Assembly: GCF_003056055.1 (NCBI RefSeq)
Contig: NZ_PYFP01000003.1
Coordinates: forward strand, 62,001-126,000
Source of the DNA: Glaciimonas sp. PCH181
GTDB lineage: Bacteria > Pseudomonadota > Gammaproteobacteria > Burkholderiales > Burkholderiaceae_D
DNA: 64,000 nt
Direction of reading: 5' to 3'
Notes under the pieces: model-generated
What the model was told of the DNA's origin: nothing
The model's input: the letters and a program-made list of their open reading frames with translations, nothing else
Databases searched by the model: none
Shown here: positions 1 to 64,000 of the stretch, piece after piece
How the letters are laid out: the number at the start of each line of letters is the position of its first letter
Numbering within the stretch: the stretch's first letter is position 1
Made by a program: the position numbers and the translations under genes

Positions 1-597
1 GCTGTACGAAAAATCGGCCTCCAGCTGATTCAACGGTAAATTGATTGCCTTGATGCGTTCACGCGTAGCACCGGTTGACGATTCGTCATATCTGCCGGAA
101 ATAATCGCGTTATGCAGTTGGCTAGCCTCGGCATTCAGACTTTCTATATGGCCATCGGCCTCAGCCCAAATCGCAATCACCCCCTCCATGAAAGAAATAT
201 TTCGAAAATTTCGAAACAAACTGATCATGCCCGGTATGTCATCGGGATGGCTTTGTCCGCGCAGAAGAGCCAGGCGCGCAAGGTTTAGATCAGGGTTTGT
301 TTTCTCCAGCTCCAGGCGCGCATCGCGGCCACCAAGTGGGATGGCAATTTCCTTTAGGTAAGCCTGGTATTGCGCCTGATCCCGGGTATTGGAATACTCT
401 AGTAAGTGCGCGACCGCATCCTTTTGCGCCTTCGAATACACACTTTCGCCGGTCACAAAACTGCGAACGGACGACAGGATATCCAGGCTAAACGCCCCTA
501 AGCCGATAAGCAGCGCAGCAGTCGCCAGCAACGGCCAGATTACTTTAATCCAATGCCAGGTGGATTCAATTTTCAAAAACGTAATTAGTCGATGCAT
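1..597 (-). CDS. Membrane sensor/signalling protein, N-terminal part (cut by window edge)
   Basis: An open frame of 199 codons runs from an ATG at 597 to base 1 without a stop, so the protein continues outside the window. It starts with a short basic cytoplasmic stretch, followed by one hydrophobic segment at about residues 18-42 (core WPLLATAALLIGLGAF). A soluble, probably periplasmic, helical region of at least 150 residues follows. This layout is typical of the sensor part of chemoreceptors, diguanylate cyclases/phosphodiesterases or histidine kinases, but the output domain lies off the window and cannot be named. No strong Shine-Dalgarno sequence is visible before this ATG. That it is a real coding frame is fairly sure; its function is inference. 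Confidence 0.65.
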   Translation of the reverse strand, partial: MHRLITFLKIESTWHWIKVIWPLLATAALLIGLGAFSLDILSSVRSFVTGESVYSKAQKDAVAHLLEYSNTRDQAQYQAYLKEIAIPLGGRDARLELEKTNPDLNLARLALLRGQSHPDDIPGMISLFRNFRNISFMEGVIAIWAEADGHIESLNAEASQLHNAIISGRYDESSTGATRERIKAINLPLNQLEADFSYS

Positions 598-868
598 AGC
601 AAGACTGGAGCTTAAGAAAAGAAAATTAGCAGGCCAATGGTCTCAAACCCTTGAATCAAGCAGGTTAAGGATGTGTTTCAGGCAGTAGGTGCAAGATATA
701 TCCAGACGGATTTATCATAGACTGAATGGTTTCTGAAATGTAATTTTTGTATTCCACGGAAAAAGGGATAGAAGATCAATCGCCTTGTTCTGCATGAAAA
801 GACATACGAATTAGAACAAAAAAAAAAAATTTGTCCAAGTTATCTTTTCAGAAACATCAATTTATTAT
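598..868. other. Non-coding spacer, AT-rich
   Basis: AT-rich spacer between the edge gene and the doubtful small frame. It holds an A-tract at about 819-830. I see no convincing gene, RNA or terminator in it. It probably contains the promoter of the edge gene. Confidence 0.4.
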
Positions 869-1162
869 TCAATTTGTTGTTCTTAGCTCGAAAGTCTTAC
901 CAGCGCGCAACTCCCAGGCAATAATTTGACGAAAATCGCTTTTAACAGCGCCTTTTCGCCACTCCGCTATGACCTGATGACCATCATCGTATCCCTCGTT
1001 TGGCGCTTCAAACGGCCCCGGATGCAAGACATCTTTGCACTTTTCGCCTCCCTGTAAGGTTCTGTAAGTTTCAAGCAAGATTTGCGTAAGGTTGTAGTCG
1101 CACACTCCATCCGTCCAGACATATAAAAAACGGATGCGAATTCTATTTTTTACATCAAACAT
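869..1162 (-). CDS. Hypothetical small protein (doubtful)
   Basis: A 97-codon frame from an ATG at 1162; the frame could extend upstream to a TTG at 1204. The product is mixed in composition, with no signal peptide or membrane segment. Its C-terminal half, with a DGHQVIAEW-like stretch followed by a short beta-rich tail, faintly recalls NTF2/SnoaL-like folds, but I do not recognise a family. There is no good ribosome binding site, and it overlaps the region where the promoter of the downstream transporter must lie. It could be a gene remnant or a chance frame. Confidence 0.25.
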   Translation of the reverse strand: MFDVKNRIRIRFLYVWTDGVCDYNLTQILLETYRTLQGGEKCKDVLHPGPFEAPNEGYDDGHQVIAEWRKGAVKSDFRQIIAWELRAGKTFELRTTN

Positions 1163-1231
1163 GGCGCGCAGAGGCGTCGGGTATAAAGCATAGGGTTGGC
1201 CCAAACAAAATTAATAATCAAGGAGACAAGT

Positions 1232-2902
1232 ATGGCGACCAGTATTGCGACAGGGAGTATTCCTTCACGCGGCATTACGGCAGAGGAACGGAAGGTCATT
1301 TTTGCATCGTCCCTCGGCACAGTATTCGAATGGTATGACTTTTACTTATACGGCTCGCTGGCGGCAATTATCGCTAAACAGTTTTTTTCAGGAACCGACC
1401 CTAACACCGCCTTCATCTTTGCCTTGCTGGCATTTGCTGCCGGTTTTATCGTGCGACCTTTCGGCGCATTGGTCTTTGGTCGCCTAGGCGACATGATTGG
1501 CCGAAAATACACATTTTTAGTCACCATTTTGATCATGGGCGCATCCACTTTTATTGTGGGTATTTTGCCGAATTACAACTCAATCGGTATCGCGGCCCCG
1601 ATTATTCTGGTGGCCTTGCGTATCCTGCAAGGTCTGGCCTTAGGTGGTGAATACGGTGGCGCTGCCACGTATGTCGCCGAACATGCGCCGAATGATAAAC
1701 GCGGTGCTTTTACCGCCTGGATTCAAACCACTGCAACCGTGGGTTTATTCTTGTCTCTGCTAGTCATTTTGGGCGTACGTACTTCGATCGGCGAAGAAGC
1801 ATTTGCTGACTGGGGCTGGCGTATTCCGTTTCTGGTATCCATCGTTTTGCTAGGCATTTCTGTCTGGATCCGCTTATCAATGAGCGAATCGCCAGCCTTT
1901 GTCAAAATGAAAGCAGAAGGAAAAGTCTCAAAAGCACCGTTGACAGAAGCATTCGGCCAATGGAAAAATATGAAACTGGTCATTCTGGCGTTGTTTGGTT
2001 TAACCGCTGGTCAAGCCGTTGTTTGGTACACAGGTCAGTTCTATTCGTTGTTCTTCCTGACTCAAACTTTGAAAGTTGACGGTGCAACTGCCAACATTCT
2101 GATCGCTGTTTCCCTGCTGCTGGCGACGCCTTTCTTCCTGATTTTCGGTACGCTGTCAGACAAAATCGGCCGCAAACCAATTATTCTGGCTGGTTGCCTG
2201 ATTGCAGCACTGACCTATTTTCCGATCTTCTCCGGCCTCACCCACTATGCTAATCCAGCACTGGAAGCCGCATTGAAGAGCGCGCCAGTCGTCGTCACTG
2301 CGGACCCGGCTACTTGCCAGTTCCAGTTCAACCCGACCGGCACCAAGAAGTTCACGTCATCATGCGATATCGCCAAGGCTAAGCTTTCCGCCATGTCGGT
2401 TAACTATGAAAACGTTGCTGGCGCACCAGGTTCATTAGCAACAGTGAAAATTGGTGACAAAACACTGACTTCATATGACGCTAACGGTCTATCGAAAGAA
2501 GATGCCGCAGCCAAGGACAAAGCATTCTCTACCGAATTGTCGAGCGACATCAAAGGCGCTGGATATCCAAGCAAAGCTGATCCTGCGCAGATTAACAAAC
2601 CAATGGTATTGTTACTGTTGTTCATCTTGGTCATCTACGTGACGATGGTGTACGGCCCGATTGCAGCGATGCTGGTGGAAATGTTCCCAACCCGTATCCG
2701 TTACACATCGATGTCACTGCCATATCACATCGGTAACGGTTGGTTTGGTGGCCTGTTGCCAACGACAGCCTTTGCACTGGTGGCCTATAAAGGCGATATT
2801 TATTATGGCCTGTGGTATCCAATCGTGATTGCACTTGCCACTGTTGTGATCGGTATGCTGTTTGTTAAAGAAACCGTCCATAACGACATTTACGCGGAAT
2901 AA
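1232..2902 (+). CDS. MFS transporter, metabolite:H+ symporter (MHS) family
   Basis: A 556-residue, 12-helix inner-membrane symporter. The family signature FEWYDFYLYG lies in helix 1, a GRLGDMIGRKY loop follows helix 2, and a second copy (SDKIGRKP) marks the other half. The start was placed at 1232 because AAGGAGAC lies just upstream; an in-frame ATG at 1196 has no ribosome binding site. Relatives carry proline, betaine or carboxylic acids, and the substrate cannot be read from sequence. An unusual extracytoplasmic insertion of about 120 residues (about 334-456) separates helices 9 and 10; it has two cysteines at about 362 and 378 that could form a disulfide. Monocistronic. Confidence 0.85.
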   Translation: MATSIATGSIPSRGITAEERKVIFASSLGTVFEWYDFYLYGSLAAIIAKQFFSGTDPNTAFIFALLAFAAGFIVRPFGALVFGRLGDMIGRKYTFLVTILIMGASTFIVGILPNYNSIGIAAPIILVALRILQGLALGGEYGGAATYVAEHAPNDKRGAFTAWIQTTATVGLFLSLLVILGVRTSIGEEAFADWGWRIPFLVSIVLLGISVWIRLSMSESPAFVKMKAEGKVSKAPLTEAFGQWKNMKLVILALFGLTAGQAVVWYTGQFYSLFFLTQTLKVDGATANILIAVSLLLATPFFLIFGTLSDKIGRKPIILAGCLIAALTYFPIFSGLTHYANPALEAALKSAPVVVTADPATCQFQFNPTGTKKFTSSCDIAKAKLSAMSVNYENVAGAPGSLATVKIGDKTLTSYDANGLSKEDAAAKDKAFSTELSSDIKGAGYPSKADPAQINKPMVLLLLFILVIYVTMVYGPIAAMLVEMFPTRIRYTSMSLPYHIGNGWFGGLLPTTAFALVAYKGDIYYGLWYPIVIALATVVIGMLFVKETVHNDIYAE

Positions 2903-3330
2903 AGCTAGTAGTTAGCTGAGTTGGCAAAGCGGGATAAAATCGACGGGGAGGGAAACACGATTTATCTCTGCCAAGCCAGCAGGGTCCACCACTAGATCCA
3001 ACAGGCAATCGAGAAGTCGCTGTGACAAAGCATCGTTACAGCAACAACATTTTTTGCCAATTCCTTCAGAGATTTGAGCCGAACAGGTTACCGGACCTGC
3101 TCGGCTTTTTTGTTTTTGCGGCGAGTATTTTCAATCCCCCAGCACAGCTAAGGTAACGGTCATTTCCCCCCATAAAATTTGCCCAAAACAAGCTCGGTTA
3201 AGCACCATCGCTTCTTAGTCCGGTTACTTGCCCTGATTCACGCATCCCTCTCTATACAAATTGGCATTTATGACTGTCCAAAACTGTCAGGATTTGCTAT
3301 CGTCATTAACCATTCCCCAATCCTGAAAAT
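2903..3330. other. Intergenic region with terminator, otherwise empty
   Basis: 428 bp between the MFS gene and purT. It holds a clear intrinsic terminator about 175 bases after the MFS stop, and presumably the purT promoter after it. The long distance from stop to terminator could hide a 3'-derived small RNA, but I see no second structure that supports one. Confidence 0.5.
3076..3117 (+). terminator. Rho-independent terminator
   Basis: Stem AGCCGA-ACAGGT pairs with ACCTGC-TCGGCT around a TACCGG loop, followed by T6 and a further T-rich tail. Oriented with, and downstream of, the MFS transporter gene. Confidence 0.85.
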
Positions 3331-4542
3331 ATGAAGCCACCTGTCAGAATCGGTACACCACTTTCCCCTTCCGCCACTAAAGTCATGCTGTTAGGTTCCG
3401 GCGAACTTGGTAAAGAAGTCATTATTTCGTTGCAACGCCTTGGGGTTGAAGTTATCGCTGTAGACAGATATCCGAATGCGCCCGGCCATCAGGTCGCGCA
3501 TCGCTCGCATGTGATCAATATGACCGATGGCGCAGCGCTGGAAGCCCTGATTGCATTAGAAAAACCGGATTTGGTAGTGCCTGAAATTGAAGCAATTGCG
3601 ACCGAAACGCTAGTAGCGATGGAAGCGGCTGGCAAAATTACCGTAATCCCAACCGCCCGCGCAGTCTGGCTAACGATGAATCGCGAAGGCATCCGCCGTC
3701 TGGCAGGCGAAACACTCGGCCTGGCAACCTCACCTTATCGCTTTGCCAACAATCTCGACGAACTGAAAACTGCTTGCGATGCTATAGGCTTTCCTTGCGT
3801 GATCAAACCGGTGATGTCGTCCTCTGGCAAAGGTCAATCCAAGATCGATAGCGCTAACGATGTGGAAACAGCCTGGGCGCATGCCGCTGCTGGCGGACGC
3901 GTTGATGCGGGTCGTGTGATTGTTGAAGGCTTCATCGACTTTGATTACGAAATCACATTATTGACAGTACGTGCTTTAGAAGCAGACGGCAGCATCAAGA
4001 CCCACTTTTGTGAGCCAATCGGGCACGTTCAGGTCCTCGGCGATTACGTCGAATCCTGGCAGCCGCATCCGATGCATCCCGCAGCGTTAGTGCGTGCACG
4101 CGATATCGCCAAGAAAGTCACAGACAACCTGGGTGGACTGGGTGTTTTCGGGGTCGAATTATTCGTCAAAAACGATATGGTCTGGTTCTCCGAAGTCAGT
4201 CCGCGACCACACGATACCGGCATGGTTACTATGGCGAGCCAACTTCAAAGCGAGTTTGAACTACACGCCAAAGCGATTCTGGGTCTGCCGGTGAATGTCG
4301 CACTCAACAGCCCTGCTGCCTCGGCGGTCATTTATGGCAAGCACGATGCCAAGGGGATCGCGTTTGAAGGTGTGGCCGATGCATTACGTGAGCCTGGTGT
4401 CGATATCCGCTTATTTGGCAAACCGGAATCTTTTGCCCGCCGTCGGATGGGCGTGGCACTGGCGACGGCAAACGACGTTGAAAGCGCACGGGTACGGGCC
4501 AAACAGGCGGCTGCTAAAGTAAAGCCAGTCATCGGAAGTTAG
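3331..4542 (+). CDS. purT: Formate-dependent phosphoribosylglycinamide formyltransferase
   Basis: PurT, 403 residues, close to the family length of about 392. It makes formyl-GAR from GAR, formate and ATP in de novo purine synthesis, without folate. The N-terminal nucleotide-fold loop [12 protein letters not shown] (about 17-28), the PEIEAIATE segment, the ATP-grasp lysine/glycine loop [14 protein letters not shown] and the metal-site segment [14 protein letters not shown] are all present. Cytosolic. The ATG follows a weak ribosome binding site, and its neighbours are unrelated in function. Its own promoter is likely in the preceding gap. Confidence 0.97.
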
Positions 4543-4615
4543 CTATATCTGCGGTAAATGGCGATGGCGCAATAAGCGTAAATAGCTAATAAAATAAATT
4601 GAGACTCACACAAGA

Positions 4616-4639
4616 CCGCTCCGCAGCGCGACGGAGCGG
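4616..4639. terminator. Stem-loop downstream of purT
   Basis: CCGCTCCG and CGGAGCGG form a perfect 8-bp GC-rich stem with an 8-base loop, 73 bases after the purT stop. No T-tract follows, so it may stabilise the 3' end or act as a weak terminator. Confidence 0.45.
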
Positions 4640-4711
4640 CTTGCGCTACACTAATCCACCTTTTCCTCTTGTAATGAGAGCAATCCGCTTTTCTACATTC
4701 ATCTATTCACT

Positions 4712-6313
4712 ATGAAATTCGATGTCGCCATTATCGGTAGCGGCCTGGCCGGTCTCTCTGTTGCTCTCCACCTTGCAGAAAAAAGTAAGGTGGTGGTCAT
4801 TTCCAAACGCGCACTTCTAGACGGTGCCAGCAATTGGGCGCAAGGCGGTATCGCTGCGGTGCTCGATTCTGGAGATAGTTATGAAGAGCACATTTCTGAC
4901 ACGCTGGTGGCGGGCGGCGGTTTGTGCGATGAAGGCGCGACGCGTTACATCGTGGAACATGGCCGCGAGGCAATTGAATGGCTGATTGCGCAAGGTGTGC
5001 CGTTCACGCCGGATGCCAGCGCGGAGATGGGTTTCCATCTCACCCGTGAAGGCGGCCACAGCCAGCGCCGGATTATTCATGCGGCCGATGCTACAGGGCA
5101 CGCGGTGCAAGTCACGCTGGAACAAAAAGTCCGCGCGCATCCAAACATTACGTTACTTGAGGATCATTATGCGATTGATCTGATCACCTCGACCAAGATT
5201 GATGCCAAAGGGACGACGCCGCATTGCCTCGGGTTGTATGCCAAAAACGTCAAGACCGGCAAAGTACTGACAATCAGCGCCGATCATACGGTGATGGCTA
5301 CTGGCGGTGCTGGCAAAGTCTATTTGTACACGACCAATCCTGACACTGCCACTGGCGACGGGATTGCGATGGCATGGCGGGCGGGCTGCCGTGTTGCCAA
5401 CATGGAATTCATTCAGTTTCATCCAACTTGTTTGTACCATCCGTATGCTAAGTCGTTTTTGATCACGGAGGCAATCCGTGGTGAAGGTGGTTTGTTGAAA
5501 TTGCCGGACACTGAGGGCGAAGATGCAGGCCGACGTTTTATGCCGGATCATGATGAGCGCGAAGAACTGGCGCCACGCGATATCGTGGCGCGGGCGATTG
5601 ACTTTGAGATGAAAAAACGTGGTTTAGATCATGTTGATCTGGATATCAGCCATAAATCGCCGGAATTTTTGCAAGAACATTTTCCGACGATTTATGCGCG
5701 TTGTTTGGAATTGGGGATTGATATTACTAAGCAACCGATTCCGGTTGTGCCTGCGGTGCATTTTACCTGCGGGGGTGTGGTGACGGATTTGAATGGTAGG
5801 ACTGACTTGCCGGGCTTGTATGCAGTTGGCGAGACTGCTTATACAGGCTTGCATGGGGCTAATCGGTTGGCTAGCAATTCACTGTTAGAGTGCGTTGTTA
5901 TTGGGCGCGCGACTGCGAAATATATCGAGCAGCAACCGAAGCCTAAAGCACATCCGCTTCCGGCTTGGGATGAAAGCCGTGTTACTGACGCTGATGAAGA
6001 AGTAGTTATCGCGCATAACTGGGATGAGCTGCGGCGGTTTATGTGGAATTATGTTGGGATTGTCCGGACGAATAAACGTTTGGAACGGGCGCAACATCGG
6101 ATTCGATTGTTGAAGGAAGAAATCGACGAGTATTACGCGCATTTTCGGATTAGCCGGGATTTGCTGGAGTTGCGTAATTTAGTGCAGGTGGCTTCGTTGA
6201 TTGTTGAGAGTGCGTTGTCACGACGTGAGAGTCGGGGGTTGCATTATAGTCAGGATTATCCTGAGACTTTAGCTAAGGCTTTGCCTACGGTTTTGACGCC
6301 TGAACGGCGGTGA
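4712..6313 (+). CDS. nadB: L-aspartate oxidase
   Basis: NadB, 533 residues, oxidises L-aspartate to iminoaspartate, the first step of de novo NAD synthesis. It has the N-terminal FAD-binding motif [17 protein letters not shown] (about 7-23), the flavin/substrate segments SNWAQGGIA and [14 protein letters not shown] HLTREGGHS, the GGAGKVY stretch, and the late [16 protein letters not shown] motif. The C-terminal helical domain is complete. It converges on nadC, with only 134 bases between the two stops. The 3' half differs strongly in codon choice from the 5' half: by my count 48 of the last 54 codons end in G or T, against 26 of the first 54. This rises towards the palindromic element that follows. 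Confidence 0.97.
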
Positions 6314-6322
6314 GTTTGGGGA

Positions 6323-6437
6323 CGGTTTCGGTTGGAGGTAATTGAAACGGGTTTTTCTCCGTGGAGTCAAGCCGGGGGCGGCCCGGCAAAGCCTCCACCG
6401 AGCGCTAACCGTTTCAGCAACCAACAAGCCGAAACCG
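6323..6437. repeat. Palindromic intergenic element, copy A
   Basis: A 115-bp imperfect palindrome fills the gap between the convergent nadB and nadC genes. Outer arms at 6323-6362 and 6397-6437 pair over about 40 bases. Inside them are CTCCGTGGAG against CTCCACCGAG and an apical GCCGGG/CCCGGC hairpin. The 18-mer AAACGGGTTTTTCTCCGT (6345-6362) recurs exactly in copy B on the other strand, and the right arms of the two copies are also alike. It could act as a bidirectional terminator, but the conserved sequence suggests a mobile or dispersed repeat family. No coding capacity. Confidence 0.85.
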
Positions 6438-6447
6438 AACGATCAAC

Positions 6448-7332
6448 CTACTCCACTATCCTCAAGGAATAATCAGCAGCCCGAATATCCTTAGTCAAAC
6501 TTCCAATAGAAATCCGGTCAACCCCGATCTCGGCGATAGCCCGAACAGTCTCCATATTGATCCCACCAGAAGCCTCCAACAACGCCCGACCGGCAGTCAC
6601 ACGAACTGCATCCCGCATCGCATCCAGACTAAAATTATCCAGCAAAACAGACGTAGCGCCAGCTGCCAAAGCCTCATCCAGCTGCACCAGACTTTCCACC
6701 TCAACCTGAATCGTCACACCAGCATTCAGGTTTTGCGCGGCAAGCATCGCCGCACTAATCCCACCAGCCGCAGCAATATGATTTTCTTTAATCAAAATCC
6801 CGTCATACAACGCCAATCGCTGATTATGCCCACCACCAACACGCACCGCATATTTCTGCGCCAAACGCAAACCCGGCAAGGTCTTACGCGTATCCAGAAT
6901 CTGCGCTTTAGTATCCGCAATCAGATCAACATACTTGCGCGTAGCAGTCGCCACGCCCGATAACAATTGCAAGAAATTAAGCGAACCGCGCTCGGCAGTC
7001 AGTAAGCTGCGGGCTGGGGCAGAAATATCACAAACGGGGCTATCAGCCGCCATCACATCGCCCTCGGCATAATGCCACTCAATCCGAATCCGGCTGTCCA
7101 GCCGCTGCATTACCGCCTCAAACCAAGGCGCGCCGCACAAAACTGCTTCCTCACGCACGATCACACGTGCTTTCACCATATCATCGGCAGGCACCAACAT
7201 ACCGGTGAAATCCCCAATCCCAACATCTTCGGCAATCGCCGCATTGATATTGTTTTCAAAGGCGGTCTGCAATGCTTGATCAAACGGTGCAAAACGATTC
7301 GTTAATGTGCTGCTATTGATAGGCGAACTCAT
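6448..7332 (-). CDS. nadC: Nicotinate-nucleotide pyrophosphorylase (quinolinate phosphoribosyltransferase)
   Basis: NadC, 294 residues, converts quinolinate and PRPP to nicotinate mononucleotide. Family landmarks are [10 protein letters not shown] near the N-terminus, [12 protein letters not shown] with the substrate-binding arginines (about 145-156), [13 protein letters not shown], and the glycine-rich EASGGI and DRISIGSLT phosphate-binding strands at the C-terminus. Its ATG overlaps the nadA stop by four bases (ATGA), so the two are translationally coupled. Its 3' end, like that of nadB facing it, is enriched in codons ending in G or T (44 of the last 54 by my count, against 35 of the first 54). 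Confidence 0.96.
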
Positions 7333-8469
7333 GCGGGGCCGATTCCTGAAAATAATGTTTGCTCTTGCGCCAGATCGCTGGACGGACGGGTGTTGGCTTT
7401 ACGCGCTGCGGCAAAATCCAGCATGCGATCGATGCTGACCACAGCCTTGCGGCTGATCTCGGTATCGACGTGTATTTCATTGCTGCCGGATTCCAGCACA
7501 TCGGCCAGATTCTGTAAGCCATTCATCGCCATCCACGGACACTGCGCACAACTCTTGCAAGTGGCGCTATTGCCAGCAGTCGGCGCATCGATAAACCGCT
7601 TGCCGGGCGCAGCCATGCGCATTTTATGCAAAATACCATTATCGGTGGCGACGATGAACTCATCGGCGTCCAAAGTCTGGGCGGCGGCGATCAATTGTGA
7701 AGTAGAGCCGACAACATCGGCCTGATCCACTACATCTTGCGGTGACTCCGGGTGAACCAACACTTTTGCGTTGGGATGCTCACGCCGCAATATCTCTAGC
7801 TCAACGCCTTTAAACTCATCATGCACCAGACAAGACCCCTGCCATAGCAGCATATCCGCGCCGGTTTTTTTTCTGAATGTAACCACCCAAATGCTTATCT
7901 GGCGCCCAGAGTATCTTCTTACCTTGCGCATGCAGATGCGCGACGATATCCAATCCAATTGAGGAAGTTACCATCCAGTCGGCACGAGCCTTTACAGCGG
8001 CACTGGTATTGGCATACACCACCACGGTGCGATCCGGATGTGCATCGCAAAAAGCACTAAATTCATCGGCTGGACAGCCCAAATCCAACGAACACGTAGC
8101 ATCCAGATCGGGCATCAACACACGCTTGTGCGGACTAAGGATTTTGGAGGTTTCTCCCATAAACTTAACACCTGCAACCACCAGCGTTTGCGCCGGATGA
8201 TCGCGCCCGAAGCGGGCCATTTCCAGCGAATCCGAAACGCAACCGCCGGTTTCTTCGGCTAAGTCCTGCAAGTCGGCGTCGACATAATAATGGGCGACCA
8301 ATACCGCTTGTTTCTCAATCAGCAGGCGTTTAATCCGCGCTTTAAGGGCATCTTTTTCCTGCGGCGAAGGGATGGCTGCGACACGCGCCCAGGCTTGCGC
8401 AGTACAACTGCTGCCCTGGGCCATTTGCGGTCGCTCGAATTCTACGGCTTTGATAAGTTGGGATGGCAT
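7329..8469 (-). pseudogene. nadA: Quinolinate synthase, split by a +1-base frameshift
   Basis: NadA condenses iminoaspartate with dihydroxyacetone phosphate to quinolinate, using a [4Fe-4S] cluster. The expected protein is here in two frames. From ATG 8469 it reads through the cluster cysteine region [11 protein letters not shown] to GGYIQKK, then shifts. The rest ([19 protein letters not shown], then [10 protein letters not shown]) is in the next frame and ends at 7329. The join is a run of eight A on the coding strand (7865-7872); seven would restore a normal 379-residue enzyme. All three cluster cysteine regions are otherwise intact, so the damage is recent, a sequencing error, or tolerated by slippage. 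As written, the upstream frame stops at 7819. Start 8469 was chosen over an upstream in-frame codon at 8571 because homologues begin near here. Confidence 0.9.
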
Positions 8470-8703
8470 GACGATAATGAACCTGATATCTGGTGAGAGG
8501 CCAAAATAAAAACAAACGAGATTGTAAAACGTCATCTTAGACGACTGACGGGGGAGTAATTTTACTGCCAATGTTGCATCGTTGCTGCGATATTGATTTA
8601 TTGCCAGTCAGAATGTCTACGTCCCGTCCCGATAGACAACATAAATCGCACATCTGCGAACATCGAACGTCAACACGCGCAGCCAAAGACAAATTGCAAG
8701 CAA

Positions 8704-8736
8704 TAAAAAAGCGCACCACAGGATGACTGGTGCGCT
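8704..8736 (-). terminator. Rho-independent terminator of ybiT
   Basis: On the minus strand AGCGCACCA pairs with TGGTGCGCT around a short loop, followed by T6. It lies 23 bases after the ybiT stop and separates that gene from nadA. Confidence 0.9.
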
Positions 8737-8758
8737 CTTTGTTATCGTTTTCAATCAG

Positions 8759-10360
8759 TTATTCAATACCCTGACTGCTGAGGTAATCCTCATAATTGCC
8801 ACGGAAATCAATGACTTCATTCTCTTTCACTTCCAGAATGCGCGTCGCCAGCGAGGATACAAATTCACGGTCATGCGATACGAAAATCAGCGTGCCAGCG
8901 TATTTATCGAGCGCAATATTCAGCGATTCGATCGATTCCATGTCCATATGGTTCGTTGGCTCATCCATCAACAAAATGTTATGACGACCCAACATCAGCT
9001 TGCCGTAGGTCATCCGACCTTTTTCACCACCGGACAACACTTTTACTGATTTTTTGACATCGTCGCCACTGAACAACAACCGTCCCAGAATCGAGCGAAC
9101 CGCCTGATCGTCATCGCCTTCTTGCGTCCACGCGCCCATCCAGTCAGTCAGCGTGATATCGACAGCAAAGTTTTCGGTAGGATCTTGCGGCATATAACCA
9201 ACGTTGGCGTTTTCCGCCCACTTTACCAAGCCAGTATCCGGCTCTAACGCGCAAACATCCGGCCCGCCGATACTGCGCAACAATGTTGTTTTACCGGCAC
9301 CGTTGGCGCCGATGATCGCAATACGCTCGCCAGCCTCGACCATGATGCTAAAGTTTTTAAATAGAGTGCGGTCATAGCTCTTGCCAATGCTTTGCACATC
9401 CACCGCCAGACGATGGAGTTTTTTCTCGCCATCGAAACGGATAAAGGGATTAGCACGGCTGGAAGGTTTCAGATCTTCGACCTTGATTTTTTCGATTTGC
9501 TTGGCACGCGAAGTCGCCTGACGCGCCTTAGATTTATTCGCCGCAAAACGACGTACAAAGTCCTGCAATTCTGCGACCTTGTCCTTGGCTTTGGCATTTA
9601 CGGATAATTGCTGGGCCCGCGCTTGCGTCGACGCCAACATATAGTCATCGTAATTACCCGGATATACCTTCAATGTGCCGTAATCCATATCGGCCATGTG
9701 GGTACAAACCTGATTCAAGAAGTGACGATCATGGGAAATGATGATCATGGTCGAATTGCGCTGATTCAGCACGTCTTCTAACCAGCGAATGGTGTTGATA
9801 TCCAAGTTATTGGTTGGCTCATCCAGCAGCAAAATATCTGGATTAGAGAACAGCGCCTGTGCCAGCAATACGCGCAACTTCCAGCCCGGTGCGACATTGC
9901 TCATTGGACCTTTATGTTGATCCATGGCAACGCCAACCCCTAACAACAACTCCCCGGCACGCGATTCGGCGGTGTAACCGTCGTATTCTGCGAATTTTGC
10001 CTCTAGTTCGGCGGCCTTCATGTAGTCATCGTCGGTGGCTTCGGGATTAGCATAAATCGCATCGCGCTCAGCCATCGCTGCCCACATCTCGGTGTGGCCC
10101 ATCATTACGACATCGAGCACGCGCATTTCTTCAAACGCGAACTGATCCTGACGCAATTTACCCAAACGCTCATGCGGGTCTAGCATCACATTGCCAGCCG
10201 ACGGGTCCAGATCGCTGCCCAAAATCTTCATGAAAGTTGACTTACCGCAACCATTGGCGCCAATCAAGCCATAACGGTTGCCATCGCCAAATTTAACTGA
10301 AATGTTTTCAAACAACGGCTTGGCGCCGAACTGCATCGTAATATTTGCGGTGGATAACAC
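8759..10360 (-). CDS. ybiT: ABC-F family ATPase, YbiT type
   Basis: A soluble ABC-F protein of 533 residues with two ATP-binding domains and no membrane domain. Such proteins bind near the ribosomal E site. Domain 1 has Walker [10 protein letters not shown] (about 34-42) and Walker [13 protein letters not shown]. Its signature is the degenerate [11 protein letters not shown] that is typical of YbiT rather than LSGGQ. Domain 2 has GANGAGKTT, the full LSGGEKGR signature and [11 protein letters not shown]. Between them lies the charged linker ([16 protein letters not shown] and onwards). Length and motifs match E. coli YbiT (530 residues). Single gene with its own terminator. Confidence 0.92.
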
Positions 10361-10506
10361 GGAAAAAAGCCTTTAAAACAATGTGGAATAACCGCGTATT
10401 TTACCAGACCGCATTAAACCCGGATGCTTCAGCGTCTGAGATGATCGTTTTCTCAGCGATATTTCGTCTAAAAAGAAGGCTTTGCACGCGTTTTTGCAAC
10501 ATATTT

Positions 10507-11514
10507 CTATGCGGTTTGCACTTTTCCCTGCGCTTTGCCACCGATCGCCAATAAGCGTTGTGCAAGACAAAATATAAACAATAGAGCGCCAATCACAATC
10601 TTGGTCCACCACGAGCTTAAGGTCCCGTCAAACGAAATCAGCGTCTGGATGACGCCCAAAATCAACACGCCCGATAACGTTCCGGCGACATAACCATAGC
10701 CGCCGCTTAATAAAGTCCCGCCGATTACCACCGCTGCAATCGCATCCAGCTCCGCACCCTGCGCATGCAAACCATAGCCGGACAGCATATACAACGAGAA
10801 AAGGACACCGGCAAGCGCGGCGCAAAAACCGCTAAACGCATAAATCAATACTTTTGTACGTCCTACTGGCAAGCCCATCAGCAACGCGGACTCTTCGTTA
10901 CCGCCGATGGCGTACACAGCCCGACCAAAGCGCGTGTAGTGCGCCAGATAAATTGCCACCGCCAGCATTACTAGCGCAATCACCACACTCGGCGAAATGA
11001 ACGCGCCAAAGAAGGTCAAGCGCGCCTGCGATAACGAGACGTATAGCGGATTATCAATCGTGATCGAATTGATGCTGATCAGATAGCAAAGACCGCGCGC
11101 AAAAAACATCCCTGCCAGCGTCACGATAAACGCCTGCAATTTAAAGAAATGAATTAACGCGCCCATCACCGCGCCAAACGCCGTACCGATCAGCAGTACG
11201 CACAGCATGACGAACAACGGCGGCCAGTGTAGACTTTGCAACAAATAAGCTGAAATCATCGTGGTTAGCGCCAGTACCGAACCGACCGATAAATCAATCC
11301 CGCCAGAAAGAATGACAAAGGTCATACCGATGCCGATGACTAACAAATAGGCGTTATCGATCAGCAGATTCAGCATTACTTGCAACGAGAAAAAGCCGGT
11401 ATAAGCAAACGCGCCAAGGCCAAACATAATGACAAATAAGACGACCGTAATCACCGAGGTAAAATACGGCGAATTCAGCATTGGGCGCAGGCCCGCAGAA
11501 GGAAGATGCATCAT
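10507..11514 (-). CDS. yjfF: Galactofuranose ABC transporter permease YjfF
   Basis: Inner-membrane permease of 335 residues and the last gene of the ytfQ-ytfR-ytfT-yjfF operon. It has the sugar-permease family core GIGMTFVILSGGIDLSVGSVLAL (residues about 60-82), followed by several hydrophobic helices and the late GGTLLSGGYG loop. It pairs with YtfT to form the channel. Its ATG overlaps the ytfT stop by four bases, giving coupled translation. No clear terminator is seen in the 146 bases before the divergent-facing ybiT start. Confidence 0.93.
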   Translation of the reverse strand: MMHLPSAGLRPMLNSPYFTSVITVVLFVIMFGLGAFAYTGFFSLQVMLNLLIDNAYLLVIGIGMTFVILSGGIDLSVGSVLALTTMISAYLLQSLHWPPLFVMLCVLLIGTAFGAVMGALIHFFKLQAFIVTLAGMFFARGLCYLISINSITIDNPLYVSLSQARLTFFGAFISPSVVIALVMLAVAIYLAHYTRFGRAVYAIGGNEESALLMGLPVGRTKVLIYAFSGFCAALAGVLFSLYMLSGYGLHAQGAELDAIAAVVIGGTLLSGGYGYVAGTLSGVLILGVIQTLISFDGTLSSWWTKIVIGALLFIFCLAQRLLAIGGKAQGKVQTA

Positions 11515-12638
11515 TTTTTACTCGCCGCATAAAATTCGCTAAACCGGCGCATTCCTGCCCGGGAAAAGTGCCAGCGAAATTGGGGGGACTGCGATAAGCA
11601 GACGATGAATACCACGATCGATTTAACGACCATATTGACTTCGGGCGGGACGCCTATCGAATAAATCGTGTAAGTCAGCGTCTGAATAATCAATGCGCCG
11701 ATGACGCTGCCAACCAAACTGAACTTGCCGCCGGTCAGTGCAGTACCGCCCAAAGTCACCGCCAGAATCGCATCGAGTTCCATCAGCAATCCGGCATTAT
11801 TAGCGTCGGCACTTTTAATATTGGCGCTGATCATCAGCCCCGCCATACCGGCACACGCGCTACAAAACATGTACACAAAAAAGATCAGCGCAGAAGTTTT
11901 AATGCCTGCCAGACGCGACGCCACCGGATTAATCCCGACCGCCTGAATAAACAATCCCAGCGCGGTTTTACGCATCAGCAACAGCAGCAAACCGCCCACC
12001 GCCAGCACAATAAATAGCGAAAATGGCAGCCCCAGAAAGTAACCGCTGCCGATGAAAAAGAAAGGTTTGTAATAGACTGTGACGATCTGCCCGTCCGTCA
12101 ACAATTGCGCCAGCCCGCGCCCCGCCACCATCAAAATCAGCGTGGCAATGATGGGCTGCAATCCCAACGTCGACACCAGCAAACCATTCCAGACACCGCA
12201 TAGCACCGCCGCCCCCATGGCGATGCACAATGCCAATATCATCGGCATCTTGCTGACATATTCGGGCATACCGTTCACCACGACCATCTCGCCGCCAATC
12301 AGTCCGGCGGCGACCGCACCCGAAATCGCCACCACCGCGCCGACCGAAATATCAATGCCTCGGGTAGCAATCACCAGCGTCATACCCAGCGCCACCAACA
12401 TCAATGGCGCGGCACGATTAATGATGTCGATCACACTGCCATATAAATGACCATCCTTGATTTCCAGCCGGAAAAATCCGGGGATCATGAATAGGTCGAT
12501 CAGCAGCAGAATAACCAATGCGGCGCTCGGCCAAAACAGCCCGTGCTGCATCCAGGAATTACGGCTGGATGTTGTTTGCGCAGGCGGCATCATGGTTGCA
12601 TTACCAGTCTCTGCTGCACCATGTTGATCAGCGCTCAT
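11511..12638 (-). CDS. ytfT: Galactofuranose ABC transporter permease YtfT
   Basis: Inner-membrane permease of 375 residues, partner of YjfF. The permease signature ALGMTLVIATRGIDISVGAVVAISGAVA follows helix 2, and the closing GGTALTGGKFSLVGSV loop is present. An N-terminal cytoplasmic tail of about 35 residues (polar, Thr/Ser-rich) precedes the first helix. It overlaps both neighbours by four bases (ytfR stop and yjfF start), so the three cytosolic/membrane components are tightly coupled. Confidence 0.93.
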   Translation of the reverse strand: MSADQHGAAETGNATMMPPAQTTSSRNSWMQHGLFWPSAALVILLLIDLFMIPGFFRLEIKDGHLYGSVIDIINRAAPLMLVALGMTLVIATRGIDISVGAVVAISGAVAAGLIGGEMVVVNGMPEYVSKMPMILALCIAMGAAVLCGVWNGLLVSTLGLQPIIATLILMVAGRGLAQLLTDGQIVTVYYKPFFFIGSGYFLGLPFSLFIVLAVGGLLLLLMRKTALGLFIQAVGINPVASRLAGIKTSALIFFVYMFCSACAGMAGLMISANIKSADANNAGLLMELDAILAVTLGGTALTGGKFSLVGSVIGALIIQTLTYTIYSIGVPPEVNMVVKSIVVFIVCLSQSPQFRWHFSRAGMRRFSEFYAASKK

Positions 12639-14233
12639 GCGGCCTCCCCGGCGATGACTTGCAGCACCGATGCATCGTCGAGTTCGCCGCGCAAATACTC
12701 ACCGCAAGCCTTGCGATCCCGCAACACGAGTATCCGATCGCTACAGCGCAAAACTTCATCTATTTCCGACGAGATAAACAAAATCGCCATACCCTTGCGG
12801 CACAGCGATATCACGTAATCCATAATTTCCTGCTTGGCGCGCACGTCGACGCCGCGTGTCGGTTCATCCAGAATCAACATTTCAGGATTCGTTGCCAGCC
12901 AGCGGGCCAGCAACGCTTTTTGTTGATTGCCGCCCGATAGTTTGCCTATCGGCGTTTCTGCATTTGGCGTTTTAATGCCGAGCCATTTAATGTAGTTATT
13001 GGCGATTTCTTGCTGGCGCTTACGGCCAATCACATGCATCAATCCGGCCCGAGCCTGCAATGCCAGAATAATATTTTCACGCACACTCAACTCCAGAATT
13101 GCGCCCTCTTCCTTGCGATTCTCGGAACAGAAACCAATTCCCGCAGCAATCGCATCGCGGGGCGAAGTAAATTTATGCACCTTGCCTTTGACTGCAATGG
13201 TGCCGCTGTCGACTTTATCGGCGCCAAACAATAATCGCGCAGCCTCGGTTCGACCGGAGCCCAGTAAGCCGCACAAACCCAGCACCTCGCCGCTGCGGCA
13301 AACCAGATCCAATGGCGCTAACGCGCCCTTGCGGCCGATGCCTGATGCCTGCAAATAGTCGGTCGTTGCGGCGGCAACTGACTGACCCAGATCAATCAAT
13401 GGTAACAATTGCAGTTGATCTTCTCGCGCCGTGGTCGCCGCCGCAGCTTCTTCAGCGCTGACGCCGACCATTTTGTTTACCAAGTCGTAACGCGTCAAAG
13501 CACTGGCGGCGTATTCACCCTCGCGGATGCCGTTGCGCAGTACGGTAATGCGATCAGAAATCTCGAATGTCTGATCCAAAAAATGGGTCACAAATAAAAT
13601 CGCCATTCCCTGCTCACGCAGGCGACGCAACACGCCGAACAGCATCTGTACTTCGTTGTCGTCGAGACTGGAAGTCGGCTCGTCCAGAATCAAGACTTTG
13701 GCCGAAATACTCAGCGCGCGCGAAATCGCCACCATTTGCTGAATTGCCAGCGAATACCGCGACAACGGCGCGCTGACATCGATCTCTACCTGCAGGTCAG
13801 CCAGTAACTGCTGCGCCTTGCGCTGCATCGTGGCCCAGTCGATAAAACCGTGGCGCATCGGATAGCGACCAATAAAAATGTTCTCCGCCACGGTCAGATT
13901 GAGACATAAATTCACCTCCTGATAGACGGTACTGATACCCAGATTCTGTGCTTCCAGCGTTGATCCTGGCTGGATTTGACGACCGTTCAACAAAATGCGT
14001 CCGCTGTCGGGCTTATAGACGCCCGTCAGGATTTTGATCAAGGTTGATTTTCCTGCACCGTTTTGTCCCATCAATGTATGTACTTCGCCCGCAAACAATT
14101 GCAGGCCAACATCGGTCAGCGCTTTGACGCCGGGGAATATTTTAGTGATGCCAGTAAGTTCCAGCACAGGCCTGGAACTGCGGCCGGATGAAGACGCCGG
14201 GGTGGCTACCGGCGTTGTAGTTGATGTCACCAT
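12635..14233 (-). CDS. ytfR: Galactofuranose ABC transporter ATP-binding protein YtfR
   Basis: A tandem ATPase of 532 residues with the double nucleotide-binding fold of carbohydrate (CUT2) importers. The first half has Walker A GQNGAGKST, a degenerate signature (SRYSLAIQQMVAI) and ILDEPTSSLD. The second half has the atypical GLLGSGRTE P-loop usual in CUT2 proteins, a full LSGGNQQKALLARWL signature and ILDEPTRGVD. The first 25 residues are a low-complexity Thr/Ser/Pro leader. Transcribed after ytfQ across a 192-base gap that holds hairpins. Confidence 0.94.
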   Translation of the reverse strand: MVTSTTTPVATPASSSGRSSRPVLELTGITKIFPGVKALTDVGLQLFAGEVHTLMGQNGAGKSTLIKILTGVYKPDSGRILLNGRQIQPGSTLEAQNLGISTVYQEVNLCLNLTVAENIFIGRYPMRHGFIDWATMQRKAQQLLADLQVEIDVSAPLSRYSLAIQQMVAISRALSISAKVLILDEPTSSLDDNEVQMLFGVLRRLREQGMAILFVTHFLDQTFEISDRITVLRNGIREGEYAASALTRYDLVNKMVGVSAEEAAAATTAREDQLQLLPLIDLGQSVAAATTDYLQASGIGRKGALAPLDLVCRSGEVLGLCGLLGSGRTEAARLLFGADKVDSGTIAVKGKVHKFTSPRDAIAAGIGFCSENRKEEGAILELSVRENIILALQARAGLMHVIGRKRQQEIANNYIKWLGIKTPNAETPIGKLSGGNQQKALLARWLATNPEMLILDEPTRGVDVRAKQEIMDYVISLCRKGMAILFISSEIDEVLRCSDRILVLRDRKACGEYLRGELDDASVLQVIAGEAA

Positions 14234-14259
14234 TGCCAGATTTCCCGAAAAATTTCTTA

Positions 14260-14358
14260 TGCCGCGTTGAAATATTGCGTCGCTGGACGCTCTGCGGCAT
14301 GAGAATAGCGATCCGATCCATAAGAATTATTTCAGGCGTTATTAAGATAACGGATCGC
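14260..14358 (-). other. Intercistronic hairpins between ytfQ and ytfR
   Basis: Two inverted repeats lie in the gap after ytfQ: TGCCGC/GCGGCA (14260-14265 and 14294-14299) and GCGATCCG/CGGATCGC (14308-14315 and 14351-14358). No T-tract follows. They may protect the ytfQ mRNA end and so raise binding protein over the membrane components, which is common in such operons; this role is inferred. Confidence 0.45.
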
Positions 14359-14425
14359 CGTATTAATGCGCAACGCTGCTATTCAGGCGCAATAATTAAT
14401 CACGCAATACTGCAATAGTTATAGT

Positions 14426-15394
14426 TCAATACTTGCGATTCGGGAATTCCTTAGCAGCCACTTCTGCCGGGAATACGCCCTCTTCAGTCGTAATACGCTT
14501 TGGAACTGTTTTACCGGCAACAATATCCTTGGCAACCTGCATCAATTGCGGTCCTAGCAGAGGGCTGCATTCAACGGTGACATTCAATTTGCCAGCCATC
14601 ATCGCTTCAAAAGCCCCCTTAACGCCATCCACCGAAATAACCAGAATATCTTTACCCGGTTTCAGGCCAGCTTCTTCAATTGCCTGAATCGCACCAATCG
14701 CCATATCGTCATTATGTGCATACAAAACATTGATTTTTTTGCCTTCGGCCTTTAAAAAAGCCTCCATAACTTCTTTGCCTTTAGCACGGGTGAAATCACC
14801 GGTCTGCGAACGAATAATTTTCAAACGTGGATTGCTGGCGATTTCTTTCTCGAAACCGGCCTTACGATCAATCGCGGGGGCCGAACCGACTGTCCCCTGC
14901 AACTCCACGATATTAATATCGCCAGCGGGCATAGTCTTGGCTCGCTCTAACAACCAACGTCCGGCGCGATGACCTTCTTCCACAAAATCTGATCCGATAA
15001 ACGTCACATACAGGGATTTATCGGTAACGTTGACTGCGCGATCCGTCAGAATAACGGGAATTTTAGCGCTTTTAGCTTCTTTCAATACCGTATCCCAGCC
15101 GGATTCAACCACCGGTGAGAAGGCGATAACATCAACTTTTTGCGCAATATAAGAGCGAATGGCCTTGATCTGATTTTCTTGTTTTTGCTGTGCATCGGAA
15201 AATTTCAACGTCACACCAGCTTTGCTTGCAGCGTCTTTGATGGAAGCAGTATTGGCAGTGCGCCATTCACTTTCAGCGCCCACCTGCGCAAAACCCATTA
15301 CCAACGGTTTATCCGCAAATGCGCTGGATGCTAATCCCAAACCCAGACCTGCAAATAATGCGGACGCGATGATTTTTTTACTAGCTAATTTCAT
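14426..15394 (-). CDS. ytfQ: Galactofuranose ABC transporter periplasmic binding protein YtfQ
   Basis: A periplasmic binding protein of 322 residues with a Sec signal peptide (basic MKLASKK, hydrophobic core, cleavage near SAFA, about residue 27). The mature chain starts with the strand KPLVMGFAQVGAESEWRTAN and has the ribose/galactose-binding fold (VLYAHNDDMAIGAIQAIEEAG, ILVISVDGVKGA). The close match to YtfQ and the gene order support galactofuranose. The ATG has an excellent AAGGAG nine bases upstream. First gene of the transporter operon; the promoter must lie in the 352-base gap to the divergent epimerase gene. Confidence 0.94.
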   Translation of the reverse strand: MKLASKKIIASALFAGLGLGLASSAFADKPLVMGFAQVGAESEWRTANTASIKDAASKAGVTLKFSDAQQKQENQIKAIRSYIAQKVDVIAFSPVVESGWDTVLKEAKSAKIPVILTDRAVNVTDKSLYVTFIGSDFVEEGHRAGRWLLERAKTMPAGDINIVELQGTVGSAPAIDRKAGFEKEIASNPRLKIIRSQTGDFTRAKGKEVMEAFLKAEGKKINVLYAHNDDMAIGAIQAIEEAGLKPGKDILVISVDGVKGAFEAMMAGKLNVTVECSPLLGPQLMQVAKDIVAGKTVPKRITTEEGVFPAEVAAKEFPNRKY

Positions 15395-15746
15395 TTGTCT
15401 TCTCCTTGGAGCTGATTAACATACTTATTACGGACCTGCGGTGAATAGAATCACCGCACTATAGTTGTCGTTATTCCGCAATTCGTCGTTCTGAAACAAT
15501 AGGCTTTCTGATTGCCAATTCTTATCGTAGAAGAAAGACTAATAACTATCCAATGAATTATTTAGAGTTTTCGATACGCATTTTGATATTAAACAATGAG
15601 CAAGTTAGTAAATAAATATTACTCGTTCCGATTTTGATATTGCTTCATCGAAATTATTCATCATCCCCTGTATAAGCCAGTGTTAACATCATTAAACAAA
15701 CTCGCATAAGCGCGAGTCAGTACGCGGTAATCACCGATCAAAAAAA
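15395..15746. promoter_or_regulatory. Divergent promoter region ytfQ / aldose epimerase
   Basis: 352 AT-rich bases between two divergent sugar genes. It contains a perfect inverted repeat ACTCGC-N6-GCGAGT (15700-15717) close to the epimerase start, which could be an operator or a 5' UTR stem. No gene for a dedicated regulator is nearby. No other structure was recognised. Confidence 0.5.
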
Positions 15747-16658
15747 ATGACAATCAAGAGACTGCAAGATGCGCCGCCAATGCCGATTATTGCACTGGAA
15801 TCAGCTACCCAACGGCTGCAAATATTACCGACATTAGGGGCGAGCATCGCAGCATGGGAATGGAAAAGCGCGCAGCAATGGCGGCCGCTTTTCAGACCGT
15901 GGGATGGACATTCAAAGGATTGCTATACAACAGGCTGTTTTCCGTTAGTACCGTGGTCAAATCGGATTACGGAAGACGGCTTTACGCATCAGGGACAACA
16001 TTTTCCGATCCTTGAAAATCGCGTCGGTGAGCCGTATCCCATTCATGGCGACGGATGGCTGCAGAAATGGCGCGTTACTAATCAGACTGCCAACAGCGTT
16101 GAATTGACGCTGAAAGCCGATCAGTTCGAAGGCAATCCATATATTTATCGCTGCACGCAGAAACTGACTTTATTAGACGATGGGCTATCCATTGCCTTGG
16201 CCGTGACTCACTTGGGAACTGCATCTTTGCCTTATGGACTTGGGCTGCATCCTTACTTCCCCTGCAACGCCACTACTCGTTTTCAGGCCCGCGCCGACGG
16301 CGTCTGGTTATCAGGTAAAGATCCTATTCCTACCGCGCACACCAGCGCTTTTCCGCAGACGTGGAATTACAATCAAGCAGCTGCGCTGGATGGGCCGTTG
16401 ATTGATAACTGCTTTACGGGATGGGATGGAAAAGCGGTGGTCAGCTACCCTGATCACGGGCTGCAATTGACGATGACGATGGATAACTGCAATGGCTACA
16501 GTCTGATGTATCGACCACCGGGTCTGGATTATTTTTGTTTTGAGCCGATTACGCATCCGATCAATGCGTTTCATATGCCGGGCAAGCCGGGTCTGGTCAC
16601 GCTTTCGCGGGGACAAACCCTTGCAATGCATACCAGTTTTAAGGTCAGCTCAATGTAA
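15747..16658 (+). CDS. Aldose 1-epimerase (mutarotase) family protein
   Basis: A 303-residue GalM-like beta-sandwich enzyme that interconverts sugar anomers in the cytosol. Likely catalytic residues are visible: histidines in IHGDGW and GLGLHPYF, and the glutamate in FCFEPITHP. It diverges from the galactofuranose transporter operon, which suggests that it prepares the imported sugar, but this link is inferred from position. Its last 14 bases overlap the convergent ldcA gene. The start is the first ATG; a second one at residue 12 (MPIIALESA) is also possible, since the family fold begins there. Confidence 0.88.
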   Translation: MTIKRLQDAPPMPIIALESATQRLQILPTLGASIAAWEWKSAQQWRPLFRPWDGHSKDCYTTGCFPLVPWSNRITEDGFTHQGQHFPILENRVGEPYPIHGDGWLQKWRVTNQTANSVELTLKADQFEGNPYIYRCTQKLTLLDDGLSIALAVTHLGTASLPYGLGLHPYFPCNATTRFQARADGVWLSGKDPIPTAHTSAFPQTWNYNQAAALDGPLIDNCFTGWDGKAVVSYPDHGLQLTMTMDNCNGYSLMYRPPGLDYFCFEPITHPINAFHMPGKPGLVTLSRGQTLAMHTSFKVSSM

Positions 16659-17601
16659 GTCCGCTACTAATACTGAGTTGAAAACCGGTCGAACCGGAAA
16701 CCAACTTTGCCTGACTACCGACAGGAAGTGTGACTTTGTCGCGAATATGCCCAAACGGCAGACCCGTCAGAATCGGCACGGCAATATGCGCTCGCAGATA
16801 GGTCAACATGGCATCGAAATCATAGCCATTGTCATGCTCCGCCAGCCGATACTGTGAGAAATCTCCCAGCACAATTGCCTGCTGACGTCCCAAAATCCCG
16901 GCGTATTGCAGCTGTAGCAGCATCCGTTCGATACGGTAAGGATGCTCGCCGATGTCTTCCAGAAACAAAATACCGTCTTCGATATGTGGCAAATACGGCG
17001 TTCCGATCAAATGATTGATCATCGCCAGATTGCCGCCCCACAGTGTGCCGCTAACATTGACATCCGGATTGCCGCTGGATGTTACTTGTAAGGTTTGCTC
17101 AGACTGACGCAGCGTTTGCCAGAAATGCGACATCGTAAATTCGCTTAATTCCAGATCGCCAAAGTCGCTGCATAACATTGGCCCCGCAAAGCTTTGCAAG
17201 CCGGTTTGTGTCAGCAATGCCAAATGGAAAGCGGTGAAATCGCTATGTCCGACAAACATTTTTTTGCTGGAGGCGATGCGTCTGAAATCCAACAACGGCA
17301 ACAGCCGCGACATGCCATAACTGCCACGTAGCGCCATCACAATCTGCACCTGCGGATTGGCAACCGCATCATAAATCTGCGCTACCCGCGCCGCATCGGT
17401 GCCACCAAACCGTTGATATTTCTCTGCCGCGTCGTAGTAGTTATAGACCACGCAATCCTGCTTTTGCAGCGCCAGAATACCCCGCGCCAAGACTTGCTCA
17501 TCCAGCGCATAGCCGCCGGGCGCAATTAAAGCGACGCCAATCTTGGTTGCCGGGGACGGCGTCTGCACGTCAGTTTGTACGTTCGAATTTTCTTGATCCA
17601 C
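16645..17601 (-). CDS. ldcA: Muramoyltetrapeptide carboxypeptidase (LD-carboxypeptidase)
   Basis: LdcA, 318 residues, a cytosolic serine peptidase (family S66) that removes the terminal D-alanine from recycled murein tetrapeptides. The nucleophile elbow reads GHSDFTAFH (usually GYSD), the acidic residue is in GTLWGGNLAMINHLIGT and FLEDIGE, and the histidine is in PFGHIRDK. The start is a GTG at 17601 preceded by TGAGGCG. Its 3' end overlaps the convergent epimerase gene. An N-terminal Gln/Thr/Pro-rich tail of about 20 residues precedes the conserved KIGVALIAPGG strand. Confidence 0.92.
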   Translation of the reverse strand: MDQENSNVQTDVQTPSPATKIGVALIAPGGYALDEQVLARGILALQKQDCVVYNYYDAAEKYQRFGGTDAARVAQIYDAVANPQVQIVMALRGSYGMSRLLPLLDFRRIASSKKMFVGHSDFTAFHLALLTQTGLQSFAGPMLCSDFGDLELSEFTMSHFWQTLRQSEQTLQVTSSGNPDVNVSGTLWGGNLAMINHLIGTPYLPHIEDGILFLEDIGEHPYRIERMLLQLQYAGILGRQQAIVLGDFSQYRLAEHDNGYDFDAMLTYLRAHIAVPILTGLPFGHIRDKVTLPVGSQAKLVSGSTGFQLSISSGLTLS

Positions 17602-17666
17602 TGAAACGCCTCAGGTCATGATAATGAGCAATAAATAAGGATGAGCGCTACACCAATCGCACCACA

Positions 17667-18185
<519 letters not shown>

Positions 18186-18270
18186 TTAGTTTAACCACCG
18201 GTGTTAAATGCCGCATTACGCAAAAGGCGTCGGCGCGTAATGCGCTACCTTATCGCTGCGGCTCTGCTTA

Positions 18271-18720
18271 TCAACGATCTTCGGAAATCTCGGCCCAACA
18301 ATTCGGGGTTTCATGCAATACCAGTTTTTGCAAATGCAAGCCGGTGCCGTAATGATCTTTATAGGCGGCTTTGAGAATATCGTAAGCAGCGCGGGCAAGA
18401 TTTTCAACGGTAGGAATACGGTCGATCACGACGGTTTTATGGTCTGGCAAAGTCGCCAGAAACTCTCGCACGGCGGTATCTTTTTCATACACGATAAAAG
18501 CGTGATCCCAGACGTCTACCAAATGCTGTTTAGCCAGCGTCTTGATATCCGAAAAATCCATGATCATGCCATTATCAGAGCTGCCCTCAACCTCGATGAT
18601 GGCACCGACTAATGTAATTTCCAGCGTATAACGATGTCCATGCAAATTGCGGCACTGGCTTTTGTGATCGGGGATGCGGTGTCCTGCATCGAATTCAAGT
18701 TTGCGGGTAATGGTTAACAT
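18271..18720 (-). CDS. queD: 6-carboxy-5,6,7,8-tetrahydropterin synthase
   Basis: QueD, 149 residues, makes carboxytetrahydropterin from dihydroneopterin triphosphate, the second step to preQ0 and queuosine. Zinc histidines are in DAGHRI and NLHGHRYTLEI, and the catalytic Cys lies in SQCRNLHGH. The DHAFIVYEKD and TVENLARAAYD segments are family hallmarks. The start was set at the ATG at 18720 because the protein then begins as homologues do; an in-frame GTG at 18750 has a purine-rich stretch right against it and is less likely. It lies with queE, 114 bases upstream. Confidence 0.95.
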   Translation of the reverse strand: MLTITRKLEFDAGHRIPDHKSQCRNLHGHRYTLEITLVGAIIEVEGSSDNGMIMDFSDIKTLAKQHLVDVWDHAFIVYEKDTAVREFLATLPDHKTVVIDRIPTVENLARAAYDILKAAYKDHYGTGLHLQKLVLHETPNCWAEISEDR

Positions 18721-18834
18721 AATCAGGTCTACATAAATAATCGAGGACACCTCTTAGCGGTCCGTTGCAAATAGCGCATCCAAAAGACGGCATTCGCAAC
18801 TGTTCTCAGAGGTGATGAAACAGAACGAAGAAAC

Positions 18835-19470
18835 TTAAGGTATTTGGAGCAGTTTATGCGTCTGCAAACTTAATTTCCACTTTGGATTGCGCTTACAGGT
18901 TTCAATCGCGCGCGCCAGATTATCGGCCAATAGCGGCCCATCCATCGCCTGCAAATAGAAATGATCGAAATCAAGCGTTTCATATGTTGCCAGCGATTGG
19001 CCCAGTTGCGGGATCACGACCTTTAACTCATTGCCCTTGAACACTTTCAGGACCGAACCCATTTTGGGACTAACGCAGATCCAATCCACGCCTGCCGGCA
19101 CCTCTATCGTGCCATTGGTTTCAATCGCAATCTCAAATCCTGCCGCGTGCATGCTGGCGATCAATGCCGTATCCAGTTGCAATAATGGTTCGCCACCTGT
19201 GAACACCACAAATTTGCTGTCCGTATAAGTAGTCGGCCATAGCGCGTTAATGGTCTCGGCCAGCGCATCGGCAGTCTTAAACTTGCCGCCGCCTTCGCCA
19301 TCTGTACCCACAAAATCGGTATCGCAAAACTGACAAATCGCTTTGCTGCGATCTTCTTCCCGTCCAGTCCATAAATTGCACCCGCTAAAGCGACAAAATA
19401 CCGCTGGGCGTCCGGCATGCGTGCCTTCGCCCTGAAGTGTATAAAAAATTTCTTTGATGCTGTAGGTCAC
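18835..19470 (-). CDS. queE: 7-carboxy-7-deazaguanine synthase
   Basis: QueE, 211 residues, a radical-SAM enzyme that contracts carboxytetrahydropterin to 7-carboxy-7-deazaguanine. The [4Fe-4S] cysteines follow the QueE variant spacing: one in FSGCNLWTG and the last two in CQFCDTDFVG after a 13-residue insert. SAM-binding features are FTGGEPLLQLD and EIAIETNGT. The N-terminal YSIKEIFYTLQGEGTHAGRPAVFCR is typical. Together with QueD it covers two of the three preQ0 steps; queC is not in the window. Confidence 0.96.
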   Translation of the reverse strand: MTYSIKEIFYTLQGEGTHAGRPAVFCRFSGCNLWTGREEDRSKAICQFCDTDFVGTDGEGGGKFKTADALAETINALWPTTYTDSKFVVFTGGEPLLQLDTALIASMHAAGFEIAIETNGTIEVPAGVDWICVSPKMGSVLKVFKGNELKVVIPQLGQSLATYETLDFDHFYLQAMDGPLLADNLARAIETCKRNPKWKLSLQTHKLLQIP

Positions 19471-19822
19471 GGTGCTTCTCGCAAGATGGCTGAAAATGAA
19501 AGCTGACAGGTTGATAAATACGGCTAAAAGGCTGCCGATGGGTATTAATGGGTGTTAACCGATGTTCATTGATGCTATTGATCGATAATTTTTTAATGCT
19601 GGCTCGTTTTCAAGACTGGGTATTCTGAGTATCACCAGTGAAAAAAGCGCAGAGCCTCGGCTTGGAGGGAAGTTGCTTTTTGTCTCAATTATCTTTGAGC
19701 AAACCGCTAAGGCCGCTATTTTAACGTACAAAGGGCGCTCCCGCTAAATAGCAGATGCGCCCAATTGGTCAGGAAAGCGGGTTATCAAGAGTAAGTAGAG
19801 GTTACTTTTTCCCCATTTTTAC
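19471..19822. other. Intergenic region upstream of queE
   Basis: 352 bases between queE and the dehydrogenase gene. It contains a hairpin with GGGCGC and GCGCCC arms and an inner GCT/AGC pair at about 19734-19762, near the end of the upstream catabolic operon, and probably the queE promoter. A short imperfect direct repeat (GGGTATTAATGGGTGTTAACC) is visible. I looked for a preQ1 riboswitch and did not find its conserved core. Confidence 0.45.
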
Positions 19823-20740
19823 CTATTTTTTCTGCAATTCTCGCCAAATCCCCTGATTAAGGGCGTGGTAAGCGCGAATAACCTGACTATCGTCGCTGGC
19901 ACCCGCCCCACTCTGGGACACATCCGCAAACAATTGATAGGCCAGTGTCGCCAGCGGTATCGCGGCTTTGCTGTCGTTGCCTGCGACCAGCACGATACCC
20001 AGATCTTTGACGAAAATATCCACTGCACTGGTGACAACCGGCTCAACCTCCAACATCCGCTGCCCCCGATCTTTCAACATCCAGCTTGATGCCGCCGAAC
20101 CGCCCAAAATTTTCAGCATCACATTGAGATCGATGCCCGCCCTGTCCGCCAGTGAAATAGCCTCTGCCGTTGCCGCCAGATGAACGCCGCACAATAGCTG
20201 GTTCACGGTCTTCGCCATCGCACCCTGACCGGGACGCGTGCCGACGTGAAATACTTTATCGCTGATCGCCGCAAAAACCGGCGCTACCGCCGCCAGCGTA
20301 GCAGCGTCTGCGGCCGCCATAATCGTCAACGTTGCCGCAGCCGCACCAACCACGCCGCCGGATACCGGCGCATCGACAAAGCGCTTGCCCGCAACCACAA
20401 CCCTTGCGGCGATTGCCTCCACCGCGCTTGGTGGGCAAGTCGCCGACAATACGACGACTGCGTGATCCGGCAACGCCGCCAATCCGCCATCGGCGAACAA
20501 AATAGCCTCGGCCTGCGCAGCATTGATCACCATCAAAATGACAGCGTCAACGTCGGTGAACGCCTGGACTGCGGATTTGGCAGCAAGTCCGCCTGCGGCC
20601 GTAAACGCCGCCATCGCGGTGGGCTTAATATCGAAACCGCTGACGACAAAGCCGCTCGCCAGCAAATTCTTTGCCATCGGCAGTCCCATCGATCCCAGTC
20701 CGATAAAGCCGATTTTTGTTATTTTCAATGCAGTCTCCAT
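19823..20740 (-). CDS. NAD(P)-dependent beta-hydroxyacid dehydrogenase, L-threonate dehydrogenase-like
   Basis: A 305-residue member of the 3-hydroxyisobutyrate/L-threonate dehydrogenase family. It has the Rossmann motif GFIGLGSMGLPMAKNL, the substrate loop DAPVSGGVVGA and the catalytic-lysine segment AKTVNQLLCGVHLAATAEA. MVINAAQAE in place of the more usual MLPD-type stretch points to the LtnD branch (4-carbon sugar acids), but this is family inference. Start at ATG 20740, preceded by an AGGTT stretch. Last gene of the SDR-TRAP-transketolase operon, 34 bases after the second transketolase C-subunit, so it likely acts in the same pathway. Confidence 0.82.
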   Translation of the reverse strand: METALKITKIGFIGLGSMGLPMAKNLLASGFVVSGFDIKPTAMAAFTAAGGLAAKSAVQAFTDVDAVILMVINAAQAEAILFADGGLAALPDHAVVVLSATCPPSAVEAIAARVVVAGKRFVDAPVSGGVVGAAAATLTIMAAADAATLAAVAPVFAAISDKVFHVGTRPGQGAMAKTVNQLLCGVHLAATAEAISLADRAGIDLNVMLKILGGSAASSWMLKDRGQRMLEVEPVVTSAVDIFVKDLGIVLVAGNDSKAAIPLATLAYQLFADVSQSGAGASDDSQVIRAYHALNQGIWRELQKK

Positions 20741-20774
20741 CAATATGCAACCTACAAAAGCGATAAAGCAACGC

Positions 20775-21815
20775 TTATAGCGTCACGCGATTTAGCATCA
20801 CCTTGGCCTGCACCACTATATTTTCAGCGCATAAACCAAGCGAGGCCCGCAACGCAAAAGTCGGTCCTATCGGCGGATAAGCATCCTGAATCCCAATCCG
20901 CTGCACCGGAATGTTATGCCCCTGATCCAACACTTCCAGCACCGCCGAACCCAATCCGCCATGGACGCTATGCTCCTCAACCACCAAGATCCCGCGCACA
21001 CGCCGCGCCGCATCCAATATCGATTCACGATCAATCGGTTTGACGGTATGCATGTTCAGCACCTGCACCTGCACATGCACACCTTCCAGCGCGAGTGCAT
21101 CGGCGGCCAGCATCGCCTCAAATACCATTGCGCCATTGGCAACAATGCAGAGGTCATCGCCATCACGCAGCGTGATCGCCTTGCCAATTTCAAAGGACGT
21201 GTCGGGCGCGTTAAAACTATATTCCGGCCCGCGACCAAGACGCAGAAAAATCGGCGTATTGCGGGGCTGCTCAATGCAGGCGCGTAATGCTTTATCCATT
21301 TCTACCGCGTCGGCAGGGGCCAGCACGATCATATTAGGGATAGCGCGCATGACAGCCACATCCTCATAAGTCTGATGGGTCGGACCGCCCACGCCATACG
21401 AAAGACCCGCCGCCATACCGACCAAAATAACCTTCATTCCGTTATAGGCGCAATCGACTTTCACCTGCTCAATCGCACGCAGCGATAAAAACGATGCATA
21501 CGTCACGGCAACCGACAATTTGCCGCAAGAAGCCAATCCGGCAGTCACGCCGACCAGATTTTGCTCGGCAATCCCGACATTGATCATCCGTTCAGGATAA
21601 GCCGCACCGAAAGCGACCAGTCCCGTTGCGTTCATCAAATCGGCTGTCACGGCGACCAATTGCGGGAACTCCGCAGCCAGTGCCAAAAAGCTTTCGCCAA
21701 ATTGGTCACGCGCAGGTTTTAGCGCGTAACTAGCGCGTCGCTCTGCAATCCATGCGTTACATTGTTCGGCGGTCGTTGGCACTGTCGTCACAGGTTTAAG
21801 CGCGGTCATGGTCAT
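20775..21815 (-). CDS. Split transketolase, C-terminal subunit (pair 2)
   Basis: A 346-residue protein with the pyrimidine-binding and C-terminal domains of transketolase. It needs the N-terminal subunit encoded just upstream for thiamine-diphosphate binding. It carries the catalytic glutamate segment RMINVGIAEQNLVGVTAGLA, AGLSYGVGGPTHQTYEDVAVMRAIPN and LVVEEHSVHGGLGSAVLE. The start at 21815 is set by GAAGGAG upstream and by the ATGA overlap with the N-subunit stop. Both subunits are present twice in tandem, which is unusual. It transfers two-carbon ketol units; the substrates are unknown. Confidence 0.9.
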   Translation of the reverse strand: MTMTALKPVTTVPTTAEQCNAWIAERRASYALKPARDQFGESFLALAAEFPQLVAVTADLMNATGLVAFGAAYPERMINVGIAEQNLVGVTAGLASCGKLSVAVTYASFLSLRAIEQVKVDCAYNGMKVILVGMAAGLSYGVGGPTHQTYEDVAVMRAIPNMIVLAPADAVEMDKALRACIEQPRNTPIFLRLGRGPEYSFNAPDTSFEIGKAITLRDGDDLCIVANGAMVFEAMLAADALALEGVHVQVQVLNMHTVKPIDRESILDAARRVRGILVVEEHSVHGGLGSAVLEVLDQGHNIPVQRIGIQDAYPPIGPTFALRASLGLCAENIVVQAKVMLNRVTL

Positions 21816-22711
21816 TGCAGCGGCTCCTTCAATTCGTCCACCACGCAAGCGTATTGCGCAGGCGTAATCACATCGGCATGCCAGCCGCGCACGTCTTCCA
21901 TAAAACTGACGCCTTTGCCTTTAATCGTGTTGGCGATAATCATTCGCGGTTTAGCATTTCCCTGATTACGCAGAACATCCAGCAGCGGCAGCAACGCGGG
22001 GATATCGTGACCATCCACCTCAAAAGTTTCCCAGCCAAAAGCTTCCCAACGCTGTTTCAGCGGCCCCATCGGCATCACGTCTTCCGCCCTGCCATCAACA
22101 CACAAGCCATTGCGATCCACAATCGCGACCAGATTATCGAGTTTATATTTAGCGGCACTCATTGCCGCCTCCCATACCGATCCCTCGTTAATCTCGCCGT
22201 CACCCAGCAACACAAATACGCGATAGTCCTTGCGGTCCATCTTCCCAGCCAACGCCATTCCCACGCCTATCGACAAGCCATGGCCCAACGCCCCGGTCGA
22301 GACATCGACACCCGGTTGATAGCGTCGGGAAGGATGTGTCATGAGCTTCACCCCAACTTCGGTTTCAAATTCGTGCATCCATTCGGCTGGCATAAATCCG
22401 CGTCGGATCAGCGATGAATACAACGTCGGCGCGGCGTGGCCTTTCGAGAATATATGTCGATCACGATCGGCCCAATCCGGATTAGCAGGATCAACCCGCA
22501 TCACCGAAAAATACAGCGCAGTCAGAATTTCCACGCAGGAAAAACTGCTGCCGAAATGACCGTTGCCCGCCGCCATATACATGTTGGTGCAATCAACGCG
22601 ATTGATCCGTGCCATTTCACGCAATTGCACCATCGACAGCGGCACAAAAGGCATCGCCGCTGCGTAGGATGGCGTAGCTGGCATGGCTGACATTGCTGGG
22701 GTTACAGCCAT
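21812..22711 (-). CDS. Split transketolase, N-terminal subunit (pair 2)
   Basis: A 299-residue N-terminal half of transketolase that binds the thiamine-diphosphate diphosphate and Mg2+. Seen are GHFGSSFSCVEILTALYF, the substrate histidine region FSKGHAAPTLYS, GALGHGLSIGVGMALAGK, and the Mg/diphosphate motif LGDGEINEGSVWEAAMSAAKYKLDNLVAIVDRNGL. Compared with pair 1 it has an extra Ala/Pro-rich N-terminus of about 20 residues. It overlaps the end of the pair-1 C-subunit by ten bases and has AGGG before its ATG. Its C-terminus is coupled to its partner. Confidence 0.9.
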   Translation of the reverse strand: MAVTPAMSAMPATPSYAAAMPFVPLSMVQLREMARINRVDCTNMYMAAGNGHFGSSFSCVEILTALYFSVMRVDPANPDWADRDRHIFSKGHAAPTLYSSLIRRGFMPAEWMHEFETEVGVKLMTHPSRRYQPGVDVSTGALGHGLSIGVGMALAGKMDRKDYRVFVLLGDGEINEGSVWEAAMSAAKYKLDNLVAIVDRNGLCVDGRAEDVMPMGPLKQRWEAFGWETFEVDGHDIPALLPLLDVLRNQGNAKPRMIIANTIKGKGVSFMEDVRGWHADVITPAQYACVVDELKEPLQ

Positions 22712-23709
22712 GATTTGACCCTAGTCGACATCATTTCCGCAGAAATACCATAACGATCATGCAGCGTAGGCAATGCGCCAGCATCCAAAAATGCATCCGG
22801 CAATGCAATTTGATGAAACGCCGCAGGCCGCACGCCAGAGCGCATCAACAAGCTAGCCACGGCTTCGCCCAATCCGCCAATGACCGAATGATTTTCTGCG
22901 ACGATGACCATGCGGCCATTGCGTGAGGCTTCCCGGATAATGGTTTCTTCATCTAGTGGCTTAATCGTCGGCACATGCAAAACGCCGACATCAACGCTGT
23001 CGGCGCGCAATATATCCGCGGTCTCCAATGCTCGCATGGTCATGAAGCCGGATGAAATGATCAGTGCATCGCCACCGTCACGCAACAGTTTGGCCTTGCC
23101 GAGTTCGAACTTATAGTTATATTCGTCCAGCACCAGCGGCACATTGCCGCGTAGCAAGCGCATATACACCGGGCCGTTATGCGCAGCAATCGCTGGCACC
23201 GCCTGCTCGATATCCAGCGCATCGCACGGGTCTACAATCGTCAGATTGGGCATAGCGCGGAAGATCGCCAGATCGTCGGTCGCCTGATGACTAGGACCAT
23301 AGCCAGTCGTCAGGCCGGGCAACGCGCAAACAACTTTCACGTTCAGATTTTCTTCCGCCACCGCCAGGCAGAGAAAATCGTAAGCACGTCTTGCAGCAAA
23401 CACCGCGTACGTGGTGGCGAACGGCATAAAACCTTCTTTTGCCATGCCTGCAGCGGCCATGATCAGCAATTGTTCGGCCATCCCCATTTGAAAATAACGT
23501 TCAGGATGCGCCTTGGCAAAAATATGCAAATCGGTATATTTACCCAGATCGGCTGTCATGCCGACGATATCCCGGCGCGTCTCCGCCAGTTCTGCCAACG
23601 CGTGACCGAACGGCGCAGGCTTGGTGCGCTGGCCTTCCGTCGCAAGGGAGGCAATCATCGCCGAGGTCGTCAGGCGCGGCTTGGCCGGAATTTTTATGGC
23701 GTCGTTCAT
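22702..23709 (-). CDS. Split transketolase, C-terminal subunit (pair 1)
   Basis: A 335-residue pyrimidine/C-terminal-domain subunit. It has ERYFQMGMAEQLLIMAAAGMAKEGF with the catalytic glutamate, ALPGLTTGYGPSHQATDDLAIFRAMPN, and VAENHSVIGGLGEAVASLL. It is clearly diverged from the pair-2 subunit: it has an N-terminal extension of about 30 residues and MGMAEQ in place of VGIAEQ. This suggests different substrates rather than a recent gene copy. ATGA overlap with its N-subunit. Confidence 0.9.
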   Translation of the reverse strand: MNDAIKIPAKPRLTTSAMIASLATEGQRTKPAPFGHALAELAETRRDIVGMTADLGKYTDLHIFAKAHPERYFQMGMAEQLLIMAAAGMAKEGFMPFATTYAVFAARRAYDFLCLAVAEENLNVKVVCALPGLTTGYGPSHQATDDLAIFRAMPNLTIVDPCDALDIEQAVPAIAAHNGPVYMRLLRGNVPLVLDEYNYKFELGKAKLLRDGGDALIISSGFMTMRALETADILRADSVDVGVLHVPTIKPLDEETIIREASRNGRMVIVAENHSVIGGLGEAVASLLMRSGVRPAAFHQIALPDAFLDAGALPTLHDRYGISAEMMSTRVKSWL

Positions 23710-24545
23710 GCGGCTTCCCCTTTATACAATTCTCTTAAAGCCAGTTGCCACTCTTCCGGATCGACCCGAATAAAATGGTTCTTCTCGCGCGTCTCCAGAA
23801 ATGGCACGCCCTTGCCCATCAAGGTGTCGCAAATAATCATGCGCGGACGTGCATCGGTCAGCGCACGCGCCGTGTCGAACGCTGCCACCAGCGCGCTTAA
23901 ATCGTTGCCATTGACCCGTTGCACATGCCAGCCGAACGCTGCCCATTTATCCACCAATGGTTCTACCCCCAGCACGCTGGAAGATGCGCCGTCGGCTTGC
24001 TGATCATTCACATCTACCAGAGCAATCAAATTGTTCAGCCCCCAATGGCTGGCCGACAGTGCGGCCTCCCAAGTCGAACCTTCATTCAGCTCACCATCGG
24101 ACAGCAAGTTATAGACAAATGACTGCGATCCTTTCTGCTTCAAACCCAGACACATACCGACCGCGATCCCCAAGCCATGCCCCAACGATCCGCCGGTAAT
24201 TTCCATGCCCGGCGTGTACGTCGCCATGCCCGACATCGGCAAACGGCTGTCGTCCGAGCCATAAGTCTCCAACTCTTCTTGCGGGATAACGCCCGCTTCG
24301 ATCAAGACCGCATACAGCGCGATGGCGTAATGACCAATCGATAACAGAAACCGGTCGCGCTGCTCCCATTTCGGGTCTTCAGGACGAAAGTTAAGCGCAT
24401 GAAAATAGGCCACCGATAGTACGTCGGCAACGCCCAATGCCTGTCCGACATAGCCCTGCCCTTGTACCTCGCCCATTTGCAGGGCATTTTTTCGAATCCG
24501 ATAGGCCCGTTCGGATAACGGCATTTCTAACGTTTCAAGTGTCAT
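23706..24545 (-). CDS. Split transketolase, N-terminal subunit (pair 1)
   Basis: A 279-residue N-terminal transketolase half. Motifs are VLSVAYFHALNF, FLLSIGHYAIALYA (substrate-side histidine), GSLGHGLGIAVGMCLGLK, and the diphosphate/Mg motif LSDGELNEGSTWEAALSASHWGLNNLIALVDVND. GHYAIALYA in place of the usual GHAAPALYA suggests a distinct pocket. The ATG follows an AAAGGAAA ribosome binding site. It lies 46 bases after the TRAP permease gene and is coupled by ATGA to its partner. Confidence 0.9.
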   Translation of the reverse strand: MTLETLEMPLSERAYRIRKNALQMGEVQGQGYVGQALGVADVLSVAYFHALNFRPEDPKWEQRDRFLLSIGHYAIALYAVLIEAGVIPQEELETYGSDDSRLPMSGMATYTPGMEITGGSLGHGLGIAVGMCLGLKQKGSQSFVYNLLSDGELNEGSTWEAALSASHWGLNNLIALVDVNDQQADGASSSVLGVEPLVDKWAAFGWHVQRVNGNDLSALVAAFDTARALTDARPRMIICDTLMGKGVPFLETREKNHFIRVDPEEWQLALRELYKGEAA

Positions 24546-24591
24546 TTTTATTTCCTTTGAGTCTGCAATTTTTCATGTTTGTCGGTAGGCA

Positions 24592-26487
24592 TTAATGGAG
24601 AAAACCAATTGAAATCCAAGGGATCGCTGCCACCACTAGCAATGCCAAAAGCAGCGCGCCAAGGTAAGGCCAAATGCGCCGCATCCCCGCATCCGGACTG
24701 ACCCGGCCTATCGTGCAAGCGCTGTAATAGCCCAATCCAAAAGGTGGCGCGAACAAGCCGATTCCCATCGCCAGAATCACCACCATCGCGTAATGCACCT
24801 CATGCACGCCAAGCTGACGGGCAATCGGGAACAACAATGGACCAAACAACACCATCGCCGGAATCCCTTCCAACACGCTGCCCAAGACGATAAAAGTGAC
24901 AATTGAAATCAACAGAAATCCCCAGCGGCCACCCGGTACCGCAGCCATCGCAGCCGCCAAAGCATGCGAAAAACCGGACTGCGTCAAAGCCCACGCCATG
25001 CAGGTTGCCGTGCCGATAATGAACAGAATTGCACCAGACAATGAAGCGGTCTCCACCAGCATCGGGAATATCCTGCGCACATCGAAACGGCGATAGACCA
25101 GTACGCCAACCAGAATGGTGTAGACGATGCCGATGGTCGATACTTCCGTTGCCGTTGCTACGCCCTCTACCACTGCGGTGCGGATCAATACAGGTATCGC
25201 CAGCGCGGGCAATGCGATCACAAAACTACGTAAAACCTCGGCAGCCGGTGCGCGTTTGATACCGACCATATTTTTTTCAGGAATCCGGTAGCGTGCCAAC
25301 AGCGCCAGCACCAAAGCCAACACGACGCCGGGCAGCAGACCGCCAGTGAACAACGCGGCAATCGATACGCCTGTCACCGATCCAATCGTAATCAGCACTA
25401 GTGATGGTGGAATGGTCTCCGCCATGGCACCCGATGCTGCCAGCAAGGACACCAACTCGCCCTCATCCATACCGCGCTTTTTCATCTCGGGAAACAACAC
25501 CGGCGCGACTGCCGCCATGTCCGCTGTTTTTGCGCCCGAAATCCCCGACACCAACATCATTGCGCCCAGCAGTACGTAAGACAAACCGCCGCGCACATGT
25601 CCTAGTAACGACGCCAGAAATCCGACCATTGCCTTTGCCATCTGCGTCATTTCAATCAGTTGGCCCAGCAGGATAAACAGCGGCACCGCTAGCAAAATCA
25701 AAGAACTCATGCCCTCGTTAATCCGGCCCGACACCACCTCTAGCGGCGTCGATGTCGTCACCAGCAAATAGGCCACAGTCACGAGGCCAAAACAGAATGC
25801 AATCGGCACGCCGGCCAATACGCCAGCGCCGACTAGCAGCACAAAGAAAAATAGTAAATTCCAGTTACCGATGGTTTGTAAGGCGCTTGCGCCCAGATAA
25901 AGGGCAATCGCAATCACGGCTAGCGTAACCCCGACGAACGCCAGATTACGCAAACGGTAGGTTTGAAATCGCAGCAACCGCAAGCCGCAAATCGCCAGCA
26001 TTAATAGGCAACCGACCGGCAATGCCGCCTCGCGCAAGGTGCCGGGCAGCCCCAGCGCAGGCGATTGCACCACCCATTCCTGCTGCGCATAGTCAATTGC
26101 GGGCCACAGCAATAATGCTAGAAATAAACAGGGTGTGGCGACCGCCAGCGCCTCCACCCGCGCCCGCCATTCACCGGAAAGTTTGCTCACCAGCGCGGTC
26201 ATGCGCATATGTTCGCCACGCCGCAATGCGACTGCTGCGCCGAACATCGCCAACCATAAAAACACGGTCGATGCCAACTCATCGGCCCACACCAGCGGCT
26301 GATGAAACACAAATCTTGCGATCACACTTGAAAGCAAAATCAGCACCTCTGCAACAACCGCAATCGCGGCTGGCACTTCAACAATCCAACCTAGCGCTTT
26401 TTCCAGCTGCGCCAAGCCGATACCGTGGCTTCGCGGATGCATTTGTTGCTGCGATGACGCATCGCTGTGATGACTGGCGGCCATCAT
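24592..26487 (-). CDS. TRAP transporter fused small/large permease (DctQM)
   Basis: A 631-residue inner-membrane protein in which the four-helix DctQ subunit (about residues 25-180, with FHQPLVWADELASTVFLWLAMFGAAVALRRGEHMRM) is fused to the large DctM subunit through an extra helix at about 185-205. DctM landmarks are GVPIAFCFGLVTVAYLL, LLAVPLFILLGQLIEMTQMAKAMVGF, AASGAMAETIPPSLVLITIGS and the C-terminal PPFGLGYYSACTIGRVSPD. It uses the Na+ gradient with the DctP protein encoded upstream, whose stop it overlaps by four bases. The family carries carboxylates and sugar acids, which fits the dehydrogenases in the operon. Confidence 0.93.
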   Translation of the reverse strand: MMAASHHSDASSQQQMHPRSHGIGLAQLEKALGWIVEVPAAIAVVAEVLILLSSVIARFVFHQPLVWADELASTVFLWLAMFGAAVALRRGEHMRMTALVSKLSGEWRARVEALAVATPCLFLALLLWPAIDYAQQEWVVQSPALGLPGTLREAALPVGCLLMLAICGLRLLRFQTYRLRNLAFVGVTLAVIAIALYLGASALQTIGNWNLLFFFVLLVGAGVLAGVPIAFCFGLVTVAYLLVTTSTPLEVVSGRINEGMSSLILLAVPLFILLGQLIEMTQMAKAMVGFLASLLGHVRGGLSYVLLGAMMLVSGISGAKTADMAAVAPVLFPEMKKRGMDEGELVSLLAASGAMAETIPPSLVLITIGSVTGVSIAALFTGGLLPGVVLALVLALLARYRIPEKNMVGIKRAPAAEVLRSFVIALPALAIPVLIRTAVVEGVATATEVSTIGIVYTILVGVLVYRRFDVRRIFPMLVETASLSGAILFIIGTATCMAWALTQSGFSHALAAAMAAVPGGRWGFLLISIVTFIVLGSVLEGIPAMVLFGPLLFPIARQLGVHEVHYAMVVILAMGIGLFAPPFGLGYYSACTIGRVSPDAGMRRIWPYLGALLLALLVVAAIPWISIGFLH

Positions 26488-27518
26488 GCTAATGCTCCGA
26501 CCTCTTGCTGCAATAAGTTCCAGCCTTGCTCGCCGAACTTTGCTTTCCAGTCTTTGTAAAAGCTACTCTTGCGCAACGCATCGCGGAAGGCATTTTTATC
26601 GACATCGACGAACTGCAAACCTTTGCCGGTCATGTCCTGCCGTAAGGTATCGTTCAGCTTGGCAATATCGGCGCGTTGATCGAGCGCGGAACGATCAAAC
26701 TCGCGCCGCACAATGACTTGCATATCGGCGGGTAATTTTTCCATCGCCCTGCGATTTCCGAGTATCCAATAGCCGTCCCAGACGTGGCTGGTCATGCTGC
26801 AATATTTTTGGACTTCATAGAGACGTGCAGTGGCGATGATCGGCAACGGATTTTCTTGCCCCTCGACCAGCTTGGTCTGCAATGCCGAATACACTTCATT
26901 GAAATTAATCGGTGTCGGCCCGGCACCCAATGCCTGAAATAGCGACGTCAGAATCGGTGCTGGAGGCACCCGCATTTTGAAGCCGCGCAAATCCTCGGGC
27001 GTATGAATTGCGCGGGTCGATGAAGTAAGTTGGCGGAAGCCGTTATCCCAACTACGCGAAACGGTGACGATGCCGAACTTCTCAATCTCACTGCGAATAT
27101 ATTTGCCTAAAGGCCCATCGACCGCTTTCCAGACTTGCGCATAACTGTTAAACGCGAAACCGGTATTCACGATGCCAGAAGCAGGCACCAGCGTGGCGAG
27201 AATGGATGACGCCAGATTGAAAAATTCAACGCCGCCATTTCGTACTTGCGCCAAAAGATCGGTATCGGAACCAAGCTGATTGGCGGGAAACAGACGAATA
27301 TCGACACGGCCGCCACTGGCCTCCTTGATCCGGTTGATCGCATCCTGCGCACGTTTGTTGACCGGATGCGTGGGATCTTGCCCGGTGGCCATTTTGTAAT
27401 TGAATTCCGCTGCGTGAGCGTATTTGCCGATCATTGCCGACAACGGCAACACAGCGCCATAGGCGAGGATTTTGCGGCGGGCGTGGCCCTGCTGACCGAG
27501 GCTATCATCGTGTTTCAT
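26484..27518 (-). CDS. TRAP transporter solute-binding protein (DctP)
   Basis: A 344-residue periplasmic binding protein with an atypical leader: GHARRKILAYGAVLPLSAMIGKYAHAAE resembles a Tat-type or Sec signal with cleavage near residue 36. Family features are MATGQDPTHPVNKRAQDAINRIKEASGGR, FFNLASSILATLVPASGIVNTGFAF and DLRGFKMRVPPAPILTSLFQALGAGPTPINFNEVYSALQTKLVEGQENPL, in which the conserved arginine that binds a carboxylate is present. AGGAGACAAAAA precedes the ATG. It delivers an acidic substrate to DctQM. Confidence 0.93.
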   Translation of the reverse strand: MKHDDSLGQQGHARRKILAYGAVLPLSAMIGKYAHAAEFNYKMATGQDPTHPVNKRAQDAINRIKEASGGRVDIRLFPANQLGSDTDLLAQVRNGGVEFFNLASSILATLVPASGIVNTGFAFNSYAQVWKAVDGPLGKYIRSEIEKFGIVTVSRSWDNGFRQLTSSTRAIHTPEDLRGFKMRVPPAPILTSLFQALGAGPTPINFNEVYSALQTKLVEGQENPLPIIATARLYEVQKYCSMTSHVWDGYWILGNRRAMEKLPADMQVIVRREFDRSALDQRADIAKLNDTLRQDMTGKGLQFVDVDKNAFRDALRKSSFYKDWKAKFGEQGWNLLQQEVGALA

Positions 27519-27572
27519 TTTTTGTCTCCTGTTTTGGATAGGAACAGCTTTGCGACTTAATTATTTTTATGT

Positions 27573-27600
27573 GCCCGGATATTTCCGGGCTTTTTTGTTT
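27573..27600 (+). terminator. Terminator-like hairpin, T-tract on the + strand
   Basis: GCCCGGA and TCCGGGC form a 7-bp stem with a 4-base loop, followed on the + strand by T6GT4. Both flanking genes (SDR and dctP) read on the minus strand, where no T-tract follows the stem. It therefore looks designed for antisense transcripts, or is an mRNA-processing hairpin within the operon. Confidence 0.6.
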
Positions 27601-27641
27601 TAACGACTGTTACTGCAAGACAACTTCTAGCATGATAGTTT

Positions 27642-28391
27642 TTAATGAATCAGCATCCCGCCGTTCACATCCAGCGTGACGCCAGTCAGATAACTGGAAA
27701 GATCGCTGGCAAGAAACAAGCAGCTATTCGCCACGTCCGCCGCATCGCCCAGACGATTCAGCGGAATGCCTTTTAAGATATCAATCTTCATTTGGTCGGT
27801 CAGCTTGCCTGCGGTAATGTCGGTCTGGATCAAACCCGGTGTCAACGAATTGACGCGGATATTATCCGGCCCCAATTCCCGCGCCATGGCACGCGCCAGC
27901 CCCAGCACCCCTGCTTTTGCCGCTGAGTAATGCGGGCCACCAAAAATTCCGCCGCCGCGCTGTGCGGATACCGATGACAGGCAGACGATTGAACCGCTGT
28001 GACGGCCACGCATGTGGGGGATAAACGCTTGGCTCATATAGAGCGTGCCGCGCAACGAAACATCGGTGACGGCCTCGTAATTGGCGGCCTCGATTTCCAT
28101 GATTTTCAGGGGCTGGGTGATGCCTGCATTGTTGACTAGAATATCGACGTGTCCCAGCCGTTGCAGGACTTCTTGCGCGGCCTTTTGGCAGGCGGCTTTA
28201 TCGGTGACATCGCACGCCAGGCCGATGTGGGCGGGCCCGATATCGGCTGCGGCAGCGGCGGCGGCTTCTGCATCCAGATCGAGGATGGCGATGAGTGCGC
28301 CATGGCTGGCGAACAAACGGGCGACGGCCTTGCCGATTCCTCTGGCAGAGGCTGCGCCGGTAATCACGGCAACTTTATTTTTTAATAGCAC
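27642..28391 (-). CDS. SDR-family NAD(P)-dependent oxidoreductase
   Basis: A 249-residue classical short-chain dehydrogenase. The cofactor motif TGAASARGIGKAVA (about 11-24, with one residue more than the canonical TGxxxGIG), NNAG at about 91-94, the catalytic serine in CLSSVSAQRG, and YSAAKAG with the Tyr-Lys pair are all there. The closing VTLDVNGGMLI is typical. Aspartate in ILDLDAE after the second strand favours NAD+. The start is a GTG at 28391 with a strong AAGGAG. First gene of the catabolic operon, next to the divergent LysR gene; the likely role is oxidation of the imported substrate. Confidence 0.9.
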   Translation of the reverse strand: MLLKNKVAVITGAASARGIGKAVARLFASHGALIAILDLDAEAAAAAAADIGPAHIGLACDVTDKAACQKAAQEVLQRLGHVDILVNNAGITQPLKIMEIEAANYEAVTDVSLRGTLYMSQAFIPHMRGRHSGSIVCLSSVSAQRGGGIFGGPHYSAAKAGVLGLARAMARELGPDNIRVNSLTPGLIQTDITAGKLTDQMKIDILKGIPLNRLGDAADVANSCLFLASDLSSYLTGVTLDVNGGMLIH

Positions 28392-28408
28392 CTGAGTCTC
28401 CTTAGATT

Positions 28409-28423
28409 GATAACTTTGTTATC
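28409..28423. promoter_or_regulatory. Candidate LysR operator palindrome
   Basis: GATAACTTTGTTATC is a perfect inverted repeat of 6 bp around TTT, placed between the divergent SDR operon and LysR gene, about 18 bases before the SDR start. Its position suits a repressor-type or autoregulatory site. Binding by the neighbouring LysR protein is inference. Confidence 0.5.
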
Positions 28424-28573
28424 TTTGTAATAATTAATATGACGAAATGAGTATTTCATGCGACCGGGGGGCCAGCAAGCTACAATCCTTCAAAGTGCTT
28501 TGAATTTTTTTCATAGCTGACATTTTCCCGCGCATTTCATCCGATCGATTCCACTCGCTACTAACAGCCAACA

Positions 28574-29458
28574 ATGCATCTACCTCCTCTAAAATCGGTC
28601 ATCGCATTTGAAGTCGTCGCCCGTCATACCAACATCAGCAAGGCGGCTGAGGAGTTAAATCTGACGCCGTCAGCGGTCAGTCATCAAATCTCTAATCTGG
28701 AAGCTTTTATAGGGATGAAATTGTTTGAGCGCACATTTCGGGGCGTTACGCTGACACCCGCCGGTGAGCGTTATCAACAAAGTCTGGCGGGGGCGTTGGC
28801 GTTGATTGCGAATGCTGCGCAAAGTGCGCGTGGGGAGGATGGGATTGAGATATTGCGGGTGCATAGTGCGCCCAGTTTTGCCAGTCTGTGGTTGATGCCG
28901 CGTTTGCCACATTTTATGAAGACGCATCCGGATATTCGGTTGCGGTTGTCGGCGTCGCATATGTACACCGAGTTTTCGCATGGGGATATTGATTTGGATA
29001 TTCGATATGGGGCGGTGCGGTGGGCTGACTTACATGTGGAGACGATTTTTACTGAAGAGATTATGCCGGTGATTAGTCCGGCTTTATCTGCGGAATTGGA
29101 TTTGCGCGGTGCGCAGAATTTGTTGCAGCAAAATTTGATTTTTTCTGAGGTGAATCTGGTGCAGTGGCCGCAGTGGTTTGCTGCGCATGGGTTGCCGGTT
29201 AGCCCTAGCCAATATGGGTTGAGTTTTGATCGTGCTTATATGTCGATTGAGGCGGCGGTTCAGGGGTTGGGGATTGCTTTGGAAAGCAATCGGTTGTCGG
29301 AGGATTTTTTGAAGCGGGGGTTGTTGGTGCCGGTGTTTCCGGATCAAAGTGGGATTCGGGTTTATGCACATCATTTGGTTTATCCGGCGGCGCACGCTAA
29401 GCGGTCTAAGGTGGGGAGATTTATTGCCTGGATTATGGATCAGGCGGCAGGAAGATGA
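28574..29458 (+). CDS. LysR-family regulator, GcvA type
   Basis: A 294-residue transcription factor with an N-terminal winged helix (LPPLKSVIAFEVVARHTNISKAAEELNLTPSAVSHQISNLEAFIGMKLFER, about 3-55) and a co-inducer domain that contains the GcvA-like IDLDIRYG segment and the late GLGIALESNRL strand. It is divergent from the SDR-TRAP-transketolase operon and likely controls it. The second half has strongly shifted codon use: by my count 46 of the last 54 codons end in G or T, against 30 of the first 54, rising towards palindromic element B, which starts 16 bases past the stop. Confidence 0.93.
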   Translation: MHLPPLKSVIAFEVVARHTNISKAAEELNLTPSAVSHQISNLEAFIGMKLFERTFRGVTLTPAGERYQQSLAGALALIANAAQSARGEDGIEILRVHSAPSFASLWLMPRLPHFMKTHPDIRLRLSASHMYTEFSHGDIDLDIRYGAVRWADLHVETIFTEEIMPVISPALSAELDLRGAQNLLQQNLIFSEVNLVQWPQWFAAHGLPVSPSQYGLSFDRAYMSIEAAVQGLGIALESNRLSEDFLKRGLLVPVFPDQSGIRVYAHHLVYPAAHAKRSKVGRFIAWIMDQAAGR

Positions 29459-29473
29459 CATTGGATTTGTTTA

Positions 29474-29623
29474 GTTCAGTGTTGCTGGTTGTTGACACGG
29501 TTTGTGCTCCGTGGATGCAAACCAGGGGCACTTAACGAAGCAAAAAAAAAGTGACTAGCTGTCAGGCTACCCCCGACAAAATCTACGGAGAAAAACCCGT
29601 TTTAATCACCACCAAAACCGAAC
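29474..29623. repeat. Palindromic intergenic element, copy B
   Basis: 150 bp between the convergent LysR and phnE-like genes, ending exactly against the phnE-like stop. Inverted arms of 39 bases lie at 29474-29512 and 29585-29623; about 28 positions match. On the minus strand it contains the same 18-mer as copy A (29585-29602) and a right arm closely like that of copy A. The inside is longer than in copy A, with a T9 stretch followed by GCTTCG. I recall similar motifs in intergenic repeats of other Burkholderiales, but cannot verify this here. No coding capacity. Confidence 0.85.
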
Positions 29624-30478
29624 TTATTTCGTCAACCAGCTACGCAATATAAAACTAACAGAATCCACCACCGCCACCATCACCAGCATCGCCAAAATAA
29701 CATTAGCAGCCTGCTGCATCTGAAACAACGACAAATGGTATTTCAGCATCTGCCCCAATCCCCCCGCCCCTACAACCCCAAGGATCGCAGCAGCACGAAT
29801 ATTATTCTCCCACCGATACAAAGTATAAGACATCATCTGCGGCAAAGTCTGCTGCAATGTCGCATACAAAAACGCCGGAACAGCTCCAACACCATTAGTC
29901 CGCAACGTACTTTCCGGCAGCGAAGAAGTATTCTCATACGCATCCGCAAACAACCGCCCCAGCACGCCAGAAGTATGCGCAGCCAATGCCAGCGTGCCTG
30001 CAAACGGCCCAAGCCCCGCTGCAATCAACAATATCGACGCCCATACCAATTCAGGAATTGACCGCAGAACATTCAACAAAGTACGCGTCGCCGCCCGCGC
30101 AACACCACCAAACCGACCACTTGCTGGCAACCCCAAAACCACCCCCGCAATCGCCGCCAATATTGTCCCCAATGCCGACATCGATAACGTCTCCGCTGTA
30201 CCAATCGCAATTTTAAGCAAGAACGGCACAGACAACTCTGGCGGTGCAAAACCATGCAAAAACTCTCCCGTCGTCCGCACCGCTTCCTGCGTAAAAAATC
30301 CACCCCATTGCAGCGGCAACGAGATAAAACTGATGACGATCAGCGCCACTAAACCCAACAACAATGCAACCGTCGACAAGCGCCAGCGCGGTGCTTCCGG
30401 CAAAGTGGCGTATTCAGGAAGGACAGCTAACGCAGGATGTAACTTAACTGCCGCTGAGCGAGTGTTAATAGAAGCCAT
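29624..30478 (-). CDS. PhnE-type ABC permease (probable selenium oxyanion transporter), 1
   Basis: A 284-residue inner-membrane permease of the phosphonate/phosphite PhnE family. It has about six hydrophobic segments, the ELVWASILLIAAGLGPFAGTLALAAHTSGVLGRLFADAYEN cytoplasmic-coupling region, and GVVGAGGLGQMLKYHLSLF near the end. It shares one base with the preceding permease (TAATG). It is the last gene of the mnmH-selD-transporter operon, so selenate/selenite rather than phosphonate is the likely cargo (inference). By my count 46 of the last 54 codons end in G or T, against 34 of the first 54. Confidence 0.88.
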   Translation of the reverse strand: MASINTRSAAVKLHPALAVLPEYATLPEAPRWRLSTVALLLGLVALIVISFISLPLQWGGFFTQEAVRTTGEFLHGFAPPELSVPFLLKIAIGTAETLSMSALGTILAAIAGVVLGLPASGRFGGVARAATRTLLNVLRSIPELVWASILLIAAGLGPFAGTLALAAHTSGVLGRLFADAYENTSSLPESTLRTNGVGAVPAFLYATLQQTLPQMMSYTLYRWENNIRAAAILGVVGAGGLGQMLKYHLSLFQMQQAANVILAMLVMVAVVDSVSFILRSWLTK

Positions 30479-31335
30479 TAAGCAAGCCTTCCGCGCAACA
30501 TCTTGCTAACGGCATCCGCCGCGGCAACCAACAAAACAAAAATCAACAACATCGTCGATAACTCATCACCGGCCATCATTTTCATGGACTCATCCATGCG
30601 CTGACCAAGCCCGCCAGCGCCAACAAAACCCATCACAACCGATCCCCGGATTGCGCATTCCCAACGATAAACCGTGTACGACACCAATTCAGCCGCCGAC
30701 TCCGGCAACGCACCATATAACAGCGCAGCCAAACGTCCGCTGCCATTTTTTAGCAACGTATCCGATGCATGCGAATCCGAAGATTCAAGAATTTCCGCAT
30801 ACACTTTTCCCAGCATTCCGCAGTACGTCAATGCAATCGCGATCACCCCGGCGGTAGGCCCCAACCCTACGATACGCACCAACAATAAAGCCCACACCAA
30901 TTCAGGCACGCTACGCAGCAGCACCAGCAACCAACGCACAGCTTCCCGTACCAGCATCGCAAAACGCCCCATCCGCCCGGTGCCAAGGCGAGAAATCGAT
31001 AAATGCGCCGTCACGACCATCGTCATCGGTATCGCTGCCAGCATCGCCAACGTCATGCCGATGGTTGCCATTGCGATGGTGTCCCAAGTTGCACCGGCAA
31101 CCATTTTTAAAAATTCCAACGAATGCGCGGGCGGTGCAAAACTGGCGAGAAATTTACCTGTCGCGCCCAGACTTTGGGCGTCCAGTAATGTCCACGGCTT
31201 AAATTCGCTAAGCACCAGCATCGGCCATAGCAAGACCAGCGCGACGATAGACATCATGACGCGCCCACGCCATGCCGGATCGCGGTGCAAGTTGTCTTGC
31301 AATCGCAAGGCATTATTTGAATTGGGGGTAGACAT
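30478..31335 (-). CDS. PhnE-type ABC permease (probable selenium oxyanion transporter), 2
   Basis: A 285-residue partner permease with the same fold: ELVWALLLVRIVGLGPTAGVIAIALTYCGMLGKVYAEILES and GFVGAGGLGQRMDESMKMM. The start was placed at ATG 31335, ten bases after the ATPase stop, where the protein has the usual length; the open frame extends 47 codons further up, but only into the preceding gene. Forms a heterodimeric channel with the next permease. Two PhnE-like genes in a row are typical for this transporter subfamily. Confidence 0.87.
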   Translation of the reverse strand: MSTPNSNNALRLQDNLHRDPAWRGRVMMSIVALVLLWPMLVLSEFKPWTLLDAQSLGATGKFLASFAPPAHSLEFLKMVAGATWDTIAMATIGMTLAMLAAIPMTMVVTAHLSISRLGTGRMGRFAMLVREAVRWLLVLLRSVPELVWALLLVRIVGLGPTAGVIAIALTYCGMLGKVYAEILESSDSHASDTLLKNGSGRLAALLYGALPESAAELVSYTVYRWECAIRGSVVMGFVGAGGLGQRMDESMKMMAGDELSTMLLIFVLLVAAADAVSKMLRGRLA

Positions 31336-31345
31336 GGATACGGAC

Positions 31346-32203
31346 TTAGCAGCGCGGCGTGAGCGCGGCAGATGCCAGCGCTGGTTGCACCATGGAAGAA
31401 TGCGCATCGTGTTGCGCCGTTTCGCCGTCTGGCGTTTGTTCGCCGCTGGCTTCGCTACTATTCCGATACAGCGCATCGATCATGGCATTGGTCACATTTT
31501 CCCGCGCAGCATCAAATACAATGCGGCCGCCTCTCAGCCCAACGATCCGGGGGAAATATTCACGTGCCAATGCAACCTGATGCAGACTGCATATGAGAGT
31601 TGCGCCGCGTGTGCTTGCTTCCTGCTGCAATACCGACAAGGTCTGTAAAGCCAGCGTAGGGTCTAGCGCCGATAACGGCTCATCGACTAAAAATAAGTCG
31701 GCCTGACTAATTAATAGTCGCGCCATGCCGCAGCGTTGCCGCTCTCCACCGGACAAACGATCCACCCGTGCGTAAAGTTTATCTTGCAAATTCACCCGCG
31801 CCAAAGCATTAAAAGCGGCGATTGGATAAGCCGGTTTGATGAGCGATCTGATCGCTTGCCATACGCTCCATTGCGGCAACAAGCCCGCCAATACAGCACT
31901 GACTACACGCTGACGTGGTGGCAACGGCGGCGTTTGCGGTGCCAAAAAAAGACGCGCACGTAACGCATGGCGGGCAGCACTGCTCAGCCGCCATGGATCT
32001 TCGCCAAACAAGGTAAAACTACCCTGCTCCGGCTTTAATGCGCAAGCCAGGGTATGCAGCAACGTGGTCTTGCCCGCGCCGGACGGCCCGATCAGCGCGA
32101 TCTGTTCGCCCTGATCGATTGCCAGCGTCAAGTCTTGCAACGCTAGCGTGGCATTGGTTGCACTTGGATGACGAACAGATAAATTAGTGAAAGAAAATAT
32201 CAT
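31346..32203 (-). CDS. PhnC-type ABC ATP-binding protein (probable selenium oxyanion transporter)
   Basis: A 285-residue ATPase. Walker A GPSGAGKTT (about 38-46), a Q-loop region around LFLAPQTPPLPPRQRV, signature LSGGERQRCGMARLL and Walker B LFLVDEPLSALDP are all present, as in PhnC. A C-terminal tail of about 35 residues (Glu/Gln/Ser/Ala-rich) extends past the usual domain end. Gap of 10 bases from the binding-protein gene. Couples ATP hydrolysis to the two permeases that follow. Confidence 0.9.
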   Translation of the reverse strand: MIFSFTNLSVRHPSATNATLALQDLTLAIDQGEQIALIGPSGAGKTTLLHTLACALKPEQGSFTLFGEDPWRLSSAARHALRARLFLAPQTPPLPPRQRVVSAVLAGLLPQWSVWQAIRSLIKPAYPIAAFNALARVNLQDKLYARVDRLSGGERQRCGMARLLISQADLFLVDEPLSALDPTLALQTLSVLQQEASTRGATLICSLHQVALAREYFPRIVGLRGGRIVFDAARENVTNAMIDALYRNSSEASGEQTPDGETAQHDAHSSMVQPALASAALTPRC

Positions 32204-32213
32204 GCCATCCGCT

Positions 32214-33092
32214 TTACTTCAGCAAACCCGCATTGCGTGCCGCTGCCTCAATCGCTGCATAATTTTCTGCTTTGGTAGGAATAAATCGCGTAGCGCGTTG
32301 CAAATCCAGTATTTCTTTATCTTGCGGATTGTCTTTATTTAACGCCAAAAATGCGTCAGTCAATTTTTGGCGCAGAACCGGATTCATGTCCGAACGCACG
32401 CTCCAGTTATAGTCGTAATAACCGGGCGTAGTGTAAAACACGCGCACCACTTTTGGATCAACCTTGCCTTCTGCCACCAGCTTTTCCCATACCGAGATAT
32501 TCAACGCACCGGCATCGACTTTGCCGCCAGCGACCGCCGCAACAGTAGCGTCATGCGCGCCAGAAAAAGCAATGCGCTTCATGTCAACATCGGGATTGAT
32601 CTTTGCTGCTAACAAGTACGAACGTGGCATCAAATGGCCGGAGGTCGAAGATTCCGAACCAAAGCTGAAATTTTTACCTTTTAAATCTTCCAGTTTGTTG
32701 ATCGACTTATTGGTCGTCACAAATACGGACTGGAATTTTTGATCTTCTTCACGCTGCACGATAGGAATAACTTTGCCGCCGCTGCGCGCATTGGCCTGCA
32801 CAAACGTAAAACCGCCAAACCAGACCATGTCGAGTTTGTTATTGATCAAACCTTCGACCGATGCGGCATAGTCAGTCACCGGCGTGAATTCAACCTTCAT
32901 TGCCAGTTTTTTCTCCAGATAAGCACCCAACGGCTTGAATTTGCGCTGAAGTTCGGTCGGCGCTTCATCAGGAATCGCCGATACGCGCAATACCTGCTGC
33001 GCATGGACCAATCCGGTTGTGCTCAAAGAAACCGCTGCAACCACGGTGGCTAATAGCGATTTGAGTGTGGATGAGGAAGAAAATCGAATCAT
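32214..33092 (-). CDS. PhnD-type periplasmic binding protein, putative selenate transporter subfamily
   Basis: A 292-residue binding protein with a Sec signal (cleavage near VHAQ, about residue 31). It has the PhnD-like features LRVSAIPDEAPTELQRKFKPLGAYLEKKL, LDMVWFGGFTFVQA, FGSESSTSGHLMPRSYLL and FSGAHDATVAAVAGGKVDAGALN. PhnD-like proteins next to selD and mnmH are assigned in family models to a putative selenate transporter, and this gene is 64 bases after selD. Direct evidence for the ligand is absent. The ATG follows AGAGGG. Confidence 0.88.
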   Translation of the reverse strand: MIRFSSSSTLKSLLATVVAAVSLSTTGLVHAQQVLRVSAIPDEAPTELQRKFKPLGAYLEKKLAMKVEFTPVTDYAASVEGLINNKLDMVWFGGFTFVQANARSGGKVIPIVQREEDQKFQSVFVTTNKSINKLEDLKGKNFSFGSESSTSGHLMPRSYLLAAKINPDVDMKRIAFSGAHDATVAAVAGGKVDAGALNISVWEKLVAEGKVDPKVVRVFYTTPGYYDYNWSVRSDMNPVLRQKLTDAFLALNKDNPQDKEILDLQRATRFIPTKAENYAAIEAAARNAGLLK

Positions 33093-33156
33093 GGCGCCCT
33101 CTTGTAGTTTTAAGGAGTGTGAATCAAACGGTTAATATTTTTTTACTGGATCACAT

Positions 33157-34227
33157 TTATGGCAATACGTTAATTCCGGGCGCGCCCGCTTGCATTTCCC
33201 CGACGACGGCCGCATCGGCAAAACCTTCTCGCTGAAACAACGCTAGCACTGCATCGACCGCATCCGGCGCGCATGAAACCAGCAATCCACCTGAAGTTTG
33301 GGGATCGGTCAGTAACGCTTTCTGCACGCTAGTAATAGCGTCGTCCAAGATTACTTCGCGACCATAGCCGTCCCAATTACGTCCCGATGCGCCAGTGATA
33401 TAACCCTGCTCCGCTAAACGCTGCACATCTGGCAGCAAGGGAATTTGATGCATATTTAACGCCGCGCTTAGCTTTGCAGCACGCGCCAGTTCCAGCAAAT
33501 GGCCCAATAAGCCAAAGCCGGTAACATCGGTCAGCGCATGCACGCCATCCAATTCGGACAACAGTTTGCCCGGCTTATTCAGTTTTGTGGTGTTCTCGAT
33601 CAAGGCGGCATAACCTTGGGCATCCAACGCATCTTTTTTAAGTGCGGCAGACAAAACACCAACGCCGATAGGCTTGCCTAAAATGATTTTGTCGCCTGCT
33701 TTTGCGCCAGCGTTGCGCTTCACTTTGGACGGATGCACCAGACCGAGCACTACCAGGCCATAAATCGGCTCAACCGAATCAATGGTATGACCGCCAGCAA
33801 TCGGGATGCCCGCCTCGGCGCAAATCGATTCGCCGCCTTTGAGAATCTTGCCGATCACCTCAATCGGTAATTTATCGATCGGCATTCCCACCAGCGCCAA
33901 TGCCATGATCGGTGTGCCACCCATCGCGTAGACGTCCGAAATGGCATTGGTGGCAGCGATGCGACCAAAATCGTAAGGATCATCAACGATAGGCATGAAA
34001 AAATCGGTGGTGGCGATCAGCGCTTGCTCGTCGTTTAATTTATAGACGGCGGCATCGTCGGCAGTTTCAATGCCGACCATAAGTTCTTTCGGCACTGCAA
34101 AGCCGGTCGAGTTTTTGAGGATTTCCGCCAGCACGCCGGGCGCAATCTTGCAGCCGCAACCGCCGCCGTGCGAGAACGACGTCAGTTTAATGGCTGGCTT
34201 ACTGCTTGGCGTCGAGGTATCAGTCAT
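33157..34227 (-). CDS. selD: Selenide, water dikinase
   Basis: SelD, 356 residues, makes selenophosphate from selenide and ATP for tRNA selenation (and for selenocysteine where used). The catalytic motif reads SHGGGCGCKI, with cysteine rather than selenocysteine at the active position and the essential lysine following. MVGIETADDAAVYKL and TDVTGFGLLGHL are further family marks. The start at 34227 is chosen because AGGA precedes it and the upstream frame overlaps mnmH. Seven bases separate it from the mnmH stop. Confidence 0.97.
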   Translation of the reverse strand: MTDTSTPSSKPAIKLTSFSHGGGCGCKIAPGVLAEILKNSTGFAVPKELMVGIETADDAAVYKLNDEQALIATTDFFMPIVDDPYDFGRIAATNAISDVYAMGGTPIMALALVGMPIDKLPIEVIGKILKGGESICAEAGIPIAGGHTIDSVEPIYGLVVLGLVHPSKVKRNAGAKAGDKIILGKPIGVGVLSAALKKDALDAQGYAALIENTTKLNKPGKLLSELDGVHALTDVTGFGLLGHLLELARAAKLSAALNMHQIPLLPDVQRLAEQGYITGASGRNWDGYGREVILDDAITSVQKALLTDPQTSGGLLVSCAPDAVDAVLALFQREGFADAAVVGEMQAGAPGINVLP

Positions 34228-34234
34228 ACAAATC

Positions 34235-35311
34235 CTAGGTAAATGATGTTCTTGTCGCTGGATGTAAACCACGCGCCGCGCTTAAAAAGGTTTCGTCCGA
34301 GATATCCGCTAAATCCAACACTTGTGCCGCAGAAAATTGGCCAAAATTGCGTTTGATCGACTGCAAATAAGCAGGATCATAGTGCTTCACCAGCAAGGCC
34401 TCAACCAATTCTTCCATGTGACCATCTACGGCCATTTTTTGCCAGCGACTGATGGTTTCACGACCGTGTAACGCGACCAGACAACTAAGCTGCGTATTCA
34501 GCAAGGTCGGATCGCTCACAAAATGCAGGTAATCATCCATCAGTAATTTAACGCGGTTTGGCTGAGACAGCGTTATGGCAAGACACGGCGAACTGCGTAT
34601 TTTATCCATCAACGCATCCGGCACACGCAAATTGCCGACTTTTTTGCTTTCAGATTCAACAAAAACGGGCAAAGCCGGATCGAAATTGCGTAACAACTCC
34701 CAAATGCTACTCTCAAACGCTTTTTGTGACGGCTGCAATGCGGTCGGCAAATTGCCTAATACGGAACCGCGATGGGCAGCGAGCTTTTCCAAATCGAGCA
34801 CCTGCGCACCTTGCGCCGCCAAGACTTGCAGCAATCGGCTTTTACCGCTGCCGGTCGGACCGCACACCACGGTGTAGGTCAAGCGCTCGGCATGCTCTGC
34901 AATCGTTGCGCTGACGTGGCGTCGATATTCTTTGTAGCCACCATCCAGTTGAATGACCGGCCAGCCGATTTTTGCCAATATGTGCGACATTGCACCGCTT
35001 CTGCTGCCGCCACGCCAGCAATAAATCAACGGTTTCCAATCCTTGGGCTTATCGATAAATAAGGTCTCGATATGCTGAGCGATATTGCGGGCGATCATCA
35101 TTGCGCCGACCTTCTTAGCCTCAAAAGCATTGATTTGTTTGTACATCGTACCAACACAAACCCGTTGCGCATCGTCCAGCACCGGACAATTGATGGCACC
35201 GGGAATATGATCTTCGGCAAATTCAGAAGGACTGCGGGCGTCGATGATGGCGTCAAACGTGCTGAGTTGCGGCAAGATTTCAGTAAAAGGCAAAACCGCT
35301 GGATACTTCAT
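34235..35311 (-). CDS. mnmH: tRNA 2-selenouridine synthase
   Basis: MnmH (SelU/YbbB), 358 residues, replaces sulfur by selenium at the wobble uridine of certain tRNAs using selenophosphate. An N-terminal rhodanese domain (about 10-125) has the active cysteine in LIYCWRGGSRSGAM. A C-terminal P-loop domain has GPTGSGKSRLLQ at about 145. The open frame runs 76 codons further upstream, but homologues begin at the ATG at 35311, so that start is used. It heads the mnmH-selD-transporter operon. No selA or selB is seen in the window, so here selenium may serve tRNA modification. Confidence 0.95.
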   Translation of the reverse strand: MKYPAVLPFTEILPQLSTFDAIIDARSPSEFAEDHIPGAINCPVLDDAQRVCVGTMYKQINAFEAKKVGAMMIARNIAQHIETLFIDKPKDWKPLIYCWRGGSRSGAMSHILAKIGWPVIQLDGGYKEYRRHVSATIAEHAERLTYTVVCGPTGSGKSRLLQVLAAQGAQVLDLEKLAAHRGSVLGNLPTALQPSQKAFESSIWELLRNFDPALPVFVESESKKVGNLRVPDALMDKIRSSPCLAITLSQPNRVKLLMDDYLHFVSDPTLLNTQLSCLVALHGRETISRWQKMAVDGHMEELVEALLVKHYDPAYLQSIKRNFGQFSAAQVLDLADISDETFLSAARGLHPATRTSFT

Positions 35312-35677
35312 GAGGCAACGTTTTCGTAAAGCGATGATCTGTGACGAGGGTAATCTGGCATGATTTATGAGTGCGCGAGTCCGGTAACGTGAAAGAAATG
35401 CGTAAGGAGAAAAAGTAAGCCGCAACAAAGTCACACAATTCACGCAATAGTAAGTATCGCGCATCCCAATTGCCTGATACTGACGGCCTTGGGACGGAGT
35501 ATATAGACTAGTTGCATAGACTGGCGAGAAGACAAACATTGCCTCAACTGATTAATTTAACAACTCTGCAGGGAACGCGGCGATCTTAAAATGAGTCTAT
35601 TCCACGTTGTTCCCAGTTATTCCCCGTCTCGCAGCTAACAATACCCTGATCAACATCACCCTGAAGGCAACTCTGGC
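35312..35677. promoter_or_regulatory. Divergent intergenic region mnmH / DUF1439 gene
   Basis: 366 bases that should hold the promoters of the selenium operon (leftward) and of the secreted DUF1439 protein (rightward). I see no conserved riboswitch, clear operator or terminator in it. Confidence 0.4.
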
Positions 35678-36271
35678 ATGCAAGTAAAACGACGCAACTT
35701 GATCAAAGCCGGGCTAATGACCGCCCTCACCGCAACGCTGGCCGTTGCAGGCCTGACGGCAACAAGCGTGGCAAACGCCGGTTATAACGTCTGGACAAAC
35801 AACTACACATTGCCGCTGGCTGATCTGCAAGCCCGAATCGAACCGCATTTTCCGGCCAATCTTCAGTACGCCCAAGTGTTTCAAGTGCAATTGAGTCATC
35901 CGCGCTTAACGTTAAATGTCGCGGATAACCGCGTTGTGACAGTCGTCGACATGAAAGTCGTTAGCAATCTGTTACTAGCCGCACCGATAACAGGCACGCT
36001 GACGCTAAGCAGTCGCCTTAAGTATGATCCTCCTTCGCGCTCTATCCGGCTTGACGCACCCCGCGTAGAGCGGGTCGACGTGGGCGGTATCGGTGCTCAA
36101 TATGCACAACAACTGAATGCAATCGGTGCTGTCGTAGCAGAACAGGTTTTAAACAATTATCCTATTTATACGTTTAAACCTGAGGATTTACGCTTAGGGG
36201 GAAAAACCTTTGAACCGGGCGCAATCACGATGCAAACCGACGGTATCGTGGTTGAGGTTAAAGAAACCTAA
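35678..36271 (+). CDS. DUF1439 family exported protein
   Basis: A 197-residue exported protein of the YceB/DUF1439 type. The leader KRRNLIKAGLMTALTATLAVAGLTATSVANA has twin basic residues and a hydrophobic core, with cleavage near residue 34; I see no lipobox cysteine. The mature part is beta-rich (LTGTLTLSSRLKYDPPSRSIRLDAPRVERVDV-type strands) and ends with FEPGAITMQTDGIVVEV. Relatives are lipid-binding-like periplasmic proteins of unknown role. Monocistronic; the start is the ATG after a GAAGGCAA stretch. Confidence 0.8.
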   Translation: MQVKRRNLIKAGLMTALTATLAVAGLTATSVANAGYNVWTNNYTLPLADLQARIEPHFPANLQYAQVFQVQLSHPRLTLNVADNRVVTVVDMKVVSNLLLAAPITGTLTLSSRLKYDPPSRSIRLDAPRVERVDVGGIGAQYAQQLNAIGAVVAEQVLNNYPIYTFKPEDLRLGGKTFEPGAITMQTDGIVVEVKET

Positions 36272-36445
36272 CCCTGAAAAATAGCGGTTAATTACACGGA
36301 TTTTTCCACAATCTAGCTATTGCATTCAATAAAATCCGATCCATCTTAATAAGCAGGCGCACTCCCAACGAGTGGACTGACACCGAACTGCGAGGACGTC
36401 GCGCTGTGCGACGCCCGCAAAAGAACACGTAATAAGGATGCAAAA

Positions 36446-37093
36446 ATGACGAAAAAAATGAAGATAGACTTTGTTTCCGATGTGTCATGCCCATGGTGCG
36501 TGATCGGATTGAATTCTTTGCAAGAAGCGCTCACCAGAGTGGAAGGCGATATCACGGCGGATATCCATTTTCAGCCATTCGAACTGAATCCAGACATGCC
36601 AGCCGAGGGCGAGGATATTGGCGAACATCTGGCGAAAAAGTATGGCTCAACGCCAGAGCAGCGTGCGCAAAGTAGCGAGATGATCCGCGAGCGCGGCGCA
36701 CAAGGCGGTTTCACCTTTAACTTCGATAAGCGTAGCCGGATTTATAACACTTTCGATGCCCATCGCTTGCTGCATTGGGCCGAGGCGGAAGGCAAGCAAT
36801 TGGCGCTGAAGCGCGCGCTGTTTGAAGCCTATTTCACCGAAGGAAAAAATCCCGGCGATCATCAGGTATTGATAGCCGTGGCCGAGTCAGTAGGATTGAA
36901 TGGCGATAGCGCCAGAGAACTTCTGGCATCCGACAAATTTGCCACCGAAGTAAAACAGCAAGAACACCTGTATCTGGACAATGGGATTCATTCGGTGCCA
37001 GCAGTGATCATCAATGATCGCCATTTGATTCAGGGCGGTCAACCGGCTGATGAGTTTGAACGGGCATTACGGAAAATTGCTGAAATGGGATGA
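36446..37093 (+). CDS. DsbA-family oxidoreductase, FrnE-like
   Basis: A 215-residue thioredoxin-fold protein without a signal peptide, so cytosolic, unlike true DsbA. The active site is CPWC in DFVSDVSCPWCVIG (about residues 10-23), followed by the helical insert, the IYNTFDAHRLLHWAEAEGKQ segment and the cis-proline region GIHSVPAVIINDRHLIQGGQP. These are features of the FrnE/HCCA-isomerase-like branch. AAGGA precedes the ATG. Probable role in thiol-disulfide chemistry or stress response; the substrate is unknown. Confidence 0.9.
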   Translation: MTKKMKIDFVSDVSCPWCVIGLNSLQEALTRVEGDITADIHFQPFELNPDMPAEGEDIGEHLAKKYGSTPEQRAQSSEMIRERGAQGGFTFNFDKRSRIYNTFDAHRLLHWAEAEGKQLALKRALFEAYFTEGKNPGDHQVLIAVAESVGLNGDSARELLASDKFATEVKQQEHLYLDNGIHSVPAVIINDRHLIQGGQPADEFERALRKIAEMG

Positions 37094-37267
37094 TAACGGC
37101 TTAATCAGTGGCTAATCAGTGACTAAATCAGCCGCTGATTAGCGTTTTCCGGCGGACTTGCAAGTAAAGAATCGCAGTGACTGCGACTGACGACATTGCT
37201 AACCGCCAAGTCATTGCTGCGATGGTTGCGATAGAAACTAATTCAGTATTCGGTAACTGATCAAACG

Positions 37268-37293
37268 ATGGGGCGCCTCTTGGCGCCCCATTT
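37268..37293. terminator. Bidirectional terminator hairpin
   Basis: ATGGGGCGCC and GGCGCCCCAT pair perfectly around TCTT, between the convergent DsbA-like and ProQ-like genes. A short T stretch follows on the + strand. It probably serves both genes. Confidence 0.75.
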
Positions 37294-37318
37294 GCATTCA
37301 ACGCCCCAAATTGTGCAA

Positions 37319-37807
37319 TTAACCTTTACGCGAAAACTTCGCGGTTAATTGATTCAACTTTTCAGTACGCTGACGTGCTTCTTCTTCGGCTAAACGTGCG
37401 GCTTCTTCCGCTACACGTTGCAGCTTGCGATGTTCTGCATTTTTCTTGAAGCGTTCGCGCAACGTTTCTGAAGCGTGGGTGCGATGCACATCCGTAACTT
37501 CATCCGTCGTTTTGCCATCAAGATCAAATCTGACCGTCGCTTTTTCCATACCCTTGAGGTAGCGCAACGAATTCACGTGCATACCCAACGCCATCCGCAA
37601 AACCTTGCGATTCAACTCAGGACAACGTGCGATAAGCTGTTTATCGATACCAATTGCCAGCGGCATGTATTCACCGAAAGCAGGGAATTTTTCTTGCAAT
37701 TCTTTGAGCAAAATACGTGCATTTTGCGCTGGAGCAGACTTAACGGCTGGCGCAATCGCCGGCGTCACTTCAGGGGTGTTGCTAGTAGTTGAACTGGTCA
37801 TGGTCAT
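37319..37807 (-). CDS. ProQ/FINO domain RNA-binding protein
   Basis: A 162-residue protein with a ProQ/FinO fold at about residues 30-110 (ARILLKELQEKFPAFGEYMPLAIGIDKQLIARCPELNRKVLRMALGMHVNSLRYLK). An Ala/Thr/Pro-rich N-terminus precedes it, and a charged Glu/Ala/Arg coiled-coil-like C-terminus follows (about 110-155). Such proteins are RNA chaperones that bind small RNAs and mRNA 3' ends. Shorter than E. coli ProQ (232), as is usual in betaproteobacteria. Of the clustered starts (TTG, ATG, ATG) I chose the first ATG, 37807. Confidence 0.85.
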   Translation of the reverse strand: MTMTSSTTSNTPEVTPAIAPAVKSAPAQNARILLKELQEKFPAFGEYMPLAIGIDKQLIARCPELNRKVLRMALGMHVNSLRYLKGMEKATVRFDLDGKTTDEVTDVHRTHASETLRERFKKNAEHRKLQRVAEEAARLAEEEARQRTEKLNQLTAKFSRKG

Positions 37808-37886
37808 TGACAACAAAAGACATTTGTATTTTCAAGCCGGGAAGCATAGCACGGAGAAGCGTTTTGGTCCGCGCTATGCTGTGGTT

Positions 37887-38486
37887 TTAGGCGTTTTTGC
37901 GCCAAAAACGATATATCCGCAACGCTACATGGGCGTCATTGGCAGCGTAAAGAATCTGACGCTCGGTGAGGGGGAACTTAGCCCAGTTACTGGTGGAGGT
38001 CTTCTTGGATTTTCTCAAATGGCTGCCAAACAACCGCGCCACCGCCGTTTTGGCCCCCACATCGTTGCGGCTATCTTGCCGCAACGCGACAGATAAATCC
38101 AAAACGTGTGCCGAACCGATCCCACACTTTGTTTTCAGCCGTTTAACATCGTCACCAAGACCGAATCCGACTTTCAGAATCTTGCTGGACTCCAGAACAG
38201 CTTTCAACACCTCAGCATAAGAAAACCGTCCGATAGGAAATAAATAAGCGATATCGTCGGTCGCCAGCTGAATCAAATGCGGTCCTTCCGATTGCTCGCC
38301 TTTGTTAAAGGTCGGTTTGGACTCAGTATCAAAGCCGATCACATCCGCCGCCAACAGCGCGGCCAGCGCCTCTTGCGCGTGGGACTGCGTTTCAATCACG
38401 CGCACGTCAGAAAGGGCGATACCCTCATAAAACGGGAGTGAGGGTTCGGTTACATCGATTGCCATGCTGATCGTCATTGGATTCAT
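37887..38486 (-). CDS. 3'-5' exonuclease domain protein (RNase D-like)
   Basis: A 199-residue DEDD-type exonuclease. Motif I is FDTESKP, motif II lies in ILKVGFGLGDDVKRLK, and motif III is YAANDAHVALRIYRFW, giving the four acidic metal ligands of the DEDDy group. There is no HRDC domain, so it is a short stand-alone enzyme. Substrate (RNA or DNA) cannot be told from sequence. It lies just upstream of the ProQ-like gene on the same strand, 79 bases apart. Confidence 0.87.
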   Translation of the reverse strand: MNPMTISMAIDVTEPSLPFYEGIALSDVRVIETQSHAQEALAALLAADVIGFDTESKPTFNKGEQSEGPHLIQLATDDIAYLFPIGRFSYAEVLKAVLESSKILKVGFGLGDDVKRLKTKCGIGSAHVLDLSVALRQDSRNDVGAKTAVARLFGSHLRKSKKTSTSNWAKFPLTERQILYAANDAHVALRIYRFWRKNA

Positions 38487-38646
38487 TTCATGTGCTCAAA
38501 ATTCTCAATATTTCTTCTGAGAAACTTTTAAGCGTCATTCGCTGTCTGAGGCCTGCATCTGGTGCACACCCCAAGCGAAAAATCGAACGCCGCTTCATAA
38601 GCATTAGATATTACTAGATGCCGGCTGAGTCTACCCTTGCCCCTTC

Positions 38647-38670
38647 TAAATAATTAAATAATTAAATAAT
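38647..38670. repeat. Tandem repeat, three copies of TAAATAAT
   Basis: Three perfect 8-bp direct repeats, entirely A and T, end 39 bases before the orphan gene. The position suits an UP element or protein-binding promoter feature, or a slippage-prone tract. Confidence 0.6.
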
Positions 38671-38709
38671 GAATAGTGCAATTTCATCAACATTGAAAAG
38701 GTAACAAAA

Positions 38710-39297
38710 ATGGTAATGTCGATTTGTAACACTGGACAGAGAACGTCACCCGTCGCGATGACAATGACTGAACTAACACTTCAGACGGAGAAAAAAGGAA
38801 GACCCTCCACCAAGTCTTTAAAAAATTTACTCAAACAAGTAAGCGCATCGCACTTAAATATATCTGCATCAGCGTTTGATAGCTTTAAAAAGACCGGCCT
38901 GCATATGCAAGAAAAACTGGACGCGTCAACGTCCCGCGCCAAAGAGGTAAAGGGAGAATTGTTAAGGAAAATCATCGCTGAGTATGCAGACCGTATCGGG
39001 CCGCCCGCGCGCAGCGTTGCATTAAGTCACTCTGACGTCGACTCAGAATGCAATATGAGAAGAAATAGCTTTTCCTCAGAAGTAGCCACGCCACAGAATA
39101 GCGTCGCGTCGCTCTCCTCGTCACTATCATCGTTTACGTCCGATGATGGGTCGGAAGTCACTACTCGCGCAAATAGCCTGGCATCACTCCGCTCTGCGTC
39201 CATGTCCGGATTCAGCATCTCATCCACTAATTCAGGCTCTGGGCGGCGTATTGATGAAAATCGCTGGATGCCGGAAATATTATTCAGCGAAAGGTAA
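38710..39297 (+). CDS. Orphan Ser-rich protein
   Basis: A 195-residue protein that I do not recognise. The first 100 residues are basic and helical (KKGRPSTKSLKNLLKQVSAS, then KKTGLHMQEKLDASTSRAKE). Residues about 115-185 are strongly enriched in Ser, Asn and Thr, with an internally repeated NSxASLxS pattern (QNSVASLSSS and ANSLASLRSA). No signal peptide or membrane helix. AGGT is well placed before the ATG, and AT-rich tandem repeats lie upstream. The Ser-rich, mixed composition recalls secreted effectors of plant- or fungus-associated relatives, but nothing proves it. Looks like a lineage-specific gene. Confidence 0.7.
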   Translation: MVMSICNTGQRTSPVAMTMTELTLQTEKKGRPSTKSLKNLLKQVSASHLNISASAFDSFKKTGLHMQEKLDASTSRAKEVKGELLRKIIAEYADRIGPPARSVALSHSDVDSECNMRRNSFSSEVATPQNSVASLSSSLSSFTSDDGSEVTTRANSLASLRSASMSGFSISSTNSGSGRRIDENRWMPEILFSER

Positions 39298-39334
39298 ATG
39301 CAGTTCTTGGTCAAGTAACGCTGACAACGCAAAC

Positions 39335-39382
39335 GGGTCTGACATTCTTTAACACGCAGCGCGTCCAGAAAATGACAGACCC
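39335..39382. terminator. Hairpin between orphan gene and cysB
   Basis: GGGTCTGACATT pairs with AATGACAGACCC over 11 of 12 positions around a 24-base loop. It sits between two convergent stops; only a weak T-rich stretch follows on the + strand. Probably a terminator for the orphan gene. Confidence 0.5.
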
Positions 39383-39442
39383 ATTTATACCGCTAACAGC
39401 GAACGGACGAATCAGTAAGCCGGCAATGTCGTCGAGTACGCC

Positions 39443-40375
39443 TTAGTTCGACTCGGCATGCAATGCCTGAATAATATCCGAGCGCTTCAATTGCGGCGCA
39501 AACTGCAGGATAAAGTCTAGCGTGTAAGACCGCAAATAAGCGCCACGTCGCACTGCCAATCGCGTAACGTTTGACGCAAACAGATGCGCCACTTCAATCG
39601 TCTGCAAGCCACTCTGACGCGTATGTTCTGACGCCATCGCAGCCACAATCCCAACCCCTAATTCCAGCGAAACGTATTGTTGGATGACGTCGGAATCCAT
39701 TGCCGTCAGAACGATATCCGGCGTAATACCCGCCGCCCTGAATGCTGCATCAATATGGCCGCGTCCGGTAAAACCGACATCGTAGGTAATCAATGGATAA
39801 GCAGCCAGATCGCTGAGACTGATCGGGCGCTCTACCAACAGCAATGGATGATGCTGCGGCACTACCACCACGTGACTCCACTCGTAGCACGGAAACGAAA
39901 TCAACTCTTTAAATTGCGACAGACCTTCAGTCGCAATGCCGACATCGGCTTTACCCGAAATAACCCATTCGGCGATATGTTCCGGCGAACTCTGCTGCAA
40001 TGCAATACGTACATCAGGAAAGCGTGCGCGGAATCCCTGCACTACCCGTGGCAATGCATAACGCGCTTGCGTATGCGTCGCTGCGACGGTCAGCGTGCCG
40101 GTGGTTTCGCCGGAATATTCCTTGCTGGCCTGACGCAAATTTTCAGCTTCCTGCAATAGCTTTTCGACGATCTGCAAAATGCCTTTACCGGGATCGGTCA
40201 GGCCGATCAGGCGCTTGCCATTACGCACAAAAATATCGACACCTAATTCTTCTTCCAGTTCGCGAATCTGTCGGCTAACGCCTGGCTGAGAAGTGAACAG
40301 GACATTGGCGACTTCGGTCAAATTAAAGCCGCAGCGTGCCGCCTCGCGGATAGATCTTAATTGCTGAAAATTCAT
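39443..40375 (-). CDS. cysB: LysR-family sulfur regulator CysB
   Basis: A 310-residue CysB/Cbl-type regulator that activates sulfur assimilation genes. The helix-turn-helix [51 protein letters not shown] has the CysB-specific [14 protein letters not shown] spelling. The effector domain has [19 protein letters not shown] and [17 protein letters not shown]. Its ATG overlaps the cysA stop (ATGA) and has AGGATG upstream inside cysA. So the regulator is the last gene of the sulfate transporter operon and probably controls the whole 39-53 kb sulfur region. Confidence 0.94.
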
Positions 40376-41472
40376 CTGGCATCCTGATAATGTTGGTTCT
40401 TTTGGTCGACTGCATTGTCAACGAATACATGCAAACGACGCGGGCGCACGACTAGCGTTTCGCCCTCCTTTAAATTGAGTCGTGCAAAGCGCTCGGCCGA
40501 AATCACCGCCTCGATCAGCTCTGCATTGTCGTCGCGCTCTAACTCCAGTTGCGCCAACGGTCCTATCGCATGGGCGCGCTTCAATTGCACCACGATGCCT
40601 TCGGCGCCAGTGGTATAACGCTCGATATCCAAATCGTGCGGACGTACATAACCGATTCCGGCAGCATCTTCTGCCTCGGCATGATTGGGCGCATCGAAAC
40701 GAATCCCGCCGGTATCGAGCACGCCACGATGGACGCGGCCATGGAATAGATTAACGTTACCCAGAAAGCCATATACAAAGGGCGATGCCGGATGTTCATA
40801 CACCTCTTGCGGGGCACCGATTTGCTCTACATTTCCTTTATTCATCAGCACAATCTGATCGGCTACTTCTAATGCTTCTTCCTGATCATGGGTCACAAAA
40901 ATACTGGTCACGTGAAGTTCGTCATGCAAGCGTCGCAACCAGCGTCGCAGTTCTTTACGAACCTTTGCATCCAGCGCACCGAACGGCTCATCCAGCAGCA
41001 ATACGCGGGGCTCGACTGCCAATGCGCGGGCCAGCGCTATCCGCTGCCGCTGTCCGCCAGACAGTTGCGGCGGAAACCGATCCGCCAGCCAATCCAGCTG
41101 GACCAACTCCAACAGTTTTTTTACTTTTTCGCGGATGACGCTTTCGGATGGACGTGTTGCACGCGGCTTGACGCGCAAGCCAAAAGCAATATTTTCGAAC
41201 ACGGTCATGTGCTTGAACAATGCGTAATGCTGAAATACAAAGCCGACCTGACGTTCGCGCACATGGCGCGATGACGCGTCTTCACCATCCAGCAACACTT
41301 GACCGGAGTCTTGCCCTTCAAGCCCCGCGATAATCCGCAGCAACGTGGTTTTTCCGCAACCGGATGGTCCTAATAACGCGGTCAGTTCACCGGTGGGAAA
41401 CTTCAGCGAAACATTATTCAACGCCGTGAATTGCCCAAATTTCTTATTGATATTATTGACTTCAATGCCCAT
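40372..41472 (-). CDS. cysA: Sulfate/thiosulfate ABC transporter ATP-binding protein
   Basis: CysA, 366 residues. The ATPase domain has GPSGCGKTT (about 34-42), [15 protein letters not shown] and [11 protein letters not shown], and the CysA-like [33 protein letters not shown] stretch. The C-terminal regulatory TOBE-like part (about 240-355) follows. Powers sulfate import by CysTW. Good AGGAG before the ATG. Gap of 71 bases from cysW, ATGA overlap with cysB. Confidence 0.96.
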
Positions 41473-41543
41473 GGCATGCTCCTGATAATTGTGTCAGCGC
41501 TTGGTATGCGCTATTGCAGTGTTCTGTTTGCAACGATCTCTGA

Positions 41544-42467
41544 TCACGTCGGCTCTGCGGTCTCATCCCGCAAACGCCATTCAATAAACGACTTAAGGGC
41601 TAGCGTCACCAATGCCAGAAATGCCAGCAAGGAAGCAACGGCAAAAGCGGCCTGAAAGTTATATTCGTTGTATAAAATTTCGACTTGCAGAGGAATCGTG
41701 TTGGTCTCGCCACGGATATGGCCGGATACCACGGAGACTGCGCCAAACTCGCCCATTGCCCGGGCGTTACACAAGATCACGCCGTACAACAAACCCCATT
41801 TAATATTCGGCAGCGTCACATGCCAGAACGTCTTCCAACCGGACGCGCCCAACACTAATGCCGCTTCTTCCTCTTCACTGCCTTGCGCCTGCATCAATGG
41901 GATCAACTCACGCGCCACAAACGGGAAAGTAACGAACACCGTTGCTAATACGATGCCAGGCACCGCGAACAAAATTTTGATGTCATGCTCGCGCAGCCAC
42001 GGCCCAAACCAGCCTTGCGCGCCAAACAACAGCACATAGATCAAACCCGATATCACTGGCGAAACTGAAAACGGTAAATCAATCAATGTCAGCAAGACGT
42101 TTTTGCCACGAAAATCAAATTTGGCAATCACCCATGACGCTGCCACGCCAAACACCAGATTTAACGGCACGGCAATCACCGCCGTCAGCAATGTCAGCTT
42201 GATGGCGCTGACCGCATCCGGCTCAATGATCGCGGCGATGTAGGCTTCCCATCCCTTCTTGAAGGCCTCGACAAAAACCGACACCAGCGGCACAACTAAA
42301 AAGAATGTCAAAAATAATAAGGCAACGCTAATCAGCAATGCCCGCACCCAAAATGGCTCTAGCGTGGCGTGCGGTACGTGAATCGGCTCCCCGCGTGCAT
42401 GCAGGGTTGTAGTAGTGGATGGAGATGTACTCACAGTAGGACTCACATTTGGTGCAATGGCGCTCAT
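41544..42467 (-). CDS. cysW: Sulfate ABC transporter permease CysW
   Basis: A 307-residue inner-membrane permease with an N-terminal cytoplasmic Thr/Ser-rich tail of about 35 residues, then six helices. The coupling loop [51 protein letters not shown] is the CysW form of the EAA motif. Forms the channel with CysT, 18 bases after its stop. The last segment (about 270-290) is the final helix. Confidence 0.95.
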
Positions 42468-42485
42468 GGCGGATAAAACCTTCTT

Positions 42486-43370
42486 TTAAACTCTTTCCGA
42501 CTGTCCGCGCTTGCGGGTCCAGGCTTGCAGAATATTGATCGTCAACAATAAGAGAAACGATGCCGTCAACATCACCACCGCGATGGCGGTCGCGCCTGCA
42601 TAGTCATACTGTTCAAGTTTGGTGATGATGAATAAAGGCGTGATCTCTGAGACCATCGGCATATTCCCGGCAATGAAAATAACCGATCCATACTCACCAG
42701 TAGCACGTGCAAAGGCCAAGGCGAAACCGGTCATCAGCGCGGGTAAAACAGTCGGAAAAATGACCTTGGTAAACGTTTGCCAATTACCGGCACCAAGACT
42801 GGCGGCAGCTTCTTCCAATTCACGTTCAGAATCTTCCAGCACTGGCTGCACGGTACGCACGACAAACGGCAAGCCGATAAACGTCAACGCCACCAATATC
42901 CCCAACGGCGTGAAAGCGACTTTAATCCCTAGCGGCTCCAGATAGCGGCCAAACCAGCCATTCGCCGAATACAACGCGGTGAGTGCGATACCGGCCACCG
43001 CAGTGGGCAATGCAAACGGCAAATCCACCAGCGCATCGATCAATTTTTTGCCAGGAAACTTATAGCGCACCAGCACCCAGGCGACAATGCCGCCAAATAC
43101 TACGTTTAATAATGCGGCCAGCAGCGATACCCCGAACGTCAACCGATAGGAAGCCATTACACGAGGTGAGGTCACGGCGATCACAAAATCCGCCCACGTC
43201 ATCGTAAAGGTCTTCAAAAATACCGCCGACAGCGGGATTAATACGATTAACGCTAAATAAAACAGTGTGAAGCCCAGCGACAGACGGAAACCGGGCATCA
43301 CCCCATTGACGCGAAATGGGTTGGCGGACTTCACAGAATGCGCAACGACTGAAGCGGCTGTACTAGCCAT
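42486..43370 (-). CDS. cysT: Sulfate ABC transporter permease CysT
   Basis: A 294-residue permease and the first gene of cysT-W-A-B. It has six helices, PFALPTAVAGIALTALY, and the EAA-type loop ELEEAAASLGAGNWQTFTKVIFPTVLPALMTGFALAFARATGEYGSVIFIAG. GGGG precedes the ATG at a suitable distance. The periplasmic partner sbp is not here but at 52-53 kb in the same region. Confidence 0.95.
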   Translation of the reverse strand: MASTAASVVAHSVKSANPFRVNGVMPGFRLSLGFTLFYLALIVLIPLSAVFLKTFTMTWADFVIAVTSPRVMASYRLTFGVSLLAALLNVVFGGIVAWVLVRYKFPGKKLIDALVDLPFALPTAVAGIALTALYSANGWFGRYLEPLGIKVAFTPLGILVALTFIGLPFVVRTVQPVLEDSERELEEAAASLGAGNWQTFTKVIFPTVLPALMTGFALAFARATGEYGSVIFIAGNMPMVSEITPLFIITKLEQYDYAGATAIAVVMLTASFLLLLTINILQAWTRKRGQSERV

Positions 43371-43443
43371 AAAACATCCCCTTATTACAAATACACCTAA
43401 CGAACAGCGATATTCGCACTGGATTGTTATAAAGAGAACGAAC

Positions 43444-43474
43444 TTTTTTGCATGTTGATAGACTTTTTTTGCAT
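43444..43474. promoter_or_regulatory. Direct repeat upstream of cysT
   Basis: TTTTTTGCAT occurs twice (43444-43453 and, with one more T, 43464-43474), about two helical turns apart, 75-105 bases before the cysT start. A third copy lies upstream of ssuA at 51374-51385. The shared location before sulfur genes suggests a regulator site (CysB is the obvious candidate), but this is inference. Confidence 0.45.
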
Positions 43475-43689
43475 AAGAGAAATCTTAGTTTCTTGCACAG
43501 AAAAGGCCATAGGCACACAGTTTGATTAATTAAATGCCATCGTCTGCGTTGTTATTTCCGGCGAGCTGATTCCTATAAGCGTCAAAAATAGCGTGAAACA
43601 AGTGATTTTGAGATGAGCAAAATCTACAAGAAGAATTAACCCACGTTTGGTTAAATCACCAACTCATCCATCAGTCACAGGAAATTCAA

Positions 43690-43848
43690 ATGAATGTAGC
43701 GCCGACAAGTAATGCACCGCCCGTGTTTATCACGCAGCTTTCATCGCCGGAAACGACGAATATTACTGCCCACAGCATTGATGTCATCGTCAAAGATAAA
43801 TGGCCGCTCGTGATGGTTGGATTTTCCGGCAAGGGATATGCGGATTAA
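43690..43848 (+). CDS. Small ORF, 52 residues, hypothetical
   Basis: A short frame with an excellent ribosome binding site (ACAGGAAATTCAA before ATG) in the 584-base gap between cysT and the hydrolase gene, read against its neighbours. The product is soluble with no signal or membrane segment; it starts MNVAPTSNAPPVF and ends with a VMVGFSGKGYAD segment. I do not recognise it. The strong Shine-Dalgarno sequence is the main support. Confidence 0.45.
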   Translation: MNVAPTSNAPPVFITQLSSPETTNITAHSIDVIVKDKWPLVMVGFSGKGYAD

Positions 43849-43954
43849 AAAGGAGTCGCATCAAAAGTACGCGCGATTCTGATATTGACGGTTAGCAAAC
43901 AGGCCGTCTTATCGACGAAAAACTTTAAGAAAAAACAGGTCTAGTGACTTTAGG

Positions 43955-44518
43955 TTAAGTGACATCAACCTTTTGCACCAGCCGCTTTAATAAAGACTGT
44001 CCGTACAGCCAATCGCCAAGACGCGACTCGGCATTAATATGTCCCAGCGCTCCGGCATCGACAAATTCTGCGCCCCACACATCAGCCCACTTCAAGGCCT
44101 GATGCACTGCCATCCACGGATCGTTAAGACTGCCCACCAAAATCGACGGAAATGGCAAACAAGCCCGTACTTCGGTACTGACGCCGAATTTTTCCGGATC
44201 AGCGGGCGCGACCAGCAAAGCCCCGGCGACCAAATCTTCCGGCAGCGCGTCCTTTATCAACGCGCTATGCACACTAGTAAGACAGCCAAAACTGTGCGCG
44301 ACTAATAAGATCGGCTTGCGCAATGGAACCGGCACCTCCAGCACCTCACGCAAACGTTGCGACCAGACTGCCAGCGCGGGCACATCCCACCGCTCTTGCT
44401 CCACCCTTTCAAATCCAGGATAAAGACGCTGCCAGCGCGATTGCCAATGCTGCGGCCCACTATTATTTAATCCGGGAACAACCAGCACCCGAAAATCGGA
44501 TAGAGAGCGTTTGCGCAT
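43955..44518 (-). CDS. RBBP9/YdeN family alpha/beta hydrolase
   Basis: A 187-residue serine hydrolase-like protein. It opens with VLVVPGLNNSGPQHWQSRW, has the nucleophile elbow VAHSFGCLTS (about 77-86), a late aspartate in SLNDPW and the histidine in GALGHINAESRLGDW, giving a complete Ser-Asp-His set. The start at 44518 leaves one base after the stop of the EAL-like gene; an earlier in-frame ATG lies inside that gene. Often found in sulfur-responsive clusters of this family of bacteria; substrate unknown. Confidence 0.85.
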   Translation of the reverse strand: MRKRSLSDFRVLVVPGLNNSGPQHWQSRWQRLYPGFERVEQERWDVPALAVWSQRLREVLEVPVPLRKPILLVAHSFGCLTSVHSALIKDALPEDLVAGALLVAPADPEKFGVSTEVRACLPFPSILVGSLNDPWMAVHQALKWADVWGAEFVDAGALGHINAESRLGDWLYGQSLLKRLVQKVDVT

Positions 44519-44519
44519 G

Positions 44520-45578
44520 TCAACGATCTCCGCCGTCAGTGGCCGCGACCGATGGAACCGCATCCCATGCTGGAATAAAGGGCAAGGATGAGGACGAAAA
44601 CGTATCTAACGATGCTTGCGGCAAATCCCAAAAGAAACCTTGCGCAAAAATTCTGGTGCCATTCTCGGCAAAAATCTGTTGCGCCAGTTTCTGCACATTC
44701 TCACAGTCGCGTGACTTTTCCAGACGTTTAAAAATCACGCGGATATCGCGCTGATGGGCAATGTCTAGCAAACGCCGGGTTTCCGCATCATCGGTTAAGC
44801 CGCGGCTATCAATCTTCAGCACCTCCGGCCGCACGCGTTCTAGCAAGCTATGCGCCTCGGCCACCGAATTTGCATTGATGGCAAGACGAAAATGATTGCG
44901 GCGATAATTATCCAGCACATAATTCAGCAACCAGCTTTGGGTCGCTGTGATGGACGGCAACTGCAACACAATGTGCTCGTGCGGCAGTTCCAATAACTTC
45001 AAAATTCGACGGAACGCCATCCCGTGATTGCTATCCACCGCAGCTAACAAGCGCGCGTGCACACTCAGGTAGAGGTCAGCATTACCTTCAATTGAAGGCG
45101 CTGCCAGCTGACGATAGAAATTGATCGAATGCAACATCCGGCACAAACGGTCTAGTTCGATTGACTCGTCATCGCTGGCCGCGTGATCGAGCAATTTCCA
45201 TAAATATAAGCCATTGTCGTTCGCCGAATAACTATGCGCAAAACCTTCGTAACCGACAATTTGATTACCGCGTTTGGCGGTCACGGTATCGACGGCATCA
45301 ATCGTCTCGACCGCAACAAACCCAACATCCTCCGCTACCGCAATTTGACGGATAGGCTGAAAAACACTGGTCAGTGTCGTGTTGAAATAACGCCCCTGCG
45401 CCCGCCCATCAGCATCCAGCCAGACCCGACTTTCATCGTGTGCTGTGTTGACGGCATCAGTGCTGCTTTCATTTTGCGAACCTGACAAACTTGATGAACC
45501 TGCCGCACGCGTCTTGAGTGACGTCGGTGCGGCATGTTGTAAGCGCGCCAGATATTGCTCCAGTGCGGGAAATGACAT
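44520..45578 (-). CDS. Degenerate EAL-domain protein
   Basis: A 352-residue soluble protein. After a Ser-rich N-terminus (about 15-60), residues about 65-330 match the fold of cyclic-di-GMP phosphodiesterases. The key motif reads YEGFAH in place of EAL, and the metal-binding acids seen in active enzymes (for example the DDFG loop) are not evident; LKIDSRG retains the lysine and aspartate. So it is probably not an enzyme but may bind nucleotide or protein partners. AGGCAA precedes the ATG. Its place between the Mop genes and the hydrolase in the sulfur cluster suggests a link with sulfur starvation, but the role is unknown. Confidence 0.75.
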   Translation of the reverse strand: MSFPALEQYLARLQHAAPTSLKTRAAGSSSLSGSQNESSTDAVNTAHDESRVWLDADGRAQGRYFNTTLTSVFQPIRQIAVAEDVGFVAVETIDAVDTVTAKRGNQIVGYEGFAHSYSANDNGLYLWKLLDHAASDDESIELDRLCRMLHSINFYRQLAAPSIEGNADLYLSVHARLLAAVDSNHGMAFRRILKLLELPHEHIVLQLPSITATQSWLLNYVLDNYRRNHFRLAINANSVAEAHSLLERVRPEVLKIDSRGLTDDAETRRLLDIAHQRDIRVIFKRLEKSRDCENVQKLAQQIFAENGTRIFAQGFFWDLPQASLDTFSSSSLPFIPAWDAVPSVAATDGGDR

Positions 45579-45630
45579 GAGTTGCCTGTATCTAAAATAA
45601 CTAAGGTAGTTAAGCTGAACTATTTAATAA

Positions 45631-45846
45631 TTAAATCTTGGCGATCGATACTTCGGTCGCTTTTACCAGCGCGACGACTTCAGTACCGATCACCAGGCCC
45701 AAATCCTTGACCGAACGTGTCGTAATGACAGAAGTGACGATACCGGCAGGCGTTTCGACATCGATTTCGGACACGACTGTGCCTTCGATGATGGCTTTGA
45801 TACGGCCTTTGAATTGATTACGTACATTGATGGCTTGAATCGACAT
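45631..45846 (-). CDS. Molbindin-like TOBE/Mop protein, copy 2
   Basis: A 71-residue single Mop domain (starting MSIQAINVRNQFKGRIKAIIEG, then SVITTRSVKDLGLVIGTEVVALVKATEVSI). Mop domains bind molybdate or tungstate oxyanions as oligomers. It is a close tandem paralogue of the gene 92 bases upstream. Good AGGAAA site. In a sulfonate/sulfate cluster it may buffer molybdate, a sulfate analogue, or sense oxyanions; this is inference. Confidence 0.88.
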   Translation of the reverse strand: MSIQAINVRNQFKGRIKAIIEGTVVSEIDVETPAGIVTSVITTRSVKDLGLVIGTEVVALVKATEVSIAKI

Positions 45847-45938
45847 GGTGTTTCCTAAAGTAAGAATGGATGAAAATAAATAAGAAGTAAAAATGGTTAA
45901 AAATGATGCGAAACGCGCCCGCTGCGTAGCGTGTTTAA

Positions 45939-46157
45939 TTAGGCCAGTTTGCCGATCGATACTTCTGTTGCCTTGATCAGCGCCACGACTTCAGAACCGA
46001 TGACCAGACCTAAATCCCGGACTGAACGGGTAGTAATGACGGATGACACAATTCCTATCGGCGTTTCGATATCGAGACCGGATAAGACTTCATCCTCAAC
46101 GATACTGATGATTTTTCCTCTGAATTGATTGCGAACATTGATTGCCTGAATACTCAT
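45939..46157 (-). CDS. Molbindin-like TOBE/Mop protein, copy 1
   Basis: A 72-residue Mop domain, about three quarters identical by eye to the downstream copy (MSIQAINVRNQFRGKIISIVED, SVITTRSVRDLGLVIGSEVVALIKATEVSI). The differences cluster at about residues 15-35. Strong AAGGAGACGAA before the ATG. It follows ssuB by 63 bases in the same direction, so it is likely transcribed with the sulfonate genes. Confidence 0.88.
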   Translation of the reverse strand: MSIQAINVRNQFRGKIISIVEDEVLSGLDIETPIGIVSSVITTRSVRDLGLVIGSEVVALIKATEVSIGKLA

Positions 46158-46220
46158 TTCGTCTCCTTGACGGTTACAGCGCGGGTGAAATGTTACGTGT
46201 GTGTGGTCTAAATTTAGGGT

Positions 46221-47078
46221 TTAAATGGCCCAGCTAACCTGACTTACCGTGCGCAGCAGCGAGACATCGCCCATGGCTTCAGTCCGTTCCGGCGCAGGAT
46301 GTTTCAGTACGCGGGCCAGAATTTTCTCTTCCAATTGCGCGAAGACGAGATTGCCGCGTGCACGTGGGCGTGGCAGATCGATGCGTTCATCCAGTGTGAT
46401 TTCGCCCTCTTCTATCAGCAGCACGCGGTCGGCCAATGCAATCGCTTCCTGCACGTCATGGGTGACCAATACCGCGGTGAAACCACTGGCTTGCCATAAC
46501 GATTCGATCAATTGCTGCATTTCAATCCGGGTCAATGCGTCCAGCGCGCCGAGCGGCTCATCCAGCAGCAATAACTCCGGGTCATGCACTAGCGCACGCG
46601 CCAAGGCCACCCGCTGACGCTGACCGCCAGACAATACCGCAGGCCATTCATTGGCCCGATCTTCCAGACCGACCTGACGAAGCGCATTGCCCGCCGTAGC
46701 CGCCGAAGATTTCGATGGCAAACCTAACGCAACATTATTCAAAACTTTTTTCCAAGGCAGCAAACGCGAGTCCTGAAACATGATGCGAATTTCTGGCGCT
46801 TGCTCAGGTTGATGTCCTGGCCCGAACTGAATCGCGCCAGTGGTTTCGGTTTCTAGTCCGGCAATCAATCGCAATAAGGTACTTTTTCCGCAACCGCTGC
46901 GTCCGACAATCGCCACAAATTCACCTGCGCCGATGTCAACATCCAACGACTTCAAAACCTCACGTCCAGCATATGATTTGGACACGGATTGAATCGTGAT
47001 GCTAATACCGCGCCCTGCATGTACAGATCGTTGCGCGACAGCTTCAACTTGCGCATTTTCAACCGATGCAATTTGCAT
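46221..47078 (-). CDS. ssuB: Aliphatic sulfonate ABC transporter ATP-binding protein
   Basis: SsuB, 285 residues. Walker [10 protein letters not shown] (about 59-67), [23 protein letters not shown] (the SsuB-type Q-loop), [36 protein letters not shown] and [18 protein letters not shown] are present. An ATG four codons earlier (47090) is possible, but GGAG sits seven bases before the ATG at 47078, so that one is used. A C-terminal tail of about 30 residues follows the ATPase fold. Drives the SsuC permease encoded upstream. Confidence 0.93.
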
Positions 47079-47132
47079 ATTCAACTCCATTATTCTTGCT
47101 TAACATTTTTACTGAGTACATTGCTGAGTGCA

Positions 47133-47984
47133 TCATTGATAGCCGGGATGCCAGCGCAACCAATACCGCTCTAAACCACGCGCTAATATGTCTGCCAGTT
47201 TTCCCAACAATGCGTATAAAAGAATTCCCACCAGCACGACATCGGTCTGCAAGAATTCACGCGCATTCATCGTCATGTAACCAATCCCAGCCTGCGCAGA
47301 AATGGTCTCTGCAACAATCAGCAACACCCACACCAAGCCCAGAGAAAACCGTACGCCGACCAAAATCGATGGCAATGCGCCGGGCAGAATGACATCGCGA
47401 TATAACGGCCATCCCGACAAACCATAACTCTTAGCCATCTCAATCAGGCCTTTATCGACCGACCGGATACCATGAAAAGTATTCAGATAAATCGGAAAAA
47501 ACACGCCGATGGAGACCAGAAATAATTTCGACGATTCATCAATCCCAAACCACAAAATGACCAACGGAATCAAGGCCAGCGCAGGAATATTGCGGACCAT
47601 CTGAATAGTGGTATCCAACAACGTTTCAGCTGTCTTGAACGTTCCGGTCAACAAACCCAGCAACAAGCCGAAGCCACCGCCGACCACAAAGCCTGAAATG
47701 GCACGCCATGCACTGACCGATACGTGCTTCCACAACTCACCCGATAGCAGCAACGTCCACGCTGCCCGGGCGACGGCAAACGGCTCTGGCAAAATGCGGC
47801 TGGAAAGCCAACCTATGCGCGCCGCCAATTCCCACACTACGATTAACAATACCGGCACCAGCCAAGGCAACAAGCCTTGACGCCAGGCTGTGATATTTGC
47901 GCTGACGCTAACCCCGCGCAGCTTTGATGCTGCGGCTGCATTGGCTAACTTTGGCGTGCTTGATTGACTCACAATAGTCGTCAT
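47133..47984 (-). CDS. ssuC: Aliphatic sulfonate ABC transporter permease
   Basis: SsuC, 283 residues, inner membrane, about six helices after a polar N-terminus of 30 residues. Family marks are GFVVGGGFGLLLGLLTG, ALIPLVILWFGIDESSKLFLVSIGVFFPIYLNTFHGIRSVD, and the coupling loop LIEMAKSYGLSGWPLYRDVILPGALPSILVGVRFSLGLVWVLLIVAET. GAAGGAATAAAT precedes the ATG. Spacing of 54 bases to ssuB. Confidence 0.94.
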   Translation of the reverse strand: MTTIVSQSSTPKLANAAAASKLRGVSVSANITAWRQGLLPWLVPVLLIVVWELAARIGWLSSRILPEPFAVARAAWTLLLSGELWKHVSVSAWRAISGFVVGGGFGLLLGLLTGTFKTAETLLDTTIQMVRNIPALALIPLVILWFGIDESSKLFLVSIGVFFPIYLNTFHGIRSVDKGLIEMAKSYGLSGWPLYRDVILPGALPSILVGVRFSLGLVWVLLIVAETISAQAGIGYMTMNAREFLQTDVVLVGILLYALLGKLADILARGLERYWLRWHPGYQ

Positions 47985-48045
47985 ATTTATTCCTTCAATC
48001 CAACAAATGTTGGGTAATGCTTATTCCGTGGTGCGTAAACTATTT

Positions 48046-49197
48046 TTATCGGTTCACCGATGCGGTAGGCAGAATGTTATTTGCCATGATTTCGCCAAAT
48101 GGACCGCTCAATGAATGTGCACCATCTGCCGCGTGGCCTTTTCCTAGTAACGGAAATACCAACTCTGCGAAGCGATACGATTCTTCCAGATGCGGATAAC
48201 CGGACAGGATAAAAGTATCGATGCCAAGCGCTTCGTACTCTCGCATGCGCTCCACCACAGTAGCCGCATCGCCGACCAATGCCGTACCGGCACCGCCGCG
48301 TACTAATCCCACACCGGCCCATAAGTTTGGCGAGACTTCCAGATTGTCGCGACTGCCGCCGTGCAATGCCGCCATCCGCCGCTGACCTTCGGAATCCATT
48401 TTTGAGAATGCTTTTTGCGCGCGGGCAATTACATCGTCGTCGACATAACTGATCAATTCTTCCGCCGCTTTCCAGGCTGCTTCATTGGTCTCGCGCACGA
48501 TGACATGCAGACGAATGCCAAAACGCACGGTGCGACCAAATTTAGCGGCACGGGCGCGGATATCGGCAATTTTTGCCGCTACGGCTGCCGGTGGTTCACC
48601 CCAGGTCAGATAGACATCGACCTGCTCGGCAGCCAGTTCATGCGCAGGCTCCGACGAACCGCCGAAATAGAGCGGCGGATAGGGTTTTTGGACCGGCGGA
48701 TATAACGTTTTTGCGCCTTTTACGGTGATATGTTTGCCTTCGAAATCAAAGCCAGCATCGCCGCCCTCACCGGCCATTTCCGCACGCCAGACACGCAGAA
48801 ATTCATCCGAAATTTCGTAGCGTTCGCTATGCTCGGCAAACAGGCCATCAGCCTGTAATTCGCCCTGATCGCCGCCAGTTACGACGTTGATTAAAAGACG
48901 GCCGTTCGATAGGCGGTCAAAGGTCGATGCCATCCGCACCGCCAAACCTGGTGTGCTGAGACCGGGACGAATTGCTACCAGAAACTTAAGCTTTTGCGTT
49001 GCGCCGATCAGGCTTGATGCGACTACCCAGGCGTCTTCGCAAGAGCGTCCTGTTGGTAACAACACACCGTCATAACCCAGTGTATCGGCGGCCACGGCGA
49101 CCTGTTTCATGTAGTCGTAATTTACCGGACGTGCGCCTTGCGAGGTACCAAGATAACGGCTGTCGCCATGTGTGGGGATAAACCAAAAAACGTTCAT
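48046..49197 (-). CDS. ssuD: FMNH2-dependent alkanesulfonate monooxygenase
   Basis: SsuD, 383 residues (E. coli 381), a luciferase-fold enzyme that releases sulfite from alkanesulfonates with FMNH2 and O2. Start at ATG 49197, giving [18 protein letters not shown] as in homologues; the open frame extends nine codons further up without support. Other features are [54 protein letters not shown] (with the arginines and glycines of the flavin/sulfonate pocket) and [18 protein letters not shown]. SsuE supplies reduced flavin. Confidence 0.96.
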
Positions 49198-49276
49198 TAC
49201 AGAGTCCGTATTCACTATGTGCACTATGCGATTAAAAAAATGACTTATTGCGCTTTAGTTGCGACTTATTTGCGAC

Positions 49277-50308
49277 CTATTTTCTTGCCTGCACCGTTCT
49301 TGCTGGCTGCCAGACGATGTCAGCGACCTTGACCGCTTTCGGAATCAAACCGATTTCTTTAAAACTATCAGCAACCCGCTGTTGATCCGTGGTCATCGTG
49401 GCGTTCAATACCGTGGTCGGCGAAGGACTGGGACGCCGCGCTAAAAACAGATGCACCGTCGCCAGATTCAAACCGCTAAGATCAGAAATTAACTGCGCAA
49501 CTTCTTTCCGATTTTGCTGGACGTATAGATCGGCTTTGGTCAACTCATCCAACAGCGTCAGCACTGTGTTGGGATAAGTCTGCGTAAAACTGCGTGATGC
49601 CAGATAGAAAGAATTATTGTTGGTCAGCGTTTTTCCAGTCGTCAGTACCCGCGGCTTCAGCGCTAGTTCGGCAGCGCCGTAATACGGGTCCCAAATCGCC
49701 CAAGCATCCACACTTCCGCGCTCAAACGCTGCCCGCGCATCTGCTGGGGCCAGATAAATCGGTTGAATATCGGTCCATGCCAAACCGGCTTTCTTGACTG
49801 CCTGCACCAAAAGAAAATGGGCGCTTGAGCCTTTCTGCAATGCGACCTTTTTACCTTTTAAATCGGCAAGTGTTTTGATCGTAGAATCGGCCTGCACAAG
49901 GATCGCCGAGCTCTCCGGTTTTGGTGGCTCTGCGCCGACATACAGCAAGTCTTTATTCGCGGCCTGTGCAAACACTGGCGGGCTATCGCCGGTCAATCCA
50001 AAATCTAGACTTCCGACCGATAACGCTTCCAGCAATTGCGGACCGGCAGGAAATTCCAGCCAGACGATTTTGCTATTCTTAAAACGTTGCTCCAGCGTAT
50101 TGCGTTGTTTCAAAATGACGAGATTGACAGCGCTTTTCTGAAAGCCGATACGGATTTGCTCCGGCTCTTTTTTATCATCGGCGGCCTGCGCTTGCCCGAC
50201 AGCGGAAGGAAGTACCGCTGCAATGGCCAGCAAGCCAAAAAAGCCTAGCGCCGCAGAACGTAGAAAATGTCGGCGGCGAAGGGGATTGAGGACTGACGAA
50301 ATAAACAT
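49277..50308 (-). CDS. ssuA: Sulfonate ABC transporter substrate-binding protein, copy 1
   Basis: A 343-residue periplasmic SsuA-type protein. The leader RRRHFLRSAALGFFGLLAIAAVLPSAVGQAQA has twin arginines and a long hydrophobic core, cleaved near residue 42. The mature fold has IRIGFQKSAVNLVILK, FPAGPQLLEALSVGSLDFGLTGDSPPVFAQAA, LKGKKVALQKGSSAHFLLVQA and YLAPADARAAFERGSVDAWAIWDPYYGAAE. It follows a second SsuA by 12 bases. The two differ clearly, suggesting different sulfonates or sulfate esters. Confidence 0.92.
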   Translation of the reverse strand: MFISSVLNPLRRRHFLRSAALGFFGLLAIAAVLPSAVGQAQAADDKKEPEQIRIGFQKSAVNLVILKQRNTLEQRFKNSKIVWLEFPAGPQLLEALSVGSLDFGLTGDSPPVFAQAANKDLLYVGAEPPKPESSAILVQADSTIKTLADLKGKKVALQKGSSAHFLLVQAVKKAGLAWTDIQPIYLAPADARAAFERGSVDAWAIWDPYYGAAELALKPRVLTTGKTLTNNNSFYLASRSFTQTYPNTVLTLLDELTKADLYVQQNRKEVAQLISDLSGLNLATVHLFLARRPSPSPTTVLNATMTTDQQRVADSFKEIGLIPKAVKVADIVWQPARTVQARK

Positions 50309-50320
50309 CGCGGCGTCGCC

Positions 50321-51316
50321 TTAAACTTTAGGCGTTGGCACAGCCAACACCGCATCACGCGTGGAGATTTTTTTCGGAATCAATTTGAGTTCGAAAAAGG
50401 TATCGGCAATTTTTTGTTGCTCATCCAAAACCTTGCTGTCGACAGGCTTATAGATGTGCGCGTAATTCTTCAAACCAATTTCAATAATGTCTTTATCCAA
50501 GCCCTGTATCGGTGCCAACTGGGCTGCGGCTTCTTTCAAATTGGCGCGGATCCATTGGCCTTCTTTACTGACTTCGTCCAGGATCGCGGCAATGATGGCA
50601 GGATTTTTTTCTGCGTATTTGCGTGCGCTTAAAAAGAATTGATGATGATTGACAACCCCAACACCACTGGCCAAAACACGGGCGTTAAGCTGCTTGATGG
50701 CGGCGGTTTGGAACGGATCCCAAATAGCCCACGCATCGACCGCGCCACGTTCAAATGCTGCACGCGCATCGACAGGAGCAAGGTATATCGGCTGGAAATC
50801 TGTGTAAGCGATGCCTGCTTTTTTCAATATGCTGATCACCAGCCAATGGACATCTGATCCCTTATTAAAGGCGATCTTTTTGCCCTTCAATTCCGCGATG
50901 GTTTTTATCGGCGAATTATGTTGAACCAGCAAACTTTCCGCTAACGGTGTCGGAATTTCATAGCCGCTATAGACAAAATCAGCACCCGCAGCTTGTGCAA
51001 CAATCGGTGGCGCTTCGCCGACATAGCCAAAATCAACTGAGCCGACATTCAACGCTTCGAGCAATTGCGGACCAGCGGAAAACTCAGCCCATTTGACTTC
51101 AATACCTTGTGGGGCCAGACGTTTTTCCAAAGTGCCATGTGCTTTCAACAGAACTAAGGTGCTAGCAGCTTTCTGATAACCGATACGTAATTCCTGCTTG
51201 CCTTGCGCCAGCGCCAACGGCGAAATCAAAGGTGTCAGCACGCCGACGGCAGCGGCGGCAGATAACATCGCCAGCGCATGGCGACGTGTATGGATTTTGT
51301 GATTGATTTTGGTCAT
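50321..51316 (-). CDS. ssuA: Sulfonate ABC transporter substrate-binding protein, copy 2
   Basis: A 331-residue SsuA with leader HTRRHALAMLSAAAAVGVLTPLISPLALAQG, cleaved near residue 38. It has the same architecture as copy 1: LRIGYQKAASTLVLLKAHGTLEKRL, FSAGPQLLEALNVGSVDFGYVGEAPPIVAQAAG, LKGKKIAFNKGSDVHWLVISIL and YLAPVDARAAFERGAVDAWAIWDPFQTAAI. AGGACG precedes the ATG. The pair shares one SsuBC permease complex as far as the window shows. Confidence 0.93.
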   Translation of the reverse strand: MTKINHKIHTRRHALAMLSAAAAVGVLTPLISPLALAQGKQELRIGYQKAASTLVLLKAHGTLEKRLAPQGIEVKWAEFSAGPQLLEALNVGSVDFGYVGEAPPIVAQAAGADFVYSGYEIPTPLAESLLVQHNSPIKTIAELKGKKIAFNKGSDVHWLVISILKKAGIAYTDFQPIYLAPVDARAAFERGAVDAWAIWDPFQTAAIKQLNARVLASGVGVVNHHQFFLSARKYAEKNPAIIAAILDEVSKEGQWIRANLKEAAAQLAPIQGLDKDIIEIGLKNYAHIYKPVDSKVLDEQQKIADTFFELKLIPKKISTRDAVLAVPTPKV

Positions 51317-51373
51317 GACATCGTCCTGTTTCTACATTTTGGAAAAACACTCCCCCGCCACGATCATTCGCAG

Positions 51374-51398
51374 TTTTTTTTGCATCGCTATTCGATGC
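51374..51398. promoter_or_regulatory. T-tract and GCATCG hairpin upstream of ssuA
   Basis: T8 is followed by GCATCG-CTATT-CGATGC, a perfect 6-bp stem, in the 159-base gap between ssuE and ssuA. The TTTTTTGCAT part matches the repeat before cysT. It could be an operator, or an attenuating hairpin in the leader of ssuA. Confidence 0.45.
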
Positions 51399-51475
51399 GT
51401 CGGGGAAGACTTTTAATAGGGGTAAAGCACACTGTGGCAATGCTGATATAACTCCGGCATCCCGGCGCTACGTCG

Positions 51476-52066
51476 TTAGACGCTACATCGAATTTGGGAA
51501 AACGGAATCTCCGTAAAACTCTTTTGATTCAACTGCTGTAACGCTATTAGTCCGGCGGATAACTGATCAACGCCTTCATTGATGCGGGTGACAATTTCCG
51601 GTGCCAGCACCAGACCGCCCTCTTCCGTCCATACAACTTGTGCTTCAGTGGCATAAATACTTTGCAATACATGCTTTGGTCCCAGCGATGACAATACCGG
51701 GCGCAACGCATAATCCAGCGCCAGCATGTGTGACTGACCGCCGCCGGTGGCCAATGGCAACACCAATTTATCCTGCAAGCCAAACTGCGGCAGCAAATCC
51801 AAAAACGCCTTCAATGCACCGCTATAAGCCGCCTTATATACCGGCGTGGATATAACAACTGCGCTTGCGGCAGCGACTTGTGCCAGCGCCGTTTGAATCT
51901 GTGCGTTCCCGAAATCGGCCCGTAAGACTGCATCGCCAGGCAAATCACGTACATCCAGCTTGGTATAACGATGACCTAATAAGGCCAGTCTTTCGCCGAT
52001 ATGATGCAATACACGCGTAGAGCGGGACGGTGCCGAAGGGCTGCCGGCCAATAACAGGATAGTCAT
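51476..52066 (-). CDS. ssuE: NADPH-dependent FMN reductase
   Basis: SsuE, 196 residues (E. coli 191), a flavodoxin-fold reductase that supplies FMNH2 to SsuD. It opens with ILLLAGSPSAPSRSTRVLHHIGERL, has the ISTPVYKAAYSGALKAFLDLLPQFGLQDKLVLPLATGGGQSHMLALDYALRPVL core, and ends in a short helical tail. The YKAAYSG region is the tetramer-interface helix known from SsuE. It lies between sbp and the ssuA genes on the same strand. Confidence 0.95.
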   Translation of the reverse strand: MTILLLAGSPSAPSRSTRVLHHIGERLALLGHRYTKLDVRDLPGDAVLRADFGNAQIQTALAQVAAASAVVISTPVYKAAYSGALKAFLDLLPQFGLQDKLVLPLATGGGQSHMLALDYALRPVLSSLGPKHVLQSIYATEAQVVWTEEGGLVLAPEIVTRINEGVDQLSAGLIALQQLNQKSFTEIPFSQIRCSV

Positions 52067-52155
52067 TAATCGTTCTTTTTAGATGATGTTCTGTAACCTC
52101 AGACGCACGCCGTCATTGGCATGCGTCCGTATTCAGGTCAATAAAATGCTGATGC

Positions 52156-53178
52156 TTATTTAGCGCCGGGTTGGTAAATCTGATCAAAAACACCGCCGTC
52201 GCTAAAGTGGGTTTTTTGCGCCTTTTGCCAGCCGCCGAATACCGTATCGATATTGAATAAATTCAGCTTCGGAAACCGCGATGCATATTTGGCAGCGACC
52301 TTAGGATCAGTCGGGCGATAGAAGTTATGGGCAGCGATTTCCTGACCTTCTGGCGAATATAAATATTGCAGATAAGCTTCAGCGATCTTGCGGGTGCCAC
52401 GTTTGTCGACTACTTTATCGACGACGGCAACCGGCGGTTCTGCCAGAATGCTGCTCGATGGGAATACAACATCGAATTTATCTTTACCAAATTCTGCCTG
52501 TACCAGATAGGCTTCGTTTTCCCATGACAGCAATACGTCGCCTACGCCGCGCTCAGCAAAAGTAACTGTTGATCCGCGTGCGCCGGAATCCAGCACAGGA
52601 ACGTTTTTATACACACGGCTGATAAAGTCACGGGCTTTGGCATCGTCGTTGTTGTTCTTTTTGAGAGCATAGCCATAAGCGGCTAAGTAAGCCCAACGTG
52701 CACCGCCAGAAGTTTTTGGATTGGCAACGATGACCGATACGCCAGGCTTGGCGATGTCATCCCAATCTTTAATCCCTTTAGGATTACCCTTGCGCACCAG
52801 CAGCACAATTGTGGAGGTATAAGGCGTGCTGTTATGCGCCAGACGCTTTTGCCAATCCGCTGGAAGGAGTTTTCCTTTGGCGGCAATTTCATCAATATCG
52901 TAAGCCAGTGCCAGTGTCACAACATCCGCATCCAGACCATCAATCACCGAACGACCTTGTTTGCCTGAACCACCGTGGGAAGCTTTGATGGTAACGTTAT
53001 CGCCGGTCTTATCTTTCCAGTATTTGGCAAAGGCCTTGTTATATTCCTGATATAGCTCGCGCGTCGGATCGTACGATACATTCAATATCGAAAAATCTGC
53101 TGCACGCGCAATCGGCGCGATGCCAATCTGTGCAACTAGTGCAATGGTGAGGACGGAACGGACGACTTGTTTCAACAT
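52156..53178 (-). CDS. sbp: Sulfate-binding periplasmic protein
   Basis: A 340-residue Sbp/CysP-type protein with a Sec leader cleaved near IARAADF (about residue 26). The mature chain has [69 protein letters not shown] and [10 protein letters not shown], the typical sulfate-binding pattern with the conserved serines and glycines. It serves CysTWA at 40-43 kb, ten genes away, an unusual separation. A 31-bp hairpin lies in its leader. Confidence 0.95.
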
Positions 53179-53205
53179 GATCTGCTTTCCCTTAAGAGCG
53201 TTATC

Positions 53206-53280
53206 AGAGCTTCCTCAAAATCGCCTCAGCAGCGCGCTGGACCATGCATCACGCGGCTGAGGCGATTTTGCGGAAGTTCT
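53206..53280. repeat. Long inverted repeat in the sbp 5' region
   Basis: Arms at 53206-53236 and 53250-53280 match at 27 of 31 positions around a 13-base loop containing ATGCAT. It starts 28 bases before the sbp ATG. No T-tract follows in either direction, so it is not a standard terminator. Possible roles are mRNA stabiliser, translational control, or a small palindromic mobile sequence. Confidence 0.75.
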
Positions 53281-53408
53281 GTTTTATGTTTTGGAGAAGA
53301 CAGAATAATCAGACGGAGAAAAAAAAAGAACGAATTCTTTCTTCTCTCGTTATGCGGAAAACAGATAAGCATGGACAAGCGCGATGAATAAGGGACCGCT
53401 GTTTCTCA

Positions 53409-53927
53409 TCAAAAGTGGAATAAGGGATACAAAATCACACCCCAGGTCGCTACGGCCAGAATGCTGGTCAACAATACCGCCGCGCTGCCAAAGTCCTTGG
53501 CATTTTTTGATAAGGGATTGCGCTCCAGCGACACCCGGTCTACTACGGCCTCGATAGCCGAGTTAATAAGCTCGATAATAATGATCCAGACCAGAACCGC
53601 GATGAGCAGCAATTTTTGTAGCGGCGAGACCGGTAAGAAAAACGCAATGATGATGCCGGGAATGACGACCATTAATTCTTGCCGAAACGCGTGCTCGTTC
53701 TTCCACGCCGATTGCAGACCATCCATTGAATAAAATAGCGCCGAAAAAAGGCGCTTGAAACCGCTGGTACTTTTGAATTGACTGATGGGCTGAGGCTGAG
53801 GCTCGGGCTGAGTTTGAGGCTGAATCGGCGATTCTGATGTTGGTGGTATTTGCGGCGACTGTTCTGGCTTTGCCGTCTCTGAGGATGATGATGGCGGTGA
53901 TGTTGGCGTTTGCGGTTTTTGGCTCAT
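53409..53927 (-). CDS. dgkA: Diacylglycerol kinase
   Basis: A 172-residue DgkA-type membrane enzyme that phosphorylates diacylglycerol. The core (about 55-172) has SMDGLQSAWKNEHAFRQEL with the catalytic glutamate region, three hydrophobic helices, ELINSAIEAVVDRVSLERNPLSKNAKDFGSAAVLL and a short tail. The first 50 residues are a low-complexity Pro/Gln/Ser tail that E. coli DgkA (122 residues) lacks. It is cytoplasmic by topology. Function of the tail is unknown. Confidence 0.92.
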   Translation of the reverse strand: MSQKPQTPTSPPSSSSETAKPEQSPQIPPTSESPIQPQTQPEPQPQPISQFKSTSGFKRLFSALFYSMDGLQSAWKNEHAFRQELMVVIPGIIIAFFLPVSPLQKLLLIAVLVWIIIIELINSAIEAVVDRVSLERNPLSKNAKDFGSAAVLLTSILAVATWGVILYPLFHF

Positions 53928-54257
53928 GCTGAACTTCTCTTTGAATCAAGTTTGCGATAGAGACTGATAGGTCGGCTTTTGCTTACATCATTGCTTACGG
54001 TAGAGCTTACTTTGTGTGCCGATGGATTTTAACAGCCTCTCTTGATCGAAATACGGCCATCTCTCAGATTCTGCGGGCATCGAACGAATAGTGCCTATGT
54101 AAAAGGTTACTTCAGCGCATTTATGTAAATGTCGCCTCAATTGCGATGACATGTTGCTAATTGCACGTTATCCGTCGAATAGGATTTCTCAATTTCACAT
54201 TGTGATATAAGATGACGACTTATGCACCGCTAAACTCGACAGAAATTAGACATTCCG
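53928..54257. other. Intergenic region dgkA / iclR-type gene
   Basis: 330 bases between two divergent genes, holding their promoters by position. No operator palindrome, RNA motif or terminator was recognised. Confidence 0.4.
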
Positions 54258-55052
54258 ATGAAACCTGTTTCCTCCGACGACCCCGGCAAGACCTCGATTC
54301 AAGTCATAGAACGCATGATTTCCTTGTTGGACACGCTTGCCCGCTATCCCGATCCAGTAAGTTTGAAAGAATTATCGGCCGCCACCAGTTTGCATCCATC
54401 CACCGCACATCGCATCCTCAACGATCTGGTCCTGAAGCGTTTTGTAGATCGCTCTGAACCGGGTACTTATCGACTAGGCATGCGCCTGCTGGAACTAGGT
54501 AACGTGGTCAAAAGCCGCCTTAACGTACGCGAAGCTGCGTTGGACTTCATGCGCTTGTTGCACCGCAAAACCAATCAAACCGTGAATCTGTCAGTGCGCC
54601 AAAGCGACGAGATTGTGTATATCGACCGCGCATTTTCCGAGCGTTCCGGGATGCAGGTGGTCCGCGCTATCGGTGGTCGTGCACCCTTGCATCTGACCTC
54701 GACCGGCAAGCTTTTTTTGTCGATTGACGATCCAAAAATGGTCCGCGCTTACGCCACCCGCACTGGGCTGGCGGGTCATAACAAGAATTCCATCACCGAT
54801 TTGAGTAAGCTGGAACGCGAGTTAAGTCTGGTCCGTGCGCTGGGTTATGCGCGTGATAACGAAGAACTGGAATTAGGTGTGCGCTGCATGGCTGCGGGCA
54901 TTCGCGACGATTCTGGCAAATTGATTGCGGGTCTGTCAATTTCTGCCCCAGCGGATCGTTTGCAGGAAGAATGGGTCGACGATTTGGTCACTACGGCGCA
55001 ACAGATTTCAGTGGTATTGGGCTATGTGGCGCAACCGCAGGAAGTCAGCTAA
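54258..55052 (+). CDS. IclR-family transcriptional regulator
   Basis: A 264-residue regulator. The winged helix is SIQVIERMISLLDTLARYPDPVSLKELSAATSLHPSTAHRILNDLVLKRFVDRSEPGTYRLG (about 14-75). The GAF-like effector domain has LHLTSTGKLFLS and CMAAGIRDDSGKLIAGLSISAP, typical of IclR. Target genes are not evident; neighbours are housekeeping transporters. Its third-position base use is unremarkable (33 of the last 54 codons end in G or T), which makes it a useful control for the skew near the palindromic elements. Confidence 0.92.
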   Translation: MKPVSSDDPGKTSIQVIERMISLLDTLARYPDPVSLKELSAATSLHPSTAHRILNDLVLKRFVDRSEPGTYRLGMRLLELGNVVKSRLNVREAALDFMRLLHRKTNQTVNLSVRQSDEIVYIDRAFSERSGMQVVRAIGGRAPLHLTSTGKLFLSIDDPKMVRAYATRTGLAGHNKNSITDLSKLERELSLVRALGYARDNEELELGVRCMAAGIRDDSGKLIAGLSISAPADRLQEEWVDDLVTTAQQISVVLGYVAQPQEVS

Positions 55053-55103
55053 GCCATCAGGATCGATGGTTGCGGTGAAAAGTATTGCCGCTACGATCTC
55101 CGC

Positions 55104-55143
55104 ATGAAAAACGCCCTTTGGACCAAAGTGATGCCAAAGGGCG
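55104..55143 (-). terminator. Rho-independent terminator
   Basis: CGCCCTTTGG and CCAAAGGGCG pair perfectly (10 bp) around 12 bases; on the minus strand the stem is followed by T5. It lies 39 bases after the antiporter stop and also faces the convergent IclR gene. Confidence 0.88.
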
Positions 55144-55181
55144 CTATCAGTATCAGCTGATATCAATCAGACGGAGCAGAA

Positions 55182-56945
55182 TTAATGTTTTTCGTCCGGC
55201 AGCTCATCCAGTGTTTCAAACAACGCAATCTGCAATTTCGAATGCAGCTTCACAAAGCGCTGCCACAACAATAAAGCCAATCCCGCTGCAGCCACCAATA
55301 CCAGAATCAGTAAATTGATAGGCGGCAAAATGCTGCTGCTCAAAATCACAATCAACAATATGATGCCGATGATGGACAACACCGGAATCACCTCTGAAAT
55401 CACGCGCCGCACGCCTTTAGTATGCAAGCCAGCGTGCTCGGGCCGCACTGCCATTTCGGCCAATAGCATACTAAGCGCCTGTAATTTACGATAAGTCGCT
55501 ATCAAAAATGGCAGGGAAATCAGCAAAGCTCCGCCCCAAACCACGGCTTTTTGAATCTGCACATCGACAATCCAGCCCGACATTGCGCTACCCAGCGTAT
55601 CGGAAAAATAACCGCCGATCACAAAAATCGCGGCTACCATCGCCACATTCACCATTACTTGCAACAGAATGCGCCGGATGATTTTTGATAACTGAGCGCG
55701 GTCCCCTTGCGGTTGCAGACTTTCGAGCCAGGTGGAGTACATACTGAACACAGACGACAATTTGCCAGGCATCGACTTCGCCAGACGGCTTGATAGCGGA
55801 TCGGCCAGCTTGATCAGATAAGGCGTCAACAAGGTCGTAATGACAGATACAGCAACCACTGTCGGATACAGGAAATCACTCGTGACCTTGAGACTAACGC
55901 CGAGCGCCGCGATGATGAACGAGAATTCGCCGATCTGCGCCAAACCCATGCCAACCCGCATCGATGTCCGACCGCTGTGACCTGACAAAAACGTGGCAAG
56001 GCCACAGCTGAGCAGCTTGCCCAATACCACGGCAATCGTAATCACCAAAATAGGCAACCAATACTTCATCAATACCGTTGGATTGACCAGCAAGCCGATG
56101 GCGACAAAGAAAATCGCACTAAACATGTCGCGGATCGGTTCGATCAGGCGCTCAATCTGATGCAAGTGACGCGATTCTGCCATCACTGCGCCAATAATGA
56201 AGGCACCCAGCGCGACGCTGTAATTGAGCTTCATCACTAACAAGCAAAAGCCAAAACACAGACCCAACACGGTAATCAGGAAAACTTCTTTATTTTTGAA
56301 TTTGCCAACATAGGCTAGCAAACGCGGCACGATCAAAATACCCAATACCAACGCCACGATCATAAACAGCAATAAACGTCCGACCGTAGAGGCGACATCC
56401 ACTGCATTTACCGAACCGGTCGTAGCAATACCAGATAACAAGGCAATCATGCCGATTGCCAGAATATCTTCGATGATCAAAATACCGAAAATCAACTGAG
56501 CAAATTTCTCCTGCTTCATTCCCAGCTCGCTAAGCGCCTTGACGATGATCGTGGTGGAAGAGACGGCCAGCATCGCACCGAGGAAAACCGCATCCATGGT
56601 CTTCCATCCAAAATACATACCAATTTGATAACCGATCCACAACATCACCGTAATTTCTGCTAACGCGGCTAAAAACGCGGTCGCACCGACTTTACTAAGT
56701 TTTTTGAGACTGAATTCAAGCCCTAATGAAAAGAGTAAAAAAATGACTCCCAGCTCTGAGAGGATATGAATCGAATGCTCATCGGCGATTAATTGAAATG
56801 GTGGCGTGTATGGGCCAATAATGACACCGGCGACGATATAACCCAGTACTACCGGTTGCTTGAACCGATTAAATACCACCGTCACCACTCCAGCGATCAG
56901 CATGATCACTGCCAGGTCCTGAATGAACAACTCTACTGCAGGCAT
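55182..56945 (-). CDS. CPA2-family K+/H+ antiporter (Kef/YbaL-like)
   Basis: A 587-residue membrane protein. The first 390 residues form the CPA2 exchanger fold (VVLGYIVAGVIIGPYTPPF, SLGLEFSLKKL, AVSSTTIIVKALSELGM, GLAQIGEFSFIIAALG). In place of the cytosolic TrkA-N (RCK) domain of KefB/KefC, the C-terminal part has about four more hydrophobic segments (about 430-570), so direct NAD/glutathione gating is unlikely. AAGGAAAA precedes the ATG. Likely a monovalent cation/proton exchanger. Confidence 0.88.
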   Translation of the reverse strand: MPAVELFIQDLAVIMLIAGVVTVVFNRFKQPVVLGYIVAGVIIGPYTPPFQLIADEHSIHILSELGVIFLLFSLGLEFSLKKLSKVGATAFLAALAEITVMLWIGYQIGMYFGWKTMDAVFLGAMLAVSSTTIIVKALSELGMKQEKFAQLIFGILIIEDILAIGMIALLSGIATTGSVNAVDVASTVGRLLLFMIVALVLGILIVPRLLAYVGKFKNKEVFLITVLGLCFGFCLLVMKLNYSVALGAFIIGAVMAESRHLHQIERLIEPIRDMFSAIFFVAIGLLVNPTVLMKYWLPILVITIAVVLGKLLSCGLATFLSGHSGRTSMRVGMGLAQIGEFSFIIAALGVSLKVTSDFLYPTVVAVSVITTLLTPYLIKLADPLSSRLAKSMPGKLSSVFSMYSTWLESLQPQGDRAQLSKIIRRILLQVMVNVAMVAAIFVIGGYFSDTLGSAMSGWIVDVQIQKAVVWGGALLISLPFLIATYRKLQALSMLLAEMAVRPEHAGLHTKGVRRVISEVIPVLSIIGIILLIVILSSSILPPINLLILVLVAAAGLALLLWQRFVKLHSKLQIALFETLDELPDEKH

Positions 56946-57216
56946 GGCTATATTTTCCTTATGACAGTGGGATAAAAAGAGGCGCTACGCGCAAACAACG
57001 AAAAGCGATTGAAACTTAGTAAAAGGCAAGCGATCTGGATTTGCCTGATAAAACTGAGGGAAAACATCGTTGGAATAATTTATAACCTAAATAAATATCA
57101 ACGTTGCGATTAAGAAATAATTTCTTAATATCAATTCTTTATGTTCACCGCATAATAACTTATCGCACGCAGCAGCCTCAACCGAAAATCTACCAAACTG
57201 CAGATAAAGGCGAACA

Positions 57217-58563
57217 TTAACCTTGGCGACGCCGTCGACGCTGATACATTTCCATCAGCGGGGTCGACGAAATCCCATGCATAACGATGGACATTGCCAC
57301 GATCGTTAAAACCATGGAACTGATGCGAGGTGCCAATGCCGACGCTTTATATCCGACCGGCGCAATCCAATGATATTGCAATGCAAACATCAGGTAATAC
57401 ACTGAGCCGATGCCTTTAATCCCGAACCACGCCATCAGCCGTCGCTGTAACGACGTGACATTGGCCCCGGTCAGCGCGATTGCCACAGATAAAGGGCGAA
57501 TCACAAAAAAGAGCAGCAAGCCTAATAACGCGCCCGACCAAGAAAAGCCAATATGCGATAACAGAATGCCGGTAAGAATCACCATTAGAAACTCAGCAAA
57601 ATTTTCTAATTGCTGATTAAAATCCAGAACGGTTTCGGTCATGTAGGCCGACGCTTTGACCGGATGGGTCGCCACTTCGGCGTTATCGCTGGCCAGCACT
57701 TTTCCGACAGTCGACTTGGGTTGTGGGCGACGAAAACTCTGCTGCCCACTATTCGTAGATTCAATCCGGCGCATCGCCAGGCCAGCGGCAAACACCGCCA
57801 AAAATCCGATGCCGTCGATTAACTCGGTAGCAGCGTAAGCCAGCGCGATTAATCCAATCCCGAGGAATTCTTCCATGCCTAGGGCCAGACCGAAACGCCG
57901 CCGCAGACCGACTACCGAACGCCCTAACAACCATCCTAATAACCAGCCACCGCTAAGGCCAGCGACGATGCTCCACAGCACATGCAAGATCGCATACACA
58001 TTCGTATAGGCAGCGGCTGAGGGGACGCCGAGCAATGCCAGACCGAGCATCACAAAAGGGAAGGCGGTGCCATCATTCAGGCCGCCCTCGCCGGTCAGAC
58101 TATAGCGAATCCGGTCGCGGTCGCTGACATCTTTTATCTGGACATCTGAGGCTAATACCGGATCGGTTGGGGCCAGAATTGCGCCCAATAAAATCGCCGC
58201 GCCCAATGGCAAATCGAATAGAAATAGCCCAGCCAACGCAAGCAACGGAATCGTCACCAGCATCGCCAATACGCCGAGGCGCACCGGCAAGCGCCAGATA
58301 CTGTCGCGAAACGGCATCCGTAATTTCAGCCCAACAGTGAAAAGCGATAGCAGCAATGCCATCTTCGCAATCGTGGTCAGTAATTCGGCGTGCTGGGCGG
58401 GCGCAACATTGATCAGGCCAGACACAGCAGGGCCGAGGATGTAGCCAACTGGCAAATAGAACATCGCCGGACTAACCGGCAGGCGCTCCAATAGCGACGC
58501 CATCAACCCCATCGACAATAACAATGCGCCGACGATCAGATACCAGGTGAGAGATTGATCGAT
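57217..58563 (-). CDS. CPA1-family Na+/H+ antiporter, probable ATC start
   Basis: A 448-residue exchanger (NhaP/CPA1 type) with about 12 helices. Key features are LLLSLFTVGLKLRMP, ILAPTDPVLASDVQ with the ion-site Thr-Asp-Pro, and the EGGLNDGTAFPFVM segment with Asn-Asp. The conventional in-frame starts (TTG 58524, ATG 58512) would cut into the first helix and lack a ribosome binding site. A perfect AGGAGGT lies six bases before an in-frame ATC at 58563, which gives the expected N-terminus DQSLTWYLIVGALLL. I therefore place the start at that ATC; an upstream TAA closes the frame. Confidence 0.82.
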   Translation of the reverse strand: MDQSLTWYLIVGALLLSMGLMASLLERLPVSPAMFYLPVGYILGPAVSGLINVAPAQHAELLTTIAKMALLLSLFTVGLKLRMPFRDSIWRLPVRLGVLAMLVTIPLLALAGLFLFDLPLGAAILLGAILAPTDPVLASDVQIKDVSDRDRIRYSLTGEGGLNDGTAFPFVMLGLALLGVPSAAAYTNVYAILHVLWSIVAGLSGGWLLGWLLGRSVVGLRRRFGLALGMEEFLGIGLIALAYAATELIDGIGFLAVFAAGLAMRRIESTNSGQQSFRRPQPKSTVGKVLASDNAEVATHPVKASAYMTETVLDFNQQLENFAEFLMVILTGILLSHIGFSWSGALLGLLLFFVIRPLSVAIALTGANVTSLQRRLMAWFGIKGIGSVYYLMFALQYHWIAPVGYKASALAPRISSMVLTIVAMSIVMHGISSTPLMEMYQRRRRRQG

Positions 58564-58625
58564 GGCGACACCTCCTGGTTAGTTGACGTGGTTGGAATTG
58601 AGCGTTCTGGTAGGCGTTATTATCG

Positions 58626-58654
58626 AAAAAAAAGTGCGTCAATTGACCTGACGC
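58626..58654 (-). terminator. Rho-independent terminator of the DHA2 gene
   Basis: On the minus strand GCGTCA and TGACGC pair around 7 bases and are followed by AC and T8, about 100 bases past the DHA2 exporter stop and before the antiporter. Confidence 0.85.
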
Positions 58655-58749
58655 CCAATGTTAAGGAATATTAATGCAATTAGAGACCAGTTTGGAGTAG
58701 TTTTGCTATGGGAAGTTCAGACGGCGGCAACCGCATGCGCCAACAGAAG

Positions 58750-60153
58750 TTAAGACTTACGTGCGACATGACCGGTGAGCGCGGCCCCGGCATCCAGCGG
58801 CAAGCGGCGCGCTAGTGGAATTGATGACAGTGAAAACAAGGCAATAACAATAAATGCAGGCCAGAAATCAGCAGCAACTACTGTGGCATGTCCCTGAATC
58901 CGGCTGGAGAATATAATCGCCAGACCACCTATCGTGACACCAAGGCCAAGCGAAATCTGTTGAACAACACTGGACAAACTAGTCGCCCGGCTGACCTCTG
59001 CACCATCCAGATCGGCGTAGGCCATTGAGTTAAAGCAAGTAAATTGCATAGACGGGAAAAATCCACCCAACAAAACCACGACCATCATTACCAGATAAGG
59101 CGTGGTCGGCGTAAACAAGCCGTAAGAGGCCAGCGCCAGCGCGGCTAATAAAGCATTCCACATCAACACCGAACGGAAACCGAAACGCCGCAGAACGGTC
59201 GTCCCTATCGCTTTCATGAAAATGGCCCCGAACGCCGATGCACAGGTAATCGTCCCGGCGTGGAAAGCGCTCATGCCCAAGCCAATCTGTAAGGATAACG
59301 GCAACAGAAACGGTACGGCCCCGAGGCCAATGCGGAACAATGATCCGGCAAGTACGCTAGCCCGAAATGTGGGAATCCGCAGCAAACTTAAATCGAGAAG
59401 TGGAAACGGCACGGTGCGTGCATGGCGTAGATACAGCAGTAAGAAAGCGACACCGACTACGCACATCGCAAAAGCCAGTTTTGCCGATAACAATTCGCCG
59501 TCGATCAGCGACATCCCTAGCATCAATAAAGTGCTGCCGATCGCCGACAAAATGAAGCCTTTGACGTCCAGCGGTTGTAGATTTTCTTCTTTGAAATTTT
59601 CAATAAAGCGGCCAGCAAGATAGATGCCTAGCAAGCTGATGGGTATATTAATGAGGAAAATCCAGCGCCAGTGAAAGTACGTCGTAATAAAGCCGCCAAG
59701 CGGTGGTCCTATAACCGGGCCTAGTTGTGCCGGTATCGTCAAATAACTGATGGCTTTGACCAAATCATTGCGCGGCACTGAACGGAAAATCACAATCCGC
59801 CCTACTGGCACCATCATCGCGCCGCCGATGCCCTGCAAAAATCGCGCTGCAACAAATGTCAGCAACGAACTAGATACAGCGCATAACAATGATCCGGCCA
59901 TGAAGACGCCGATAGCAGCCCGAAATACAGTACGCGCGCCGAAACGGTCTGCGACCCATCCGCAAATGGGAATAAATACGCCTAAGCCTACGACATACGC
60001 AGTCAGGGCTAACTTGAGGGTAATCGGCTGCTGCCCAAGATCCTGAGCAAGTACCGGTAGAGAAGTCGTGATCACTGTCGCATCCATGTTTTCCATGAAC
60101 AATGCGCAAGCAACGATAAGGGGAATGAGGAAGGTGCGGGATACTGCCATCAT
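58750..60153 (-). CDS. MFS transporter, DHA2 (14-helix) drug-exporter family
   Basis: A 467-residue inner-membrane exporter with the motifs of the DHA2 branch: FMENMDATVITTSLPVLAQDLG (motif D1-like), GWVADRFGARTVF, RFLQGIGGAMMVPVGRIVIFR and LGPVIGPPLGGFITTYFHWRWIFLINIPISLLG (motif C region). The start was placed at ATG 60153, where the first helix begins after a short tail; the open frame reaches 23 codons further up. Probable proton-driven export of amphipathic drugs; substrate unknown. Confidence 0.88.
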   Translation of the reverse strand: MMAVSRTFLIPLIVACALFMENMDATVITTSLPVLAQDLGQQPITLKLALTAYVVGLGVFIPICGWVADRFGARTVFRAAIGVFMAGSLLCAVSSSLLTFVAARFLQGIGGAMMVPVGRIVIFRSVPRNDLVKAISYLTIPAQLGPVIGPPLGGFITTYFHWRWIFLINIPISLLGIYLAGRFIENFKEENLQPLDVKGFILSAIGSTLLMLGMSLIDGELLSAKLAFAMCVVGVAFLLLYLRHARTVPFPLLDLSLLRIPTFRASVLAGSLFRIGLGAVPFLLPLSLQIGLGMSAFHAGTITCASAFGAIFMKAIGTTVLRRFGFRSVLMWNALLAALALASYGLFTPTTPYLVMMVVVLLGGFFPSMQFTCFNSMAYADLDGAEVSRATSLSSVVQQISLGLGVTIGGLAIIFSSRIQGHATVVAADFWPAFIVIALFSLSSIPLARRLPLDAGAALTGHVARKS

Positions 60154-60368
60154 TGCTGAACAAATGAAAAATGCAACGTCTGATGGACTTGAACTGATTG
60201 GACATGACAGCGTTTGCCACACGGATCGCGCTTACCGCTTATCCACCGCGCACCATCCGCGATGAGAATAAGCAACCTTAAGCCAGGGCAAACACCAATC
60301 ATTGTCTTCTCACGTTTTCTGATCACAGCTGGCATCGAAAACGGTTTATGGCACAAAAACGAACTGAT

Positions 60369-60396
60369 AAAAAATGCGCCCTATCAACAGAGCGCA
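60369..60396 (-). terminator. Rho-independent terminator of pbpG
   Basis: On the minus strand TGCGC pairs with GCGCA (with extra C-G closure inside), followed by T6, about 30 bases after the pbpG stop. Confidence 0.8.
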
Positions 60397-60427
60397 CTAC
60401 TAAAAATACTTAATTTAATTCTGTAAT

Positions 60428-61630
60428 TTAACTTTGACCAGCCACTAGTTTCGCGCCATTCAGCGTTGGTAATGTCGACGTATTTTCCGCCAGCCATTTC
60501 TTTATCCGGTCGGCATCGCCCTGACGCGAATATTTGCCGCGACCATCGAGAAACACCATCACCACTGGACGACCGTCTATAGTCGTTTGCATGACCATGC
60601 AACGCCCTGCTTCGTTAATATAGCCGGTCTTTTGCAGACCAATTTGCCATGCAGGATTTTCAACCAGATGATTCGACGTATTGTATTGCAGCGGCGCACC
60701 GCCCGGTTCTACCAAATACTTGGAATCGGTTGAGTATTGACGAATGAGCGGATGCTGATAAGCGGCAATCACCAACTTTGCCAGATCGCGTGCAGTAGCA
60801 ACATTCAGATGCGATAAACCCGTTGAGTCGACATAATGCGCGCCTGTCATGCCGAGCGATTTTGCCTTAGCATTCATCGCTACAACAAACGCTGGCAAGC
60901 CACCTGGATAGTTACGACCTAATGCGGATGCAGCACGATTCTCAGAACTCATCAACGCGATGTGCAGCATATCGGTACGGCTCAATTGTGAACCGATACG
61001 CAAACGTGAACTGCTATGCTTTTCGCGATCGATATCGTCGTCGGTCACCGTCAGCACTTCGTTCATGTCTTGCCGCGCTTCGACCACTACCATACTGGTC
61101 ATCAGCTTGGTCAATGATGCAATCGGCAAAGCTACCTGCGAATTTTTATCGAATAGCACCTGACCGGTTGCCTGATCCATGACCAGGGCAACATTCGATT
61201 TCAGGTCCAGCGGATCACGCGTCAGATTCAGTCCGGCGATTTCACCGGCGGTCAACACTGGCGGCAAAATAACGGCTGCGGCAACTGATGCACGTTGGAA
61301 GATGACCTTGCGATGGCCGCGGACGTATACGGTCTTTTTGACCAGACCTTCGCGTTGCTCAAGCGAGGCCAGATTATTTTGACGGCCTGCTTTTTTGCCA
61401 TATTTTCGGCTGGAGGCGACATGCTCACGCTTGTTTGGCGCGCTGGCGATAGCACCTTTTTTCTGATGCGCATTGCTGGCAACAGATTTTTTTGTGGTTG
61501 CTGACTTGACCTTCGCGCTTTTTGCGGAAGCCGCAGTCTTCGCTTTGGTGGCAGCGTTACCCGGCGCCGCAGATGCTGTCGCAACTGCAAAAAATAATGA
61601 CAATAAAATAACTAGCGCGGATTTGGCCAT
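60428..61630 (-). CDS. pbpG: D-alanyl-D-alanine endopeptidase (PBP7-type)
   Basis: A 400-residue periplasmic serine peptidase (family S11) that trims peptidoglycan cross-links. A Sec leader (cleavage near ASAA, about residue 21) is followed by a Lys/Ala/Ser-rich low-complexity region (about 22-80) that may hug the cell wall. The catalytic set is Ser172-Leu-Thr-Lys175, Ser229-Glu-Asn231 and Lys334-Thr-Gly336. Start at ATG 61630, with AGGAGCC upstream, not the TTG eight codons earlier. Longer than E. coli PbpG (about 310) because of the basic region. Confidence 0.93.
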   Translation of the reverse strand: MAKSALVILLSLFFAVATASAAPGNAATKAKTAASAKSAKVKSATTKKSVASNAHQKKGAIASAPNKREHVASSRKYGKKAGRQNNLASLEQREGLVKKTVYVRGHRKVIFQRASVAAAVILPPVLTAGEIAGLNLTRDPLDLKSNVALVMDQATGQVLFDKNSQVALPIASLTKLMTSMVVVEARQDMNEVLTVTDDDIDREKHSSSRLRIGSQLSRTDMLHIALMSSENRAASALGRNYPGGLPAFVVAMNAKAKSLGMTGAHYVDSTGLSHLNVATARDLAKLVIAAYQHPLIRQYSTDSKYLVEPGGAPLQYNTSNHLVENPAWQIGLQKTGYINEAGRCMVMQTTIDGRPVVMVFLDGRGKYSRQGDADRIKKWLAENTSTLPTLNGAKLVAGQS

Positions 61631-61818
61631 GTGCGGCTCCTGATTCACAAACAAATAACCTGTGGAAGTGTAGGCAAATCGAACAAAAATCGCAAGAGAA
61701 TTAAGGAGTTAGCGGACGAATCTAATCACTTTTCTATGTGCGGATAATGACCGTCGCCAAAATCCTAAAAAAAGTTATCAATACCGCCACGCCTTTAACC
61801 AATTTCACACAATATTAG

Positions 61819-62613
61819 CTATTTTTCAAGTGCTATCAGCACACAATCGATCGAAAATGAATAATCATCTTGCACTTGAAAGTAACCCCGCACTTCTGTC
61901 GGCGCGCTGTCCCACAAAGACTTGATTGCGACGATGCGTTCGCCTGGCGTGCGCATTCTGGCAACCCAGGTGTCGAATTGCAGCATAATCTTCCAGCTTT
62001 GATCGTGGACGACTTTAAAGCCAGCATCAGTCAGCAAAGCGCGCCATGCCAAAAGACTGCGATTGCGCACATGGGAGTTGTCACGCAACAGTTCAATCGC
62101 TTGTAAATAGGTATCGGCCAGCACATCTTCCGGCGACGAGGTATCGATAACAATGCCTTTTCCACCAGGTTTTAACACCCGCGCCATTTCAGCCAAAGCT
62201 TGCGGCAAATTTTTCCAGTGATGTGCGCTTAAGCGCGTGCACACCATGTCAAAAGTCGCATCCGCAAACGGCAACTGATCGGCGCTGCCCTGCTGCACTT
62301 CGAGATTATCCAAGCCACGTTCGTGGGCAGCATCGGCAACAACACGCAACATCTCTGAAGACAGATCGTAACCAATCACTTTGCCAGCATGCGGTGCCAG
62401 CGCAAAACTAGCGTGACCGGCGCCACATCCAACGTCCAGAATCACCGGCTGCGAAAACTGTTGGGCATAAGCGGCTAAGTCCTGCAAATCAGCACCCTGA
62501 GAATGCGTGGTACTGGTTAAGTAGGCGGCGGCAGTACTGCCGAATTGCTCGGTAATCACTTGATCGTGATTACGCGTACTGGCAGCGATATTGCCAGAAG
62601 TTGTAGTTGTCAT
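61819..62613 (-). CDS. Class I SAM-dependent methyltransferase
   Basis: A 264-residue Rossmann-fold methyltransferase of the UbiE/YcgJ-like group. Motif I is ILDVGCGAGHAS (about 56-67), the acidic residue after strand 2 is in IGYDLSSEML, then SADQLPFADATFDMVCTRLSAHHW, and ARVLKPGGKGIVID follows. The substrate is not predictable. It faces away from the XRE/MLTR regulator gene across a 174-base gap that must hold both promoters. Confidence 0.88.
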   Translation of the reverse strand: MTTTTSGNIAASTRNHDQVITEQFGSTAAAYLTSTTHSQGADLQDLAAYAQQFSQPVILDVGCGAGHASFALAPHAGKVIGYDLSSEMLRVVADAAHERGLDNLEVQQGSADQLPFADATFDMVCTRLSAHHWKNLPQALAEMARVLKPGGKGIVIDTSSPEDVLADTYLQAIELLRDNSHVRNRSLLAWRALLTDAGFKVVHDQSWKIMLQFDTWVARMRTPGERIVAIKSLWDSAPTEVRGYFQVQDDYSFSIDCVLIALEK

Positions 62614-62787
62614 TTGAAGCTTTCTTTAAAGTAACTGTATGGATAAGTCTATTAGGCACATCAACATCACTATTGATAACCCGTGGAGTTATCGATCAGT
62701 TTAGCTATTCTTTATCCTGTTACAAGACTAGTACTTATACTATTATGTTTGCCAATAGGATAATCTCTTGGGAAAATTGGATGCAGC

Positions 62788-63573
62788 ATGGATGACATCA
62801 GTAAACGCAAGGCGCTGGGAGAATTTATCAAAAGCCAGCGCAGCCAAATACCGCCGCTTAGCTTTGGAATCGGGACAAATACCCGACGCCGCACCCCCGG
62901 CTTACGCCGTGAAGAAATCGCGCAATTATGTGAAATCAGCGTGACCTGGTACACCTGGATTGAACAAGGCCGCACGGTATCCGTTTCGCCGCAGGCGCTC
63001 GCAAGAATCGCCGATGCTTTACGATTGCCGCAAGCTAAGCGCAGTTATCTATTTAAGTTGTCCGGGAAAAAAGACCCGCAATTACCAGATATTGTGGACG
63101 ATCAAATTCCTGCGGAAGTGATCGCGGTATTACGCAACATCAAGACACCGGCCTATCTGCTGGATCGCTACTGGAATGTTGTCAGCTGGAATCGGCCAGC
63201 GCAAACCTTATTTGCCGGCTGGCTGGATCAAAAAAGTCAGCAAAAAAATTTATTGTTTTATACCTTTTGCGATCCGGCAGCGATCACGTTCATCAGCGAT
63301 TGGGAATTACGCGGACGGCGCTTGGTAGCCGAGTTTCGCGCCGATTGCGGAATGTATCTGGATGAGCCTAAAATTTTGGCGATTGTAGAACGGCTATGTA
63401 ATGAAAGCAGCGCTTTTAAATACGCCTGGAGCTTACAAGACGTGACCGAAAAAGAAGGTGGCGAGCGCCGCTTTCATCATCCGACATTGGGCCCCCTCTG
63501 CTATCAACAGGTGAATTTGCGCGTTGCCAATCGGGGCGAACTAAAGTTGGTCGTGTTGTTGCCGGGAGGGTAA
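62788..63573 (+). CDS. XRE-family regulator with MLTR ligand-binding domain (MmyB-like)
   Basis: A 261-residue regulator. The helix-turn-helix is RTPGLRREEIAQLCEISVTWYTWIEQGRTVSVSPQALARIADALRL (about 34-80), in the RRxPGLRREEVA-type spelling of this family. The C-terminal PAS-like MLTR domain (about 108-255) has TPAYLLDRYWNVVSWNRPAQTLFAGW. Relatives bind fatty acid-like ligands and often regulate an adjacent oxidoreductase or methyltransferase. Here the divergent methyltransferase is the likely target. Confidence 0.9.
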   Translation: MDDISKRKALGEFIKSQRSQIPPLSFGIGTNTRRRTPGLRREEIAQLCEISVTWYTWIEQGRTVSVSPQALARIADALRLPQAKRSYLFKLSGKKDPQLPDIVDDQIPAEVIAVLRNIKTPAYLLDRYWNVVSWNRPAQTLFAGWLDQKSQQKNLLFYTFCDPAAITFISDWELRGRRLVAEFRADCGMYLDEPKILAIVERLCNESSAFKYAWSLQDVTEKEGGERRFHHPTLGPLCYQQVNLRVANRGELKLVVLLPGG

Positions 63574-63587
63574 TTTTAGAAATGGGA

Positions 63588-63623
63588 AGCCATACCCGGC
63601 AACGCATTACGCCGGGTATGGCT
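63588..63623. terminator. Perfect 13-bp hairpin, bidirectional terminator
   Basis: AGCCATACCCGGC and GCCGGGTATGGCT pair perfectly around a 10-base loop between two convergent genes. T-rich flanks are weak on both sides. Confidence 0.75.
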
Positions 63624-63649
63624 CCTGCCTAAAAACGATGCGGCAAAGG

Positions 63650-64000
63650 CTATTTTTTCATCACAAACGCCACACCAAGAATCGCAACCATCATCCCGAT
63701 GATCCCCAGCAAATTAAAAACTTCGCCAAACATCAGCCATGCCATGACGGCGGTCGTTGGCGGCGTCAGATACAACAGACTGGTGACGCTCGTCGCCGCG
63801 CTGCTGCGAATTAACGTAAAGAGCAGGAAAATCGCACCTATCGATAGCGCGAATATCGACCACAGTAAAGCCCCGATAAAACTTGTGGTCCACTGCACCG
63901 TAGAAAGCGACGGCGTCAGATGTTCGTAGAAAATGGCAAACGGCAGGATCACGACAAACGAAGCAGTGAATTGAATGATCGTACCGGTGCGCAAATCGAA
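63650..64000 (-). CDS. EamA/DMT-family permease, C-terminal part (cut by window edge)
   Basis: An open frame of 116 visible codons running off the right edge; the preceding bases keep the frame open (Phe-Asp-Leu), so the true start lies outside. It shows about four hydrophobic segments and the EamA end pattern SVTSLLYLTPPTTAVMAWLMFGEVFNLLGIIGMMVAILGVAFVMKK. Drug/metabolite transporters of this kind have ten helices in two EamA halves; this is the second half. Substrate unknown. Confidence 0.85.
   Translation of the reverse strand, partial: FDLRTGTIIQFTASFVVILPFAIFYEHLTPSLSTVQWTTSFIGALLWSIFALSIGAIFLLFTLIRSSAATSVTSLLYLTPPTTAVMAWLMFGEVFNLLGIIGMMVAILGVAFVMKK

Follow-up and report, generated by a model that had tools for sequence, protein, structure and literature searches.

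Around a small dispersed repeat in the genome of Glaciimonas sp. PCH181, the strand composition of the genes within a kilobase or two is reset, and this happens independently of transcription. The pattern resembles a persistent mark left at every copy by some directional process acting on DNA, with recombination the likeliest candidate. On the strand that enters an arm of the repeat, third codon positions become rich in G and T, and the reset reaches amino-acid-changing positions in part. We know of no genome feature of this kind, and a literature search that left most subscription journals uncovered returned no paper describing such a repeat. Repeats like this one also call for caution, since they can locally distort analyses of codon usage and skew.

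Two elements and their neighboring genes

We analyzed a window of 64,000 nucleotides (C3:62001-126000 of a 5.3-Mb genome in 6 contigs), in which a sequence-only reading had pointed to two copies of a short element flanked by G/T-rich gene ends. Coordinates without a contig name refer to this window, and gene calls throughout are simple longest-ORF calls. Element B (29483..29614, no strand assigned) was delimited by an arm profile, pattern matches and folding, and has two inverted arms flanking a truncated tail segment. It is an imperfect inverted repeat with opposed arms of about 45 bp each, and the core ACGG-N6-CTCCGT was matched at 29497-29512 on the plus strand and at 29585-29600 on the minus strand. 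The gap between the neighboring genes (29459-29623) folded with z values of -3.80 (minus strand) and -3.53 (plus strand) against 200 dinucleotide shuffles, beating all 200 on one strand and all except one on the other. Element A (6333..6426, no strand assigned), the window's second copy, also has two arms, found by the arm profile and by an 18-mer in common with B. The 18-mer is the longest exact match between the two elements and lies on opposite strands, exactly as had been claimed.

Element B is approached by a LysR-family regulator gene (28574..29458, plus strand; Pfam LysR_substrate and HTH_1) and a phnE-like ABC transporter permease gene (29624..30478, minus strand; Pfam BPD_transp_1), both directed at it. 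The codon counts first reported for these genes were reproduced: codons ending in G or T increase from 30 of the first 54 to 46 of the last 54 in the LysR gene and from 34 to 46 in the phnE-like gene. The left footprint lies within the LysR gene (28742..29482, plus strand), with plus-strand G+T of 0.61-0.71 per 200 bp. The right footprint (29615..30940, minus strand) runs through the phnE-like gene into the next one and has a plus-strand G+T of 0.30-0.39 per 200 bp, meaning that the minus strand is rich in G/T; in that next gene (30478-31476), 42 of the last 54 codons end in G/T. Among 16 loci found, the closest to the phnE-like protein was a Glaciimonas immobilis homolog (83% identity in the best segment), with G/T at the codon end in 33 of its last 54 codons. 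At element A, the left footprint lies within a nadB-like gene (5381..6332, plus strand; G+T profile and G/T at third codon positions, GT3) and the right footprint in a nadC-like gene for quinolinate phosphoribosyltransferase (6427..7180, minus strand; G+T profile, Pfam and codon counts). Here G/T-ending codons increase between the first and last 54 from 26 to 48 (nadB-like) and from 35 to 44 (nadC-like).

The difference between left and right G+T, taken over 700 bp on each side, was 0.33 at B and 0.24 at A. At 3019 random points the same measure had a mean of 0.003 and a standard deviation of 0.035, with 0.2% of points exceeding 0.13, so the suspicion that chance was an unlikely cause was well founded.

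Two other repeats in the window were recorded. One, at 53205-53281, is an intergenic inverted repeat of 35 nt whose halves are 86% complementary around a 7-nt loop; it is without the element's arms. Two tandem genes for small TOBE-domain proteins on the minus strand (45631-45846 and 45939-46157) are the source of the window's longest listed direct repeat (234 nt, 71%).

Copies and architecture of the repeat

That the element belongs to a repeat family was borne out, and the case in which no further copies exist does not apply: the repeat is dispersed, and BLAST with element B gave 42 matches at E<=10 in its own genome. A one-arm profile found 32 loci in 1.6 Mb and another 22 in 20 other stretches (329 kb), for a total of 54 loci in approximately 1.93 Mb. 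The profile was built from 20 sequences taken at skew switches, all within the four blocks that also contain the 32 loci. The 22 additional loci lie outside those blocks, in stretches picked by BLAST or pattern matches; they are not blind, as match flanks in 9 of the 20 stretches had already been examined, and 3 of the 20 (L224, L232, and L235) had no profile match. Merging four close pairs leaves 50 loci; these pairs are opposed arms, at least one of them split by an insertion, giving about 50 elements. One locus among the 54 (C1_200001:399811) has a cut right flank.

Many loci have two arms facing each other, and others have one recognized arm. In full-length copies from relatives, a single arm precedes a tail about 200 bases long. 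The ACGG-N6-CTCCGT core had 50 matches in the genome versus 14 for a reversed control. Matches to element B at E<=0.01, mostly to the tail core, occurred in 11 of 60 genomes including its own, in 7 genera and two families. Of 294 genomes of the family, 11, belonging to two genera, had a stricter arm pattern, and 12 loci from these genomes resemble the same arm-plus-tail form.

A relative's full-length element (L048:1400-1640), used as a query, matched one plasmid record, from Ilyobacter polytropus, over 46 bases; it matched no phage record. The matched tail core (46 bases, 93.5%) occurs at 6 places on that plasmid (NC_014633.1), which belongs to a distant bacterium. We also observed G/T-rich short tandem repeats (GTTAG-like or GTTCA-like), reminiscent of telomere-like tracts, immediately 5' of some arms (G002:C1 near 4989700, L049; G000:C3 near 276460, G000 being the genome under study). 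A known structured RNA was rejected as an identity for the element. The window had no Rfam match at the gathering threshold, and 7 loci searched at E<=1 gave 5 matches, none over cut-off at the element; the only one over cut-off was a C4 antisense RNA away from it (L048:572-659).

Size, reach and polarity of the footprint

The footprint recurred at every locus examined in the genome by the left-right measure: plus-strand G+T was greater on the left than on the right at 54 of 54 loci, including all 22 outside the profile blocks. Of 74 arm sides that offered over 80 codons, 73 had a positive GT3 shift. The shift was 0.29 over the nearest 200 bp, had dropped to 0.16 at 0.8-1.0 kb and to 0.06 at 1.2-1.6 kb, and was about zero from 1.8 kb outward. 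The decay over hundreds of bases noticed in the sequence-only reading is therefore real, but the extent of the footprint, about 1-1.8 kb, goes past the interval 29294-29788 given for it. In the relatives G001, G002, and G004, scored against the codon background of the genome under study, footprints were shorter or weaker, with a shift of 0.29 over the nearest 250 bp, about 0.1 between 0.5 and 1 kb, and none farther out.

We also scanned 1.6 Mb for switches in G+T (700 bp on each side, threshold 0.16) and found 33 of the B type versus 5 of the opposite type. A profile locus lay within 200 bp of 17 of the 18 strongest, 19 of the 25 at >=0.20, and 21 of all 33. The switches without arms suggest that the footprint may persist after loss of the repeat or may have another cause. 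By eye, some resemble degenerate or partly deleted copies and others are unexplained; the one at G000:C1 near 2239967 and other arm-less switches hold at most scar-like remnants of the element.

Polarity was assessed in one-armed copies that have a tail and no second arm within 1.5 kb. The mean shift on the 5' side of the arm was 0.260 in 7 copies from the genome under study, 0.143 in 10 copies from G001, G002, and G004, and 0.154 in 7 copies from a second genus. On the tail side, in the outward-facing measure, the corresponding means were -0.018 (7 copies), -0.106 (9 copies) and -0.093 (6 copies). The 5' shift exceeded the tail shift in 21 of 22 paired copies (7/7 in the same genome, 8/9 in the same genus, and 6/6 in the second genus), by only 0.02-0.03 in two of the 7 own copies. 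It was positive in 20 of 24 one-armed copies and absent in the remaining four (L253, L190, L194, and L270), all from other genomes. The tail-side profile varied between near zero, same-strand G/T and opposite (two of the seven own copies), and in other genomes this variation may come partly from the codon background used for scoring. Eighteen sides without a recognized arm nevertheless had G/T values of 0.611 (11 sides, genes read towards the element) and 0.689 (7 sides, genes read away from it), which weakens a strict one-side rule; by eye, some of these sides seem to have lost a second arm. The footprint lies mainly 5' of the arms, and its polarity is not clean.

A proposed model of directional recombination

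Chi-directed recombination acts on the 5' side of the site, uses a 3'-ended strand, extends over 1-2 kb, works in either orientation and is mirrored when the site is doubled. The geometry of the footprint is broadly the same, which leads us to a tentative reading, plausible though short of probable, of the repeat as a REP-like element that acts as a directional, Chi-like recombination-promoting site with G/T-favoring fixation, perhaps through the TG preference of RecA. Under such a model, the arm-bearing strand 5' of each arm would time and again become single-stranded with a 3' end, and would serve RecA pairing across about 1-2 kb. On the exposed strand, G or T would be favored over A or C at fixation, and this preference, rather than mutation, would move synonymous and some non-synonymous sites to G/T. 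A pair of inverted arms would yield a two-sided, mirror-image footprint such as those at B and A. The break might begin at the element, or the element might direct the processing of breaks made elsewhere. Biased conversion of this sort presupposes recombination between differing genomes.

PMC3763553 describes RecA filaments as most stable on TGG repeats or TG-rich DNA and cites a claim that TGG-type patterns stretch for thousands of bases around Chi in E. coli; the reference list of that paper includes others that attribute such patterns to codon usage. It is possible, though open to considerable doubt, that the repeat is a naturally occurring, directional hotspot of recombination, at which a RecA pairing preference for G/T-rich single strands drives strand-specific, keto-biased gene conversion that rewrites the adjoining genes over 1-2 kb. 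If so, it would be a bacterial counterpart of hotspot-driven biased conversion.

We looked for the enzymes that such a process might employ in five genomes of the genus. RecA was found in all five. RecC is a component of the enzyme that reads Chi in E. coli, and a single RecC profile matched in none of the five; dependence on RecBCD was therefore rejected. A palindrome hotspot cleaved by SbcCD was likewise rejected, as a single SbcD profile gave no match over cut-off in the five genomes and none at E<=0.001 in the genome under study; there were three weak matches in G001. A large PDDEXK_1 protein is encoded in all five genomes, and one of these proteins lies in a 933-aa open frame, which we take to be an AddB-type partner. 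The 3' end of a 3447-bp gene, close to the PDDEXK_1 gene (C2:253453), is only 12 bp away from one element (G000:C2:249850-249985), so the putative recombination genes may carry the footprint themselves. A single Chi-like word was also rejected, as no short word accounts for the footprint; in 46 flanks of 1 kb each, GCTGGTGG was counted 5 times on the facing strand and 0 times on the other.

Substitution pattern near the elements

At two-fold sites within 400 bp of elements, genes read towards the element had T at 0.840 against a background of 0.595 and G at 0.747 against 0.459, changes in odds of 3.6-fold at C/T and 3.5-fold at A/G sites. Genes read away changed in the mirror direction, with C at 0.657 against 0.405 and A at 0.758 against 0.541 (2.8- and 2.7-fold). 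We then compared the facing strand with that of relative G002. At 0-400 bp, the changes and their reverses numbered 132/43 for C>T, 157/44 for A>G, 75/22 for C>G, and 66/21 for A>T, so that each of the four A/C-to-G/T changes was 3.1-3.6 times as frequent as its reverse. This excess faded to around 1 beyond 2.4 kb. A>C and G>T changes occurred at 0.7 and 1.1 times their reverse. Mismatch with the relative at 4-fold sites was 0.597 and 0.630 within 800 bp and 0.619 and 0.599 beyond 4 kb, below saturation (about 0.73) and not raised near elements. Because the bias is uniform across these changes and neutral in rate, it resembles a fixation bias more than a signature of damage.

The main and nearest rival to the recombination model is mutagenesis of the same exposed 3'-ended strand, with the footprint arising from C-to-T and A-to-G damage or from error-prone filling of gaps. 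The polarity, the decay and the transitions all agree with it, and codon positions 1 and 2 are shifted as well (0.61 versus 0.53 and 0.53 versus 0.48, within 200 bp in towards genes). However, the transversions are as biased as the transitions, and the 4-fold divergence in towards genes (0.598 ± 0.020) is below the 0.659 predicted by a model of one-way extra mutation. In away genes the observed mismatch of 0.649 ± 0.027 is near the mutation prediction of 0.661, the fixation model giving 0.621, so that taken alone these genes do not favor fixation. The two models are poorly separated by likelihood; fixation bias beat extra mutation only slightly (lnL -1463.1 versus -1464.8 and -834.1 versus -835.2). 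We consider mutagenesis an unlikely explanation that deserves serious attention, and the elements offer directional sites throughout the genome at which RecA sequence preference and single-strand damage could be tested against each other as forces shaping bacterial genomes.

TGG-type words near elements were modestly over-represented beyond synonymous shuffling. In towards genes near elements GGTGGTG occurred 42 times versus 25.0 in shuffles (z 4.4), compared with 109 versus 97.2 in the far control (z 1.1). In away genes, TGGTGG occurred 17 times versus 12.0 near elements, an enrichment similar to that in the far control (149 versus 113.5).

Replication and transcription as possible drivers

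Replication skew usually makes leading strands G/T-rich, and the element is structured, as judged from its folding. A fork might therefore stall at the hairpin and the preceding stretch be re-synthesized, amplifying the asymmetry between leading and lagging strands. We regard such a barrier as improbable. Loci normally replicate from one side, yet two-armed loci were symmetric, with mean shifts of 0.233 on the left and 0.262 on the right and both sides above 0.05 at 22 of 23 loci. This symmetry argues against an effect of fork direction.

Placement between convergent genes, noted at both elements in the window, proved not to be the rule. Only 19 of the 54 loci were convergent, while 32 had one gene towards and one away, 2 were divergent and 1 was at a block edge. 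This mixture of orientations allowed us to compare genes read towards and away from the element, using 99 of 108 sides; the rest were excluded because their flank was cut or a further element lay less than 3 kb away. On arm-bearing sides, towards genes (n=12806 codons) had G/T at 0.789 of third positions on the strand entering the arm, against a background of 0.541. For away genes (n=4644 codons) the value was 0.705 against 0.459, so the gain was 0.25 in both. An equal shift in genes read away from the element means that transcription does not drive it.

Another possible force is selection on transcripts to be G/U-rich or C/A-poor, for instance for reading that resists Rho or for terminator function. 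It would fit the fact that 52 of the 54 loci have at least one neighboring gene that points at the element, as at terminators. We find it quite improbable, as away genes bear the mirror bias in their sense strand and 151 convergent gaps lying more than 5 kb from any element averaged just 0.034 (standard deviation 0.048) for left minus right; tandem (587) and divergent (143) gaps averaged 0.002 and -0.013. R-loops or collisions driven by transcription at gene ends, which had been proposed from the sequence, would give the direction seen along the coding strand of convergent genes, but the equal shift in away genes contradicts them as the main cause and makes them very improbable.

The same genes in relatives

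The flanks of 7 of 20 elements (two blocks) could be aligned to relative G002, and at none of these 7 loci did G002 have an arm less than 1 kb away. There, G+T was 0.496-0.565 in G002 compared with 0.55-0.69 in the genome under study. The NadB protein of G002 is 95% identical to that encoded beside element A, and GT3 in the last 60 codons of nadB was 0.87 next to the element, whereas the G002 and G004 orthologs, both with a different sequence after nadB, had 0.57. The footprint is thus weak or absent at the same genes in a relative that lacks the arm; it follows the element and not the genes, as the sequence-only reading had supposed.

One element of the genome under study has a Mutator-family transposase gene (PF00872) between its two arms (L084:4433-5882, equal to G000:C3:384433-385882). 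GT3 was 0.50 in this gene but 0.87 and 0.81 over the final 100 codons of the two genes that lie outside the arms. The insertion, which is without skew, is presumably younger than the skew. IS remnants of similar look were seen by eye at other elements.

The notion that the repeat inserts where strand skew already switches, suggested by the near-perfect association between the strongest switches and profile loci, was rejected as hardly credible given the weaker skew in arm-less G002, the unskewed nadB of G004, the unskewed IS inside an element and the four one-armed copies of other genomes without a 5' shift.

Comparison with known systems

DNA uptake sequences also occur as inverted pairs at gene ends, as the element does, but they are far more numerous than the element core with its 50 genome matches. 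The skew between leading and lagging strands resembles the footprint in being a G/T-rich strand asymmetry with a switch in sign; the skew at the element, however, is local (1-2 kb), recurs at 54 sampled loci and is centered on a repeat.

In form the element resembles REP/BIME sequences (repetitive extragenic palindromes, often in inverted pairs), which are dispersed, palindromic and mostly downstream of tandem or convergent genes, and often have two units in opposite orientation, the units being 20-40 bp with GTAG or CGTC tags (abstract of PMC3733652). It differs in that its arm of about 45 bp lies inside a longer element, compared with the 20-40-bp unit given in that abstract, and in its kilobase strand footprint, which the abstract does not mention. 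The Y1_Tnp domain, searched for as a check on RAYT-type proteins, had one match per genome in all five genus members, over cut-off in four. Like REP/BIME, the element is dispersed, palindromic, intergenic and present in many copies, and it lies downstream of genes, with only 2 of 54 loci divergent.

Chi acts on its 5' side, and 'GT-rich islands' around Chi in E. coli were reportedly described by Tracy in 1997, with objections said to have been raised by Biaudet and by Colbert in 1998. In composition the element is reminiscent of Chi and these islands, with an effect that lies mainly, though not uniformly, on the 5' side, G/T richness on the strand that would be 3'-ended and agreement with the TG preference of RecA. 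Unlike Chi, it is not the octamer, the genus gave no match for RecC, and the site is an arm of about 45 bp with on the order of 100 copies instead of a short, frequent octamer. The mirror bias of away genes, and the lack of bias in orthologs that have no element beside them, remove the objection from codon usage in this case. If the recombination model is correct, the old claim that GT-rich islands surround recombination hotspots could be tested cleanly on this repeat, in a natural setting.
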